Assembly (NCBI GenBank): GCA_016218705.1
Contig: JACRDC010000074.1
Span: forward strand, 1-58,408
Source: Desulfarculus sp.
GTDB lineage: Bacteria; Desulfobacterota; Desulfarculia; Desulfarculales; Desulfarculaceae
Direction: 5' to 3'
Length of the DNA: 58,408 nucleotides
In this document: positions 1-58,408 of the stretch, one piece after another
Position numbering within the stretch: the first letter of the stretch is position 1
How the letters are laid out: every line of letters starts with the position of its first letter
Translations under genes and position numbers: made by a program
Notes under the pieces: generated by a model
What the model was told of the DNA's origin: nothing
The model's database searches: none
The model's input: only the letters and a program-made list of their open reading frames with translations

Positions 1-60
1 AAAATGCGCCTCTAAAAACCGCATCTTCCGAACCTCCTGCAACAGCTCTGTCCGCCTCAT
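1..60 (-). CDS. Transposase N-terminus (partial, runs off the left edge)
   Basis: Reading leftward from 60, an ATG opens a frame beginning MRRTELLQEVRKMRF, which stays open to the window edge. A strong ribosome site (GGAGGT) lies about 8 bases upstream. From memory, this opening resembles DDE transposases of the ISNCY/IS1202-like group that start MRRTELLQE; only 20 residues are visible, so the family is tentative. The terminal repeats at 87-136 lie just upstream, as expected for the 5' end of an insertion sequence. The gene is cut by the window, not visibly broken. Confidence 0.6.
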   Translation of the reverse strand, partial: MRRTELLQEVRKMRFLEAHF

Positions 61-86
61 CGGGGCACCTCCATGGACCCCAACTC

Positions 87-136
87 AAACCGGACAACTC
101 ATGTGCTACAAGTCCGGACAGTTTATGTGTCAGCTA
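87..136. repeat. Insertion-sequence left end with two tandem subterminal repeats
   Basis: Two copies of a related ~22-base motif lie in tandem: CCGGACAACTCATGTGCTAC at 90-109 and a variant beginning CCGGACAGTTTATGTG at 115. The same motif (ACATAAACTGTCCGG) recurs in inverted sense at 58288-58321. Tandem subterminal repeats next to a transposase start are typical transposase-binding ends. The exact outer boundary and any target duplication cannot be fixed from one end. Confidence 0.6.
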
Positions 137-410
137 CACACAAGGGCCTGCTGCTTGCCAAGCCGCCCATTACAGGCTAAAGTTCTTGGTGCGGCGCCAG
201 GCCCTTGCCGGCCGGCGGCCGCGGAGCAACCCAGCAGCCTCTCGCAGGCCCGCAGCGGCGGCCAGGCGCAATCCCTTGCCCGGCCCGGAGCGTCCGCGCG
301 GGACCAGGACTCGGAGGCGTCCGCCAGCCCCCGCAGACATTCGCGCCAACCCACCCCGCCCGGCCACGGCCCATCGCCCCCGGGCGGGACGCCCGCGTAA
401 AGGAGCCCAC
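137..410. other. Gene-free GC-rich stretch upstream of the MoxR gene
   Basis: Between the insertion-sequence end and the MoxR start I see no coding frame I can support, no clear -35/-10 pair and no terminator. The MoxR ribosome site (AAAGGAG) lies at its right edge. The insertion sequence may have displaced the native upstream region. Confidence 0.5.
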
Positions 411-1274
411 ATGTCCAAGAGTTTCGACCGCTTCAACGGCACCGAGAAATACATCGTCTCCCCGGCCTTGCGCGATGTGGTCAACGTGGCCATCAGCCTG
501 GGCCGCCCGCTGTTGGTCAAGGGCGAGCCCGGCACCGGCAAGACGCTCCTGGCCCACAACATCGCCCGCGCGCTCGGCAAGGACCTCCTCATCTGGAACG
601 TCAAGTCCACCACCAAGGCCAAGGACGGGCTCTACGTCTACGACACCGTGCAGCGCCTCAATGACTCGCGCTTCGGCACCGGCGACGTCAGCGACATCAA
701 GCGCTACATCCACCTGGGCCAACTGGGGCGCTCCTTCACCACCGCCGAGCAGGTGGTGCTCCTGATAGACGAGATAGACAAGGCCGACCTGGAGTTCCCC
801 AACGATCTGCTCAACGAACTCGATGAGATGAGCTTCTACATCCCCGAGACCGACGAGACCATCGAGGCGGCCCAGCGGCCCATCGTGGTCATCACCAGCA
901 ACTCCGAGAAGGAGCTGCCCGACGCCTTTTTGCGGCGCTGCGTGTTCCACTACATCGAGTTCCCCGACGCCGACCTGATGAAGGACATCGTGCACGTGCA
1001 CTTCCCCAACCTGGAGAAGAAGCTGCTCAAGGAGGTCCTGAACCGCTTCTATTGGCTCAGGCAGATTGACAACTTCCGCAAGAAGCCCTCCACCAGCGAG
1101 TTGCTGGACTGGATTCAGGCCTTGATCGCCGGGGGCATCGAGCCCGAGAAGGTGGCCAAGGAGCTGCCCTTTGCCGGCGCGCTCATCAAGAAGGAACAGG
1201 ACGTGGAGGTCTTGCAGGCCGCCCTGGAGCGCAGCGGCAAGAGCGGACCGCTGGGACTGCGCAGCCGGTTCTAG
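411..1274 (+). CDS. MoxR-family AAA+ ATPase
   Basis: A 287-residue AAA+ ATPase of the MoxR type, a cytoplasmic chaperone-like ATPase that usually works with a von Willebrand A partner to mature or insert metal cofactors. Walker A is GEPGTGKT (residues 38-45), Walker B is LLIDEID (about 117-123), and a sensor-like ITSNSEKELPDAFLRRC follows at about 161-177. The start is set by AAAGGAG six bases before ATG 411; a longer in-frame extension upstream is arginine/proline-rich junk. The VWA gene follows 12 bases downstream, so the two are one operon. The substrate is unknown. Confidence 0.9.
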   Translation: MSKSFDRFNGTEKYIVSPALRDVVNVAISLGRPLLVKGEPGTGKTLLAHNIARALGKDLLIWNVKSTTKAKDGLYVYDTVQRLNDSRFGTGDVSDIKRYIHLGQLGRSFTTAEQVVLLIDEIDKADLEFPNDLLNELDEMSFYIPETDETIEAAQRPIVVITSNSEKELPDAFLRRCVFHYIEFPDADLMKDIVHVHFPNLEKKLLKEVLNRFYWLRQIDNFRKKPSTSELLDWIQALIAGGIEPEKVAKELPFAGALIKKEQDVEVLQAALERSGKSGPLGLRSRF

Positions 1275-1286
1275 GAAGGCCGTCCC

Positions 1287-2459
1287 ATGTTCATGGATTT
1301 CTTCTACACCCTGCGCCAGCTCAAGGTCCCGGTCTCGGTGACCGAGTGGATGACGCTCATGGAGGCGCTCAGCAAGGGCCACGCCCAGAGTAGCCTCACC
1401 AGCTTTTACCACCTGGCCCGGGCGGTGCTCATCAAGTCCGAGACCTTCTACGACCAGTACGACCAGGCCTTTGCCCACGTCTTTCGCCAGGCGGCCCTGC
1501 CGCCCGACATCCGCCAGGAGATCCTGGACTGGCTGGCCGACCCGCTGAACCGCCTGGAGCTGTCCGACGAGGAGATTGCGAAGCTCCAGCGCTGGGACTT
1601 GGACAAGCTGCGCGAGGAGCTGGACAAGCGCCTCAACGAGCAGGACGAGCGCCACGACGGCGGCTCGCGTTGGATCGGCACCGGAGGCACCAGCCCCTTT
1701 GGCCACTCGGGCGCCCACCCGGCCGGCATACGTATCGGCGGCGAGGGAGGTGGCGGCCGGGCCATCCAGATCGCCGCCGCCCGGCGTTTCCGCAACTACC
1801 GCACCGACGTGGCCCTGGACGTGCGCCAGATCAAGGTGGCGCTCAAAAAGCTCAGGCAGTTCGCCAAGGAAGGCCCCGAGGACGAGCTGGACATTGACCT
1901 GACCATAGACAAGACCTGCCGCGAGGCCGGCGAGATCGAGCTGGTCTTCACCCGGGCGCGCAAGAACACGGTCAAGGTGCTGCTGTTGATGGACTCGGGC
2001 GGCTCCATGACCCCCTACAGCCGCCTGGTGAGCCGTCTGTTCTCGGCCGCCCACCAGATGAGCCACTTCCGCGACCTCAAGGCCTATTACTTCCACAATT
2101 GCATTTACCAGGACCTGTACAAGGACATCTACAACAACGATGTGGAGCCCACCGCCGGGATGCTCAAGAACCTGGACGGCGACTACAAGGTGATCCTGGT
2201 GGGCGACGCCTACATGGCGCCCAGCGAATTGATGAGCGTGGGCGGGGCCATTGACTACTACTACCACAACGAGACGCCGGGCCATGAATGGCTCAGCCGC
2301 ATCGCCGACCACTTCCGCAACTGCGTGTGGCTAAACCCCCTGCCCCAGATGGCCTGGGTACACCCCACCATCAAGGCCATCGGCCATGTCTTCCCCATGT
2401 ACCCGCTGACCCTGGATGGCTTGGAAGAGGCGGTGAGAAAGCTGATTGTGAAGCACTGA
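1287..2459 (+). CDS. VWA-domain protein (CoxE-like), partner of the MoxR ATPase
   Basis: A 390-residue protein whose C-terminal half is a von Willebrand A domain. The metal-ion-dependent adhesion site appears as DSGGS at residues 236-240 after a hydrophobic strand (VLLLM), and a second strand with VGDAYM lies near 305. A glycine-rich linker (about 125-158) separates a helical N-terminal region. There is no signal peptide, so it is cytoplasmic. MoxR-VWA pairs act together on metalloenzyme partners (as in CoxDE or NorQD); none is encoded here. No metalloenzyme or thioether gene lies next to the pair. Confidence 0.85.
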   Translation: MFMDFFYTLRQLKVPVSVTEWMTLMEALSKGHAQSSLTSFYHLARAVLIKSETFYDQYDQAFAHVFRQAALPPDIRQEILDWLADPLNRLELSDEEIAKLQRWDLDKLREELDKRLNEQDERHDGGSRWIGTGGTSPFGHSGAHPAGIRIGGEGGGGRAIQIAAARRFRNYRTDVALDVRQIKVALKKLRQFAKEGPEDELDIDLTIDKTCREAGEIELVFTRARKNTVKVLLLMDSGGSMTPYSRLVSRLFSAAHQMSHFRDLKAYYFHNCIYQDLYKDIYNNDVEPTAGMLKNLDGDYKVILVGDAYMAPSELMSVGGAIDYYYHNETPGHEWLSRIADHFRNCVWLNPLPQMAWVHPTIKAIGHVFPMYPLTLDGLEEAVRKLIVKH

Positions 2460-2490
2460 GGCGGGGCCTTATCAACACCACAGAAAATAG

Positions 2491-2604
2491 CCGTCATTGC
2501 GAGGAGCGTTAGCGACGAAGCAATCTTCCGTTTCGCTCTCCACCTAACTTCAGCATCGCATAAGAGCGAAACGGAAGATTGCTTCACTGCGTTCGCAATG
2601 ACGG
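2491..2604. repeat. Long palindromic repeat (REP-like)
   Basis: Left arm 2491-2538 (CCGTCATTGCGAGGAGCG...) and right arm 2563-2604 (...GTTCGCAATGACGG) form a long, slightly imperfect stem with a ~24-base loop. Such CGTCATTGCGAGG / AAGCAATCT palindromes are widespread dispersed repeats in Desulfobacterota and other phyla. It lies between the VWA gene and the convergent antitoxin gene and may also act as a factor-independent terminator, though no T-run follows. Confidence 0.85.
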
Positions 2605-2651
2605 CTGTTCGCAGGATTGTGAAAACCGTGCGAGCTAGGAGGCGCGGGCCT

Positions 2652-2918
2652 TCACCTCCCCAACTCTTTCTTCACCTGCTCCCAAGGAACATTATCTCCC
2701 CCTTCGGCCAAGGCCTTGCGGGCTTCCCGCAGGTCAATGGCGTCTTCCCTGGCCTCCAGGTATTGGGCGTCCTCCACGTGCACTAACGCCAGCCAGGGCT
2801 TGCCCCGGCGGGTGACGATGATGCGGTGGCCGTCGCCCGACACCATGTTCCCCAACTCTTCAAAATTGCCACGTAGCTCGCTCAGGGTTACGTGCAACAT
2901 GCCCCCCTCCTGCTGCAT
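2652..2918 (-). CDS. Phd/YefM-type antitoxin, orphan
   Basis: An 88-residue protein with the Phd/YefM pattern: a short N-terminal DNA-binding region (VTLSELRGNFEEL), then a strand pair with IIVTRRGKPWLALV. Such proteins bind their operator and neutralise a RelE- or Doc-type toxin. ATG 2918 is preceded by AAAGGAGG; ATG 2900 also has a good site (AGGAGG), so the N-terminus could be six residues shorter. No toxin gene follows: downstream is only the 2491-2604 palindrome, and upstream is an unrelated binding protein. Confidence 0.75.
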   Translation of the reverse strand: MQQEGGMLHVTLSELRGNFEELGNMVSGDGHRIIVTRRGKPWLALVHVEDAQYLEAREDAIDLREARKALAEGGDNVPWEQVKKELGR

Positions 2919-2940
2919 ACTGCCTCCTTTCACGATTCTC

Positions 2941-3720
2941 TCACTCCCCCGCACCCGCGAAGTCCACGCCATGCCTGGCCAGGATATCCCGGTATTCCGG
3001 GGTCTGCTTGAAGCGTGCCAGGGCCTGGGAGAAGTCCAGGCAGAGGCCCTGCAATTCCTTATGCCGCGAGAAGCCCACGTACAATCTCTGGGTGTGTATG
3101 GGCGGCTCCAGGAAGCTTAAGCCCTCCAGCACGCCCATCTGGCGGGCCAGGCCGCTTATCACGGCCTGGTTCTCGGCGGCCAGGTCGTTGCGGCCCGAGA
3201 GCACCTTGCGGATCAAGAGCTTGGCGTCGCTCACTTCCTCCTTGCGCAAGCCTGAAGCCTGGTCAAAGGCAGGGCCATAGCTGAAGCCGGCGATGACGCC
3301 GATGGTGTAGTCCGCCAGGCCGGCATAGGTGCCGTCAAAGGCGATTGTCCTGCCGGCGGTGGTGAAGAACACGGTGCGCGAGATGCTGATGTGCTCGTCG
3401 GGAAAGAGGGTGTATTCCTGGCGCTCGTCGGTCTTGAGCAGGGAGATCAGGGCGTGGGCCTCGCCGCTCTTCATGGCCGACAGGCAGCGCTTCCAGGGGT
3501 ATTGCACGAACTCGGCCTCCAGACCCATGGCGCTGGCCACGGCCTGGAATATCTCGATCTCAAAGCCGGCGGGCCGGCCCTGCTCCAGGTAGGTGTAGGG
3601 GAACCACTCGGTGAAGACCACGCGCAGCCTGGCCTCCTGGGCGGCGGCCGGCGGGGTCGCCACCAGTAGGCAGGCCAGCAGGGTCAGCAGCCCCAGGGCA
3701 GGTGAGGCTTTCATACGCAT
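2941..3720 (-). CDS. Periplasmic solute-binding protein, family 3
   Basis: A 259-residue exported protein. It has a cleavable signal peptide (residues ~1-27, ending AAAQEA) and a family 3 extracellular solute-binding fold of the kind used by polar amino-acid ABC importers: FTEWFPYTY, then PAGFEIEIFQAVASAMG, then VQYPWKRCLSAMKSGE. No permease or ATPase gene is adjacent, so it is a stand-alone binding protein; such lone members also serve as sensors. ATG 3714 (third residue) has a slightly better upstream G-rich site than ATG 3720. The ligand cannot be told from sequence. Confidence 0.8.
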   Translation of the reverse strand: MRMKASPALGLLTLLACLLVATPPAAAQEARLRVVFTEWFPYTYLEQGRPAGFEIEIFQAVASAMGLEAEFVQYPWKRCLSAMKSGEAHALISLLKTDERQEYTLFPDEHISISRTVFFTTAGRTIAFDGTYAGLADYTIGVIAGFSYGPAFDQASGLRKEEVSDAKLLIRKVLSGRNDLAAENQAVISGLARQMGVLEGLSFLEPPIHTQRLYVGFSRHKELQGLCLDFSQALARFKQTPEYRDILARHGVDFAGAGE

Positions 3721-3790
3721 CCCCAGGTTGATTATCGCCTGGGTACAGTATGAGCCCTGGCCGCCGCTCTTGCCTAGGGCCTGCTTGGGG

Positions 3791-4153
3791 CTAGACCTGC
3801 CCCACTAGGTAGACGCCCAGCATGATGGCCCCCAGGCCCAGGTACTGCCGCCAGGCCAGGGCCTCGCCGAAAATCAGGGCCGCGCCCAGCACCAGCACCA
3901 GGAAGTTGATGCCGTTGATGGCCGGATAGGCCACCGAGACCGGGGCCCGGTCCAGGGCCTTGGCCAAGAGGATGATGTTGAGCAGGTAGAAGACGATGGC
4001 CCCCAGGAACCAGGGCGAGAAGACCAGGGAAGCCAGGCCCGGGTCGCCGGGGTTGAGGCGGGACTTCTTGACCAGCAGATGCCCCGCGGCGGCGCTGACC
4101 CCCGACAGGGAGATGTAGAGCCAGCCCAGCAGGTCCAGCGAGAGCGTTGCCAT
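3791..4153 (-). CDS. Small DMT/SMR-type membrane transporter
   Basis: A 120-residue protein with four predicted membrane helices (about 8-28, 45-65, 75-92, 98-118), the size and layout of small multidrug-resistance or half-size EamA proteins that work as dimers. The motif APVSVAYPAINGINFLVLVLG fits the DMT superfamily third helix. The conserved N-terminal glutamate of classical EmrE pumps is not seen, so an EamA/ArnE-like role is as likely as drug efflux. A GGGAGGGG ribosome site precedes ATG 4153. Confidence 0.7.
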   Translation of the reverse strand: MATLSLDLLGWLYISLSGVSAAAGHLLVKKSRLNPGDPGLASLVFSPWFLGAIVFYLLNIILLAKALDRAPVSVAYPAINGINFLVLVLGAALIFGEALAWRQYLGLGAIMLGVYLVGQV

Positions 4154-4214
4154 GCCACCCCTCCCCAGGCTGAAGTGCCGCCCTTAATGCCTTTACTGCG
4201 GGTACGCGCGGTTT

Positions 4215-4451
4215 CTACATCACCGCTTGCACGCTGGTCACGCTCGGCAGTTCCTCACGCAGGGCTTTTTCGATGACGTTGTGCAGGGTGGCGCCGGCGC
4301 TTTTGCAGCCCGAGCAGGCGCCCATGAGGCGCACCAGCACCACGCCCTGGCCGTTGACGCCCAGTAGCTGCACGTTGCCGCCGTGCTTGATTAGCTCACC
4401 CCGGCACTTGTCCAGGGCGGCCTCGACCTCTTGGCGGGTGGGCGCGGCCAT
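4215..4451 (-). CDS. NifU C-terminal-like Fe-S scaffold protein
   Basis: A 78-residue NifU-like domain. The cluster-binding CSGC motif is at residues 46-49 in the typical setting VRLMGACSGCKSAGATL. Such proteins hold a transient [4Fe-4S] cluster for transfer to apo-proteins. The ATG at 4451 shares a base with the mrp stop codon (TGATG), so translation is probably coupled; a GTG at 4454 is an alternative. Pairing with an Mrp ATPase makes sense, since both handle nascent Fe-S clusters. Confidence 0.88.
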   Translation of the reverse strand: MAAPTRQEVEAALDKCRGELIKHGGNVQLLGVNGQGVVLVRLMGACSGCKSAGATLHNVIEKALREELPSVTSVQAVM

Positions 4452-5515
4452 CACTTCACCTCCGGGGCCAGGTTCAGGCGGGCGGCCACTTGGCGGGCCA
4501 GCTCCTGGTAGGCCTGGCCCGAGGCGGCGTTGGATTCCACGATGGGCCGGCCCACGTCCATGGCCTCGCGCACGGCCTTGTCCAGGGGGATCTCGCCCAA
4601 AAAGGGCACGCCCAGGCGCGCCGCCAGGGGCCGCACCGAGCCGTGGCCGAAGATCTCGTGGCGGCTGTCGCAGTCAGGACAGATGAAGTAGCTCATGTTC
4701 TCCACGATGCCCAGCACCGGGGCGTTCGTGTGGTTGAACATGTCCACGGCCTTGATGGCGTCCACCAGTGCCACGTCTTGGGGGGTGGTCACCACCACGG
4801 CGCCGGCGATGGGCACCTCCTGGGTCATGGTGATCTGGATGTCACCGGTGCCGGGAGGCAAATCCAGCACCAGCACGTCCAGGGGCGCCCAGGCCACCTC
4901 GTGCAGCAGTTGCTTGACGGCCTTCATGAGGATGGGGCCGCGCCAGATCAGGGCGCGCTCGGCCCCCACCAGGAAGCCGATGGAGAGCACCTTGATGCCG
5001 TGGGCCTGCACCGGGGCGATCTTGCCGTTCTCGGCGTCGCCGGGCTGGGCGCCCTGCAACCCCAGCATCAGGGGGATGGAGGGGCCGTAGAGGTCCAGGT
5101 CCAAGAGGCCCACCTTGAGGCCCTGCTGGGCCAGGCCCAGGGCCAAGTTGACGGCCACCGTGGACTTGCCCACCCCGCCCTTGCCCGAGGCCACGGGCAC
5201 CACGGCCTTGACGCCCTCCAGGGGGCGCGGGCCGGCGGGCTTCTTGGGCTGGGGCGGCTCGGGCACGTCCAGCTCCAACTCGCTCACGCCAGCCAGGCCG
5301 GAGATCACGCCGGCGATGTCGTTCTCCAACTGCTCGCGCACCTCGGGTGGGGCGGCCAGGGGCCTGAGGCGCACCACGGCGCGGGTACCGTCCAGGCGGG
5401 CCTCCAGCACCAAGTCCATGCTCACGATGTCTGCATCAAAGCCGGGGTAGCGCACGTTGGCCAGCGCCTGGGCAAAGACCGGCGAGATGACGGGTTTGTC
5501 TGAATTGGGCGTCAT
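4451..5515 (-). CDS. mrp: Mrp/ApbC-type P-loop ATPase for Fe-S cluster delivery
   Basis: A 354-residue cytoplasmic ATPase with an N-terminal MIP18/DUF59 domain (about 8-84) and a C-terminal Mrp/NBP35 ATPase. The deviant Walker A is GKGGVGKST (111-119); a CPDC motif in YFICPDCDS is the cluster-binding pair of this family. It carries and delivers [4Fe-4S] clusters as a dimer. The start at 5515 is chosen because AGGAGC precedes it; an upstream in-frame extension runs through the hairpin repeat at 5528-5687 and is not credible. The nifU-like gene follows directly. Confidence 0.93.
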   Translation of the reverse strand: MTPNSDKPVISPVFAQALANVRYPGFDADIVSMDLVLEARLDGTRAVVRLRPLAAPPEVREQLENDIAGVISGLAGVSELELDVPEPPQPKKPAGPRPLEGVKAVVPVASGKGGVGKSTVAVNLALGLAQQGLKVGLLDLDLYGPSIPLMLGLQGAQPGDAENGKIAPVQAHGIKVLSIGFLVGAERALIWRGPILMKAVKQLLHEVAWAPLDVLVLDLPPGTGDIQITMTQEVPIAGAVVVTTPQDVALVDAIKAVDMFNHTNAPVLGIVENMSYFICPDCDSRHEIFGHGSVRPLAARLGVPFLGEIPLDKAVREAMDVGRPIVESNAASGQAYQELARQVAARLNLAPEVK

Positions 5516-5527
5516 GTCAGCTCCTAA

Positions 5528-5687
5528 TACTGATATGCAATCAAAGCCATCCATGGCTTTGATTGCTGATCGGCCGGGCAAAAGCGTGGTTTTGCCCGGT
5601 CTCCCGGGCGCTTACGCGCCCGGCGGGCCATCCATGGCCCGCATACCAAGTTGCGATCAAATTATTGGTTTGCTCGCAACTTGGTAT
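5528..5687. repeat. Five-hairpin dispersed element, copy 1
   Basis: Five perfect stems lie in series: 5537-5550/5553-5566 (14 bp), 5574-5583/5590-5599 (10 bp), 5604-5611/5616-5623 (8 bp), 5624-5631/5634-5641 (8 bp) and 5643-5656/5674-5687 (14 bp). The same array recurs inverted at 26566-26719; three of the stems are identical. It sits in the mrp leader, ending 12 bases before the start codon. The arrangement, with an ATACCAA-type terminus, suggests a miniature transposable element or a structured intergenic repeat. Confidence 0.85.
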
Positions 5688-5788
5688 AAGGAGGGTCGGG
5701 TGCGAACAACAGGCTAACTATAATCATCCGCCGGCGGATTGCCAGCAATTTGAGGGGGGCGGCGGGGAGGTCCTGGGCGCCCGGCTGC

Positions 5789-6811
5789 TCAGGACAGCAC
5801 TTCCAGGAAGGCCTCCAGGCGCAGGCGGGTGCGGCCATCCACCGGCGCCACGCGGTCGCCCTCCAGGGTGAGCATGGGCAGGCTCAGACGTGAGCGCAAG
5901 GCCAGGTCCTGCATCTGGCGGAAGCAGAAGGTCTGGGTGTAGTGGATAAGGCCGTCCAGGCGGCGCAGCCTTACCTGGCGCTCAATGTCGGCCAAGCGGT
6001 GGAACACGTCATAGGGGTAGGTGTAGCGCAGGTACTGGGCCACCAGACTGGCGTCGTCGCCTTCTGGAGGTGGGAGCATGGCGAACTGGCGGGGCACCTC
6101 GTTGAAGACCACGGCGGCGCCCATCTGCTCCAGGGTTTCATGCAGGCCGCTCATGATGGGAGGCACGCCCAGCAGGCCCAGGCGGGGGCCGTCAGTACGG
6201 GATGGGCGCTGTCCGGCCTCCCGCAAAAAGGTGCCCAGGCGGGCGTGGAAGGCCAGTGGGTCGCCTTCAAAGTCGCTGGCGCTGACCAGCCAGAGGTGGT
6301 TTTCCCCGCCGCTGACCTGGCCGGTGCGCCAGGTCAGCTCGTCCAGGCGGGCCAAGCCGCGGCGCGGGGGCAGCAAGTCACGGCGCACCTTTTCGGCGGC
6401 CTCCAGGCTGGTGCCCAGGGCGCTGGCCAGGCCGGCCAGGTGGCGGGCCAGGTCGGCGGCGCTCCGGCCATGGGGATACTCAAAGGCCAGCACCCGCCGG
6501 CCAGCCAGGGTCAGCAATTCCATGAGGGCATGGGTGTTGGAGCAGTCGCCCTGGGTGACGCCCACGATGGTGGCCACCTCGGGGTGTCGCAGGCACCAGG
6601 CGTATATGCCCTTGATCCAGGCGCAGAGGGTGGCGGGCAGGCCCAGCTCCTCGGCCTGGGCCACCAGGCCGGCGGGGTGGGGGTCGCCGATGAAGCGGTT
6701 GTTCAGGTCCACGGGCTCGAAACCGGCCGCCAGGGCCACCTCCACCGGGATGGTGGTGGTGATGCCCAAAAGGGGCCGGCTTGGCGCAGTTTCCTGGGAC
6801 TGGTCCACCAT
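5789..6811 (-). CDS. 2-hydroxyacyl-CoA dehydratase D-family protein (HgdB/BcrB-like), stand-alone
   Basis: A 340-residue member of the family that includes HgdB (2-hydroxyglutaryl-CoA dehydratase) and BcrB (benzoyl-CoA reductase). Possible cluster cysteines are Cys63 (LCAWIKG), Cys90 (GDCSNTH) and one in YTQTFCFRQMQ. Family members bind an unusual [4Fe-4S] cluster activated by an ATP-dependent HgdC-type protein; neither the partner subunit nor the activator is in the window. ATG 6811 has AAGGAG nine bases upstream; in-frame codons further upstream are antisense to the next gene. Substrate unknown; some stand-alone members are thought to act in double-cubane ATP-driven reductions. Confidence 0.75.
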   Translation of the reverse strand: MVDQSQETAPSRPLLGITTTIPVEVALAAGFEPVDLNNRFIGDPHPAGLVAQAEELGLPATLCAWIKGIYAWCLRHPEVATIVGVTQGDCSNTHALMELLTLAGRRVLAFEYPHGRSAADLARHLAGLASALGTSLEAAEKVRRDLLPPRRGLARLDELTWRTGQVSGGENHLWLVSASDFEGDPLAFHARLGTFLREAGQRPSRTDGPRLGLLGVPPIMSGLHETLEQMGAAVVFNEVPRQFAMLPPPEGDDASLVAQYLRYTYPYDVFHRLADIERQVRLRRLDGLIHYTQTFCFRQMQDLALRSRLSLPMLTLEGDRVAPVDGRTRLRLEAFLEVLS

Positions 6812-6917
6812 GGGGATAGCGCTCCTTGGTCTAGGCGCAAGCATACCGCCTATGGCCCGCCGGGCAAGGCCGCTGGCGCCGAGGCCCGGCGGGTGGTGGC
6901 TGGGTGGTGGTCGGCCC

Positions 6918-6946
6918 TTGTCCCGGGGGCATGTCGGCTTTACACT
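6918..6946 (+). promoter_or_regulatory. Possible sigma-70 promoter for the glycine-zipper lipoprotein
   Basis: TTGTCC (6918-6923) and TACACT (6941-6946) are 17 bases apart, followed by an AT-rich stretch unusual for this region. Each box matches consensus at four of six positions. The gene starts 80 bases downstream. Confidence 0.35.
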
Positions 6947-7027
6947 AAATAATATAGTCCACAATTCAACGGGTCTGGCTGCCATGGCCGATGCTGTCTG
7001 GCAAGCCGGACGAGGGGGAGGCAAGGC

Positions 7028-7429
7028 ATGCGCAAGAAATGGTACCTGAGCCGGGCCTTGGCGGCGGTGCTGGTGGTGGCCATGTTGTCCGGGTGCGCTT
7101 GGATTCAGTCCGCGCCGCCCGAGGCCAAGGGCGGGGCCGTGGGCGGCGCCGCCGGCGCCGTGACCGGAGCGCTCATAAACGGCTGGAAGGGCGGTGTCAT
7201 CGGCGGCGTCATCGGCGTGGTGGCCGGGGCCACCATCACCCACATCGCCACCAAGGCCTCCCGCGAGGCGGCCCAAAACAAGAAGCCGGTGTCCTACACC
7301 AGCGATGGCGGCACCCATCGCGTGGAGGCCTATCCCGTGGCCAGCAAGGGCCGTTGCCACACCGTCAAGGAGAAGTACTACGAGGGCGGCCAGATGGTGA
7401 AGGAGACCGAGCGGGAGGTCTGCGACTAG
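7028..7429 (+). CDS. Glycine-zipper lipoprotein
   Basis: A 133-residue lipoprotein. The signal peptide ends in a lipobox, LSGC, at about residues 20-23. A glycine-zipper segment follows (GGAVGGAAGAVTGALI ... GGVIGGVIGVVAGA, about 35-70), as in 17-kDa surface antigens and SlyB-like outer-membrane lipoproteins, and then a polar C-terminal domain with two cysteines (GRCHTV, EVCD) that could form a disulfide. A strong GGGGGAGG ribosome site precedes the ATG. Probably envelope-associated; specific role unknown. Confidence 0.8.
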   Translation: MRKKWYLSRALAAVLVVAMLSGCAWIQSAPPEAKGGAVGGAAGAVTGALINGWKGGVIGGVIGVVAGATITHIATKASREAAQNKKPVSYTSDGGTHRVEAYPVASKGRCHTVKEKYYEGGQMVKETEREVCD

Positions 7430-7540
7430 GCCCAGCCCCGCTAGCGCCGCCGGCGCGGCGGGTGGGCGGGGGCCAGGGCCTTTGACTTGGCCGGATTCCT
7501 GGGATAGCCTTTGGGCGCGGACCACACCCAGGAGGGGAGC

Positions 7541-7939
7541 ATGAACGACCAGTTGCAGGCCCTGGCCCAGGTATTGCGCGAGCGCTTAAGCCAAATCCCC
7601 TCGGCCCTGCGCCAGGACGAGGTGGCCCGCCAGGCCATCATCTGCCTGCTGGGCCAGGCCGTGGAGCAGATGGGGCTCGTCCCCGTGCCGGCCTGGAAGC
7701 CGCCGCGCTCCACCCGCGACCGCATTGACCTGGTGGGCGTGGAGCCGGAGAGCCACCCGCCGGTGGTGCGGGTGGCCTTTGCCGTGCAGCCCTTGGTGGA
7801 GTTGACCCAGGTGCGGGCCCTGGAATGGGTGGACTGCGCCGACAAGGTCTTCGTGACCTATTCGGAGCGGGCCGACAAGGTCAAGCAGTCCACCTTTTTC
7901 TTGAGCCCTGGCTACCTGCACCTCAATCTTTATGAGTAG
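7541..7939 (+). CDS. Hypothetical protein, 132 residues
   Basis: I do not recognise the family. The reading frame has normal codon use for the region, and a GGAGGGGAGC ribosome site directly precedes ATG 7541. The protein is soluble with no signal peptide or membrane helix: a helical N-terminal half (to ~50) and a strand-rich C-terminal half (RIDLVGVEPES ... VVRVAFAVQP ... KVFVTYSE). That strand pattern is faintly like a PDDEXK-type core, but I cannot confirm catalytic residues. It ends just before the terminator at 7952-7986. Confidence 0.6.
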   Translation: MNDQLQALAQVLRERLSQIPSALRQDEVARQAIICLLGQAVEQMGLVPVPAWKPPRSTRDRIDLVGVEPESHPPVVRVAFAVQPLVELTQVRALEWVDCADKVFVTYSERADKVKQSTFFLSPGYLHLNLYE

Positions 7940-7951
7940 TATCCCGCCCAA

Positions 7952-7986
7952 CAAAAAACCAGGACCGGCCACCGGGCCGGTCCTGG
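7952..7986 (-). terminator. Rho-independent terminator for the TusA-like gene
   Basis: A 12-bp GC-rich stem (7959-7970 with 7975-7986, loop ACCG) is followed, reading leftward, by a T-run (A-run at 7953-7958 on the + strand). It lies 25 bases beyond the stop of the leftward gene at 8012. A weaker TTTT on the other side may let it work for the rightward gene too. Confidence 0.85.
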
Positions 7987-8011
7987 CGAGGCTTTTGCTG
8001 GCGGCGCCAGC

Positions 8012-8248
8012 CTAGCGTTTCTTCACGAAGTAGGCCACGTACCCCGGCCGCTCCTCCTGGCCCAGGAACTCGTCGCCCGAGCGGCTGGTGAAGGCCGGCA
8101 GGTCGTTCTGGGTGCCAGGGTCGGTGCCGTGCACCTCCAGCACCTGGCCGGGCCTCATCTCCTTGAGCGCCTTTTTTATCATCAGTATGGGCATGGGGCA
8201 GGTCACGCCCTTGGCGTCCAGCACCTGATCGGCTTTCCAGGGGGCCAT
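8012..8248 (-). CDS. TusA/SirA-family sulfurtransferase-like protein
   Basis: A 78-residue TusA-fold protein. The conserved CPMP box with its reactive cysteine is in AKGVTCPMPILMIKKAL (about residues 12-28), and the second half has the usual VHGTDPGTQNDLPAF strand-helix. Family members relay persulfide sulfur in tRNA thiolation, molybdenum cofactor or dissimilatory sulfur metabolism. In sulfate- or sulfur-metabolising bacteria, many copies exist. It stands alone with its own terminator. A YedF-like role cannot be excluded. Confidence 0.85.
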   Translation of the reverse strand: MAPWKADQVLDAKGVTCPMPILMIKKALKEMRPGQVLEVHGTDPGTQNDLPAFTSRSGDEFLGQEERPGYVAYFVKKR

Positions 8249-8332
8249 GCGCGCGCTCCCGCTTGATGGTGGTTCCGGGCCAAGCTTACCAGGCGCCGGG
8301 GGTGTGGCTCAAGTCTTTGCCCAGCCCGCCCC

Positions 8333-10405
8333 TCAGTGCCCCTGGGGCTTGGGCGGCCGCGCGCTGGCCCGGGCGTCCACGGCCATGACCCCGCCGGGAC
8401 CCACCAGCAGCGGGTTGATGTCCAGCTCCCGCAACTGGGGCAGGCGGCTGATTAGGTTGGAGACCTGGTTCACCGCGGCCACCAGGGCCGGGCGGCTGGC
8501 CGGGGGCCGGCCCCTAAAGCCCTTGAGCAGGGCCGCGCCCTTGAGCCCGTCCAGCATGGCCCCGGCCTCGCCGCCGGCCAGGGGCGCCAGGCCCAGGCGC
8601 ACGTCCTGGAGCACCTCGGCGGTGACGCCGCCCAGACCCACCAGCACCACCGGCCCGAAGGAGTGGTCGCGCTTGGCCCCCACGATCACCTCCTGGCCGC
8701 CGCTTATCATGCTCATCACCACCAGGCGGTTGGGCTTGAGCTCGTTCATCATCTTGGCGGCGGCCTCTTCCACGGCTTGCACGTCGCTGAGGTTCAGCAC
8801 CACGCCGCCCTGATCGCTCTTGTGGCTAAGGTGGGCGCCCACGGCCTTCAAGGCCACCGGGAAACCCAGGGCCTGGGCGGCCTCGGCCGCCTCGGCCGGG
8901 TCGCCGGCCACCAGGAAGGGGGCCACGGGCAAACCGGCGGCGGCGATGAGGTGCAGGGCCTCGGGCAGCTCCAGGCCGCCATCGGGACCGGCGGTGGCCA
9001 GGATGCGCTCGGCGCGGGCCGTGTCAAAGGCCCCGGCGCAGCCCAGGCCCTGCTTGGCCGCCTTGCCGCCGGCTTTTTGGGCCATGGACAGGGCCTTGAT
9101 GGCCTCCTCCGGGGCGTCGAAGATGGGCAGGGAGGCCAACTGGCGGGCCTGGTCCATCTCCTCGGCGGTGGTGAGCAGCACCAGGGCCACGGGCTTGTCG
9201 TATTGGCGGGCCAGGTCGCCGGCCTGGCTGATGAACTGGCGGCTGGGCTTGACCTCCGGCCCCCGGTAGCCGTGCACCACCACCACGCCGTCCACGTTGT
9301 CCTGGGCCAAGGCCCCGCGCAGTATCTCCACGTACAGCTCGAAGTGGAACAGGTCGCCCAGGTCCAGGGGGTTTTGCAGCTTGATGACCGAGGCCCGGAA
9401 GGCCTCCTGGATGGGCTCCAGGTAGGACGGGGGCAAAGGCGGCAGTTCCATGCCCTCGCGGTAGGCGGCGTCGGCGGCCACCACCGCGTGCCCGCCGGAG
9501 CGGCTTATCACCGCCAGGCGGCGGCCCTTGGGCCGGGGCATATTTAGGCCCTTGAGGATGGTCAGGCAATCGTTGACCGTGTGGGCGCGCAAGGCCCCGC
9601 ATTGGGCCAGGGCCTCCTCCACCACCAGGTCGTCGTTGGCCAGGGCCGCGGTGTGGCTCTGGGCGATGCCGTGGCTCAAATGCGCGATGTTGGACTTGTG
9701 CACCACCACCGGCTTGTCGCTGGCCCGGATGAGCTCGCACATGCGCCGGCCGTCCACGATGGACTCCAGGTAGAGCAGCACCATCTGGGTGTCGGGGTCC
9801 TCCAGGTAATAGGCCAGCAGGTCTTCCTCGTTGACGTTGGCCTTGTTGCCAACGCTAGCGAACTTGGCGATGCCCAGCCCCTCCATGGCCGCGCGGTGCA
9901 GATAGGTCAGGCCGATGCCGCCGCTCTGGCAGATCAGCGACAGGCCGCCCTTGGGCACCGCCTGGCCCAGCATGGGGAAGGGCACGGCCAAGCCGCTTTG
10001 GGCGCAGATGACGCCGATGCAGTTGGGGCCGATGAAGCGCAAGCCGTGGCGCTGGGCGGTGTCCTTTATCTGGGCTTCCAGTTGGCCGTGGCCCTGGTCC
10101 AGCTCCGAGAAGCCGCCGCTTTCGATAATCACCCGCTTGATGCCCTTTTGGCCGCAGGACTCCAGTATCTCGGGCACCGTCGCCGCCGGGGTGAGGATCA
10201 CGGCCAGTTCGGGCACCTGCTCCAGCTCGCGCACGTCCTGGTGGATGGTCTGGCCCTTGTATTCGCCCCCCCGGGGGGAGACGTAGTACACCGGCCCGGT
10301 AAACCCGAAGGTCTCCAGGTTGGCCACGATGTTGCGGCCCAGGTTGCCCGCCCGGGGCGAGACGCCCACCACGGCCACGGACTGGGGATGGAAAAAGCCT
10401 CGCAT
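8333..10405 (-). CDS. NDP-forming acyl-CoA synthetase (acetate/aryl-acid-CoA ligase type)
   Basis: A 690-residue fused alpha-beta enzyme. The order is a CoA-binding Rossmann domain (SVAVVGVSPRAGNLGRNI, about 8-26), a succinyl-CoA ligase-like domain (about 150-300; ICQSGGIGLTYL) and an ATP-grasp domain from about 470 (VALKAVGAHLSHKSDQGGV). The phosphorylated histidine is not pinned down by eye. Such enzymes convert acyl-CoA, phosphate and ADP to acid, CoA and ATP. ATG 10405 is preferred to the TTG one codon upstream, with GAGGTAG as ribosome site. Its presence near the Liv transporter and IorAB suggests it harvests ATP from acyl-CoAs made by IOR. Confidence 0.88.
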   Translation of the reverse strand: MRGFFHPQSVAVVGVSPRAGNLGRNIVANLETFGFTGPVYYVSPRGGEYKGQTIHQDVRELEQVPELAVILTPAATVPEILESCGQKGIKRVIIESGGFSELDQGHGQLEAQIKDTAQRHGLRFIGPNCIGVICAQSGLAVPFPMLGQAVPKGGLSLICQSGGIGLTYLHRAAMEGLGIAKFASVGNKANVNEEDLLAYYLEDPDTQMVLLYLESIVDGRRMCELIRASDKPVVVHKSNIAHLSHGIAQSHTAALANDDLVVEEALAQCGALRAHTVNDCLTILKGLNMPRPKGRRLAVISRSGGHAVVAADAAYREGMELPPLPPSYLEPIQEAFRASVIKLQNPLDLGDLFHFELYVEILRGALAQDNVDGVVVVHGYRGPEVKPSRQFISQAGDLARQYDKPVALVLLTTAEEMDQARQLASLPIFDAPEEAIKALSMAQKAGGKAAKQGLGCAGAFDTARAERILATAGPDGGLELPEALHLIAAAGLPVAPFLVAGDPAEAAEAAQALGFPVALKAVGAHLSHKSDQGGVVLNLSDVQAVEEAAAKMMNELKPNRLVVMSMISGGQEVIVGAKRDHSFGPVVLVGLGGVTAEVLQDVRLGLAPLAGGEAGAMLDGLKGAALLKGFRGRPPASRPALVAAVNQVSNLISRLPQLRELDINPLLVGPGGVMAVDARASARPPKPQGH

Positions 10406-10486
10406 CAACTACCTCGCTTCCACGGTTTGGTGACTGGCCCAGGGGCACCGGTATTCGCGGGCGTGTCCTAGGGGACGCTCAAGGCC

Positions 10487-11131
10487 CTAGCTCACGGTGA
10501 TGAAGGTCCTTTCCGGCAGCTTGACGCAGGTCAGCCCCAGGCCGAAGCCGGCGCCGGTGTCAATGCCGATGTGCCTGGGTTTTTGCAGGGGCTGGGCAAA
10601 GGGCGTGTGGCCGAAGACCACCGTCTTACCAAAGTCCCAGGAACTGTAGATGAACTCGTCGCGAATCCACAAGAGGTCGCGTTCCTCTTGGCTGGCCAGG
10701 GGCACCCCGGGCTTGAGGCCCGCGTGCACGAAGATGTACTCGCTGGTCTCGTGCCACAGGGGCAGGCCGCGCAGGAACTCCAGGTGGCGGGCCGGCAGGT
10801 TGCCCATGGTCTCGGGAGTCAGCCCGTAGGAGGCCAGGGTCTCCATGCCGCCGTTGGCCAGGAACAGGGCCAGTCGCCGCCCCTCAAGGGCCTCCAGGAG
10901 CATGCGCTCGTGGTTGCCCATCAAGAGCACCGTCTGGGGATGACTGGTCTTGAGGTCCAGCAGGGCCTCCACGGTGGCCTGGGAGTCGGGGCCGCGGTCA
11001 ATGTAGTCGCCCAGAAAGACCAGGCTGGTGCCGGCGGGCTGGGCGGGCAGCACCTGTGTGAGGAGCTTGCGCAAGAGATCGTGGCGGCCGTGCAGGTCGC
11101 CCACGGCCAGGATGTCTTGGGCCTTGTCCAT
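10487..11131 (-). CDS. Calcineurin-like Ser/Thr protein phosphatase / symmetrical Ap4A hydrolase-like
   Basis: A 214-residue metallophosphoesterase of the PPP group. The metal-binding motifs are in order: GDLHGRHD (11-18), GDYIDRG (41-47) and GNHE (72-75), with later FVHAGL and GHTP histidines. It resembles PrpA/PrpB and lambda-type phosphatases, and also ApaH. The native substrate, phosphoprotein or dinucleotide, cannot be told from sequence. The ATG at 11131 has only a weak ribosome site; a TTG nine bases upstream is an alternative. It stands between the acyl-CoA synthetase and livF, possibly transcribed from the liv promoter. Confidence 0.85.
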   Translation of the reverse strand: MDKAQDILAVGDLHGRHDLLRKLLTQVLPAQPAGTSLVFLGDYIDRGPDSQATVEALLDLKTSHPQTVLLMGNHERMLLEALEGRRLALFLANGGMETLASYGLTPETMGNLPARHLEFLRGLPLWHETSEYIFVHAGLKPGVPLASQEERDLLWIRDEFIYSSWDFGKTVVFGHTPFAQPLQKPRHIGIDTGAGFGLGLTCVKLPERTFITVS

Positions 11132-11236
11132 GCCTTTCAACTATTTCATTGCCCGGGCCGGGTGTCAAGCTGAACAATGAATCAATATTCATGCAGTCCT
11201 GGGGGAATTTGCCCGCTGGATCGGCGCTGGCCTTGG

Positions 11237-12659
<1,423 letters not shown>

Positions 12660-12664
12660 GGCGC

Positions 12665-13630
12665 CTAGTCTTCCAACTTGAGCAAGGGCTTTAACGCCCG
12701 CTTGATGTAGACCAGGATGCCCTGGCGCATGAACAGCACCACCAGGATGGCCAGCACTCCGTAGAGCACCAGGTGCATGCCCTCCAGGCCGCCCTTGGCG
12801 AAATAGGCGCGCGAGACCTCGGAGAGCGGCGTGAGCACGAAGGAGCCGATGATGGGACCCAGCACGGTGCCCAGGCCGCCGATGATGGGGCGCAGGATCA
12901 GGTCTATGGACAGGCCCATGCCGAACATGGAGTTGGGGCTCAGGTAGTAGACGTAGTTGGCGTAGAAGGTGCCGGCCAGGCTGGTCATGAAGGCGCTGAT
13001 GCCGATGGCGGTCATGCTGTACTTGAAGCTGTTTACCCCGAGCGCCAGGGCGGCCTGCTCGTCCTCGCGGATGGCCACCATCAGCCGGCCGGTGCGCGAA
13101 CGGGCCAACAGATGCACCGCCAGGGAGCCCAGCACCATGAAGCCCAGGCTGATGTAGTAGTAGGGCACGTTGCCCCGGAACTGGAAGTTGTAAAAACCGG
13201 GGTTGAAGTCCAGGAAGATGCCCGAGAAGGAGCCCACGGCGTCAATGTGGGATACCGCCAGGCGGGCGATCTCGGCGCAGGAGATGGTCAGGATGACGAA
13301 GTACACGCCCCTGAGCCCGAAGCGGAAGCCCAGGAAGCCCAGGCCTAGTCCCACCGCCGTGGCCAGCAGGCCGCCGGCCAGCATGCCCAGCCAGGGGCTA
13401 AGCCCGAATTTCTGGGCCAGGAAGGTGGAGACGTAGGCCCCGATGCCCACGTACAGGGCATGGCCCAGGGAGATGTGCCCGGTGTAGCCGGTTAGCACGT
13501 TCCAGGACTGGCCCAGGTAGGCGTAGAAAAAGATCATCACGAAGATGCCCAGGGCGTACTTGTCCAACACCAGGGGCAACAGCAGGAGCACCAGGAGCAA
13601 CAGGCCCAGCAGCAGGTAGAGCCGTCTCAC
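12665..13630 (-). CDS. livM: Liv-type ABC transporter permease LivM
   Basis: A 321-residue inner-membrane permease with about nine hydrophobic segments and the LivM hallmark NVLTGYTGHISLGHALYVGIGAYVST near 44-69. Its first four bases overlap the end of livH. It forms the translocation channel with LivH. Confidence 0.95.
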   Translation of the reverse strand: MRRLYLLLGLLLLVLLLLPLVLDKYALGIFVMIFFYAYLGQSWNVLTGYTGHISLGHALYVGIGAYVSTFLAQKFGLSPWLGMLAGGLLATAVGLGLGFLGFRFGLRGVYFVILTISCAEIARLAVSHIDAVGSFSGIFLDFNPGFYNFQFRGNVPYYYISLGFMVLGSLAVHLLARSRTGRLMVAIREDEQAALALGVNSFKYSMTAIGISAFMTSLAGTFYANYVYYLSPNSMFGMGLSIDLILRPIIGGLGTVLGPIIGSFVLTPLSEVSRAYFAKGGLEGMHLVLYGVLAILVVLFMRQGILVYIKRALKPLLKLED

Positions 13631-14496
13631 CGCCGGCCCCCGAAGAGCCCCTGGGGCCGGATGAGCATGATGACCACCAACAGGCCGAAGCTGATCATCT
13701 GCTTCAGCGTGGCCGGCAGCACCAGGGTGGCCAGGGACTCGGTGACTCCCAGGATCAGGCCTCCCACCAGGGCGCCCAAGAGGTTGCCCATGCCGCCCAG
13801 GATAACCACCACGAAGGCCGTGGTGGTGAAGTCATGCCCCAGGTGGGGCGAGACGGGCATGAGCGGCAGCAACAGCGCCCCGGCGGCGCCGGTGGTGGCG
13901 GCGCCCAGGCCGAAGGCGATGTTGTTGATGCGGTCCACCTTGATGCCCACCAACTGGGCGCCCAGGCGGTTGTCGGCGGCGGCGCGGATGCGCGTGCCGA
14001 TGGCGCTTTTCTTGAGGAACAGGAACAGGGCCACCGTGAAGGCGATGGCCAGGGCAAAGGCGATGAGCCGCGAGACGTCCACCGTGGCCGAGCCCAGGGG
14101 GATGGCGGCCAGGCTGAGCGCCGTGGAGGGGCTGCGGTGGTCCGGCCCCCAGAACAAGAGCGCCAGGTTCTCCAGGATCAGGCCCATGGCCACCAGGGGC
14201 AGCACCTGCATGGCCTCGGGGAAGTCCAGGATGCGGTTGACCACCGTGGACTGGATGACGTAGCCCAGGATGAAGATGGCCCCGGCGGCCAGGGGCAGCG
14301 AGAGGTAGGGGTCCAGGCCCAACAGCACCAGGATCCAGTAGGAGATGTACATGCCCATGACCATCATCTGGCCGTGGGCGAAGTTTATCACCCCCATGAC
14401 CCCGAAAATGAGGGAGAGACCCACGGCGGTCAGGCCGTAGATCCCTCCCAGCAGTATGCCTTGGATCAGGAGCTGGAGGGCCAGGGCCAGGTTCAT
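13627..14496 (-). CDS. livH: Liv-type ABC transporter permease LivH
   Basis: A 289-residue permease with about eight membrane segments and the LivH motif GLSLIFGVMGVINFAHG near 26-42. The ATG at 14496 shares a base with the stop of the binding-protein gene (TGATG), pointing to translational coupling; a GTG one codon upstream is possible. Confidence 0.94.
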   Translation of the reverse strand: MNLALALQLLIQGILLGGIYGLTAVGLSLIFGVMGVINFAHGQMMVMGMYISYWILVLLGLDPYLSLPLAAGAIFILGYVIQSTVVNRILDFPEAMQVLPLVAMGLILENLALLFWGPDHRSPSTALSLAAIPLGSATVDVSRLIAFALAIAFTVALFLFLKKSAIGTRIRAAADNRLGAQLVGIKVDRINNIAFGLGAATTGAAGALLLPLMPVSPHLGHDFTTTAFVVVILGGMGNLLGALVGGLILGVTESLATLVLPATLKQMISFGLLVVIMLIRPQGLFGGRR

Positions 14497-15782
14497 CACC
14501 CTCTGTCCCAGAGCTGGGGAGCGGGGAAGGTGAATTCGGCCTGGGCGAACTTCTTGGGCAGCACCACCTTGACCCGCTTGAGGGGGTCGGCCTCGGGCAG
14601 CACCTGCACCATGGCCGTGGTGGCGTTTTTGTTATCGCCATTGGGCGCGAACTGCACGGCGTCGCCCACCATGGGGTGGTCCTTGAAGTTGGTGGCCTTG
14701 AAGGCGGCCACGATCTTGTCGGGGTCAATGGAGGCGGCGCGCTCCAAGGCGTCGGCGATGACCAGCACGCCCGTGTAGGCCCAGCCGGTGTTGGTGTCCA
14801 GGTAGGCCTTGTACTTCTCCTCGAAGAGCTTGTTGGCCTCCTGATACACGGGGCTGCTGGGGTTGACCCAGGGCACGTTGTCCATGACGTAGAGGGCCAG
14901 CTTGTCCAGGTCGCGCACCACCGAGGGCTCGTACCAGCCCGGCGAGCCGGGGCTGATGATGCCCATGAGCTCCACGCGCTGCTTGTACAGTTCGCGGGTC
15001 AGTATCATGCTGTCGCCGGGGCGGCATATGGGGAACAGGAGGTCGGGCTTGGCGGCCTTGATCTTGGCCACCTCGCCGGACAGGTCGGGTATGCCCAGCG
15101 GGTAGCTGATCTCCTCCACGATCTCGATGCCCGTGTTCGCGGCCTTGAAGTGCTTGATGAAGAACCCGCCCTGGGTCTTGCCGAAGGCGTCGCCCACGTA
15201 GGTGACCACCGCCCGCTTGGGCGAGAGCTTCTTGGCGGCCATGATCTCCTTGATGAAGTCGGTGCCGCGCTGGGCAAAGGCCGTGCTGGTGGGGAAGATG
15301 CGGAAGGTGTACTTGTAGCCCTTCTGGGTGATGTCGTCCAGGGTGGCCACGTCCACCAGGAAGGGCAGGCCCCGCTGCTCGGCCAGGGTGGCCACGGCCA
15401 TGCCGGTGCCGCTCTCGAAGGCGCCCACCAGCACCACGGCGCCGTCTTTTATCAGGCGGTCGGCCTCGGAGCGCCCCACCTCGGACTTGGTCTCGCTGTC
15501 GCCCAGGACCAGCTCCAGCTTGGCCCCGCCCAGGGACTTGATGCCGCCCTTGGCGTTGATGAAGTCCACGGCCATTTGGTTGCCCCGGCGCTGGCCCTGG
15601 CCGATGACCGCCAAGGGCCCGGTGGCCGGCTGGATGGAGCCGATCTTGATGGGCTTGGGCTGGGCTTTCAGCAAGGTGGGCACGCCGAAGCTGATGGCCA
15701 TGGCCCCCAGGCCGGCCGCCCCGCAGGTCTTCAGGAAGGCTCGCCGACTCAGCCCCTCACCGGCAGACTTGTCCTTGGCCAT
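14496..15782 (-). CDS. Liv-type ABC transporter substrate-binding protein, Tat-exported
   Basis: A 428-residue periplasmic binding protein of the LivK/receptor ligand-binding family (IKIGSIQPATGPLAVIGQG right after the signal). The N-terminus carries a twin-arginine signal, LSRRAFLK, followed by a hydrophobic run ending LLKAQ, so it folds before export. ATG 15782 has AAAGGG upstream and follows a strong promoter. First gene of the five-gene transporter operon. Ligand unknown: the location beside IorAB suggests amino acids or aryl acids. Confidence 0.9.
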   Translation of the reverse strand: MAKDKSAGEGLSRRAFLKTCGAAGLGAMAISFGVPTLLKAQPKPIKIGSIQPATGPLAVIGQGQRRGNQMAVDFINAKGGIKSLGGAKLELVLGDSETKSEVGRSEADRLIKDGAVVLVGAFESGTGMAVATLAEQRGLPFLVDVATLDDITQKGYKYTFRIFPTSTAFAQRGTDFIKEIMAAKKLSPKRAVVTYVGDAFGKTQGGFFIKHFKAANTGIEIVEEISYPLGIPDLSGEVAKIKAAKPDLLFPICRPGDSMILTRELYKQRVELMGIISPGSPGWYEPSVVRDLDKLALYVMDNVPWVNPSSPVYQEANKLFEEKYKAYLDTNTGWAYTGVLVIADALERAASIDPDKIVAAFKATNFKDHPMVGDAVQFAPNGDNKNATTAMVQVLPEADPLKRVKVVLPKKFAQAEFTFPAPQLWDRG

Positions 15783-15839
15783 GATGGCACCCTTTCTTGC
15801 TTGGGTTGATCCCGCGAAGGTTTTAGCGACCGCCGTCTG

Positions 15840-15869
15840 AGTATAGCCAATAAGGCCGAGGGCGGTCAA
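15840..15869 (-). promoter_or_regulatory. Sigma-70 promoter of the liv operon
   Basis: Reading leftward, TTGACC (15864-15869) and TATACT (15840-15845) are separated by 18 bases, each matching consensus at five of six positions. The binding-protein gene starts 58 bases beyond the -10 box. This separates the liv operon from the iorAB genes upstream. Confidence 0.75.
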
Positions 15870-15902
15870 CGCAAAGGCTAGCTTTCGCCTAGTGGTTGGC
15901 GG

Positions 15903-16475
15903 TCAGACGGCTTCGTTGCCCGCTTGCCACAGGCGCTGGTTGACCTGTTGCCGGCTGGCCGGAGAGGCCCCCAGCACCACCTGCTTGAGCTGGGCGGCGC
16001 CGAAGGGCAGGACCCCGGAGGCCGCCGCCCCGGCCAACAGCGCCAGGTTGACGCCCTTGGCCGCGCCAGCGGCCCGGGCCAGGCCGGCGGCGTCCAGGCA
16101 GACCAGGCGCACCTGGTGGGCGGCCACGGCCGTCCTAGCCTCGGGCGATAGAAATTCCGGCCCGGGGGCGTTGACCACCGCCGCGCCGCCGGGGCGCAGG
16201 AAGCCAAGGTTGCGCACCGCCTCGCCGGGGTCCAGGGACAATAGCAGATCAGCCTGGCCCATGGCCACCAGGGGGCCGGCGAAGTCCCCGATCTTGAGGT
16301 GGCTGATGACCGAGCCGCCGCGCTGGGCCATGCCGTGCACCTCGCTGATGAGCACCCGCCCGCCGGCGGCCTGGGCGCCCAGGGCCAGCATGCGGGTCAC
16401 GAAGAGCACCCCCTGGCCGCCCACGCCGGCCACCACCGCCTGCCAACGCAGGTTCTTGTTGCTCGCTGCCTTCAT
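15903..16475 (-). CDS. iorB: Indolepyruvate:ferredoxin oxidoreductase beta subunit
   Basis: A 190-residue gamma-type 2-oxoacid:acceptor oxidoreductase subunit. The signatures are VVAGVGGQGVLFVTRML (about 14-30) and VHGMAQRGGSV (about 47-57). It pairs with IorA to oxidise arylpyruvates to aryl-acyl-CoA, reducing ferredoxin. ATG 16475 is chosen for its AAGGAG site. The gene lies 16 bases beyond the iorA stop. Slightly short of some IorB proteins but complete at both ends. Confidence 0.92.
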   Translation of the reverse strand: MKAASNKNLRWQAVVAGVGGQGVLFVTRMLALGAQAAGGRVLISEVHGMAQRGGSVISHLKIGDFAGPLVAMGQADLLLSLDPGEAVRNLGFLRPGGAAVVNAPGPEFLSPEARTAVAAHQVRLVCLDAAGLARAAGAAKGVNLALLAGAAASGVLPFGAAQLKQVVLGASPASRQQVNQRLWQAGNEAV

Positions 16476-16491
16476 GGCTGACGGCTCCTTG

Positions 16492-18633
16492 TCAGGCCGG
16501 TTGGCTGGCTGGGGTTGGGGTTTCCTGGGCCACGATGGCCCCCTGCTGGCAGACGTGCGGGCACAGGCCGCAGTCCACGCACCAGGAGCGGTCAATGCTC
16601 ACGTGGCCGTCAGCGCTCCTGGCCAGGCCCGGGCAGGCGAACCAGGCCCCGCACAGGCCGCAGGCGGTGCACCCGCCCGCCGGCTCCAGCACCATGGTGC
16701 CCGTGGGACAGACGGCGGCGCACAGCCGGCAGGAGAGGCACTTCTTTTTGTCCACCTTGACGCGCCCCTTGCCGGTGCGCTTCAGCGCCCCGACCGGGCA
16801 GATGGCCACGCAGCGCCCGCAATCGGCGCAGGCCGCCACCTGGGGCGAGAAGACCGGCGGCGCGGGCCGCGCGGCGGCCAGCACCTCCACGGGGATTTGT
16901 CGGGGGATGGCCAGGCCCCGGTCCTTGGCCACGCAGGCGTGGCGGGCGATGACCACGGCCACGCCGCCCTCGGGCTTGGCCACATGGCGCTTGGCCCGGC
17001 GCAGTACTTTAAAGAACCCTGGCAGGTCGTAGGGGTCGGCCTGCTCGATCTGCCCCACGCCGCAGCCCTTGACCAGCTCCAGGAGGTCCACCCGATGCCC
17101 CGGGTGGCCGTCGGCGGTGAGCCCGGTCTCGGGGGTGGGCTGCATGCCGGTCATGCTGGTGGTCTGGTTGTCCAGGATCAACAGCACGAAGCGGGCGCCG
17201 TTGTGTACGGCGTTGATGAGCCCCGTGGTGCCTGAGTGAAAGAAGGTGGAGTCGCCGATGGTGGCCACCACCGGCTGGGCCTGGCCATCCAGTTGGTATA
17301 CCCGGCTCAAGGCCGCCGCGAAGGTGACGCTGGCGCCCATGTCGTGGCAGGTGTCCACGGCCCCCTGGTTCAGGCCCAGGGTATAGCAGCCGATGTCGCC
17401 GGGATAGATGCCCCGGGGAAAGACCCGGCGCATGGCGAAGAAGGCCGCGCGGTGGGCGCAGCCGGCGCACAGGTTGGGCCGGCGGGGCGGGGCCTGGTCG
17501 GGCACGGTCAGCAGGCGGCCCCGGGGCCGGGGCGTCTTGACCTTGGCCTCTTTGAGCGCCCGCTCCAGCACTTCGTAGAGCGCGTCGGGGGTCAGCTCGC
17601 CAGCGCTGGGCACGTGTCCGCTGTGGCGGCCCCACAGTCTTTCGCGCTGGGGCGACAAGAGCTCCAGCACCGGCTCGGTTTCCTCCAGCACCAGCACCCG
17701 CGAGCAGGAGGCCAGCAGGCGCTGGATGGGCGCCAGGGGCAGGGGATAGGGCACGGCGGTTTGCAGGAAGGGCAGGGGGCCATCCTCCACGTCCAGGCCC
17801 AGCTCGGCCAGCACGTCGCGGGCCAGGGCCGCGGCCACGCCCGACGACAAAATTCCCAGGGGGGCCTTCCTGGCCAGGGGCTGGCGGTGCCAGATGTTCA
17901 GCGCCGGGTCGGCGGCCACGTCCTGGGCGATGGCGGCCAGCTTGCCGTTGAGCTTGTGGTGCAGGGCCAGGCGCATCTTGGGTATGGCCGCCCAGCGGAA
18001 GGGATCGCGCTGGAAATTGGCGGGGCGCTTGAGTAGCAGCGGCTTGCCCAGCGTGATGTCCTGGCGGGCGTGGCAGACCCGCAGGGTGGGCCTGAGCATC
18101 ACCGGGATTTGGTATTTCTCGCTGAGGGCAAAGGCCGGGGCGATGAGGTCCCTGGCCTGGGCCGGGCTGTCGGGGTCGAAGACCGGCAGCTTGGCGAAGT
18201 GGGCCAGCAGACGGCTGTCCTGCTCGGTCTGGGAGGAATGGGGGCCAGGATCGTCGGCGCTGATGATGATGAACCCGCCGACGACGCCGATGTAGGCGGC
18301 GCTCATCACCGGGTCCAGCGCCACGTTGAGCCCCACCTGCTTCATGGCGCAGGCCGCGCGCTTGCCGGTGTAGGCGGCGGCCAGCGCCGTCTCCAGGGCC
18401 GCCTTCTCGTTTACCGACCACTCGCAGTATGGCGGTTGCTTCAGCTCCGCCCCAAAGCGCACCACCGCCGGCAGTATCTCGCTACTGGGCGTGCCGGGGT
18501 AGGCGGTCATGAAGTGCAGGCCAGCCTCGATGAGCCCGCGGGCGATGGCTTCGTTGCCGAGGAGAATCTGCTGCTTGTTGGCGGCTTTCACGGCTTGCTT
18601 CCTGGGAAGGGGTTGTGGCCCCCGAAAGGGCAT
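16492..18633 (-). CDS. iorA: Indolepyruvate:ferredoxin oxidoreductase alpha subunit with extended Fe-S tail
   Basis: A 713-residue subunit (or 699 if the GTG at 18591, which has AGGAAGC upstream, is used). It begins with the pyrimidine-binding domain (NEAIARGLIEAG, AYPGTPSSEI), has the C-terminal thiamine diphosphate domain (GDSTFFHSG ... LDNQTTSMTG) and ends in a ferredoxin region. That tail holds four cysteine groups: CADCGRCVAICP (602-613), CLSCRLCAAVCP, CTACGLCGAWFACP and CVDCGLCPHVCQQG. Usual IorA proteins end with two cluster motifs, so about 50 residues with two extra motifs appear to be added. Cytoplasmic, forms a dimer of IorAB pairs. Confidence 0.92.
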   Translation of the reverse strand: MPFRGPQPLPRKQAVKAANKQQILLGNEAIARGLIEAGLHFMTAYPGTPSSEILPAVVRFGAELKQPPYCEWSVNEKAALETALAAAYTGKRAACAMKQVGLNVALDPVMSAAYIGVVGGFIIISADDPGPHSSQTEQDSRLLAHFAKLPVFDPDSPAQARDLIAPAFALSEKYQIPVMLRPTLRVCHARQDITLGKPLLLKRPANFQRDPFRWAAIPKMRLALHHKLNGKLAAIAQDVAADPALNIWHRQPLARKAPLGILSSGVAAALARDVLAELGLDVEDGPLPFLQTAVPYPLPLAPIQRLLASCSRVLVLEETEPVLELLSPQRERLWGRHSGHVPSAGELTPDALYEVLERALKEAKVKTPRPRGRLLTVPDQAPPRRPNLCAGCAHRAAFFAMRRVFPRGIYPGDIGCYTLGLNQGAVDTCHDMGASVTFAAALSRVYQLDGQAQPVVATIGDSTFFHSGTTGLINAVHNGARFVLLILDNQTTSMTGMQPTPETGLTADGHPGHRVDLLELVKGCGVGQIEQADPYDLPGFFKVLRRAKRHVAKPEGGVAVVIARHACVAKDRGLAIPRQIPVEVLAAARPAPPVFSPQVAACADCGRCVAICPVGALKRTGKGRVKVDKKKCLSCRLCAAVCPTGTMVLEPAGGCTACGLCGAWFACPGLARSADGHVSIDRSWCVDCGLCPHVCQQGAIVAQETPTPASQPA

Positions 18634-18707
18634 CCGGGCCTTAGCCTAACCAGCCGGGCCGGGAGCGCGCAAGGTGTTTTATGGCGCGGCGGGCGGCAGT
18701 GTCCGCC

Positions 18708-19202
18708 TCACCCCAGCATCTTCTGCATCCACACCACGTCAAAGTCCTGGCCGTGCTTGCGCCCCACGCGCACAAAGCGCCCGGCCTCCTGGAAGCCGTG
18801 ACGGCGGGTGAAGCGCTGGCTGCCCTGGTTGTGGGAGTTGATGCTGGCCAACAGCGTGTCAATGCCCCTGCCTCGGGCCGCGTGCTCCAAGCGCTCCAAG
18901 AGGAGCACGCCCAGGCCCTGGCCGGTGTGCCCGGGCCTAAGGAACGTGGTGATCTCGGCCGCCCGCCGGAAGGTGGGCAGGTGGTGGATGGGGCGCAGGA
19001 AGGCGAAGCCCACCACCTGGCCCTGGCCGTCCTTGGCCACCAGGCTGGGGTAGTCCTGAATCATGGCCAGTAGCTTGCCCAGGCCCTCCAGGCCGATCTC
19101 CTCCTCGGCGTAGGCGGCCATGCCGTGGCGGATGTAGTGGTTGAGTATCTCCACCACGGCCTGATGGTAGCCCTGCTGCAAGGGCTCGCAGGCGTATGCC
19201 AT
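18708..19202 (-). CDS. GNAT-family N-acetyltransferase (phosphinothricin acetyltransferase-like)
   Basis: A 164-residue GNAT protein. The acetyl-CoA loop appears as RPGHTGQGLGVLLLERL (about 90-106), with a downstream NSHNQGSQRFTRRHGFQEAG segment typical of the PAT/MnaT branch that acetylates amino-acid-like amines. A GAGGGGAGG ribosome site precedes the ATG. The substrate is unknown. It follows the DUF4337 gene by 19 bases and may share its transcript. Confidence 0.8.
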   Translation of the reverse strand: MAYACEPLQQGYHQAVVEILNHYIRHGMAAYAEEEIGLEGLGKLLAMIQDYPSLVAKDGQGQVVGFAFLRPIHHLPTFRRAAEITTFLRPGHTGQGLGVLLLERLEHAARGRGIDTLLASINSHNQGSQRFTRRHGFQEAGRFVRVGRKHGQDFDVVWMQKMLG

Positions 19203-19221
19203 GGCGGCCTCCCCTCGCGGC

Positions 19222-19758
19222 CTAGAACAACATCAAAAAGCCGTTGGCGAAAAAAACCAGGCCAGCGGCGCCCACGGCCATGCCCAACAGCCACAGGGGC
19301 TTTTTCTTGAGCAGGGCGGAGATGGAGGAGAGCAGTATGCCAATCTGCAAGAAGATCAAGGCCATGCCGAAGGCCTGCGAGTGCTGCTGCGCGGCGTCGC
19401 GCACACCTTCCAGGCGCTTGGCCTCCTGGGATATCTCGGCCTTCTCCTGGTCGTAGCGCTTGAGTTTGTCGTTGTAGGCGGTGATCTTGTCCTGGAAGGA
19501 CTGCTTGAGTTCCGGAGCCAGGCTCTCGCCCAGCTTCTTCAGGTCAGCCTCCAGGACTTCCTTCTGGCCCTCGTAGATGTAGCCCTTGATGCTCTTGGCC
19601 TGGTAGTAGGACCACTGGTTGGAGGCTTGGGACTGGCTCATCACCGAGCGGGTGGAGTATTGCCCGCCCTTGAAGGTGGACAAGGTGGCGCAGACGGCCA
19701 GCACCACGGTGGTCAGGGCCACCCAATTCACCCATTTCTCTTTTTTTTCCTCGGCCAT
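19222..19758 (-). CDS. DUF4337-family membrane protein
   Basis: A 178-residue protein with an N-terminal membrane helix (about 10-28, WVALTTVVLAVCATLSTFKGG), a long charged coiled-coil-like middle (about 60-130) and two C-terminal helices (about 135-152 and 158-176). The stretch STFKGGQYSTRSV ... SQASNQWSYYQAKSIK is characteristic of DUF4337. Function is unknown. ATG 19758 lies just after a purine-rich segment; in-frame codons upstream are GC-rich junk. Confidence 0.82.
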   Translation of the reverse strand: MAEEKKEKWVNWVALTTVVLAVCATLSTFKGGQYSTRSVMSQSQASNQWSYYQAKSIKGYIYEGQKEVLEADLKKLGESLAPELKQSFQDKITAYNDKLKRYDQEKAEISQEAKRLEGVRDAAQQHSQAFGMALIFLQIGILLSSISALLKKKPLWLLGMAVGAAGLVFFANGFLMLF

Positions 19759-19901
19759 GGTCGTGGGTCCTTTCGTTGAATACTTCAATGACGGCCATGC
19801 GGGTGGCCCGGTGCCCGGGCTGGCAACAACGGGTCGGGCGGGGTTGTCATTCCAGCCGACCCAAACGGCTCCCGTGGAGCTTGCTGAATCTTGCAGTGGG
19901 A

Positions 19902-20708
19902 TTATAACGATTTGCGCCGCGAAGGGAAGGGGGGTAAGAGGTCCAGGGCCAGGCCCAGGCTGGGCAGGTCGTGGCCGCTGACATGGCGCCAGAAATCGCC
20001 CAGATAGCCCAGGCCCGGCCGCAGCAGGGCCGGCGACAGGCTCAAGCGCCCCAATGCCGGGGGCCCCAGGGACAGGGCCGAGCCCAGGGACTTGACCAGT
20101 CCCGGCGGCACCTGGCGGTCCTGGGCCTGGGGCGGGCATTCCTGGCAAGCCAGGCCGCCGGCCAGGCTCAGGCGGGGCTGAGCCACCTGTTCCAGGGGCC
20201 GCCCGCAGTGCAGGCAGGACCCCAGGGCCAGGCCATAGCCCATCTCCCCCAGCAGGCGGGCCAGGAAGATGACCAGGGCCGAGGCCATCTCGTGAACATT
20301 CTCGGCCCGCTCCAGGCGGGCCAGGGTCATCAGGGCCAGATCAAGCGCCCCGGGGTGGGGGTCGTGGGGGGCGGCGGCCCGCAGCAGAAGCTCCAGCACC
20401 GGCCCGGCATGAAGCAGGCGGCGATAGTCCTGCCTGAGCCCCAGGTGGCTGGCCAGAAGCCGCGCCCCCTGCAACAGCCACAGGTCGTCCCGGCGGCCGG
20501 GCAGCAGGCCCACCTCCAGGTGATGGCCGGCCAGCAAGAGCCCGAAGAAGCGCTTCTGCGAGCGCTTGCCCCCCTTGGCCAGGCCGGTGACGCGGCCCAA
20601 CTCGCGGCTGAACAGGTCGACCATGATGTCGCTCTCGCCCACCGGGCGCAGCCGTAGCACCAGGGCCGAGAGGGGGCGTGGTTCGGGCGGGGGCAGGGCG
20701 CGGCTCAT
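19902..20708 (-). CDS. recO: DNA repair protein RecO
   Basis: A 268-residue RecO. The N-terminal OB-fold has the pattern ALVLRLRPVGESDIMVDLFSRELGRVTGLAKGGKRSQKRF (about 14-53), and the zinc-binding pair is CLHCG ... CQEC near 180-210. It loads RecA at gaps with RecR and anneals strands. The start overlaps the end of the alpha/beta hydrolase gene by four bases (ATGA). Leucine- and proline-rich but full length. Confidence 0.9.
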   Translation of the reverse strand: MSRALPPPEPRPLSALVLRLRPVGESDIMVDLFSRELGRVTGLAKGGKRSQKRFFGLLLAGHHLEVGLLPGRRDDLWLLQGARLLASHLGLRQDYRRLLHAGPVLELLLRAAAPHDPHPGALDLALMTLARLERAENVHEMASALVIFLARLLGEMGYGLALGSCLHCGRPLEQVAQPRLSLAGGLACQECPPQAQDRQVPPGLVKSLGSALSLGPPALGRLSLSPALLRPGLGYLGDFWRHVSGHDLPSLGLALDLLPPFPSRRKSL

Positions 20709-21580
20709 GGCCGGCGCCCCAGGAACTCCAGCACCTGGCGGGCCAGCTCCTCGGGCGCCAGGTAGGGCACCATGTGCCCGCCTGGCAGGCGCGCCCGGGT
20801 CTGACCGGGAGGCAGGCTGTCCCACAGGCGCTGGGTCTGGGCCGCTGGCGTCACGTGGTCGCCCAGGCCCTCCAGCAATAGCACCGGCCCGGCCAGGCCG
20901 GCCAGCCTGCCGGCCAGGGGCAAGCTGAGCACCCCCCGGGCGGCGCGCACCAGGGCCCGCTCGCGATAGGGGCGCTCGGGGCCGGACCACTGGGCCAGGA
21001 GGCGCTGCGCGAACTCCGGGAAGCCCGGCCAGGTGGGCTGGCCCCAAGGGGGCTGGTTGAAGACATAGGCCGCGGCCAGCCTGAGCAGGCCGGGGTGATA
21101 GCAGCGCAGGCGGCCGCCCCGGCTGAGCAGGGCGTGCAGGGCCTCCTGGGGCCAGGAAAGGGCCGGCTGCCCGCCGGCCGGGCACAGGGCCACCAGGCGG
21201 CCCACCAGGTGGGGGTGCTCGCGGGCCAGCCAGAGCACCGTCTGGCCTCCCAGGGAATGTCCCAGCCAATCCGCGCGCTTAAGCCCCAGAAGCCCGGCCA
21301 GGGCCTTGAGTTGCCCGGCCAGCCAGGGAACGGTGTAGGGGGCGTCGGGCTTGTGGGAGAGCCCGAAGCCGGGCAGATCGGGGATGAGGCAGGTGCGCTG
21401 GGGGGCCAAGAGGGGGGCCACGTCGTAGAAGTCCTCGGCGCCGCCGCCCAGGCCATGCACCAGCACCAGGGCCGGACCCTGGCCGCCGGCCACCAGGCGC
21501 AGCCAGCCCCAGTCCAGGCTGAGCCAGCGCTCGCTGAAGCCCGGGGGCAACAGACGGGGGTATGGGGAGGGATGCTCCAT
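20705..21580 (-). CDS. Alpha/beta hydrolase
   Basis: A 291-residue alpha/beta-fold hydrolase. The oxyanion HG motif is LVLVHGLGGG (about 38-47), the nucleophile elbow is GHSLGG (about 107-112), the acid is likely in LLLEGLGDHVTP, and the histidine is in LPGGHMVPYL near the C-terminus. There is no signal peptide. The reaction (esterase, lactonase, C-C hydrolase) cannot be told. It is coupled to recO by an ATGA overlap. Confidence 0.85.
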   Translation of the reverse strand: MEHPSPYPRLLPPGFSERWLSLDWGWLRLVAGGQGPALVLVHGLGGGAEDFYDVAPLLAPQRTCLIPDLPGFGLSHKPDAPYTVPWLAGQLKALAGLLGLKRADWLGHSLGGQTVLWLAREHPHLVGRLVALCPAGGQPALSWPQEALHALLSRGGRLRCYHPGLLRLAAAYVFNQPPWGQPTWPGFPEFAQRLLAQWSGPERPYRERALVRAARGVLSLPLAGRLAGLAGPVLLLEGLGDHVTPAAQTQRLWDSLPPGQTRARLPGGHMVPYLAPEELARQVLEFLGRRP

Positions 21581-21691
21581 GATTTCGCCCTTTTCCCTTG
21601 CCGCTGGCCAGCGGGCCTAGTATGCTCTGAATAAGGCCCCTCGACAGGGGCACAGATTGTTTTTTGGCGTATATTCTATAAAAATACCACG

Positions 21692-21713
21692 CGGGTTGTT
21701 AACCCGGCTTTTT
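21692..21713 (+). terminator. Small hairpin with T-run in the sigma-factor leader
   Basis: A six-bp stem (CGGGTT 21692-21697 with AACCCG 21701-21706, loop GTT) followed by GC and five T residues (21709-21713). It lies 41 bases before the sigma-factor start and after an AT-rich stretch that may hold the promoter. It could be a weak attenuator or simply the end of a short upstream transcript. Confidence 0.35.
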
Positions 21714-21754
21714 CAAGGCACCCTCCAGGCGATAAGGACCAGCGGCCATAGCCC

Positions 21755-22852
21755 ATGTCCAAGCGTTCCTCCAAGGATTTCGGGGCCTCCCTGGACCAGG
21801 GCGAAGCCCTGCTCGACCCCGAGGTGCTGGACCCCGAGAGGTCCCTGGAGGGTGATGACCATGAGGAGGGGGAGGGCCTGGAGGAGGCCGGGCTGGACCT
21901 GGAGGAGGGGGCCGAGTTGGAGGCCGAGGAGTCGGCCCTGGACCTGGCCGACGAGTTGGCCCCCAGCGGCCAGCCCCACCCCCCGGCCCCGGTGGATGCC
22001 CTGCAACGCTACCTGTGGGAAGTGCGCCAGTACCCCCTGCTCAGCCGCGAGGAGGAAGAGGTCCTGGCCCGGCGCTACGCCGAGAACGGCGACCCCGAGG
22101 CGGCGGCCAAGCTGGTGACCTCCAACCTGCGCCTGGTCATCAAGATCGCCATGGAGCACCAGCGCTACTGGATGCGCAACCTGCTTGACCTGGTGCAGGA
22201 GGGCAACACGGGCCTGTTGCAGGCGGTCAAGAAATTCGACCCCTTCCGGGGCATCAAGTTCTCCTACTACGCCTCCTTCTGGATCAAGGCCTACATCCTC
22301 AAGTTCATCATGGACAACTGGCGCCTGGTGCGCCTGGGCACCACCCAGGCCCAGCGCAAGCTGTTCTACAACCTACGGCGCGAGAAGGAAAAGCTGCGCG
22401 CCCTGGGCATCTCGCCCGGGGCCAGGCTCCTGAGCGACCGCCTGGGGGTGAGCGAGCAGGAGGTGGTGGACATGGAGCAGCGCCTGGACTCCTGGGAGCT
22501 GTCCCTGGACGCCCCGGTGCGCGAGGAGTCCGACGACGCCCACCAAAGCTTCATGCCCGACGACAAGCCCGCGGCCGATGAGTTGCTCTCGGGCAATCAG
22601 TTGCGCCGGCTCTTCCACGACCAGCTCATGGCCTTCCGCCAGACCCTGGACGACAAGGAACGCGACATCCTGGACCGCCGGCTGTTGTCCGAGGAGCCCA
22701 TAACCTTGAGCGAATTGGGCGCGGCCCACAACATCAGCCGCGAGCGCATACGCCAGATACAGGAGCGCCTGCTGGGCAAGCTGCACCGCTACCTGCGCGA
22801 GCACATCCAGGACTTTGACGAGCAATTCGCTGATCTGACCAGCAGCGACTAG
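21755..22852 (+). CDS. rpoH: RpoH-like (sigma-32 family) RNA polymerase sigma factor
   Basis: A 365-residue sigma factor. Residues 1-85 are a very acidic extension. Region 1.2 is at about 87-110 (ALQRYLWEVRQYPLLSREEE), region 2 at about 127-195 (NLRLVIKIA, LLDLVQEGNTGLLQAVKKFDP, FSYYASFWIKAYILKFI), and region 4 near 310-345 (LGAAHNISRERIRQIQERLL). The segment NWRLVRLGTTQAQRKLFYNLR in region 2.4-3.0 is the RpoH-box pattern. It likely directs heat-shock or envelope-stress transcription. Start is weakly supported by AAGGACC rather far upstream. Followed by the TPR gene 33 bases on. Confidence 0.88.
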   Translation: MSKRSSKDFGASLDQGEALLDPEVLDPERSLEGDDHEEGEGLEEAGLDLEEGAELEAEESALDLADELAPSGQPHPPAPVDALQRYLWEVRQYPLLSREEEEVLARRYAENGDPEAAAKLVTSNLRLVIKIAMEHQRYWMRNLLDLVQEGNTGLLQAVKKFDPFRGIKFSYYASFWIKAYILKFIMDNWRLVRLGTTQAQRKLFYNLRREKEKLRALGISPGARLLSDRLGVSEQEVVDMEQRLDSWELSLDAPVREESDDAHQSFMPDDKPAADELLSGNQLRRLFHDQLMAFRQTLDDKERDILDRRLLSEEPITLSELGAAHNISRERIRQIQERLLGKLHRYLREHIQDFDEQFADLTSSD

Positions 22853-22885
22853 AGGCACCAGCACCATGGGCAAGGCGAACGAATC

Positions 22886-24643
22886 TTGGCGATAGCTACC
22901 GGCACACTCCCCCACCTGATGCGCGGCGCGCGGCTGGTCCTGGCCTTGATGCTCCTGGCCCTGACCCTGGGCTGCGCGCCCAAGACCTTCTCCCCGCCTC
23001 CTCCTCCGCCCCCCGGTCCGCCCAAGGCGGCCAAGTCGGGCCAGGAGGGGCTGGCCCTGTTCGCCATGGCCGAGCGCCTGCAAAAGGCCGGCGACAGCGA
23101 GGGGGCCTTGCGGCTCTTGGGCCAGGCCGCCGAGAAGGACCCCCAGAGCGGTTTTTTACGTCTGGAGATGGCCCGGGTGCACCTGAGCCAGGGCAACCTG
23201 GACCTGGCCCTGGCCGAGGCCGAGCAGGCCAGCAAGCGAAGCCCCGAGTTGGCGGACGCCTGGGTGCTCCAGGGTGGGCTGCACGCCAACCGCAAGGACC
23301 TGGCGCAGGCCATCGCCGCATACGAGAAGGTGCTCAAGCTGGAGCCCGGGCACGACGAGGCCCAGCTCTTTTTAGGCTCGCTCTACCTGGAGGACGGCCG
23401 CCAGAAGGAGGCCACCCAAATACTCGAGGCCCTGGTCAAGCGCCGGCCCGAGCTGGCCCTGGCCCGCTACTACTACGGGCAGGCCCTGGCCAGCCAGAAA
23501 CGCCACCGGGCCGCCGAGCAGCAGTACCGCGCCGCGGCCGACACCTCGCCCCAGTTCCTGGCCGCCCTGTTCGAGCTGGCCAAGCTCTACGAATTGCAGC
23601 GGCTCACCGACAAGGCCGAGGCCACCTACCTGGAGATATTGCGCAAGAACCCCGACTCCACCGCCGCCCACGACCTTCTGGGCCGGCTGTTCCTGCGCAC
23701 CGGCCGCTACCAGGAGGCCCTGCACCAGTTCGCCATCGTCAAGGGCCTGGGCCAGGAAGACAGCGAGGTGCGGGTCAAGATCGGCCTGGTCTACTTTGAG
23801 CAGGGGCGTTACGGCCAGGCCGCCGATGAGTTCCGGGGCATCCTCAAGCAGGAGCCGGACAACCAGCGCGCCCGCTATTACCTGGGCGTGTCCCTGCAGG
23901 AGGACGGCAAGGACCAGGAGGCCCTGCAAGAGCTCAAGGCCGTCAAACCCGAGGCCGAGTTCTTCGTGGACGCCTGCCTGCACCAAGCCGAGATTCTGGA
24001 CAAGCAGAAGCGCCGGGCCGAGGCCGTGCAGTTGTTGCAGGAGGCCCGCAAGATCAAACCCAAGGACGTGGACCTGCTGGTGGCCCTGGCGGCCCTGATG
24101 GAGGCCGACAGCCAGTTGAAGGAGGCCGAGGCCCACCTGCGCGAGGCCCTGCAAAACGAGCCCAAGAACGCCGAGACCCACTTCCGTCTGGGAGTGGTGC
24201 TGGACAAGCGGGGCGAGAACAAGGCGGCCATGGCCCAGATGCGCAAGGCCATCGAGCTCAACGACCGCCACGCCAAGGCGCTCAACTACCTGGGCTACAC
24301 CATGGCCGAGCAGGGCGGCGACCTTAACGAGGCCGAGCGCCTGGTGCGCCGGGCCTTGGCCGTGGAGCCCTTCAGCAGCTACATCCTGGACAGCCTGGGC
24401 TGGGTCTATTTCAAGAAAGGCCAATTCGAGCAGGCCTACAACTACCTGTCGCGGGCGGTGGCCACCGGCGACCAGGACCCGGTGATCTACGAGCACCTGG
24501 GCGACGCCGCCATGGCCACCAAGCGCTACGAGGAGGCGCTGAAGGCCTACGAGCAGGCCCTCAAGCGCGCCGCCAATGGCCAGGCCGCCACGGCCCTGCG
24601 CGCCAAAATCGCGGAGGCCCGCGGGCACCTGAGGTCCAGGTGA
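22886..24643 (+). CDS. TPR-repeat lipoprotein
   Basis: A 585-residue protein with a signal peptide ending in a lipobox (LTLGC, about 26-30), a proline run, then some sixteen tetratricopeptide repeats filling the rest (for instance HFRLGVVLDKRGENKAAMAQM and LDSLGWVYFKKGQFEQA). Probably an outer-membrane or periplasmic scaffold. The start is uncertain: TTG 22886 has AAGGCG upstream, while ATG 22919 gives a more canonical lipoprotein signal but no ribosome site. The LolB-like gene follows after four bases; both probably act at the outer membrane. Confidence 0.88.
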   Translation: MAIATGTLPHLMRGARLVLALMLLALTLGCAPKTFSPPPPPPPGPPKAAKSGQEGLALFAMAERLQKAGDSEGALRLLGQAAEKDPQSGFLRLEMARVHLSQGNLDLALAEAEQASKRSPELADAWVLQGGLHANRKDLAQAIAAYEKVLKLEPGHDEAQLFLGSLYLEDGRQKEATQILEALVKRRPELALARYYYGQALASQKRHRAAEQQYRAAADTSPQFLAALFELAKLYELQRLTDKAEATYLEILRKNPDSTAAHDLLGRLFLRTGRYQEALHQFAIVKGLGQEDSEVRVKIGLVYFEQGRYGQAADEFRGILKQEPDNQRARYYLGVSLQEDGKDQEALQELKAVKPEAEFFVDACLHQAEILDKQKRRAEAVQLLQEARKIKPKDVDLLVALAALMEADSQLKEAEAHLREALQNEPKNAETHFRLGVVLDKRGENKAAMAQMRKAIELNDRHAKALNYLGYTMAEQGGDLNEAERLVRRALAVEPFSSYILDSLGWVYFKKGQFEQAYNYLSRAVATGDQDPVIYEHLGDAAMATKRYEEALKAYEQALKRAANGQAATALRAKIAEARGHLRSR

Positions 24644-24647
24644 TCCG

Positions 24648-25451
24648 GTGTCCAGAGGTTTTTCCCGCCAACCCCTAGCCTTGATGGTTTTCCTGGCTAC
24701 CTGCGCCTGGTTGTTGGGCGCCTGCGCCACCATGCCCGGCGGTCCGGTGGCCGGTCTGGCCCCCGGCGGTGCCCAGGTTGTGGAGCGCCTGGAGGCGCGC
24801 CGGCAGGCCGCTAGGAGCTTCAGCATGCAGGGCGAGATACAGGGGCAGAACCCCGCCGGCGAGCTCAATGGCGAGCAACGCATCATGGGGCGCTATCCCG
24901 ACCGCCTGCGGGCCGAGGTGATGGGACCCTTCGGCCGTCCGGCGCTCTTGCTGCTCTGCGACGGCACGCGCATGGCCGTGCTGGCCTACGGCGAGAACAA
25001 GGCCTACCAGGGGCCGGCCTCGCGGGCCAACGTGGCCCGCTTCCTGGGCCTGTCGCTCACCCCCGCCGAGGTCTACGCCCTCCTGAGCGGCTCGGTGCCC
25101 CTGATCGCCCCCCAGGAGGCCCGGGTGCTGGGTTCCTCCCAGGCGGGCCGGGCCGTGCTGCAGATGAAAAACGCCGACAACCTGGAGCAGGGCCTGATCT
25201 TCAGCCTGGACGACTACACGGTCTTCGAGTCCTGGGTCAGCGACCGCGCTGGCGGCAATTCCCTGAGCGCCCGCTTTGAGGCCTTCAGCAACCTGGCCGG
25301 CGGGCGCTACCCCCGGCGCATCAGGCTCAGCGACCAGGAGGGGCGCTCCCTGGTCCTGGACAGCGATCAACTGGCCATCAACCCCAGCCTGGACGACAAG
25401 CTCTTCGAGCCCACCCTGCCGCCGGGGGTGGAGGTGATCCCCTTGCCATGA
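24648..25451 (+). CDS. LolB/DUF4292-like outer-membrane lipoprotein
   Basis: A 267-residue lipoprotein starting at GTG. The lipobox is LLGAC at about 22-26. The mature part has the LolB/LppX-like pattern of this family: a first strand with FSMQGEIQGQ, GEQRIMGRYPDRLRAEVMGPFGRPALLLLCDG, then a surface of strands ending RIRLSD. Such proteins receive or shuttle lipoproteins or lipids at the outer membrane. The pairing with a TPR lipoprotein upstream is recurrent in Desulfobacterota as far as I recall. Mut7-C overlaps its stop by four bases. Confidence 0.78.
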   Translation: MSRGFSRQPLALMVFLATCAWLLGACATMPGGPVAGLAPGGAQVVERLEARRQAARSFSMQGEIQGQNPAGELNGEQRIMGRYPDRLRAEVMGPFGRPALLLLCDGTRMAVLAYGENKAYQGPASRANVARFLGLSLTPAEVYALLSGSVPLIAPQEARVLGSSQAGRAVLQMKNADNLEQGLIFSLDDYTVFESWVSDRAGGNSLSARFEAFSNLAGGRYPRRIRLSDQEGRSLVLDSDQLAINPSLDDKLFEPTLPPGVEVIPLP

Positions 25452-25942
25452 GCCCAGGCCAGGCCCAAGGCCAGCCAGTGCTGCTCTGCGAGCGCATGCT
25501 GGGCCGCCTGGCCACCTGGCTGAGAATTCTGGGCTACGACGCCCCCCTGATCGAGCGCCCGCCGGCCATGACGCCGCCGGGCGCCGTGCTTCTCACCCGG
25601 CGGCAGCGCCTGGCTGGGCGGTCGGGGGTGCTATTGGTGAGCCATGACCGCCTGGAGGACCAACTGCGCCAGGTCTTGGGCGAGCTGGGCCTGCGGCCCC
25701 AGCCCAACCAGTGGTTCTCGCGCTGTCTGGCCTGCAACCAGGCCGTGGAGCCCCTGGAGCGCTCGGAGGCCCTGGGCCTGGTGCCGGACCACACCCTGGC
25801 CACGGCCCCTGGCTTCACCCGCTGCCCGGCCTGTGGCAAGATATTCTGGCCAGGCTCCCATGGCCAGCGGGCGGCCCAGCGGATAGAGGCCCTGCTGGCC
25901 AGCCTGCCGGCGGCCGTGCTGGACCAGGGGCCGGAAGCCTAG
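25448..25942 (+). CDS. Mut7-C RNase-domain protein
   Basis: A 164-residue protein of the Mut7-C family, a PIN-like nuclease fold plus zinc ribbon. The N-terminal signature is LLCERMLGRLATWLRILGYDA, a conserved aspartate sits in VSHDRLEDQL, and the zinc cysteines are CLAC (about 97-100) and CPAC (about 124-127). RNase activity is inferred from the fold. The stop codon overlaps that of the convergent GDT1 gene within a shared CTAG (25939-25942). Confidence 0.85.
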   Translation: MSPGQAQGQPVLLCERMLGRLATWLRILGYDAPLIERPPAMTPPGAVLLTRRQRLAGRSGVLLVSHDRLEDQLRQVLGELGLRPQPNQWFSRCLACNQAVEPLERSEALGLVPDHTLATAPGFTRCPACGKIFWPGSHGQRAAQRIEALLASLPAAVLDQGPEA

Positions 25943-26514
25943 AACAGGCCCAGCTTCTTAAGCCCCTGTCCGGCGTAGACAATCCCCACCAGGAAGAAGA
26001 TGGCCGCCGCGCCCAGCTTCACCGCCCGCTCGGGCAGGCGCTTGCCCAGGTGCTGGCCCAGCCAGATGGCCAGGCCGTCGGAGGCCACCATGCCCAGGCT
26101 GGAGCCCAGCCAAACCCCCACGGTGGGCTGGCCGGCGGCCAGGGTCACGGTGCCCAGCATGGTCTTGTCGCCCAGCTCGGCCAGGAAGAAGGTCACGAAG
26201 ACGATGAGAAAGGGCGAGGTGAGGCGGCGGGCCGGGGCGTCCTCGCCGTCCAGGGTGTCGCCGCGCAGGGTCCAGGCCCCAAAGGCGACAAAGGCCAGGC
26301 CCGACAAGAGCTCCACCCAGCCCGGGGCCAGCAGGTGGGCCGACAGGCCCCCCAGGGCCACCGAGAGCAGGTGCACCAAGAGCGTGGCCACCAAAACGCC
26401 CCACAGCACCACCAGGGCCTTGAAGCGGGTGGCCAGGGTCAAGGCCACCAGTTGGGTCTTGTCGCCCAACTCGGCCAAAAAGATCAGGCCCAGCGAGAGC
26501 CAGAAACCATCCAT
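25939..26514 (-). CDS. TMEM165/GDT1-family Mn(II) exporter
   Basis: A 191-residue membrane protein with six helices and two inverted copies of the family's metal-binding motif, ELGDKTQLVAL (about 15-25) and ELGDKTMLGTV (about 112-122). Members export Mn2+ (some move Ca2+/H+). The ATG has GGAGGCGCC upstream. A yybP-ykoY manganese riboswitch lies in the leader at 26721-26840, which strongly supports Mn2+ export as the role. A dispersed hairpin element is inserted between riboswitch and gene. Confidence 0.93.
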   Translation of the reverse strand: MDGFWLSLGLIFLAELGDKTQLVALTLATRFKALVVLWGVLVATLLVHLLSVALGGLSAHLLAPGWVELLSGLAFVAFGAWTLRGDTLDGEDAPARRLTSPFLIVFVTFFLAELGDKTMLGTVTLAAGQPTVGVWLGSSLGMVASDGLAIWLGQHLGKRLPERAVKLGAAAIFFLVGIVYAGQGLKKLGLF

Positions 26515-26565
26515 CAGGCGCCTCCACGCGTTCGGTCAGGTCTTGCCGTGGTGGTGGCAGGGGTC

Positions 26566-26719
26566 ATACCAAGTTGCGAGCAAACCAACAGTTTGATCGC
26601 AACTTGGTATGCGGGCCATGGATGGCCCGCCGGGCGCGTAAGCGCCCGGGAGGCCGGGCAAAACCACGCTTTTGCCCGGCCGATTACCAATCAAAGCCAT
26701 GGATGGCTTTGATTGGTAT
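26566..26719. repeat. Five-hairpin dispersed element, copy 2 (inverted relative to copy 1)
   Basis: The same five stems as at 5528-5687 but in reverse order: ATACCAAGTTGCGA stem at 26566-26610, then 26613-26630, 26631-26650, 26653-26679, and TACCAATCAAAGCCAT/ATGGCTTTGATTGGTA at 26685-26718. Outer ends are ATACCAA and TTGGTAT, a terminal inverted repeat. The last stem has CC...GG where copy 1 has GC...GC, so pairing is preserved by a matched change. It abuts the riboswitch poly-T and lies inside the exporter leader. Confidence 0.88.
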
Positions 26720-26720
26720 T

Positions 26721-26760
26721 AAAAAAAAAGACCAATGCACCACCATGGGTGCAAAGGTCT
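26721..26760 (-). terminator. Riboswitch-controlled intrinsic terminator
   Basis: Reading leftward, a stem AGACC-TTT-GCACC ... GGTGC-ATT-GGTCT (26760 to 26729) is followed by nine T residues (26729-26721). Its 5' arm contains the CCTTTGC needed for riboswitch stem P1, so the two structures exclude each other: Mn2+-bound aptamer should prevent termination. Confidence 0.85.
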
Positions 26761-26840
26761 CGCTAAGCCTAATGTGGCCGGTAAAGCCAGGCCCGCGGGC
26801 CAGTATGTTGACTTTACCTGACTAGCTACTCCCCTCTGCG
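26751..26840 (-). ncRNA. yybP-ykoY manganese riboswitch
   Basis: Reading leftward from 26840, the RNA has the conserved AGGGGAGTAGCT (26835-26824), then GTCAACATACTGG, GGCTTTACCGGCCACA, and AGCGAGACCTTTGC (26764-26751), matching the yybP-ykoY aptamer core. P1 pairs GCAGAGG (26839-26833) with CCTTTGC (26757-26751). The aptamer senses Mn2+; the downstream gene is a GDT1-type Mn exporter, the expected partner. Confidence 0.9.
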
Positions 26841-26849
26841 GAGAATTGA

Positions 26850-26878
26850 ATTCTAGGCCAGGGGCGCGCGGCTGGCAA
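26850..26878 (-). promoter_or_regulatory. Sigma-70 promoter of the riboswitch-exporter transcript
   Basis: Reading leftward, TTGCCA (26873-26878) and TAGAAT (26850-26855) are 17 bases apart. The expected start of transcription, about 26843, is just before riboswitch stem P1. Confidence 0.75.
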
Positions 26879-26926
26879 GGACAAAATCCGCCGCGCCCAC
26901 GGCCAAGCCAGTTCAACCACTCCGGC

Positions 26927-27751
26927 CTACCAGGTTACCCGCGTCACATTGGCCAGGCCGCCCACCAGCAGGTAGAGGCAGAAGGCCATCACCGCGAAGC
27001 CGAAGACCAGGAACAGCAGGCGCCGGGCCGGCGCGGCCGGCTGCACCAGGGCGCCCGGCAAGGCGCCCGTCTGCTCCAGGCGCTCCACCCAGGCCGCCCG
27101 CTCGCCCCGGGAGGCCTCAAGGGACACGCTGCCCTCGAACATGGCCATGTCCATGGGGAAGCTGTGGGGCCGCAGGTGGCCGATGAAAAAGTGGATCAAA
27201 AACACGTGGGCCATGGCCAGGGCCGCCTCCAGGCGGTGCACCCACAGGGCCAGGTTAATGCCCCAGCCGGGCATGAGCGCGCTGCTGGCCAGGGGGTCCC
27301 AGAGGAGCAGGCCGGTGCCGCCGATGATGGCCATGCCCCAGAACACGGCCCAGTAGTCGAACTTCTCCCAATAGCCCCAGCGGTCGAAGCGGGGATGGTT
27401 GGTCAGGCCCAGCATCCAGCCCACGTGCTGGAAGAACTGCTTGAGGTCGGCCGGGGCCGGGGCGATGGAGTCGGGACCCAGGACCGCGGCCAGGCCGCGG
27501 CGGCGCAGGGTGGCCAGCAGATAGAGCACGTGCGCCACGAACAGGGCCAGCATGCACAGGCCCACGTACTTGTGCACGGTCAGGCTGGCCTCGTAGCCGC
27601 CGAAGAGCCGGCCCACACCCTGGCCCCAGGGCGTCTCGCTGAACAGGCGGGCCAGTCCCGTGGCCGACTGGATGGCGAAGCACAGCATCAGGGTGACATG
27701 GAACAGCCTCTGGGCCGGGCTGAAGCGGCGCAGGCGGGCCTCAGTGCTCAT
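26927..27751 (-). CDS. Cytochrome b (b561/thiosulfate-reductase-type) membrane subunit
   Basis: A 274-residue membrane protein with five hydrophobic helices. Haem-ligand histidines are likely in RLFHVTLMLCF (17), VHKYVGLCML (about 59) and AHVLYLL (about 72), LWVHRLEAALAMAHVFLIHFFIGH (about 173-193). This is the di-haem b-type anchor of quinol-oxidising complexes. It is the last gene of the cytochrome operon, overlapping the trihaem gene by 11 bases, and should pass electrons between the quinone pool and the two c-type cytochromes. Confidence 0.88.
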   Translation of the reverse strand: MSTEARLRRFSPAQRLFHVTLMLCFAIQSATGLARLFSETPWGQGVGRLFGGYEASLTVHKYVGLCMLALFVAHVLYLLATLRRRGLAAVLGPDSIAPAPADLKQFFQHVGWMLGLTNHPRFDRWGYWEKFDYWAVFWGMAIIGGTGLLLWDPLASSALMPGWGINLALWVHRLEAALAMAHVFLIHFFIGHLRPHSFPMDMAMFEGSVSLEASRGERAAWVERLEQTGALPGALVQPAAPARRLLFLVFGFAVMAFCLYLLVGGLANVTRVTW

Positions 27752-28430
27752 GGCGGCCCTCCTTGATCTTGTGGATGAACTCCCTGAGACCCCAGACCAA
27801 GGCGTGGGGGATGAACAAGGCGAAGGTGCCCACGGCCAGGGCCATCATGATCCAGAAGACGTAGAAGAGCAGGGGGAAGCTCTTCTGGGTGGCCAGGGAG
27901 GTGGGCAAGGGCTCGTGCACCACGTAGGTGGCAAAGCTGGCGCTGGCCCCGGCGTGGCACTTGGCGCAGACATAGGCGTGCCGCCGGATGGGGTTCAAGG
28001 GCGAGTAGTAGTGGTTGACGCTGGCCATGGGCTCGCCGCCGTGGCACTGGCGGCAGGTGATCTTGGCCCGGGTGGCGTGCATGGAGCGGGCCTGCTCGGG
28101 GTGGCACTCCTGGCAGGTGCGCCGCTCATAGAACTTGATGCCTTGGTGGGCGTCGCTCAAAAAGCCCAGGCCCACCAAGGCGGAGACCTGGGTGCTGGCG
28201 CTGACCACGCCCTTGCGGGCCTGGGGGCCGCCTGGCACATAGGGCAGCATGCGGCGGGGGCGCACCTCGTACTCCTCGTAGAAGCCGGTGCTCATCTCCC
28301 GCTCGCGGTAGCGGCTGATGGGGCTGGTGACCTCCTCGGCGGCCCCGGCCCAGCCGGGCCAGGCCGCCAGCACGGCGGCCAGGCCCAGCAGGAGGTGTAA
28401 TCCCCGGCGCCTACTTCTTGAGGCCGACAT
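27741..28430 (-). CDS. Trihaem c-type cytochrome with C-terminal membrane anchor
   Basis: A 229-residue protein with a signal peptide (residues ~1-30, ending AGAAEE), three CxxCH haem sites (CQECH about 106-110, CRQCH about 125-129, CAKCH about 152-156) and a membrane helix at about 188-210, leaving a short cytoplasmic tail. The haem domain is therefore periplasmic. It overlaps both neighbours (octahaem gene by 20 bases, cytochrome b by 11), so subunit synthesis is tightly coupled. Confidence 0.88.
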   Translation of the reverse strand: MSASRSRRRGLHLLLGLAAVLAAWPGWAGAAEEVTSPISRYREREMSTGFYEEYEVRPRRMLPYVPGGPQARKGVVSASTQVSALVGLGFLSDAHQGIKFYERRTCQECHPEQARSMHATRAKITCRQCHGGEPMASVNHYYSPLNPIRRHAYVCAKCHAGASASFATYVVHEPLPTSLATQKSFPLLFYVFWIMMALAVGTFALFIPHALVWGLREFIHKIKEGRHEH

Positions 28431-29691
28431 TCTTCATGCCCTCCAGCACGGGACCCTGGGGCTTGGGCATCGTGGCCAGGGCGTCGAACCTGGCCTGGAG
28501 CTGGGCCAGGTCGTCCTTCTTGTGCCGGTGGCAGGTCTGGCAGGAGTTGGGTATCACCGGGTTGGCCAGGGTGTCCCGGGGCAACAGGGCCACGAAGACG
28601 TGGGAATGCAGGTCGCCGGACTCGGCGCTCTGGGCGATGCGCGGCATGTGGCAGCCCACGCAGTTGCCAAAGGAGTGAATGGAGTGGGCCTGGTTGTTGT
28701 TCACCACCTGGTGGCAGCTTAAGCACTGCTGCGACCCCGAATGCTTGGTCTGGGAGCGGGTGGGGGCCATGCCCAGTTGGTGCACGTAGTGGCAGGAGGT
28801 GCAGGTGACGCCCTCGGTGGCGTGCTTGGACTGGCGCCAGTCTATGTACTGCTGGTGGTGGCCCTTGGAGAACTCGTTGGCGTAGAGGTGCACAGGGTCG
28901 CCGGCCCCGAAGGAGGTGGACTTGAAGAAGGGCCCCAGGGCCTTGCCGGGCAGGTAGCCCACCGGCCACTCGATGCCCTTTTGGGTGGTGGAATGGCCCC
29001 GGTTGTGGCAGGAGCCGCAGACCTGCACGGCCACGCCGGTGGGCAGCTTGGAGGGGTTGACGATGGTCTGGCGCTTATCGAAGACCGCCGTCTTGGGCAG
29101 GGCCACGTGGTGGGAGCCCGGGCCGTGGCAGGCCTCGCAGCCGATGCCAGGCTCGGAGAAGGTGTTCTTCTCCAGGTCCACGCCCGTGGCGTGGCAGGAG
29201 CCGCAGCCCTTGATCCAGGGCTTCTTGTCCCAGGTGGCCTCGTTGTAGTTCACCCAGCGGTCGGTGTCCAGGTTGTACTGCACCGGTGCGATGTAGAGGA
29301 CCTTGTCCTTCTCCACCATGTAACGCTGCTTCCACTGGTTGCCGATGGTGTAGACCACCTCCTCGGCCTTGGGGATGTATATCTGGTCGGCGGGCACCTT
29401 GAGCTTGGCGCTCAGCTTGTCCAGGTCGGCCCTGATGACGGCGGGGTCCAGGGTGGTGACCATGGCGTCGCGGTTTTGGCGTACATCCTGGAGCATGCGG
29501 CTGTGCAGGGTGGCCTTCCAGGAGTCATAGTGCTCCAGGTGGCAGACCTTGCACTGCTCCGAGGTCACGTAGGTCTTGGGCTTGGCCAGAAGTTCCTTGG
29601 TGTTGATGGCCGGCTCGCCGGAACCGCAGCCTGCCAGGCTCACCAACCAGAGCGCCCAGGCGCCCCAAGCCGCTAACTTGATTGCCCGCAT
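28411..29691 (-). CDS. Octahaem c-type cytochrome lipoprotein
   Basis: A 426-residue lipoprotein (lipobox LAGC at about 19-22) with eight CxxCH motifs in order: CKVCH, CGSCH, CEACH, CGSCH, CTSCH, CLSCH, CVGCH, CQTCH. All are standard histidine-ligated sites; no CxxCK of NrfA is present. The organisation resembles cytochrome c554/octahaem families. First gene of the three-gene operon, preceded by a consensus promoter. Probably the terminal or extracytoplasmic electron carrier of a quinol-linked complex, comparable in layout to Geobacter Cbc complexes. Natural electron acceptor not predictable. Confidence 0.9.
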   Translation of the reverse strand: MRAIKLAAWGAWALWLVSLAGCGSGEPAINTKELLAKPKTYVTSEQCKVCHLEHYDSWKATLHSRMLQDVRQNRDAMVTTLDPAVIRADLDKLSAKLKVPADQIYIPKAEEVVYTIGNQWKQRYMVEKDKVLYIAPVQYNLDTDRWVNYNEATWDKKPWIKGCGSCHATGVDLEKNTFSEPGIGCEACHGPGSHHVALPKTAVFDKRQTIVNPSKLPTGVAVQVCGSCHNRGHSTTQKGIEWPVGYLPGKALGPFFKSTSFGAGDPVHLYANEFSKGHHQQYIDWRQSKHATEGVTCTSCHYVHQLGMAPTRSQTKHSGSQQCLSCHQVVNNNQAHSIHSFGNCVGCHMPRIAQSAESGDLHSHVFVALLPRDTLANPVIPNSCQTCHRHKKDDLAQLQARFDALATMPKPQGPVLEGMKNVGLKK

Positions 29692-29785
29692 TTCGCCCTC
29701 CCCTGGCCATGATGGCGTGTTTCAGACTGGCTAAAAGTTGTGCCCGAGCGCCCCTTTTATCGAGGAGAATAATCTATATATTAAA

Positions 29786-29815
29786 ACTATAGGCTTTCGG
29801 GTTCAGACGTGTCAA
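29786..29815 (-). promoter_or_regulatory. Strong sigma-70 promoter of the cytochrome operon
   Basis: Reading leftward, a perfect TTGACA (29810-29815) and TATAGT (29786-29791) are 18 bases apart, followed by an AT-rich initiation region. The octahaem gene starts 94 bases beyond the -10 box, leaving a leader of roughly 85 bases. Confidence 0.8.
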
Positions 29816-29855
29816 ACCCCAATGGCTTGATGGCGGCGGGTACCTTGGCCAGGCT

Positions 29856-30896
29856 TCACCGCCCGGCCGTGGCCAGGGCCGGGTCACCTAGGTTAGCAGG
29901 GGCAATCTTGCGCTGGCCGGCCTCGATCTGCTTGACCATGGCCACCAGGGCCAGGTTGACCGGCGTGGGCACCCCCAGCCCAGCGCCCTTCTGGCATATG
30001 TAGCCGTTGAGATAGTCAATCTCCGTGGGGCGGCCGCGCTCCAGGGATTGCAGGCTGGAGGACTTGAGCCGGCGGTACTTGAAGCCGATGGCCCGGATGG
30101 TCAGGCCGCGGCGCCAGCGGTCAATAAGGCCGTCGCCCTTTAGGAAGCGGTGATAGTCCAGCTTGCCGCCGCCGCCGGGCTCCACCTTTAGCCCCATGGC
30201 CGTGGCCACGGCCAGGGCCTCGCGCATCACCGCCGTGAAGATCACCCGGGCCTGGGGCTGGGCCAGCATCTGCCCCAGGTACAGGCCGCTGATGGCCCCC
30301 AGGGTGTTGATGCAGGAGTTGACTATGAGCTTGGAGTAGAGCTCGCCCAGGATGTTGGCGCTGACCCGGCAGGGCACCACCACGCCGAGCATATTAGCCA
30401 GAAATTCCAGGTGGGGCAGGGGCCGGCCCTCCAGGTCGCCCAGCACGAACTCGCCGGTGCTGGTCATCTCCAACTGCCCCGGTCCCAGCATGGTGGCCCC
30501 CCAGCCCACCACGCAGCCCACCACCCGGTCCCGCCCCAGCACCGAGGCCAGGGCCTCCTCGCAGATGCCGTTTTGCAGCGACACCACCAGGGAGCGCTCA
30601 TGCAGCAAGGGCAACAACTCCCTGGCCGCGGCAATAGCCTCGGTGGCCTTGGTGGCCAAAAGCACCAGGTCCTGGGGGCCGCCCAGATCGGCGATATTGG
30701 CCACGGCCCTCACCGGTTGCTGAAAGGCGCCGCGCACCCCCAAGATGCGCAAGCCCGGGCCATTGGCCAGGTCGGCCACCTCCTGGTGCTTGCAGACCAG
30801 CGTGAGGTCCCAGCCCTCGCGGGCCAGGTGGGCGGCCACGATGCCGCCGATGGCCCCGGCGCCGATGACCGCCAGGCGGGCGTTCTTGTCCAGCAT
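29856..30896 (-). CDS. 2-dehydropantoate 2-reductase-like (ApbA/PanE family)
   Basis: A 346-residue NAD(P)-dependent reductase. The N-terminal Rossmann motif is AVIGAGAIGGIVAAHLA (about 8-24); the family segment NGICEEALASVLG follows in mid-protein, and the C-terminal helical domain has KLIVNSCINTLGAISG with the conserved lysine and asparagine. It would reduce ketopantoate to pantoate for coenzyme A synthesis, but paralogues act on other 2-oxo acids. It is longer than PanE (~300). ATG 30896 is used, with GAGG upstream, not the TTG before it. Confidence 0.82.
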   Translation of the reverse strand: MLDKNARLAVIGAGAIGGIVAAHLAREGWDLTLVCKHQEVADLANGPGLRILGVRGAFQQPVRAVANIADLGGPQDLVLLATKATEAIAAARELLPLLHERSLVVSLQNGICEEALASVLGRDRVVGCVVGWGATMLGPGQLEMTSTGEFVLGDLEGRPLPHLEFLANMLGVVVPCRVSANILGELYSKLIVNSCINTLGAISGLYLGQMLAQPQARVIFTAVMREALAVATAMGLKVEPGGGGKLDYHRFLKGDGLIDRWRRGLTIRAIGFKYRRLKSSSLQSLERGRPTEIDYLNGYICQKGAGLGVPTPVNLALVAMVKQIEAGQRKIAPANLGDPALATAGR

Positions 30897-30941
30897 CAAT
30901 TCATTCCTCGCGATGATGATTGCGGCCCGCCGGCTGGCGGC

Positions 30942-32210
30942 CTAGGGATACACGCCCCTGAGCTCCTGGGCCTTGGCCACCCGCTCGATGCCCAGCATCA
31001 GGGCGGCGATGCGCATGGGCAGGTTCTTCTGTTGGCTGATGGCCAGCACCTCGTTGAAGGCCTTGCGCATGATCTCGCTCAGGCGCCGGTCTATCTCCTC
31101 CTCGTTCCACAAGAGGTTTTGCAGGTTCTGCACCCACTCGAAGTAGCTGACGGTGACGCCGCCGGCGTTGGCCAGGATGTCGGGCACCATGAAGACCCGG
31201 TTGTCGTGCAGCACCTCGTCGGCCTCGGGCGTGGTGGGTCCGTTGGCGCCCTCCACGATGATGCGCGCCCGCACCTTGCCGGCGTTGGCCCCGGTGATGA
31301 CGCACTCCAGGGCGGCGGGAACCAGGATGTCGCAGTCCAACTCCAGAAGCTCGCCGTTGGTGATGTCCGAGGCCTCCAGGCGGTCGCTGATGAAGCACTG
31401 ATACTGGTTCTTGCAGGAGAGCACCCGCTCCACGTCCAGGCCCTTGGCGTTGAACACCCCGCCGTGGGAGTCGCTGATGGCCACCACCTTGGCCCCGGCG
31501 CGGGCAAAGAAGCGCGCGGCCACGCCGCCCACGTTGCCCGAGCCCTGCACGGCCACCCGGGCGCCCTCGATGTTCATGCCCAGCACCTTGGCCGCCTCGC
31601 AGGCGGTGATGAACACGCCCCGGCCCGTGGCCTCGAAGCGTCCCAGGGACCCCCCCAGCTCCAAGGGCTTGCCCGTGACCACGCCGGGCACGGTGTGGCC
31701 GTGCATGATGCTGTAGGTGTCCATGATCCAGGCCATGACCTGGGGATTGGTGTAGACGTCGGGCGCGGGGATGTCGCGCTCCGGACCCAGCACCGGCAGC
31801 AGTTCCCAGGTGAAGCGCCGGGTCAGGCGCTCCAGCTCGCGGGGGCTCATCTCCTTGGGGTTGCACTGCACGCCGCCCTTGGCCCCGCCAAAGGGGATGT
31901 TCACCACCGCCGCCTTCCAGGTCATCCACATGGCCAGAGCGCGCACCTCGTCAATCTCGGTGTCGGGGTGATAGCGGATGCCGCCCTTGAAGGGGCCGCG
32001 GGTGTCGTTGTGCTGCACGCGGTAGCCGGTGAACATGCGCAAGGAGCCGTCGTCCATGCGCACCGGGAAGTGCACGGTCAGCTCGCGCTTGGTGGCGGTG
32101 ATCTTCTGCATCACGCCGGGGTCTATGTCCAGGTGCTGGCTGGCCAGGGCCACCTGCTGGCGGGCCATGGCGGCGGGGTTGAGCCTGGCCGGGGCGGCGG
32201 GGTTGCTCAT
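30942..32210 (-). CDS. gdhA: Glutamate dehydrogenase (Glu/Leu/Phe/Val type)
   Basis: A 422-residue dehydrogenase. The substrate-binding lysines are in RGPFKGGIRYH (about 70-80) and IPFGGAKGGV (about 104-113), with the nucleotide-binding GSGNVGG near 220. It interconverts glutamate and 2-oxoglutarate plus ammonia. Length and motifs fit hexameric catabolic GDH better than leucine dehydrogenase. A GGAGG ribosome site and a good promoter precede it. It would recycle 2-oxoglutarate for the transaminations that feed IorAB. Confidence 0.93.
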   Translation of the reverse strand: MSNPAAPARLNPAAMARQQVALASQHLDIDPGVMQKITATKRELTVHFPVRMDDGSLRMFTGYRVQHNDTRGPFKGGIRYHPDTEIDEVRALAMWMTWKAAVVNIPFGGAKGGVQCNPKEMSPRELERLTRRFTWELLPVLGPERDIPAPDVYTNPQVMAWIMDTYSIMHGHTVPGVVTGKPLELGGSLGRFEATGRGVFITACEAAKVLGMNIEGARVAVQGSGNVGGVAARFFARAGAKVVAISDSHGGVFNAKGLDVERVLSCKNQYQCFISDRLEASDITNGELLELDCDILVPAALECVITGANAGKVRARIIVEGANGPTTPEADEVLHDNRVFMVPDILANAGGVTVSYFEWVQNLQNLLWNEEEIDRRLSEIMRKAFNEVLAISQQKNLPMRIAALMLGIERVAKAQELRGVYP

Positions 32211-32242
32211 GGGGCGTGCCTCCAGGTGGGGGTATGGATAAC

Positions 32243-32272
32243 ATCATAGACGCTGGGGGGCGCTGATGGCAA
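32243..32272 (-). promoter_or_regulatory. Sigma-70 promoter of gdhA
   Basis: Reading leftward, TTGCCA (32267-32272) and TATGAT (32243-32248) are 18 bases apart. The gene starts 33 bases beyond the -10 box. The rest of the 32211-32471 gap shows no gene and no clear promoter for the rightward methyltransferase. Confidence 0.7.
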
Positions 32273-32471
32273 TTGGCCTGGCGGCGAGCGGGCGGGAAAA
32301 GTCAGTGAAAGAAGTATCGGGGAAGGAGCGGACCGGGAGGTCGAGGCGGGCTGGCCGGATGGTGGGTGGCGCGGACGGCAACCTTACTTCGGGCCACCCG
32401 CGAGGGCGGGACGGTGCTAGGATGCGGCGGTGAGAATAAGCTGGAACCGGTAGTGGACGGGAGTGAGGTTG

Positions 32472-33293
32472 ATGCGCGAGTCCAGCGGGTATCTGGCCAG
32501 CGGGTTTCGTGACGTGGACGGCGATGCCGATCTGGCCAAGCTGACGGCCTGCCTGGGCTTCCTGGCGGGCTTGCCATCGTTTCAGGCCTACAAGGCCCGC
32601 TCATACCAGATGATGCGCCTCAAGCCGGGCCAGACCGTGGCCGACCTGGGTTGCGGCCTGGGCTTTGATCTGCCCGAGCTAGCCAGGCGCGTGCGCCCCG
32701 GCGGCAGAGTGGTGGGCCTGGACGCCAGCCGGCGGCTGCTGGCCCAGGCCCGGGAGGTGGCCGGCGGCCTGGAAGGAGTGGAGCTGGTCCAGGGCGACAT
32801 CCTGGCCCTGGGTTTCCCGGCCAACACCTTCGACGCCGTGCGGGTTGACCGCACGCTCCAGCACGTGACCGACCCTCGCCAGGCCATCGCCGAGATGCGC
32901 CGCGTGCTCAGGCCCGGTGGCTGGCTGGTGGCCGCCGAGCCGGACTGGGGCACCTTCGTGATTGACTGCCAGGACGTGGCCACCAGCGATCTGGTGGCAC
33001 AGCGCTGGCGGCAAGGTTTCCGCAATCCCCACATCGGGCGCGGCCTGGGGCGCATGCTGCGGGAAGAGGGCCTGGGCGAGGTGGCGGTGGAGGGCTTCAT
33101 CCTGCTGGCCCAGGGCCTGGAGGCCGTGGACATGGTCTACGACCTGTGCAAGACCGTGGAGATGCTAAAAGAGGAAGAAGGTCGGGAGCGAGAGCGCCTG
33201 GCGGCCTGGTTGGAGGACCTGCGGCGGCAGGACGCCAGCGCCGGGGTCAGCGCCTCGGTGACGCTGTTCTTGGCCTGCGGGCACAAGGTTTAG
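32472..33293 (+). CDS. SAM-dependent methyltransferase, class I
   Basis: A 273-residue methyltransferase. Motif I is VADLGCGLGFDLPELA (about 57-72), an acidic residue follows in VVGLDASRRLL, and post-I segments are GDILALGFPANTFDAVRVDRTLQHV and MRRVLRPGGWLVAAEP, the UbiE/Methyltransf_11 pattern. The substrate is unknown. ATG 32472 has GAGTGAGG upstream. No linked pathway genes. Confidence 0.85.
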   Translation: MRESSGYLASGFRDVDGDADLAKLTACLGFLAGLPSFQAYKARSYQMMRLKPGQTVADLGCGLGFDLPELARRVRPGGRVVGLDASRRLLAQAREVAGGLEGVELVQGDILALGFPANTFDAVRVDRTLQHVTDPRQAIAEMRRVLRPGGWLVAAEPDWGTFVIDCQDVATSDLVAQRWRQGFRNPHIGRGLGRMLREEGLGEVAVEGFILLAQGLEAVDMVYDLCKTVEMLKEEEGRERERLAAWLEDLRRQDASAGVSASVTLFLACGHKV

Positions 33294-33312
33294 GTGAGGC
33301 CGGGCCGGCGCG

Positions 33313-33513
33313 TCAGGAGGGGTCGCCGTCGGTCCGCGAATCAGAGGGCGGGGCGGTCACGCTGGGCGTCAGGCAGCAGTGGTCCACGGCCAGCTCCAGG
33401 GCGCGGGCCAGGTCCAGGGGCGAGCCCTCCAGGGCCTCGCCGTCCTGGGAAGGGTCGTCCAGCGGCCCGAAGTGGTCGAAAAACCAGCGGCCAAGTTGGC
33501 GCAAGAGGGCCAT
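33313..33513 (-). CDS. Small hypothetical protein, 66 residues
   Basis: I do not recognise it. The frame starts MALLRQLGRWFFDHFGPLDD with a GAGGCGGGAC ribosome site six bases upstream. It has an aromatic N-terminal helix and an acidic, disordered C-terminus ending DSRTDGDPS. It fills the gap between the methyltransferase and the acetyltransferase. Support is the ribosome site and position only. Confidence 0.4.
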   Translation of the reverse strand: MALLRQLGRWFFDHFGPLDDPSQDGEALEGSPLDLARALELAVDHCCLTPSVTAPPSDSRTDGDPS

Positions 33514-33595
33514 GTCCCGCCTCGCTTGGTATACACCTTAAGCTAGCAGGTATTAGGCGCCGGGTCAAACCGGGCGCTGAGGCGGGCGGCCTGGC

Positions 33596-34096
33596 TCAGG
33601 CCTTGGCGGCGAAGGCCTCGTGGAACGCTACCGCCCCTTGGGGCAGGCTGTCGCCCAGGGGCAGCACCAGGAAGAACTCCTGCGGTATGCCCTCGTGAAC
33701 CAGCGCGGGGTGGTTATGGAAGCCGAAGCGCTGGTAGTACTCTGGCGGACCCACCAGGGCGCAGCCCCGGGCGCTTAAGGCCCGCAGCCGGCCGAGGCCC
33801 TCGCGCACCAGGGCCGAGCCGATGCCCTGGCGCTGCCGGGCCGGCAGCACCGACACCGGCCCCATGCCGTACCAGCCGCAAGCTTTTTGGGCGATGGTCA
33901 CCGGCGAGAAGGCGATATGCCCCTTCACCTGGCCCTCAATCTCGGCCACCAGGGAGACAGTGAGCGCCCCGGCGGCGCGCAGGGCTTTCACGATGAACTG
34001 CTCGGTCTGCTGGCTGAAGGGGTGGTCGGCAAAGGCCGCGATGGTGACGCTATCTATGGCGGCGATGTCGGAGGGTGTTTCGTCGCGGATGAGCAT
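33596..34096 (-). CDS. GNAT-family N-acetyltransferase (YhbS-like)
   Basis: A 166-residue GNAT protein. The N-terminus MLIRDETPSDIAAIDSV is the usual first strand-helix, and the acetyl-CoA loop is PARQRQGIGSALVREGL (about 84-100), followed by LVGPPEYYQRFGF, which is typical of the YhbS branch. Substrate unknown. It stands alone between a small hypothetical gene and the outer-membrane barrel gene. Confidence 0.82.
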   Translation of the reverse strand: MLIRDETPSDIAAIDSVTIAAFADHPFSQQTEQFIVKALRAAGALTVSLVAEIEGQVKGHIAFSPVTIAQKACGWYGMGPVSVLPARQRQGIGSALVREGLGRLRALSARGCALVGPPEYYQRFGFHNHPALVHEGIPQEFFLVLPLGDSLPQGAVAFHEAFAAKA

Positions 34097-34123
34097 GGTG
34101 AGCTCCGGGCCGTCCGCGAGGGT

Positions 34124-34957
34124 TTAGAAAGACCAGGACAGCCCCAGGCCCAGGGTATTGCGGGCCAGGAATTCGGCCTGCGCGTATAGCGAAAAGTCCT
34201 TGCCCAGGGCCAAATCCAAGCCGCACAGGGCCACGACGCTGTCCTGGTTCCTTATGGTGGCGTCATAACCGACATATTCAGGAGTGCGCAGGCTGTAGTT
34301 GCCACCGCCCTCCTTGGCCTCGGCATGGGTGTAGCCCAGTCCGGCGTAGGGGGTGAGAGGCCCCAGGGGCAGGGAGAGCACGGCGGAAAGATCGAGCTGC
34401 CAGTAACTCAGCGTCCCCTCGTCGCGCCAATTGGTGGAGTCATCATAGCCAGACTTGTTTTCGTGCCAGGTGCCCAGCTTGCGGTCGTCGTAGCGCAAAT
34501 AGCGGGTGGATAGGCCCAGGGCCAGCCCGTTGGACAGCTTGAAGGCCTGGGCCTTGGCCCCCAGGGCCCAGACGAACTGGTCCTTCATCTTGGCTTGCCA
34601 TTCCTCGGTGTTGGCCGGGTTGACCGATAGGAACCTGCCCCCGTGGACCATGCCGGCCTGGGCGAAGAGGTTGAGCCAGTCGCGCAGACCATAGGTCAGG
34701 CCCAGCAGGAAATACTGGTCGTCCCGGAAGCTGCCGCCAAGGGTCGCCGTGCTGGCGGTGCCTGTGGAGCTGCTGGACTTCAGCCGGAAGTCCTTATGCT
34801 TTTGCTCAAAGACCTGGTAGGCCGACAGGCCCAGGGTGAACTGACCCTGGGGCGTGAGCGCCACCGGGTTGCCCATCTCCTGGGCCTTTGCCGGTTGGGG
34901 TAAGATAAGAGCCAGGAGGGAGAGCAAGAGCAAGGCGGTAGGAAGAGCGTTTTTCAT
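34124..34957 (-). CDS. Outer-membrane beta-barrel protein
   Basis: A 277-residue exported protein with a signal peptide (residues ~1-25, ending AKAQE) and alternating amphipathic strands separated by glycine/asparagine turns. It ends LGLGLSWSF: a C-terminal phenylalanine is the insertion signal for the BAM machinery. Small barrel (10-12 strands by eye). Function unknown. The AT-rich island begins just upstream of it. Confidence 0.75.
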   Translation of the reverse strand: MKNALPTALLLLSLLALILPQPAKAQEMGNPVALTPQGQFTLGLSAYQVFEQKHKDFRLKSSSSTGTASTATLGGSFRDDQYFLLGLTYGLRDWLNLFAQAGMVHGGRFLSVNPANTEEWQAKMKDQFVWALGAKAQAFKLSNGLALGLSTRYLRYDDRKLGTWHENKSGYDDSTNWRDEGTLSYWQLDLSAVLSLPLGPLTPYAGLGYTHAEAKEGGGNYSLRTPEYVGYDATIRNQDSVVALCGLDLALGKDFSLYAQAEFLARNTLGLGLSWSF

Positions 34958-35051
34958 TATTATTGGCTCAATTTATGGGTGGTTATTAGGGTAGGTTTGC
35001 CGCATAGGTTGCGCGGTAACCAGATGCTCCCAGACAACAAAATGCCAAGGT

Positions 35052-35999
35052 TTACCGACTGCTCTTATTTGTGATCTGCTCAAGTCTTCTTTCGAGCTTT
35101 TCTTTTAGCTCACGGTTGTTAGCATATTCAGGGCAATTGTAACCGGCTATATCAAAGTGTAGCTTGGTTCCGTTTTTTCTGTACATAATCACTCGTCTTT
35201 TCAGGGCATGAGCATAGCCAAGTTCATAATAAACACTAGGCCGTGCCCCTGTGAGATCTGCAATTAGAAATTCTGATGTAGATATTTCGTTCAATATACG
35301 TTCAGTAATGATCCCTTCATGTTCAACATCATCTGAGCGTATGGCCCTAATGCCAAACGAATTAAATACCGATTTAATAGTATCACAAATGTCATCAAGC
35401 TCAGGTTGCTTCGGATCAATCCACATCATTATAAAGGCGGTATTTGGTCTAATCCTAGCGCCAATAGAGTTTGGTGAATCATCAGGTACCCTAAATGTAT
35501 CAGGGACTGATAGCAAGTCTAGTAGATCAAGAAGTCTCTGGGTGTATTCTAAAAATATACTTAGAGCTTTATCAGGAGGTAGCGGTGTATCATCAGATTG
35601 CCCCGCACGTTGTACACCAAGTACAGTCCCTTCATCGTGGAGGAGTTCATCATCCCAATGGGAGTATTTCCTTAGGAAGAAAGCAGCGCGTATAGTTTTT
35701 ATGAATATTGATATATCTTTTTTGTCTGCATTGGTAACCAATGGAGCGTTACGTGTAATTTTTACAATGCTGGAGGATATTGATAATAAGTTTTCCGAAA
35801 GATCGCGAGCATGGCTCTGGAGTTCTGTCGGCAGAAGTTTCCAGAAATTATCGCGATCGCGTTTCGAAGGTCCATATATAGGCCAATAGTCGTTAGGCAT
35901 ACCCTCAACTTGGCCTGCGATGGTAAAATACGATTTTCCGTTATCCAGCAACTTATCGATTTCTTGTCTAATATTATTTACTTGTTTAATATGATCCAT
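35052..35999 (-). CDS. TIR-like / nucleoside deoxyribosyltransferase-like protein in an AT-rich island
   Basis: A 315-residue soluble protein. Residues 1-185 form a helical domain I do not recognise. Residues 186-315 have a Rossmann-like pattern: FIMMW (189-193), SDDVEHEGIITERILNEI (222-239) and DLTGARPSVYYELGYAHAL (248-266), with Glu259 placed like the catalytic glutamate of TIR and deoxyribosyltransferase domains. Such domains can cleave NAD or nucleosides and occur in anti-phage proteins. Base composition is much richer in A+T than the rest of the window, so the gene is probably recent. Start ATG 35999 has only a weak ribosome site. Confidence 0.7.
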   Translation of the reverse strand: MDHIKQVNNIRQEIDKLLDNGKSYFTIAGQVEGMPNDYWPIYGPSKRDRDNFWKLLPTELQSHARDLSENLLSISSSIVKITRNAPLVTNADKKDISIFIKTIRAAFFLRKYSHWDDELLHDEGTVLGVQRAGQSDDTPLPPDKALSIFLEYTQRLLDLLDLLSVPDTFRVPDDSPNSIGARIRPNTAFIMMWIDPKQPELDDICDTIKSVFNSFGIRAIRSDDVEHEGIITERILNEISTSEFLIADLTGARPSVYYELGYAHALKRRVIMYRKNGTKLHFDIAGYNCPEYANNRELKEKLERRLEQITNKSSR

Positions 36000-36030
36000 A
36001 ACAACACCAAATTAACTGGTTTAGTCCCGT

Positions 36031-36060
36031 AGGTTGGGTTGCGCGAAGCGTAACCCAACA
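36031..36060. repeat. GTTGGGTT...AACCCAAC palindrome
   Basis: GTTGGGTTGCGC (36033-36044) and GCGTAACCCAAC (36048-36059) form a short hairpin with one G-T pair. AGGTTGGGTT-GCGCGAAGC palindromes are a common dispersed repeat in many bacterial genomes. It sits just upstream of the AT-rich TIR-like gene and could mark a past insertion point. Confidence 0.75.
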
Positions 36061-36163
36061 TCTCCATTCCGCCCCAAACCCGGCTCGCAGGAGACCAGGA
36101 CCATAAACTTACTCCGGGCCACCTGCGGGCTCAGATGAATAGCCTCTTGGCTCAAAACTCTAC

Positions 36164-36583
36164 CTAAGCATGGTTTGTTACTCTTTGGCAAGCTCGGAAC
36201 TCCTCCTCATTTATTTCGAGCAGAGCCAGGGCCGCCTCCAGGGTCCTTACCACCGACACCTTAAGGTTCGCATTGACCATGTAGCCGCTAAAAAGCCGGC
36301 CCATGCCAAACCTGAAATCAGAGGGGGTCACAAAAACGCAATGCTCCCCCCGCAGCCTATCTTTATAATATGTCTCCAGTGCGGCGAAATCCCCTGCGGT
36401 AAACCTAGGCATGGGGCCATCTTTGAGATTTGTAAAGTCCACGATTTTTTTCATGGGCGGGACATAGTTTTCATCCGCCGCCAGTTCCTCCAAATGGGAT
36501 ATCAGTTCCTCAAGGGAAAGTGCCTTTCGCATCTCCACGTAAACCAGGCGCAAGCTGGATGTGATTTGGTATTCTATGGACAT
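36164..36583 (-). CDS. STAS/SpoIIAA-like hypothetical protein
   Basis: A 139-residue soluble protein with the strand-helix order of SpoIIAA/STAS-like domains: LRLVYVEMRKALSLEELISHLEEL, then KKIVDFTNL (a typical strand with aspartate), then YYKDRLRGEHCVFVTPSDFRFGMGRLF. No catalytic motif is visible. Composition is intermediate between the AT-rich island and its GC-rich neighbours, and the ribosome site is weak. Function unknown; it may have arrived with the neighbouring gene. Confidence 0.65.
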   Translation of the reverse strand: MSIEYQITSSLRLVYVEMRKALSLEELISHLEELAADENYVPPMKKIVDFTNLKDGPMPRFTAGDFAALETYYKDRLRGEHCVFVTPSDFRFGMGRLFSGYMVNANLKVSVVRTLEAALALLEINEEEFRACQRVTNHA

Positions 36584-36655
36584 GGCACCAAATCTCGTTG
36601 ATGGGTGACGCTAGGCCGCCCATGGCCAGACACGATCAACGCCCGGTTGCCCGGA

Positions 36656-37165
36656 TCACTTCCTCCCGCAATCCCTCATATCCCCTCTTAACTTGTCCAG
36701 AGCGTGCCCCAGGGCTGGCAATATCACCTGCAATCCCTCCATGGCGCCCTTGGGCGAGCCGGGTAGGTTGACGATGAGCGTTTGCCCACGGATGACGCAG
36801 GCGCCCCGGCTGAGCATGGCGTGCGGCGTGTGCTTGAGGCCCTCGGCGCGCATGGCCTCGGCCAGGCCGGGCACCAGGCGGTCGGCGATGTGGATGGTGG
36901 CCTCGGGCGTGTTGTCGCGGGGGGATAGCCCCGTGCCGCCGCTGGTGAGCACCAGGGCGTAGCAGCTCTCGTCGGCGTAGCGCCTGAGCGCCGCGGCGAT
37001 AAGCTCCGGCTCGTCGGGCACCACGTCGCGGGCCGCCACGGTGATGCCGGCCTTTTCCAGGGCCGCCACAAGGGAAGGGCCGGCGGTGTCCTCCCGCCGG
37101 CCCTGGGATGCCTTGTCGCTGATGGTCAGTATGGCCGCCTGGTGATTGAAGCTCGTTTCGCTCAT
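36656..37165 (-). CDS. mog: Molybdopterin adenylyltransferase MogA/MoaB family
   Basis: A 169-residue MogA/MoaB-fold protein. The molybdopterin-binding loop is LTSGGTGLSPRD (about 73-84), followed by NLPGSPKGAMEGL (about 132-144). It adenylylates molybdopterin before metal insertion. ATG 37165 has an AGGAGGG site; the TTG before it is less likely. No other molybdenum cofactor gene is in the window. MogA and MoaB cannot be separated by eye. Confidence 0.9.
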   Translation of the reverse strand: MSETSFNHQAAILTISDKASQGRREDTAGPSLVAALEKAGITVAARDVVPDEPELIAAALRRYADESCYALVLTSGGTGLSPRDNTPEATIHIADRLVPGLAEAMRAEGLKHTPHAMLSRGACVIRGQTLIVNLPGSPKGAMEGLQVILPALGHALDKLRGDMRDCGRK

Positions 37166-37180
37166 CAATCCCTCCTGGTT

Positions 37181-37419
37181 GCCCCCTCACCCCACCCTCT
37201 CCCCCGATGGGGGCGAGGGCTTAAGAGGAGGATGCCCCCGGTGGGGGCGAGGGCTTTGTAGGCGTGCCCCTCCCCCCGGGCGAGGACCTAGGATGGATGC
37301 CTCTCCCCCGTGGAGGCGGGGGTCAAGAAGGCTGCATCGTAACCTCCGGTGGCGCGAGGCCTCCAATCTTTTCCCCTCGCCCCCCATGCCTGGGGGGAGA
37401 GGGCCAGGGTGAGGGGGGC
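37181..37419. repeat. MITE-like element with CCCCCTCACCC terminal inverted repeats
   Basis: The left end (37181-37205, GCCCCCTCACCCCACCCTCT...) is matched in inverse by the right end (37391-37419, ...GGGCCAGGGTGAGGGGGGC). Inside are further C-run/G-run hairpins, such as CCCCCGATGGGGGCGAGGG at 37201-37219 and a related copy at 37234-37253. It fills the space between the EF-G paralogue and mog. No coding potential. Confidence 0.7.
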
Positions 37420-37425
37420 TCTAGG

Positions 37426-39513
37426 TTAATTACCCTCCTCGCGGGACTTCTGGTAGGCCTCCACCAGCTTGGCCTGCACGTCGCCCGGGGCCTCCTCGTA
37501 GTGGTCCAGGGTGACGGTGAAGGCGCCGCGCCCGCCGGTCATCTGGGTCAGCTCGGGCTGGTAGGTGAGCACCTCGGCCATGGGCACGTGGGCCTTGATG
37601 ATCTGCAACGAGCCCTTGGCCTCCATGCCCAGCACCCGGCCGCGCCGGCCGCTGATGTCGCCCATGACATCGCCCATGGCGTCATCGGGCACGATGACGG
37701 TCAAGAGCATGATGGGCTCCATGATGGTGGGCTTGCACAGGGGCACGGCCTTCTTGAAGCCCATGGAGCCAGCCACCTTGAAGGCCATTTCCGAGCTGTC
37801 CACGGGGTGGAAGGAGCCGTCCACCAGGTGCACCTTGACGTCCACCATGGGGTAGCCGGCGTACACGCCCTGGGCCATGGCCTCGCCGATGCCCTTTTCC
37901 ACGGCGGGGATGTAGTTGCGGGGGATGGCGCCGCCCACGATCTCGTCCAAAAAGACGTAGCCCTCGCCGGGGGCGGCGGGCTCGACCTCGATCCAGGTGT
38001 CGCCGAACTGGCCACGGCCACCGGTCTGCTTCTTGTAGCGGCCCTGCACGCGGGCCTTGCCCTTCAAGGTCTCGCGGTAGGGCACCTTGGGGGTCTTGAG
38101 GTTCACCTCCACACTGAACTTGCGCCTGAGGCGCTCCAGGGTGGTCTCGATGTGCACCGAGCCCATGCCCGAGAGGATGGCCTCGCCGGTGGCCGGGTCG
38201 CGCTCCAGGCGCAGGGTGGGGTCTTCTTCCAGGAGCTTGTTGATGCCGGCGAAGACCTTCTCCTCCTCGCCCTTTTCCTTGGCCTCGATGGCGTAGGTGA
38301 TGCTGGCCGGCAGGGGCTCGATGGGCGCGAAGATGATGGGGGCCTTCTCGTCGCACAGGGTGTCGCCGGTGGTGGTCTCCTTGAGCTTGGGGATGGCCAC
38401 GATGTCGCCGGGCAGGGCCTCTGAGAGGGTCTTCTGGTTCTTGCCGGTCATCTGGTATATCTGGCCGAAGCGCTCCTTCATGTCCTTGTTGGGGTTCAAG
38501 GGCTGAAGCTCGGTGGTCAGCCGGCCCGAGAAGACGCGCAACATGGTCAGGCGGCCGGCGAAGGGGTCGGCCACGGTCTTGAAGACCAGGCCCGAGAAGG
38601 GGGCCGCCGGGTCGGGTTGGCGCAGCTCCTCATCCTTGGTCTTGGGGCTCAAGCCGGCCACGGCGCCGCGCTCCACGGGCGAGGGCAGCAGTTGGTTGAT
38701 AAGGTCCATGACCGGTTGCAGGCCGATGTTCTTGAGCGCCGAGCAGCAGGTGACCACGCCGAAGAGCCGCTCGCGCACGCCCTTGGCCAGGGCGCCGGCC
38801 AGCTCCTCGGGTTTCAGCTCCTCGCCCTCCAGGTAGCGCTCCATGAGGGAGTCGTCGGCCTCGGCGATGTCCTCGATGAGCGTCTCGCGGGCGGCGGCCA
38901 CGTCGTCGGCCAGGTCGGCGGGGACATCGCCCACGGTCATCTTGCCCGAGCCGTCGGTCTCGAAGAGGTAGGCCTTGCTGGCCAACAGGTCCACCACGCC
39001 CTTGAAGGACTCGGCGGCGCCGATGGGCAGTTGCAGCTTCACGGCCTTGATGCTTAAGATGTCGGGGACCATGGACACGGCGCGCTCGAAGTCGGCGCGC
39101 TCGCGGTCCATCTTGTTGACCACGAACAGGGCGGGCAGCCCGGCCTCCTGCACGAACTCCCAGACCTTCTCGCCCTGGACCTTGACGCCGTCAATGGCGT
39201 CTATGACCATCACCGCGCCGTCCACGGCGCGCAGGGCGGCGGCGGCGTCGGAGAGGAAGTTGTCGTCGCCGGGGGCGTCCACGAAGTGCACGTTGTGCTT
39301 CTTGTGGGTGTAGTGGCCAAAGGCGGCGCTGACGCTGGCCCCGCGCTTGGTCTCCTCGGGCTCGTAGTCCAGGGCGGCGTTGCCCTCGTCCACCTTTCCC
39401 AGCCGGTCCACCACTTTGGCGTTGAACAGAAGGGCCTCGGCCAGGGAGGTCTTGCCACCTCCGCCGTGACCGACCAAGGCGATGGTGCGGGTAAGGCTGA
39501 CGTTGTCACTCAT
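37426..39513 (-). CDS. Elongation factor G paralogue (FusA2-like)
   Basis: A 695-residue translational GTPase with all five EF-G domains. Switch and nucleotide motifs are VDAPGDDNF (G3) and NKMD (G4). The P-loop is GHGGGGKTS (about 15-23) instead of GHIDAGKTT, and the Switch I RGIT is ETKRGASVS, both marks of the EF-G-like FusA2 subfamily. That group has weak or no GTP-dependent translocation in characterised cases. It is not in a str operon with ribosomal proteins, further supporting a paralogue. Confidence 0.88.
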   Translation of the reverse strand: MSDNVSLTRTIALVGHGGGGKTSLAEALLFNAKVVDRLGKVDEGNAALDYEPEETKRGASVSAAFGHYTHKKHNVHFVDAPGDDNFLSDAAAALRAVDGAVMVIDAIDGVKVQGEKVWEFVQEAGLPALFVVNKMDRERADFERAVSMVPDILSIKAVKLQLPIGAAESFKGVVDLLASKAYLFETDGSGKMTVGDVPADLADDVAAARETLIEDIAEADDSLMERYLEGEELKPEELAGALAKGVRERLFGVVTCCSALKNIGLQPVMDLINQLLPSPVERGAVAGLSPKTKDEELRQPDPAAPFSGLVFKTVADPFAGRLTMLRVFSGRLTTELQPLNPNKDMKERFGQIYQMTGKNQKTLSEALPGDIVAIPKLKETTTGDTLCDEKAPIIFAPIEPLPASITYAIEAKEKGEEEKVFAGINKLLEEDPTLRLERDPATGEAILSGMGSVHIETTLERLRRKFSVEVNLKTPKVPYRETLKGKARVQGRYKKQTGGRGQFGDTWIEVEPAAPGEGYVFLDEIVGGAIPRNYIPAVEKGIGEAMAQGVYAGYPMVDVKVHLVDGSFHPVDSSEMAFKVAGSMGFKKAVPLCKPTIMEPIMLLTVIVPDDAMGDVMGDISGRRGRVLGMEAKGSLQIIKAHVPMAEVLTYQPELTQMTGGRGAFTVTLDHYEEAPGDVQAKLVEAYQKSREEGN

Positions 39514-39675
39514 GGCGCTTCCTCATTAGGCTATTTGTGAGAAATTTTCAATATAACGGCCAAAATTAACCAAGCCCCGGCGGCAAGTCAAGCCAGAAAA
39601 CCGGCCCATGGGCCGCTTTTTGGCCGCGGGGCCACGGACGGCGCGGGCCGCCCGGCGCATCCTCATATTTTCACT

Positions 39676-39703
39676 TGATTCTCCGGCCTGGCGAGCTATC
39701 ATA
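39676..39703 (+). promoter_or_regulatory. Possible sigma-70 promoter of the xerC-to-pgsA run
   Basis: TTGATT (39676-39681) and TATCAT (39698-39703) are 16 bases apart, 75 bases before xerC. The 264-base gap to the divergent EF-G gene is locally AT-rich (39535-39570). A TATATT box sits there for the leftward gene but has no good -35. Confidence 0.5.
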
Positions 39704-39777
39704 AACCTTTTCGGACCTCGGTCCGGGCGGTATACTATCGCCCTTTGCCGGGGGCCAGCGGACGGCTAGGGGCGGCC

Positions 39778-40727
39778 ATGCAAGAGGCGGTGGCCCAGTT
39801 CAGGCAGTACCTGCTGGAGGCGCTGGCGGCCTCGCCCCACACCGCGGCGGCTTACGCCCGCGACGTGGAGCAGTTTCGCCTTTTCGTGGCCGCCCGCCGC
39901 GATCTGAGCGGCTGGGAGCAGGTGGAGGCCGTGGACGTGCGGGCCTTCCTGGCCCGCGAGCTTAAGGAGCGCCAGCGCTCCAGCGTGGCACGCAAGCTCA
40001 TGGGCCTGCGGGGGTTCTTTGATTTTTTGCGTGAGCGCGGGCTAGTGCCGGCCAATCCGGCCCGCCTGGTGCGCGCGCCCAAGCTGGAGCGCAAGCTGCC
40101 CCGGCGCCTGAGCGTGGACGAGGCCTTCCACCTGGTGGAGTCGCCGCCGCCGGAGCGCCGGGCCTACGGCGCCGAGGAGCAGGCCAAGGCCGCCAAGCTC
40201 AGGGAGCGGGCCATGCTGGAGCTCCTTTACTCCAGCGGGCTTCGGGTCAGCGAGCTGACCGGCCTGGACGTGGGGCATTTGCGCCTGGATTTGGCCCTGG
40301 TGCGGGTGGTGCGCGGCAAGGGCGGCCGCGAACGGTTGGTGCCCGTGGGCGGGCCGGCGCTGAAGGCCCTGGAGGAGTACCTGGCGGCCCGGCCGGCCCT
40401 CTTGGCCGAGGGGGGCGAGGCCGAGCCGGCCCTGTTCCTCAACCGCCGGGGCGGGCGTTATGGGCCGCGCAGCGTGCAGCGCATGCTGGAAGGGCACCTG
40501 GCGGGCCTGAGCGTGGGGCGCCAGGCCAGCCCCCACAGCCTGCGCCACGCCATGGCCACCCATCTATTGGAAGGTGGCGCCGACCTGCGCTCGGTGCAGG
40601 AGATGCTGGGGCACAAGAGCCTCAGCACCACCCAGAAATACACCCACCTCACGGTGGACCACCTGCTCAAGGTCTATGACCGCGCCCACCCACGGGCCAC
40701 GGCCCCGGCCGGGCAGAGCGAGGACGA

Positions 40728-40731
<4 letters not shown>
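39778..40731 (+). CDS. xerC: Tyrosine recombinase XerC/XerD
   Basis: A 317-residue tyrosine recombinase. The N-terminal core-binding SAM-like domain (1-90) has [13 protein letters not shown]. Catalytic residues are visible in order: Arg in SSGLRVSEL, Lys in RGKGGRER, His-x-x-Arg in [12 protein letters not shown], His in [12 protein letters not shown] and the nucleophile Tyr in QKYTHL. It resolves chromosome dimers at dif. The location ahead of hslV is widespread for xerC. An in-frame TTG at 39745 exists, but ATG 39778 fits the family length. Confidence 0.93.
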
Positions 40732-41285
<554 letters not shown>

Positions 41286-41394
41286 AGGGCCCCGGCAGGG
41301 CGCGGAGCATTAAAGCCCTTTGTGAGTAAGGCTGGTAATAGTATGATACACAAGGCTAATTTGCCTTTCAACTTCGTGGCGGAGGCCCGCTGAC

Positions 41395-42759
<1,365 letters not shown>

Positions 42760-42780
42760 GCTGCTGTCCATTGTTTTAAT

Positions 42781-42856
42781 GTAGGGGCGGGGTTTACCCC
42801 CGCCCGCCAAGGCCCACGGGAAAACCAAGACGGGCGGGGGTAAACCCCGCCCCTAC
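42781..42856. repeat. Perfect 26-bp inverted repeat
   Basis: Arms 42781-42806 (GTAGGGGCGGGGTTTACCCC...) and 42831-42856 are perfect complements, with a 24-base loop. GTAGGGGCGGGGTTTACCCCCGCCC-type palindromes are a recurrent family in Desulfobacterota and others. It separates hslU from argB and could act as a terminator or RNA stabiliser between the two functional blocks. Confidence 0.85.
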
Positions 42857-42900
42857 GAAGAATCAAGATTCTCGGCTCGACCCATGGGGTGTTGATTGCC

Positions 42901-43797
42901 ATGACTGACCAAGCCAACCTGCGCGCCCAGACGCTCATCGAGGCCCTGCCCTATCTGCGGCAGTTCCAGGGGCAGACCATCGTGGTCAAGTACGGCGGCC
43001 ACGCCATGGTGGACGACGACCTCAAGAAGTCCTTCGCCCTCAACGTGATCCTGCTCAGGGCCGTGGGCATCTACCCGGTGGTGGTGCATGGCGGCGGGCC
43101 GCAGATCAACCGGCTCCTGAAGGCCCTGAACATCACATCCGACTTCGTGGACGGCATGCGCGTGACCACGCCCGAGGTCATGGACGTGGTGCAGATGGTG
43201 CTCTTGGGCCAGGTGAACACCTCCATCGTGGGGCTCATCAACCAGCACGGCGGCCGCGCCGTGGGGCTCAGCGGCCACGACGGCCCCTTGATCCGCGCCA
43301 GCCGCTTGCAGATCGCCCGCGAAAAGGCCAATGACCAGCCCCCGGAGATCGTGGACATCGGCCTGGTGGGCGAGCCCGAGAAGGTGGACCCCCAGGTGCT
43401 GCGCGCCCTGGAGCACGGCAACTTCATCCCCGTGATCGCGCCGGTGGGCGTGGGGCCGGACGGCGAATCGCTGAACATCAACGCCGACCTGGTGGCCGCC
43501 GCCGTGGCCGCCGGCCTGCGCGCCAGCAAGCTCATCCTGCTCACCGACACGCGCGGCGTGCTGGACGGCGGGGGCAACCTCATCAACGAGCTGACCCCCC
43601 CCCAGGTGGGCGAGCTGATGGAGGCCGGCGTCATCAAGGGCGGCATGATACCCAAGGTGAGCTGTTGCCTGGAGGCCCTGGAGGCCGGCGTGGAGCAGGC
43701 CCACATCATTGATGGCCGGGTGCCCAACGCGCTCTTGTTGGAGATATTCACGGACCAGGGCGTGGGCACGGTATTTAGGGCCAAGGGCCGGCGCTAA
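42901..43797 (+). CDS. argB: Acetylglutamate kinase
   Basis: A 298-residue amino-acid kinase. Motifs: VVKYGGHAM (about 25-33), [10 protein letters not shown] (about 60-69) and the C-terminal [16 protein letters not shown]. It phosphorylates N-acetylglutamate, the second step of arginine synthesis and usual feedback point. An in-frame GTG four codons upstream is possible. It is followed by a 203-base gap with no gene, then argD. Confidence 0.95.
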
Positions 43798-44000
43798 GCA
43801 GGGAGCGGAACATGTTTCAGGCCAGACTCCCCCGGGTGCACCGACGACGACCCTTGTGGTTCAGGGACTGCCATAGGGGGGCAGGGGCCGGAGTAGGGCA
43901 GGCTTGAGGCCGGCCCGCCGCCGCTGCCCCAGAGGACTTGAGGTTTCGCGCGGCGGGCCAGAGGCGATCAACACCGCCGGGCCAGCCTGGAGAATAGGAC

Positions 44001-45206
44001 ATGAGCCAGACCACGCAGCAGAAGATTGACCAGTGGGTGATGAACACCTACGCCCGCAACCCCGTCACCTTCGTGGAGGGCGACGGCTGCCAACTCAAGG
44101 ACGAGGACGGCAAGACCTACCTGGACTTTCTGGCCGGCATCGCCGTGTGCAACCTGGGGCACGCCCACCCTGGCGTGGCCCAGGCCATCTGCAACCAGGC
44201 CCTCAAGCTGACCCACGTGTCCAACCTCTACTACACCCAGCCCCAGGCCCGGGTGGCCGAGCTGTTGGTCAAGCACTCCTTCGCCGACCAGGTGTTCTTT
44301 TGCAACTCCGGGGCCGAGGCCAATGAAGGCGCGCTCAAGCTGGCCCGGCTATGGGGCAAGGAGAAGCTTAACGGCGCCTTCGCGGTGGTCACCATGCAGG
44401 GCTCCTTCCACGGCCGCACCATGGCCACCCTGGCCGCCACCGGCCAGGTGAAGATACAGAAGGGCTACGACCCTCTGCTGCCCGAGTTCAGGCACGTGCC
44501 CTTCGGCGACCTGCAAGCGCTGCAAGACATCTGGGACGAGAACATCTGCGCGGTCTTGATGGAGCCCGTGCTGGGCGAGGGCGGGGTGCTGGTGCCGCCT
44601 CCCGAGTTCCTGGCCGGCGTGCGGGCCTTGTGCGACCAGCGGGGCGCGCTCCTCATCTTCGACGAGATACAGACCGGCCTGGGGCGGACCGGGCGGCTCT
44701 TTGCCCACGAGCATTTCGGCGTGGCCCCCGATGTGATGACCCTGGCCAAGGCCCTGGCCAACGGCCTGCCGGCAGGGGCCATCCTGGCCCGGCGGGAGGC
44801 CTCGGCCCTCTTTGGCGCCGGGGCCCACGCCAGCACCTTCGGGGCCGGCCCGGTGGTCATGGCTGCGGCGGCGGTGGTGCTGGAGACCCTGACCGACCCC
44901 AAGTTCATGGGCTGCGTGCAGGAGACCGGCGCCTACTTCAAGGACCGGCTGCTGGAGTTGGCCGGCAAGCATCCCCAGGCGGTGGAAGGCGTGCGCGGCC
45001 TGGGCCTGATGCTGGGCCTGGCGCTCACCATCCCCGGCGCGCCGTTGGTCAAGCAGTTGCTGCAAATGGGCTTCGTGGCCAACTGCACCCAGGACACGGT
45101 GCTTCGGTTCCTGCCGCCCCTGGTGGTGACCACCCCGGAGATTGACGCCCTGATCGGCGCCTTGAGCCAGGTGCTGGCCCAGGCGCGGCCCGAGGTGGCA
45201 TCATGA
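44001..45206 (+). CDS. argD: Acetylornithine aminotransferase
   Basis: A 401-residue class III PLP aminotransferase. Motifs: FFCNSGAEANEGALKLAR (about 94-111), GSFHGRTMATLAATG, the Asp in LLIFDEIQTGLGRTG, and the PLP lysine in MTLAKALANGLP. It makes N-acetylornithine, and may also serve as succinyl-DAP aminotransferase. The preceding 43798-44000 gap shows no gene or clear promoter. argF overlaps its stop by four bases. Confidence 0.94.
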   Translation: MSQTTQQKIDQWVMNTYARNPVTFVEGDGCQLKDEDGKTYLDFLAGIAVCNLGHAHPGVAQAICNQALKLTHVSNLYYTQPQARVAELLVKHSFADQVFFCNSGAEANEGALKLARLWGKEKLNGAFAVVTMQGSFHGRTMATLAATGQVKIQKGYDPLLPEFRHVPFGDLQALQDIWDENICAVLMEPVLGEGGVLVPPPEFLAGVRALCDQRGALLIFDEIQTGLGRTGRLFAHEHFGVAPDVMTLAKALANGLPAGAILARREASALFGAGAHASTFGAGPVVMAAAAVVLETLTDPKFMGCVQETGAYFKDRLLELAGKHPQAVEGVRGLGLMLGLALTIPGAPLVKQLLQMGFVANCTQDTVLRFLPPLVVTTPEIDALIGALSQVLAQARPEVAS

Positions 45207-46120
45207 AGCTCTCCACCAAGCACCTCCTGAGCATCGGCGACCTGGAGCCGGCCGACATACTGGGCCTGGTGGCCCGCGCCGCCGAGCTCAAGGCTGGCTG
45301 GCCCCAGGGCTTTCGGCCCCGGCCGCTCAACGACAAGACCGTGGCGCTCATCTTCCAGAAAGCGTCCACGCGCACGCGGGTGTCTTTCGAGGTGGGCACC
45401 CGGCAACTGGGCGGCACCAGCCTGTTCATGACCGACCGCGACAGCCAACTGGGCCGCTCCGAGCCCCTCAAGGACACCGCGCGGGTCTTGAGCCGCTACG
45501 TGGACGCCATGGTGGTGCGCACCTTTGGCCAGGAGGTGCTGACCGAGTTGGCGGCTTACGCCAGCATTCCGGTCATCAACGCGCTGAGCGACCGCTGCCA
45601 CCCCTGCCAAGTGCTGAGCGACCTGTTGACCGTGCGCGAGCACCAGGGGCGCGTCGAGGGCCTGGTCTACGCCTGGGTGGGCGATGGCAACAACATGGCC
45701 CACTCCTGGCTGGAGGCCGCCGGGCACCTGGGGCTGGAACTGCGTCTGGCCTGCCCGGAGGGCTTCGACCCGGACCCCCTGGTGCTGGCCGAGGCCAAGG
45801 CCCGGGGAGGGCGCATCCTGCTGACCCGCGACCCCCGTGAGGCTTGCGATCACGCCGACGTGGTCAACACCGACGTGTGGGCCTCCATGGGCCAGGAGGA
45901 CGAGGCGCTGGCGCGGCGGGCGGCCTTCGCCGGTTTCACGGTGGACGCGGGGCTGTTGGCCCTGGCCGCCAAGCAGGCCATCGTGCTGCACTGCCTGCCG
46001 GCCCACCGTGGCGAGGAGATCACGGACGAGGTGATGGAAGGGCCGCAATCGGTGGTCTGGCAACAAGCCGAGAACCGCCTGCACATGCAGAAGGCCATCA
46101 TGGAGGCGCTGATTTCGTAG
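45203..46120 (+). CDS. argF: Ornithine carbamoyltransferase
   Basis: A 305-residue carbamoyltransferase. The carbamoyl-phosphate loop is STRTRVSFE (about 53-61), with HPCQVLSDLLT and the ornithine-specific HCLPAHRGEEI near 263. It makes citrulline. Confidence 0.96.
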   Translation: MKLSTKHLLSIGDLEPADILGLVARAAELKAGWPQGFRPRPLNDKTVALIFQKASTRTRVSFEVGTRQLGGTSLFMTDRDSQLGRSEPLKDTARVLSRYVDAMVVRTFGQEVLTELAAYASIPVINALSDRCHPCQVLSDLLTVREHQGRVEGLVYAWVGDGNNMAHSWLEAAGHLGLELRLACPEGFDPDPLVLAEAKARGGRILLTRDPREACDHADVVNTDVWASMGQEDEALARRAAFAGFTVDAGLLALAAKQAIVLHCLPAHRGEEITDEVMEGPQSVVWQQAENRLHMQKAIMEALIS

Positions 46121-46197
46121 AATTGAGTCAAACCGGAGGGTATCCGGCCCCTACATGAAAGCCGGAAATACCACGATCCCCTGAGGTGTGGAAGAAC

Positions 46198-47424
<1,227 letters not shown>

Positions 47425-47436
47425 CAGGGGAGGCCG

Positions 47437-48837
47437 ATGGCCGACAACGCCGACTACAAGCTCTGGGGCGGCCGCTTCACCGAGCCCACCCACGCCCTGA
47501 TGGAGCGCCTCAACGCCTCCATCGGCTTTGACAAAAGGCTCTACGCCCAGGACATAGCCGCCAGCCAGGCCCACGCGGCCATGCTGGGCCGCCAGGGCAT
47601 AATCAGCCAGGAGGACGCGGCGGCCATCGTCCAGGGGTTGGGCCAGGTGCTGACCGAGATCGAGGCCGGCCAGATACAGTGGCGGGCCGGCCTGGAGGAC
47701 ATCCACACCCACGTGGAGGCCCGGCTCAAGGAGATCATCGGCGAGCCGGCCGGGCGGCTGCACACCGCCCGCAGCCGCAACGACCAGGTGGCCACGGACC
47801 TGCGCCTGTGGGTCATGGAGGCCTGCCGCCACCTGGATCAGGGGCTCTTGCTGTACCAGCGCGCCCTGGTGACCCTGGCCGAGGCCCACGACCAGGTCAT
47901 CATGCCTGGCTACACCCATTTACAGCGCGCCCAGCCGGTGCTCCTGGCCCACCACCTGCTGGCCTACGTGGAGATGGCCGGGCGCGACCGCCAGCGCCTG
48001 GCCGACTGCCACAGGCGCGCGGCGGTCCTACCCCTGGGCGCGGCGGCCCTGGCCGGCACCACCTACTCCGTGGACCCGGCCAGCGTGGCGGCACAATTGG
48101 GCTTCACCGGGGTGTGCGCCAACAGCCTGGACGCGGTCAGCGACCGCGACTTCGCCGCCGAGCTTTTGTTCGCCCTGACTCTGACGCAGGTGCACCTGTC
48201 GCGCCTGGCCGAGGAGCTGATCCTGTGGTCAACGAGCGAGTTCGGCTTCGTGCGCCTGTCGGACGCCTTCAGCACCGGCAGCTCCATCATGCCCCAGAAG
48301 AAGAACCCCGACGCCGCCGAGCTGATCCGGGGCAAGACCGGGCGGGTGCTGGGGCACCTGGTGGCCATGCTCACGGTGCTCAAGGGTCTGCCCCTGGCCT
48401 ACAACAAGGACCTGCAGGAGGACAAGGAGCCGGTCTTCGACGCCGTGGACACGGTGCTGGACTGCCTCAAGGTCTTGGCCCCCATGCTGGAAACCCTGGA
48501 GGTGCGGCCAGGGGCCATGGCAAGCGCGGTCAAGGGCGGGTTCCTCAACGCCACCGAGCTGGCCGATTACCTGGCGGCCAAGGGCGTGCCCTTCCGGCAG
48601 GCCCACGAGATCGCCGGACGGGCGGTGCGCCTGGCCGAGAGCGGCCAGCGCGCCCTGGAAGAATTGAGCATCAGTGAATACAAGGGCCTGTCTTCTGTGA
48701 TAGAAGAAGATGTGTTCGAGGTGCTGAAACCCGAGCACGCCGTGAACCGCCGCCAAAGCCCCGGAGGCACCGCCGGGGTCACTGTGCGGGCAGCCCTAAA
48801 GGAGGCGAGGAAGCGCTTATGGCCCCCTTCCGCATGA
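47437..48837 (+). CDS. argH: Argininosuccinate lyase
   Basis: A 466-residue fumarase/aspartase-superfamily lyase. The signature [20 protein letters not shown] is at about 280-299, and the earlier [15 protein letters not shown] is conserved. It releases arginine and fumarate. The downstream lipoprotein gene starts 19 bases inside it. Confidence 0.96.
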
Positions 48838-49880
48838 ACCTCGGCAGCCTTGGTCTTTTGTTGGCGCTGACCGCCCTGCTCATGGGCTGCGGCATCAAGT
48901 CCGCGCCCCTGCCCGCCACCCTGGCCGCGCCCCTGCCGCCGGCCGACCTGGAGGCCCGGGCCGTGGAGCGGGGCGTGGAGGTATCTTTCTCCGTGCCCTC
49001 GGTGGAGCAATCTGACAAGCAGGTGACCGAGGCCTTGCTCTACTACGCCTACCTGCCCAAGGACGGCGACCCCGACTGCCCGCCCTGTCCGCCCCGCCTG
49101 CGGGCCTATTACGAACTCAACCTGGCCAAGCAACTGGGCAAGCTGGAGGGCGGGCGCTTCACCTATCTGGACACCCAGGTGCCCCCGGATCATCAGGCCG
49201 CCTACCAGGTGAAGCTGGTGGATGTGCGTAGGCGCGCGGGGGCGGTTTCGGGCATGGTGCGCGCCCTGCGCGTGGAACTGCCGGCCACGCCCCGGGGCCT
49301 GGCGGCAGACTTGGGCGATCGCTTGGTGGAGTTGAGTTGGCAGCCGGTGACCACCCTGGCCAGCGGCGGCGATCTCGGCGAAAAGGACAAGGTGGGCTAC
49401 ATCGTCTACCGGCGGGGCACGGCCCCGGCCCGCGCGCTCAACGAGAGGCCCATGAGCAAGGCGGGCCTGGTGGACAGGACCGTATCCCTGGGCCAGGCCT
49501 ACGAGTACCAGGTGGCGGCGGCCCGCCAGATCGGCGACTACACCGTGGTGGGCCGGCCCACCCCCTGGGTGTCGGCCGTGGCCCGCAGCATGCAGCCGCC
49601 GTCGCCGCCCGCGGGCCTGGTGGGGGCCAGCCTGCAGGACGGCATCTACCTGCGCTTCACCCCCAGCCCCCAACTGGACACCGCCGGCTACTACCTCTTG
49701 CGCGCCCCGGCCAAACAAGGCCCCTGGACCCAGATGGGCGGCGAGCTCAACCGCGAGAACACCTTCGTGGACAAGGACGTGAAGCTGGGCCAGAGCTACC
49801 ACTACCGGGTGGTGGCCGTCAGCGAGAGCGGCGTGCAGAGCAAGCCCAGTGATATCATCGAGGTGAAGCACCAGCCCTAA
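48819..49880 (+). CDS. Lipoprotein with LptM-like start and fibronectin III-like domains
   Basis: A 353-residue lipoprotein. The lipobox is LLMGC (about 20-24), followed by GIKSAPLPATLAAPLPPADL, which resembles the CG.KGPL.P start of LptM/YifL lipoproteins. Then come two or three fibronectin III-like beta domains (EARAVERGVEVSFSVP; DLGDRLVELSWQPV; YYLLRAPAKQGPWTQMG ... FVDKDVKLGQSYHYRVVAV). ATG 48834 is an alternative start. It sits just before lysA-dapF, where LptM/LppL genes lie in gammaproteobacteria. May have an envelope or BAM/Lpt-linked role. Confidence 0.75.
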   Translation: MAPFRMNLGSLGLLLALTALLMGCGIKSAPLPATLAAPLPPADLEARAVERGVEVSFSVPSVEQSDKQVTEALLYYAYLPKDGDPDCPPCPPRLRAYYELNLAKQLGKLEGGRFTYLDTQVPPDHQAAYQVKLVDVRRRAGAVSGMVRALRVELPATPRGLAADLGDRLVELSWQPVTTLASGGDLGEKDKVGYIVYRRGTAPARALNERPMSKAGLVDRTVSLGQAYEYQVAAARQIGDYTVVGRPTPWVSAVARSMQPPSPPAGLVGASLQDGIYLRFTPSPQLDTAGYYLLRAPAKQGPWTQMGGELNRENTFVDKDVKLGQSYHYRVVAVSESGVQSKPSDIIEVKHQP

Positions 49881-49969
49881 CCCCCGGCCAACTGGCCCGC
49901 GCCGCCGATGGGGGCGCGGGCCGGCCCCCAGGCCGGGCAACCGCCACCAGATCAGGCATCAGAGAAGAC

Positions 49970-51229
49970 ATGCATCACTTTGCGTATCAAGACGGCCAGC
50001 TCAAGGCCGAGGGCGTGAGCCTAGACCAGATCGCCAGCCAGGTGGGCACCCCCACCTACGTGTATTCCCAGGCCACCCTGACCCGCCACTTCCAGGCCTT
50101 TGGCCAGGCCTTCGCCGGCCTGGACCCCTTGATCTGCTTCGCGGTCAAGGCCAACACCAACCGGGCGGTGATGGGTCTCTTCGCCTCCCTGGGCGGCGGC
50201 GCCGACATCGTCAGCGGTGGCGAGCTGTACCGCGCGCTCCAGGCCGGCGTGGACCCGGGGCGCATCGTTTACTCTGGGGTGGGCAAGAGCGAGGCCGAGA
50301 TGGAGGCGGCGCTCGCCGCCGGCATCCTGATGTTCAACCTGGAGAGCGTCCAAGAGCTTCTGGTGCTGGACCAGGTGGCCGGCCGCCTGGGGGTCAAGGC
50401 GCCGGTAAGCCTGCGCGTCAACCCCGACGTGGACGCCCAGACCCACCCCAAGATCACCACCGGCCTGGCCAAGAACAAGTTCGGCCTGGACGTGGACCTG
50501 GCCTTTGAGCAGTACCGCCTCATGGCCGGCATGCCCCACCTTCAGATCATGGGCGTCTCCTGCCACATCGGCAGCCAGCTCACCGACGTGCGGCCCTTTG
50601 CCGACGCGTGCGAGCGGCTGGCGGCCCTGGTGGCCCGGCTCAAGGCCGCCGGCATCAACCTGCGGGTGCTGGACCTGGGCGGTGGCCTGGGCATCACCTA
50701 CAACGACGAGGTGCCACCCAACCCAGCCCAGTACGCCGCGGCCCTCAAGCAGACCGTGGGCCGCCTGGGGCTCAGGCTGGTGCTGGAGCCGGGGCGGGTG
50801 CTGGTGGGCAACGCCGGCCTGCTCCTGTGCCGGGTGCTCTACACCAAGCAGACCCCGGCCAAGCGCTTCATCATCGTGGACGCGGCCATGAACGACCTGG
50901 TGCGCCCCAGCTTCTACGACTCCTACCATGCCATCTGGCCGGTGAGCCAGCGGCCGGGCGAGGAGGCCATGGTGGCCGACGTGGTGGGTCCCATCTGCGA
51001 GACCGGCGACTTCCTGGCCCGCCAGCGCGACCTGCCGGCCTTTGAGCGTGGCCAACTCATGGCCATCATGAGCGCCGGGGCCTACGGCTTCGCCATGAGC
51101 AGCAACTACAACTCGCGCCCCCGGGCCGCCGAGGTGCTGGTCAATGGCGACCGTTTTGGCGTGGTGCGTGCGCGCGAGACCTACGAGGACCTCTGCCGGG
51201 GCGAGAGCCTGCCGGAGTGGATGCGCTAG
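49970..51229 (+). CDS. lysA: Diaminopimelate decarboxylase
   Basis: A 419-residue alanine racemase-fold PLP decarboxylase. The PLP lysine is in CFAVKANTN (about 59-67), with SGGELYRAL, CHIGSQLTD and the active-site GPICETGDFLA near 342-352. It converts meso-DAP to lysine. Start ATG 49970 follows AGAGAAGAC. The 89-base gap before it holds a GC hairpin (49894-49922) without a T-run. Confidence 0.95.
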   Translation: MHHFAYQDGQLKAEGVSLDQIASQVGTPTYVYSQATLTRHFQAFGQAFAGLDPLICFAVKANTNRAVMGLFASLGGGADIVSGGELYRALQAGVDPGRIVYSGVGKSEAEMEAALAAGILMFNLESVQELLVLDQVAGRLGVKAPVSLRVNPDVDAQTHPKITTGLAKNKFGLDVDLAFEQYRLMAGMPHLQIMGVSCHIGSQLTDVRPFADACERLAALVARLKAAGINLRVLDLGGGLGITYNDEVPPNPAQYAAALKQTVGRLGLRLVLEPGRVLVGNAGLLLCRVLYTKQTPAKRFIIVDAAMNDLVRPSFYDSYHAIWPVSQRPGEEAMVADVVGPICETGDFLARQRDLPAFERGQLMAIMSAGAYGFAMSSNYNSRPRAAEVLVNGDRFGVVRARETYEDLCRGESLPEWMR

Positions 51230-51272
51230 CCAGCCCGGCCGGACAGGCGGGCCTTGAGAGAACCGTTTAGCC

Positions 51273-52157
51273 ATGCCTACACAGCTTGAACAATTTGAAG
51301 CCCTGCACGGCCTTAGCTTTTTCAAGATGAACGGCTCGGGCAACGACTTCATCCTGGTGGACAACCGGGCGGCCCGGCTACCCGTGGAGATCATGCCGCT
51401 TCTGGCCAAGGGGGCCTGCGCCCGGGGCCGCTCGGTGGGGGCCGACGGCTTGATAATCCTGGAGCCCTCGGATAGAGTTGACCCCGCCTTGGGGCGCGTG
51501 GATTTCAAGTGGCATTTCTTCAATGCCGACGGCTCCTCGGCCGAGATGTGCGGCAACGGCGGACGCTGCGCCGCCCGCTTCGCCTTTGACCAGGGCCTGG
51601 CCGGCAAAAAAATGGTCTTCGACACCCTGGCCGGCCCCATCCGGGCCTGGGTGGAGGGCGCGGTGGTCAGGCTGGAGATGGTGCCACCCCGGGGCGCCTA
51701 CCGGGGCCTCTGCCTGGAGGCCCTGGGGGGCCGCGTGACCCTGCACGGGGTCAACACCGGCGTGCCCCACGCCGTGGTGCCGGTGGAGGACCTCTCCGCC
51801 GCGCCAGTCAGGGAGCTGGGCCGGGCCTTGCGCTTTCACCAGCATTTCCAGCCGGCGGGCACCAACGTTAATTTCATCGCCGTGCATGAGGGAGAGCTGT
51901 ACGTGCGCACCTACGAGCGCGGAGTGGAGGACGAGACCTTGGCGTGCGGCACCGGGGCGGTGGCCTCGGCCCTGGTGGCTGGCAGCCAGGGTTGGCTGAA
52001 ACCGCCGGTTAGCGTGCGCGTCAGTAGCGGCGAAACCCTCAAGGTGCACTTCAGCGCCGACGACAGCGGGTTTCACGAGGTGCTCCTGGAGGGCGCGGCA
52101 TCCTATGTGTATCAAGGGGTGCTGCACCGGGAGGCCTTCTCGTGGTTGGCATACTAG
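51273..52157 (+). CDS. dapF: Diaminopimelate epimerase
   Basis: A 294-residue epimerase. The two active-site cysteines are in AEMCGNGGRCAARF (about 89-102) and ETLACGTGAVASAL (about 223-236); NGSGNDFILVD starts the fold. It makes meso-DAP from LL-DAP. A 17-residue N-terminal lead precedes the usual start FFKMNGSGND, so a shorter start is possible, but no later ATG has a clear ribosome site. Confidence 0.94.
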   Translation: MPTQLEQFEALHGLSFFKMNGSGNDFILVDNRAARLPVEIMPLLAKGACARGRSVGADGLIILEPSDRVDPALGRVDFKWHFFNADGSSAEMCGNGGRCAARFAFDQGLAGKKMVFDTLAGPIRAWVEGAVVRLEMVPPRGAYRGLCLEALGGRVTLHGVNTGVPHAVVPVEDLSAAPVRELGRALRFHQHFQPAGTNVNFIAVHEGELYVRTYERGVEDETLACGTGAVASALVAGSQGWLKPPVSVRVSSGETLKVHFSADDSGFHEVLLEGAASYVYQGVLHREAFSWLAY

Positions 52158-52172
52158 GCAAGGAGATTTGAG

Positions 52173-53057
52173 ATGTTGAAGGGAGCCTTGGTCGCCATCA
52201 TCACCCCGTTCAAGGACGGCGGGGTGGATGAACAGGCCCTGCGCGAACTCATCGAGTTCCAGATCGCGGGTGGCACGGACGGCATCGTGCCCTGCGGCAC
52301 CACCGGTGAATCGGCCACGCTGAGCCATGAGGAGCACAAGCGGGTCATCGAGATCACCGTGGAAGCCGTCAAAAAGCGCGTCCCCGTGGTGGCCGGCGCC
52401 GGGTCCAACAACACCAAGGAGGCCATCGAGTTGACCCTGCACGCCCAGCGGGCCGGGGCCGACGCCGCGCTGCACATCACGCCCTACTACAACAAGCCCA
52501 CCCAGGAGGGGATCTACCGCCACTTCGCGGCCATCAGCCAGGCCAGCGGCGGCTTCCCCCTGGTGCCCTACAACATCGCCTCGCGCACCGGCGTGAACAT
52601 CCTGCCGGCCACCATGGCTCGCGTGGCCGGCCTGCCCGGCGTGGTGGCGGTGAAGGAGGCCAGCGGCGACCTCAACCAGATGGCCGAGATCGTGGGCCTG
52701 TGCGGCGACAAGATCGCCCTCTTGTCGGGCGACGACGCCATGCTCCTGGGGGTCTTGGCCATCGGCGGCCAGGGCGTCATCAGCGTGGTCAACAACATCG
52801 TCCCCCGCGACCTGGCGGACATCCTGGCCGCCTGGAACCAGGGCGACATCGCCACGGCCCAGGCCAAGTTCCATCGCCTGCTGCCTTTGGTCAAGGCCAT
52901 GTTCGTGGAGACCAACCCCATACCGGTCAAGACCGCGGCCGCCTTGCTGGGGCTCATCCCCAGCGGCGAGCTGAGGCTGCCCATGTGCGAGATGAGCGCC
53001 GACAACCTGCAAAAACTCCAGGCGGCCCTGACCGCCTACGGGCTGAAGCTTAAGTAA
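52173..53057 (+). CDS. dapA: 4-hydroxy-tetrahydrodipicolinate synthase
   Basis: A 294-residue DapA. The Schiff-base lysine is in VVAVKEASGD (about 159-168), the catalytic tyrosine in VPYNIASRTG (about 130-139), and the substrate loop CGTTGESATL near 45. It condenses pyruvate with aspartate semialdehyde. 15 bases after dapF, with AAGGAGA before the ATG. Confidence 0.96.
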   Translation: MLKGALVAIITPFKDGGVDEQALRELIEFQIAGGTDGIVPCGTTGESATLSHEEHKRVIEITVEAVKKRVPVVAGAGSNNTKEAIELTLHAQRAGADAALHITPYYNKPTQEGIYRHFAAISQASGGFPLVPYNIASRTGVNILPATMARVAGLPGVVAVKEASGDLNQMAEIVGLCGDKIALLSGDDAMLLGVLAIGGQGVISVVNNIVPRDLADILAAWNQGDIATAQAKFHRLLPLVKAMFVETNPIPVKTAAALLGLIPSGELRLPMCEMSADNLQKLQAALTAYGLKLK

Positions 53058-53060
53058 GCC

Positions 53061-53221
53061 GAGAGCCTCGGGCCCAGTGCCTGGGCACCCATAACGGGCC
53101 GGTTGAGGCTCTCTCCCTCACCGGTCATGTCGGCTCCCGTGGTGGGGCCATGGTTCCCCGGGGGGCATCGGGTTAACGAAAAAATGTCAGCCCCCGCCAC
53201 CGGTCCAAGGCGGCGGGGGCT
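53061..53221 (+). other. Structured dapA-dapB intercistronic leader
   Basis: This gap holds two inverted repeats: GAGAGCCTC (53061-53069) with GAGGCTCTC (53105-53113), and AGCCCCCGCC (53189-53198) with GGCGGGGGCT (53212-53221), the latter ending eight bases before the dapB ribosome site. The second has an A-run on its left, so it would terminate leftward, not rightward, transcripts. It may stabilise or attenuate; I recognise no known riboswitch. Confidence 0.4.
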
Positions 53222-53239
53222 GGCCAAAGGAGAATAATC

Positions 53240-54046
53240 ATGGTGCGCATCGCCGTGGCTGGGGTGGCCGGCCGCATGGGTGGACGCATCGTTCGCGCCA
53301 TCATGGGACGCGAGGGCGCGATCCTGGCCGGAGGCTTCGAAGCCCCCGGCCACCCCGCCCTGGGGCGCAACCTTGGCGAGGTGGCCGGCCACGCCGGCGC
53401 CCCGGGCCAGGTGCGGGACGATCCGGCAACGGTCATCGCCCAGGCCGATGTGCTGGTGGACTTCACCGCCCCGGCGGCCAGCCTTAAGCACCTGGAGCTA
53501 TGCGCCCAGGCAGGCAAGGCCGCGGTCATCGGCACCACGGGCTTGAATGCCGAGCAAAAGACGGCCCTGGCCGGCCTGGCCACCGGCGTGCCGGTGGTGT
53601 TTGCGCCCAACATGAGCGTGGGCATGAACCTGATGTTCAAGCTGGTGGGCGAAATGGCCCGGGTGCTGGGCACCGACTACGCCCTGGAGCTGGTGGAGGC
53701 CCACCACGACCAGAAAAAGGACTCGCCCAGCGGCACGGCGGTGCGCCTCTTGGAAGAGCTGGCCCAGGCCCGGGGCTGGGAGCTGGAGAGCGTGGCCAAG
53801 CACGGACGCCAAGGCCTGGTGGGCGCCCGGCCCCAGGAGGAGATCGGCGTCTCGGTGATAAGGGGCGGCGACATCGTGGGTGACCACACGGTGTACTTCA
53901 TCGGCCAGGGCGAGCGCCTGGAGCTGACCCACCGCGCCCACTCCCGCGACACCTTCGTCCAGGGCGCGGTGCGCGCCGCCCTGTGGGTGGCCGGCCAGAA
54001 GCCGGGGCTCTATGACATGCAGGACGTGCTGGGCCTGAAAGGGTAG
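53240..54046 (+). CDS. dapB: 4-hydroxy-tetrahydrodipicolinate reductase
   Basis: A 268-residue reductase. The NAD(P) motif is VAGVAGRMGGRIV (about 5-17), GTTGL follows near 95, and the catalytic segment EAHHDQKKDSPSGTA is near 153-167. Ribosome site AAAGGAG. It makes tetrahydrodipicolinate for DapL. Followed after nine bases by the FAH-family gene. Confidence 0.96.
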   Translation: MVRIAVAGVAGRMGGRIVRAIMGREGAILAGGFEAPGHPALGRNLGEVAGHAGAPGQVRDDPATVIAQADVLVDFTAPAASLKHLELCAQAGKAAVIGTTGLNAEQKTALAGLATGVPVVFAPNMSVGMNLMFKLVGEMARVLGTDYALELVEAHHDQKKDSPSGTAVRLLEELAQARGWELESVAKHGRQGLVGARPQEEIGVSVIRGGDIVGDHTVYFIGQGERLELTHRAHSRDTFVQGAVRAALWVAGQKPGLYDMQDVLGLKG

Positions 54047-54055
54047 GGTGGCGCC

Positions 54056-54853
54056 ATGGCCTTTGACCCCCAAGACATCTTCGCCAAGAAGGGCATCCTA
54101 CGCCTGGGCGGCCAGGGGCGGGTGCGCTACGCCCTGTGGGAAAAGGGCCAGGCGCGCCTCTACGAGGGCTCGCCCTTCAGCGGCGGCGCCCCCGGCAAGG
54201 AAAAGGTCAAGCTAAAGGACCTACACGTCCTGGCCCCCTGCCGGCCCTCCAAGATCGTGGCCGTGGGGCTCAACTACAAGGGCCACGCCCAGGAGATGAA
54301 AAAGGAGCTGCCCCAGGAGCCCATGCTCTTCCTCAAGCCCGGCACCAGCGTGATCGGGCCGGGGGCGGCCATTGTGCGTCCCACCCACATGAGCCAAAGG
54401 GTGGACTACGAGGCCGAGCTGGGCGTGGTGATCGGCCGAACCTGCCACGGCGTGAGCGTGGCGGATGCCCCGGCCCATGTGCTGGGCTACACCTGCCTGA
54501 ACGACGTCACCGCCCGCGATCTGCAAGCCAGGGACGGCCAGTTCACCCGGGGCAAGGGCTTTGACACCTTCTGCCCCATCGGCCCGGTCATCGCCCTGGA
54601 CCTGGACCCCGGCGACCTGCGGGTGCAAAGCCTGGTCAACGGCCAGGCGCGCCAGGACAGCCGCACCTCGGACCTGATCTTCAGCGTGGCCGAGCTGGTG
54701 TCCTTCATCAGCCGGGTCATGACCCTAAAGCCCGGCGACGTCATCGCCACCGGCACCCCGGCGGGCATCGGCCCGGTGGTGGACGGCGACGTGGTGACCA
54801 TCGCCGTGGAAGGCATCGGCCGGCTCAGCAACCCCGTGATCTCAAGAGGATAA
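54056..54853 (+). CDS. Fumarylacetoacetate hydrolase-family protein
   Basis: A 265-residue FAH-fold protein. Motifs: SKIVAVGLNYKGHAQEM (about 64-80), a metal-binding acidic pair in DYEAELGVVIGR (about 118-129), and TGTPAGIGPV near 238. Family members are acylpyruvases, oxaloacetate decarboxylases or tautomerases, or 2-hydroxyhepta-2,4-diene-dioate isomerases. The N-terminal ~60 residues lack the larger FAH domain. It sits between dapB and dapL with tiny gaps; a side-reaction or repair role in lysine synthesis is only an inference. Confidence 0.85.
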   Translation: MAFDPQDIFAKKGILRLGGQGRVRYALWEKGQARLYEGSPFSGGAPGKEKVKLKDLHVLAPCRPSKIVAVGLNYKGHAQEMKKELPQEPMLFLKPGTSVIGPGAAIVRPTHMSQRVDYEAELGVVIGRTCHGVSVADAPAHVLGYTCLNDVTARDLQARDGQFTRGKGFDTFCPIGPVIALDLDPGDLRVQSLVNGQARQDSRTSDLIFSVAELVSFISRVMTLKPGDVIATGTPAGIGPVVDGDVVTIAVEGIGRLSNPVISRG

Positions 54854-54857
54854 AGCG

Positions 54858-56024
54858 ATGAGCTTCCAGCGCGCCCAGCGCCTGCTTAAGTTGCCCCCCT
54901 ACCTGTTCAAGGAGATAGACCGCCTGCGCGACGAGGTCAGGCAGCGCGGGGTGGACATCATAGACCTGGGCGTGGGCGACCCGGACCAGCCCACGCCCAA
55001 TCATGTCATCGAGCGCCTGTGCTCGGCTGCTAAAGACCCGGCCACCCACAAGTACCCGGCCTACTCGGGGCTCAGCACATTCCGCGAGAAGGCCGCCGCC
55101 TGGTACGGCAAGCGCTTCGGGGTCAAGCTGGAGGCCTCCAAGGAGGTCATCACCCTCATCGGCTCCAAGGAGGGCCTGGCCCACTTCCCCCTGGCCTACA
55201 TCAACCCCGGCGACGTGGTGCTCTACCCCAGCCCGGCCTACCCGGTGTACTTCTCCTCCACCATCATGGCCGGGGGTGAGCCGGTGGCCATGCCGCTCTT
55301 AAGGCAAAACGGCTTTTTGCCCGACCTAGGGGCCATTCCCCGGGACAAGCTGGCCAAGGCCAAGGTCATCATCGTCAACTACCCCAACAACCCCACCGCC
55401 GCCGTGGCGGGGTTGGACTTCTACAAGGACGTGGTGGAGTTCGCAAATGCCCACGGCCTGATCGTGGTCTCGGACGCCGCCTACACCGAGATGGCCTACG
55501 ACGGCTACAACCCGCCCAGCTTCCTTGAGGTTGACGGCGCCAAGGAGGTGGGCATCGAGTTCCACAGCCTGTCCAAGACCTACAACATGACCGGCTGGCG
55601 CCTTGGCTTCGCCGTGGGCAACGCCGAGCTGGTGGCCGGCCTGGGCCAGGTCAAGAGCCAGATAGACTCCGGGGCCTTCGACGCCGTGCAACTGGCCGGC
55701 ATCGAGGCGCTCACCGCGGACCAGGCCTGCGTGGCCAGCATGCGCGCCCTGTATCAGGAGCGCCGCGACGTGCTGGTGGAGGGCCTGCGGGGCCTGGGCC
55801 TGGAGGTGGAGCCCCCCAAGGCCACCTTCTATGTTTGGTGCCCCTGCCCCAAGGGTTTGAGCAGCGCCGATTTCACCAAGCGCATCTTGAACGAGGCCGG
55901 CATCGTCACCACCCCGGGCAACGGCTTTGGCGAGGCCGGCGAGGGCTTTGTCCGCTTCGCGCTCACCGTGGACAAGGCCCGCCTGGCCGAGGCGGTGGAG
56001 CGCATGGGAAAACTGGGGCTGTAA
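54858..56024 (+). CDS. dapL: LL-diaminopimelate aminotransferase
   Basis: A 388-residue class I/II PLP aminotransferase. The PLP lysine lies in HSLSKTYNMTGWRLGF (about 236-251); YPNNPTAAV and DLGVGDPDQPTP are DapL-like. DapL converts tetrahydrodipicolinate directly to LL-DAP, skipping the acyl steps; it fits the lack of dapD/dapE here. Four bases after the FAH gene. Confidence 0.92.
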   Translation: MSFQRAQRLLKLPPYLFKEIDRLRDEVRQRGVDIIDLGVGDPDQPTPNHVIERLCSAAKDPATHKYPAYSGLSTFREKAAAWYGKRFGVKLEASKEVITLIGSKEGLAHFPLAYINPGDVVLYPSPAYPVYFSSTIMAGGEPVAMPLLRQNGFLPDLGAIPRDKLAKAKVIIVNYPNNPTAAVAGLDFYKDVVEFANAHGLIVVSDAAYTEMAYDGYNPPSFLEVDGAKEVGIEFHSLSKTYNMTGWRLGFAVGNAELVAGLGQVKSQIDSGAFDAVQLAGIEALTADQACVASMRALYQERRDVLVEGLRGLGLEVEPPKATFYVWCPCPKGLSSADFTKRILNEAGIVTTPGNGFGEAGEGFVRFALTVDKARLAEAVERMGKLGL

Positions 56025-56028
56025 GGAC

Positions 56029-56550
56029 TTGGCTGCCCCGGCCTCACGGGTGGAGGTCTTCATCGGACTGGGCTCCAACCTGGGCCGGCCCCTGGATTAC
56101 CTGCGGGCGGGGGTGGAGGGTCTAGAGGCCCTGCCGGGCTTTGGCCTGCTGGGCCGGTCCTCCTGTTACCTCACCGCGCCGGTGGGGCGCACGGACCAGC
56201 CGGCCTTTGCCAACGCCGTGGTCCATGGTATGTATGACGGGACGGCCCTGGAACTCCTGGCCGGCCTGCTCCAGGTGGAGGCCGCCCAGGGCCGCCAGCG
56301 CCTGGAGCGCTGGGGGCCGCGCACCCTGGACCTGGATCTGCTTCTGTTTGGCGAGCAAATCCTGGACCTGCCGGAGCTCAGGGTGCCCCACCCGGAGATG
56401 TGCCGCCGGGCCTTCGTGCTGGTGCCCCTGATGGAGCTGGCCCCGGAGTTGGTGCTACCGGTCTGGGCCAAGACCGCCGGCCAGTTATTGGATGCTCTGG
56501 CGCCGGAGGAACGCGCCCTTCAGAAGGTGGAGAAGATGGCATGGGCCTGA
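56029..56550 (+). CDS. folK: 2-amino-4-hydroxy-6-hydroxymethyldihydropteridine pyrophosphokinase
   Basis: A 173-residue HPPK. Motifs: EVFIGLGSNLG (about 8-18), ERWGPRTLDLDLLLFG (about 90-105) and VPHPEMCRRAFVL (about 117-129). It starts folate synthesis by pyrophosphorylating the pterin. The start is not certain: TTG 56029 is the only plausible upstream codon, and GTG 56050 would start right at VEVFIG; neither has an ideal ribosome site. Confidence 0.92.
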   Translation: MAAPASRVEVFIGLGSNLGRPLDYLRAGVEGLEALPGFGLLGRSSCYLTAPVGRTDQPAFANAVVHGMYDGTALELLAGLLQVEAAQGRQRLERWGPRTLDLDLLLFGEQILDLPELRVPHPEMCRRAFVLVPLMELAPELVLPVWAKTAGQLLDALAPEERALQKVEKMAWA

Positions 56551-56849
56551 TCGGCGGCTTGTGGCGTTATCTGCTCATAGGCCTGGCCGTGTTCATCCTC
56601 TACCGGGTGCTCAAGCGCTGGCTGGCCGGCCCGCCGGCCCCTGGCCAAGGCGCCGGCCCGGCCAAGGGCGCCCCCCGCGAGGTGGTGGACCTGATGGTCC
56701 AGGACCCCCAGTGCGGCGTGTACCTGCCCCAGCACGAGGCCCTCAAGGTGACGGCCCGGGGCCAGGAGCGCTATTTTTGCAGCGAGGCCTGCCGGGATGC
56801 CTACCTGGCGGGCGGGCAAGAGAATAACAAACAAGGGCCCCAGGGATAG
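56541..56849 (+). CDS. PP0621/YHS-like small membrane protein
   Basis: A 102-residue protein with one membrane helix (about 7-24), a proline/glycine linker (28-46) and a C-terminal metal-binding-like knuckle: [17 protein letters not shown] (about 51-67) with [12 protein letters not shown] (about 76-87). The Cys pattern resembles PP0621 or YHS/TRASH small domains. Begins inside the last codons of folK. Function unknown. Confidence 0.75.
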
Positions 56850-56886
56850 CCCCCAGGCCCCAGCCCCAGCCCAAGGAGTGGCCAAG

Positions 56887-57531
56887 ATGAAGATTTTCAT
56901 AGATACCGCCGACATCGCCGAGATCAAGGAGGCCTTGAGCCTGGGCGTGCTGGATGGCGTGACCACCAACCCCAGCCTGGTGGCCAAGACCGGCAAGCCC
57001 TTCGAGACCTGTATCAAGGAGATACTGGAAGCCGTGCCTGGCCCGGTGAGCGTGGAGGTGCTGGCCGTGGAGCACGACGCCATGGTCGCCGAGGCTCGCA
57101 AATACGCCGCCTGGGCCGACAACGTGGTGGTCAAGGTGCCCATCATCAGGGAGGGCCTCAAGGCCATCAAGACACTGTCCCAGGAGGGCATCAAGGTCAA
57201 CGTCACCTTGTGCTTCTCGCCCCTGCAGGCCCTGTTGGCCGCCAAGGCCGGCGCCACCTACATCAGCCCCTTCGTGGGCCGCCTGGACGACATCTCCCAG
57301 GACGGCATGGAGCTGATCCAGCAGATCGTGGACATCTACGCCAACTACGCCTTTGACACCGAGGTGCTGGTGGCCAGCGTGCGCAACCCCATGCACGTGG
57401 TGCAAGCCGCCCTCATGGGCGCCGACGTGGCCACCATCCCCCTGAAGGTCATTGACCAGCTCCTGAAGCACCCCTTGACCGACATCGGGCTCAAGCAGTT
57501 TTTAGCTGACTGGGAAAAGCGCAAGGCCTAG
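56887..57531 (+). CDS. Transaldolase / fructose-6-phosphate aldolase family
   Basis: A 214-residue small transaldolase. Motifs: [30 protein letters not shown] (about 26-39), the Schiff-base lysine in VVVKVPI (about 82-88) and [11 protein letters not shown] (about 129-139). Length suits the Fsa/TalC group. It transfers dihydroxyacetone units between sugar phosphates. Preceded by a clear AAGGAG site; followed by paired hairpins. Confidence 0.92.
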
Positions 57532-57536
57532 AGCCG

Positions 57537-57645
57537 CCCCAAGCAAACCGCGTTTGCTTGGGGACCCCGGAATCACCCCAGGCAGACCGCGTTTGCTTGG
57601 GCGCCCCCGGGAACAGCCAAGAGTAGAAAGCCGGTGATGGCTTTC
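57537..57645. repeat. Tandem CCCCAAGCAAAC hairpins after the transaldolase gene
   Basis: Hairpin one: CCCCAAGCAAAC (57537-57548) with GTTTGCTTGGGG (57552-57563), loop CGC. Hairpin two (57577-57601) is a diverged copy in which two G-T pairs replace A-T. A third small stem (AAAGCC ... GGCTTT, 57628-57642) follows. They may terminate the transaldolase transcript or belong to a dispersed repeat; no T-run follows. Confidence 0.7.
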
Positions 57646-57679
57646 CCGGGCGCACACTAGAGAGAACAAGGTTTTTGGC

Positions 57680-58261
57680 ATGCCCCCCAGCTTCAGGGAA
57701 AACCTGTTCAATCTGCCCAACCTGCTCACCCTGTTGCGCGTGGGCTCCATTCCCATCCTGGTGGGGCTGTTGTACCTGCCGGGGCCGGCGTGGTCGCGAT
57801 TGGCGGGGGGGCTGTTCTTCGTGGCCGGTCTCACCGACCTGCTGGATGGCTGGCTGGCCCGGCGGCTGAAGAAAGTGACCCTGCTGGGGCAATACCTGGA
57901 CCCGGTGGCCGACAAGCTGCTCATCGCCTCCATGCTGGTGATGCTCTCCTCACTGGGCCGCCTGCCGGCCTGGATGACCATCCTGATCATCTGCCGCGAG
58001 ATCGCGGTGACGGGCATGCGCGCCCTGGCCGCCAACCACGGCCTGACCGTGCCCAGCGACCTGTGGGGCAAGTGGAAGACCGCCTGGCAGATGCTGGGGG
58101 TGTTCCTGCTGCTCCTGTACCATCCCCTGGGCGGGTTCCAGCCGGCCTACTGGGGGCTGGTGTGCATGTGGCTGGCCGTGCTCATCACCGCTTGGTCAGG
58201 CCTGGGCTATGCCTGGCGTTTCAGGGTGCAACTCAGGGGCCGTCCCAAGGGCGAGCTTTGA
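57680..58261 (+). CDS. pgsA: CDP-diacylglycerol-glycerol-3-phosphate 3-phosphatidyltransferase
   Basis: A 193-residue integral membrane enzyme with the CDP-alcohol phosphotransferase signature DGWLARRLKKVTLLGQYLDP then VADK (the D-G-x2-A-R-x8-G-x3-D-x3-D pattern, about 54-76). It makes phosphatidylglycerophosphate. N-terminal NLPNLLTLLR is typical. Last gene before the right-hand insertion-sequence end. Confidence 0.94.
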   Translation: MPPSFRENLFNLPNLLTLLRVGSIPILVGLLYLPGPAWSRLAGGLFFVAGLTDLLDGWLARRLKKVTLLGQYLDPVADKLLIASMLVMLSSLGRLPAWMTILIICREIAVTGMRALAANHGLTVPSDLWGKWKTAWQMLGVFLLLLYHPLGGFQPAYWGLVCMWLAVLITAWSGLGYAWRFRVQLRGRPKGEL

Positions 58262-58287
58262 TAATTTCGGCTGTTGTCAACAAATAG

Positions 58288-58321
58288 AACTGTCCGGTGT
58301 AGTAGCACATAAACTGTCCGG
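58288..58321. repeat. Insertion-sequence end with tandem repeats (right edge)
   Basis: AACTGTCCGG (58288-58297) and AAACTGTCCGG (58311-58321, within TAGCACATAAACTGTCCGG) repeat in tandem, matching in inverted sense the repeats at 90-130. No transposase start follows, so this is probably the 3' end of another copy whose transposase gene comes from the right on the minus strand. Confidence 0.55.
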
Positions 58322-58328
58322 TTTTTTG

Positions 58329-58379
58329 CGCGAGGGGGAATCCCCGGAGGGCGTAGCCCGGAGGGGATTTCCCCTCGCG
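58329..58379. repeat. Long hairpin inside the right insertion-sequence end
   Basis: CGCGAGGGGGAATCCCC at 58329-58345 pairs with GGGGATTTCCCCTCGCG at 58363-58379, and GGAGGGC / GCCCGG inside adds to the stem, leaving GTA-type loop. With the T-run at 58322-58327 on the left, it looks like a terminator for a leftward transposase transcript. Confidence 0.6.
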
Positions 58380-58408
58380 AGCCGCCGTGCGCCCCCCCTA
58401 TGCGGCGG

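Follow-up and report, generated by a model that had tools for sequence, protein, structure and literature searches.

Two copies of a five-hairpin element

The window, i.e. the whole stretch of 58,408 nucleotides that was analyzed, harbors two copies of a small hairpin-rich element in opposite orientation. Copy 1 closely precedes the ribosome-binding site of a gene encoding an Mrp/NUBPL-type P-loop NTPase. Copy 2 was inserted between a Mn2+ riboswitch, the terminator T-run of which it directly adjoins, and a gene encoding a GDT1-family antiporter; with this position behind the T-run and in front of the antiporter gene, copy 2 is expected to be transcribed once the switch is on. The following features were assigned.

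4451..5515, minus strand: host gene for the Mrp/NUBPL-type P-loop NTPase, its leader holding copy 1 (PF10609, 6.7e-99)
5525..5527: target-site duplication TAA, left of copy 1, read from the sequence
5528..5686, plus strand: element copy 1, a MITE of 159 bp
5537..5566, plus strand: hairpin H1 of copy 1 (fold and alignment structure)
5572..5601, plus strand: hairpin H2 of copy 1 (fold and alignment structure)
5605..5622, plus strand: hairpin H3 of copy 1 (fold and alignment structure)
5623..5642, plus strand: hairpin H4 of copy 1, nearly invariant across genera
5644..5686, plus strand: terminal palindrome H5 of copy 1, its outer arm being the transposon end TACCAAGTTGC...
5687..5689: target-site duplication TAA, right of copy 1, from the analysis of complete copies
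25939..26514, minus strand: host gene for the GDT1-family divalent cation/proton antiporter, downstream of copy 2 (PF01169, 5.2e-42)
26567..26718, minus strand: element copy 2, 152 bp, the left end of the element being 26718
26567..26609, minus strand: H5 of copy 2
26611..26630, minus strand: H4 of copy 2 (sequence)
26631..26648, minus strand: H3 of copy 2 (sequence)
26652..26681, minus strand: H2 of copy 2 (sequence)
26685..26718, minus strand: H1 of copy 2, paired without mismatch as far as the transposon end (TACCAATC..GATTGGTA; sequence)
26711..26846, minus strand: Mn2+ riboswitch (yybP-ykoY, RF00080; Rfam 48.8 bits, E = 5.2e-10)

An earlier reading of the sequence alone (the sequence-only reading) had described five perfect stem-loops, present twice and inverted, at 5537-5687 and 26566-26719. 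Both copies are real, but the outermost TACC..GGTA ends had been overlooked and the extents had to be corrected to 5528-5686 (plus strand) and 26567-26718 (minus strand); moreover, not all stems are perfect, with one mismatch (GATC/GCTC) in H5 of both copies and one G-T pair in H2 of copy 1. The matched change at the end pair of H1 that had been pointed out does exist; in copy 2 it is one part of a more extensive rewrite (TACCAATC..GATTGGTA), which yields a perfect palindrome reaching the transposon end. Folding of copy 1 as DNA gave -65 kcal/mol (z = -12.6), and none of 200 dinucleotide shuffles was equally stable. The flanks of copy 2 on the plus strand are TCA and TTA, hence its target-site duplication is inexact.

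In a collection of 90 H5 hairpins, the H5 variant TTTGCTCGC was confined to the two window copies, and the orthologue of copy 1 in genome G003 is without it. This points to a recent common history of the two copies, by transposition or conversion. One segmental duplication was rejected as their origin; the flanks differ, and about 100 further copies preserve the stems.

A dispersed family in the host genome

The end pattern TTTGATYGCAANTTGGTATNA gave 164 + 172 matches in the host genome and none in the reversed control. Because each complete copy yields three such matches, this corresponds to a dispersed family of about 100-110 intergenic copies in a genome of 4.2 Mb; at least 40 near-complete copies were detected by BLAST of the same genome. 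The sequence-only reading had named two solitary copies within one recent segmental duplication, or stems lost in further copies, as observations that would speak against it; copies turned out to be abundant and their stems kept. Related copies also occur in the same-genus genomes G001, G002, and G003. In a pattern scan with one genome per species, the sole named record matched was a groundwater MAG called Desulfarculus sp.

The majority of complete copies belong to a 159 bp class. A class of about 200 bp carries an additional hairpin within the H4 loop, one copy of about 240 bp has modules in the loops of both H2 and H4, and classes of 78 or 121 bp lack hairpins. Nearly the entire element consists of hairpins and short spacers, and there is no transposase inside. 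The H4-loop module CCGGGGTCCCC..GGGGTGGATCC is duplicated in tandem at L131 and L136 of G002; in some copies, the H2 loop harbors this module in reverse orientation. Elements reduced to a single hairpin, about 50 and 43 bp long, are located in G001 (L152 1504-1553 and L147 ~1478-1520); they consist of H1 or H5 alone with transposon ends on both sides.

Complete copies start with TACCAA and finish with TTGGTA in the setting C[TNA]...[TNA]G, the target being CTNAG, and they carry the terminal inverted repeats TACCAATATGCAATCAAA / TACCAAGTTGCGATCAAA. Identical 3-bp TNA flanks were present at 49 of 62 testable complete copies, as compared to a mean of 14.9 and a maximum of 25 in 2000 trials with shuffled flanks. 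Near-exact empty sites were identified in G003 for L087:10725 and L046:3899; the one for L046:5606 is less clear. Two insertions, window copy 1 and L035:3754, are common to the host genome and G003. In G004, G002, G007, G008, and G009, the orthologous leader lacks copy 1. Empty sites in a relative together with TNA duplications identify the element as a MITE. The mobile or MITE-like nature proposed from the sequence alone is thus borne out by the terminal repeats, by the target-site duplications that had been suggested as a check, by the empty sites, and by the lack of an orientation preference described below.

Gene context was determined with a simple codon-usage gene caller, which allowed classification of 63 copies. 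None of them lies inside a gene, and 28 of the 63 are located between convergent genes, where 65/382 (17%) would be expected (p = 6e-6). Relative to tandem genes the orientation is 16 to 13, i.e. without preference. The insertion site of about ten copies coincides exactly with a stop codon; as TAA and TGA both fit TNA, the duplication restores the stop. This intergenic, convergent-biased, and orientation-neutral placement is that of a tolerated insertion and not of a regulator, and any influence of the elements on neighboring genes would be incidental.

Placement also bears on the possibility that the element encodes a structured RNA, either cis-regulatory or small, which is under selection at each site, and that mobility is secondary. 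Both window copies do lie in mRNA leaders, one of them behind a Mn2+ riboswitch, but in the family as a whole it is the space between convergent genes that is enriched and not leaders, and both orientations are used. Furthermore, an Rfam search returned no family for the element, the threshold being reached by the neighboring Mn2+ riboswitch only. We consider this reading unlikely, also in view of the stem changes reported below. High copy number, intergenic position, and palindromic structure within one genus are likewise reminiscent of extragenic palindromes of the REP/BIME type, which a RAYT tyrosine transposase spreads; however, REPs are units of 20-40 bp with GTAG or CGTC tags (PMC3733652), whereas the units here comprise 159 bp with terminal inverted repeats and target-site duplications and no tag was noticed in them, making such an origin hardly credible.

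Terminal inverted repeats link the family to IS630-type transposases

In genomes G000-G005 of the genus, all draft assemblies in which a parent may be unassembled, no transposase of the DDE_Tnp_1, DDE_Tnp_4, DUF4096, or DDE_3 type with matching ends was found. A DDE_3 match in the same-genus contig G002:C90 was rejected as parent, as it is without TACCAA ends. The full-length parent with ATACCAA ends envisaged in the sequence-only reading is accordingly missing from the genus, but in other members of the phylum IS630-type transposases do lie next to matching ends. A parent within the same host is frequent among MITEs without being a requirement.

Many distant families of the phylum show a strong excess of the end YTNATACCAAGTTGC, with for example 40, 59, 38, and 29 places in single genomes and near zero in the reversed control. 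In G097, the end of the family closes an IS630-type transposase gene (DDE_3 2.8e-19, HTH_33 1.3e-14). In this genome and in G068, G330, and G087, a DDE_3/HTH_33 transposase ends and is followed by a terminal inverted repeat in which 20-23 of 26 bases equal those of the window family, with TNA flanks at single ends. The first 11 bases had been demanded by the search; agreement further inward, GAGTART, does not depend on this demand. A complete IS630 element of 1139 bp with both ends and TTA/TTA flanks was found in G278. Another one, of 1142 bp with the related ends TACCAATTTG and TCA/TCA flanks, is located on Acaryochloris plasmid pMB01 (L378 952-2093, NZ_CP071718.1); its transposase and the G097 enzyme share 54.5% identity. 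The pMB01 element is annotated merely as separate transposase and winged-helix proteins. The left end of the window family, TACCAATATGCAATCAAAG, fits the parental repeat less well. IS630 relatives of Gloeocapsopsis, Acidithiobacillus, and Caballeronia showed no clear TACCAA/TNA ends, and a literature look-up of the terminal repeat returned primers and other unrelated strings only.

MITEs with a TACCAAGTTGC end, a TNA duplication, and unrelated hairpin-rich interiors of about 90-280 bp are also present in other Desulfobacterota (L198, L201, L204, L205, L208, L209, L213, and L216). For several MITE-like pairs in the loci of the phylum the flanks did not match.

The canonical TA-only duplication of this transposon group does not apply to the window family, as 49/62 copies have the same middle base N in both flanks, and the IS630 elements with matching ends depart from it likewise. 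TNA duplications are typical of the IS5 family, and a MITE of an IS1031/IS427-like element was considered for this reason; indeed, an IS5-like DUF4096 IS is inserted at CTAAG with a TAA duplication in G002, a genome of the same genus (L156, G002:C243). However, the ends of this IS are unrelated (GAACTTATCCG), no DDE_Tnp_1, DDE_Tnp_4, or DUF4096 element of that family has TACCAA ends, and IS630-type elements combining TACCAA ends with a TNA duplication do exist; an IS5 origin is thus very unlikely. Two unrelated IS groups thus use one target.

Judging from the ends of elements in other families of the phylum, the window family was most likely mobilized in trans by an IS630-type transposase producing a 3-bp TNA duplication. 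Such a Tc1/mariner-like enzyme would recognize the end of about 26 bp, TACCAAGTTGC..TC..GAGTART, and would cut and paste the copies in trans; it would now be lost from the host genome or be unassembled in it.

Complementarity of the stems

Among 33 copies of the 159-bp class, difference from the consensus amounted to 0.021 in stems and 0.076 in loops. Six pairs were changed on both sides; all six are complementary, and each is private to one copy. For 90 H5 hairpins from the host genome and G003, 37 complementary double changes were counted, as compared to 2.9 expected after arm shuffling, and 6 non-complementary ones.

Some of these changes comprise several bases at once. At the shared insertion L035/L275, one lineage went from TACCAAGTTG..CAACTTGGTA to TAGCCAGTTG..CAACTGGCTA; the paired changes spoiled the transposon end (TACCAAG to TAGCCAG) and kept the palindrome. 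In the common form of H1, the outer arms CCAATATGC and GCTGATCGG show three mismatches. They were made perfect by rewriting of the left arm in L098, of the right arm in L054, and of both in L057 and L060, and window copy 2 represents another such case. Over 72 copies the number of mismatches in these outer arms was 0, 1, or ≥3, never 2. Additionally, the H5 loop is exactly inverted in 3 of 90 copies (L039, L045, and L056); inverted loops were not found in H1, H2, and H4.

Compensated changes arising in one step and inversions of the loop are published footprints of template switching (PMC8794818; PMC7202029). Changes that are private, damage the transposon end, and rewrite several bases in either direction, together with the inverted loops, favor template switching over selection, and template switching between arms would preserve perfect stems without any RNA function. 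From these footprints we infer that the stems stay complementary mainly by mutual correction of their arms: one arm of a hairpin would be corrected from the other when template switching occurs during replication, and complementarity would not stem from each copy encoding a selected RNA.

The sequence-only reading had taken stem preservation as a sign of selection on structure. Preservation is real, but for individual copies selection is not needed, given the private, multi-base, and end-damaging nature of the changes. The same data weigh on an RNA selected at each site. Stems that vary less than loops within the genus and changes that are compensated would be expected of it; on the other hand, the compensated changes also occur in copies with damaged ends and at about 100 unrelated sites, and comparison of orthologous copy 1 between the host genome and G003 revealed uncompensated stem changes, too.

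Five-hairpin arrays in other genera

A covariance model, the kind of search proposed in the sequence-only reading, was built solely from 28 copies of the host genome. With it, arrays in the five-hairpin order were detected beyond the genus, in three to four other genera. Full-length arrays scored 83.8 and 67.5 bits in G009, 75.3 bits in G011, and 60-72 bits in G006, the best background score being 14.8 bits in about 340 kb of G009. Weaker, old copies were found in G005 and elsewhere in the host genome. A high copy number in G009 was rejected; arrays are rare there (1 in 400 kb).

In an alignment of 20 matches, which was fitted to the structure and in which four rows are low-scoring opposite-strand or partial matches, double changes were present at 46/58 pairs, and 95.9% of cells pair as compared to 73.1% after shuffling. 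Across genera the stems are replaced, and H4 hardly varies; arrays in other genera were located via the conserved H4, so that this constancy is partly due to ascertainment, which leaves the order of the other hairpins unaffected. Template switching accounts for the complementary stems but not for the persistence of the order and of H4. Some constraint may act on the five-hairpin order conserved across genera.

Doubly changed pairs and a constant H4 across genera would also suit a selected RNA, which the findings within the genus argue against. Alternatively, the hairpins of a MITE may be under selection as DNA because transposition depends on them, e.g. if the transposase needs single-strand hairpins or cruciforms. 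The order preserved over genera, the invariant H4, and the fact that hairpins make up nearly the whole element are in line with this proposal. Nevertheless, paired changes are private and some destroy the end required for transposition (L275), elements with the same terminal repeat in other families have quite different interiors, and copies without whole hairpins still moved with a target-site duplication (L040:7839, L045:1762, and L085). Such selection is conceivable but rather improbable. With about the same reserve, we suggest that the array might be an old unit common to the whole family, with a function or a replication logic of its own, for which the kept order, H4, and the H2 tip in at least four genera and the insertions into intrinsic terminators in G006 can be cited. 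In this case, stems and transposon ends would have been exchanged while the order H1-H5 stayed.

The arrays of G006 are located between direct repeats, each of which is a complete terminator-like hairpin.

L342 1236-1392: G006 array, direct repeat of 29 bp
L343 1310-1465: G006 array, direct repeat of 34 bp
L345 1212-1367: G006 array, direct repeat of 25 bp
L341 1251-1407: G006 array, diverged repeat of ~17 bp

They look as if insertion had duplicated a whole terminator; a literature search on terminator-targeting insertion returned nothing. If true, duplications spanning an entire terminator hairpin (25, 29, and 34 bp) would imply a hairpin-targeting insertion mechanism. Furthermore, G010 has tandem repeats (119 bp and 134 bp) in which the H4 hairpin GCGGGCCATCCATGGCCCGC is part of the unit (L347 2269-2762, reverse strand; L349 ~1020-1290).

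Interpretation and comparison with known systems

Taken together, the two window copies very probably belong to one family of non-autonomous DNA transposons (MITEs) that was moved in trans by an IS630-type transposase and the stems of which were kept complementary mainly by template switching. Covariation in stems is commonly read as evidence of a selected RNA structure, and this family is a warning for covariance-based discovery of RNAs. Its about 100 independent copies lend themselves naturally to testing the extent to which hairpins can be maintained by template switching alone. The five-hairpin layout conserved between genera stands beside this account and is left unexplained by it. The IS630 group is extended by a subgroup with a 3-bp TNA duplication and a terminal inverted repeat distributed over many families of the phylum.

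Template-switch mutations (Monttinen and Loytynoja 2022; E. coli quasipalindrome mutations) show the same one-step compensated stem changes and loop inversions (PMC8794818, PMC7202029); the published cases concern RNA genes and reporter sites, whereas here dozens of copies of one mobile element are affected. With IS630/Tc1-mariner elements, the elements identified here share a DDE_3 transposase plus winged-helix domain, an A8 run at which two frames are joined, and TACCAA ends; the canonical Tc1/mariner target is TA, whereas the present subgroup duplicates TNA.

RUP, a MITE of Streptococcus pneumoniae attributed to IS630-Spn1, is likewise small, intergenic, present in about 100 copies, and highly base-paired, and it has its terminal inverted repeat in common with an IS630 element (PMC2229807, PMC3049150). 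RUP comprises 107 bp and its target sites contain TA, in contrast to the TNA duplication at CTNAG; unlike RUP, the present element is built from five separate hairpins, and no parent IS was found in the genome, a draft assembly. Pneumococcal BOX elements, too, are assembled from hairpin modules, the inner ones of which are optional and may be repeated (PMC3049150). Their boxB modules are arrayed in tandem with boxA on one side and boxC on the other, in contrast to the extra modules of the present family, which reside inside hairpin loops; the sequences differ, and the family described here has a clear 3-bp target-site duplication. The bcr1 repeat is reportedly of mobile-element character, to go by the title of a 2004 report by Okstad. 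It is found in the Bacillus cereus group and is listed as a repeat of about 150 bp with conserved secondary structure (PMC2267715); host and sequence are different. In comparison with these systems, the family is an ordinary kind of element: it is a MITE, albeit unusually built, and its record of arm-to-arm correction is exceptionally clear.
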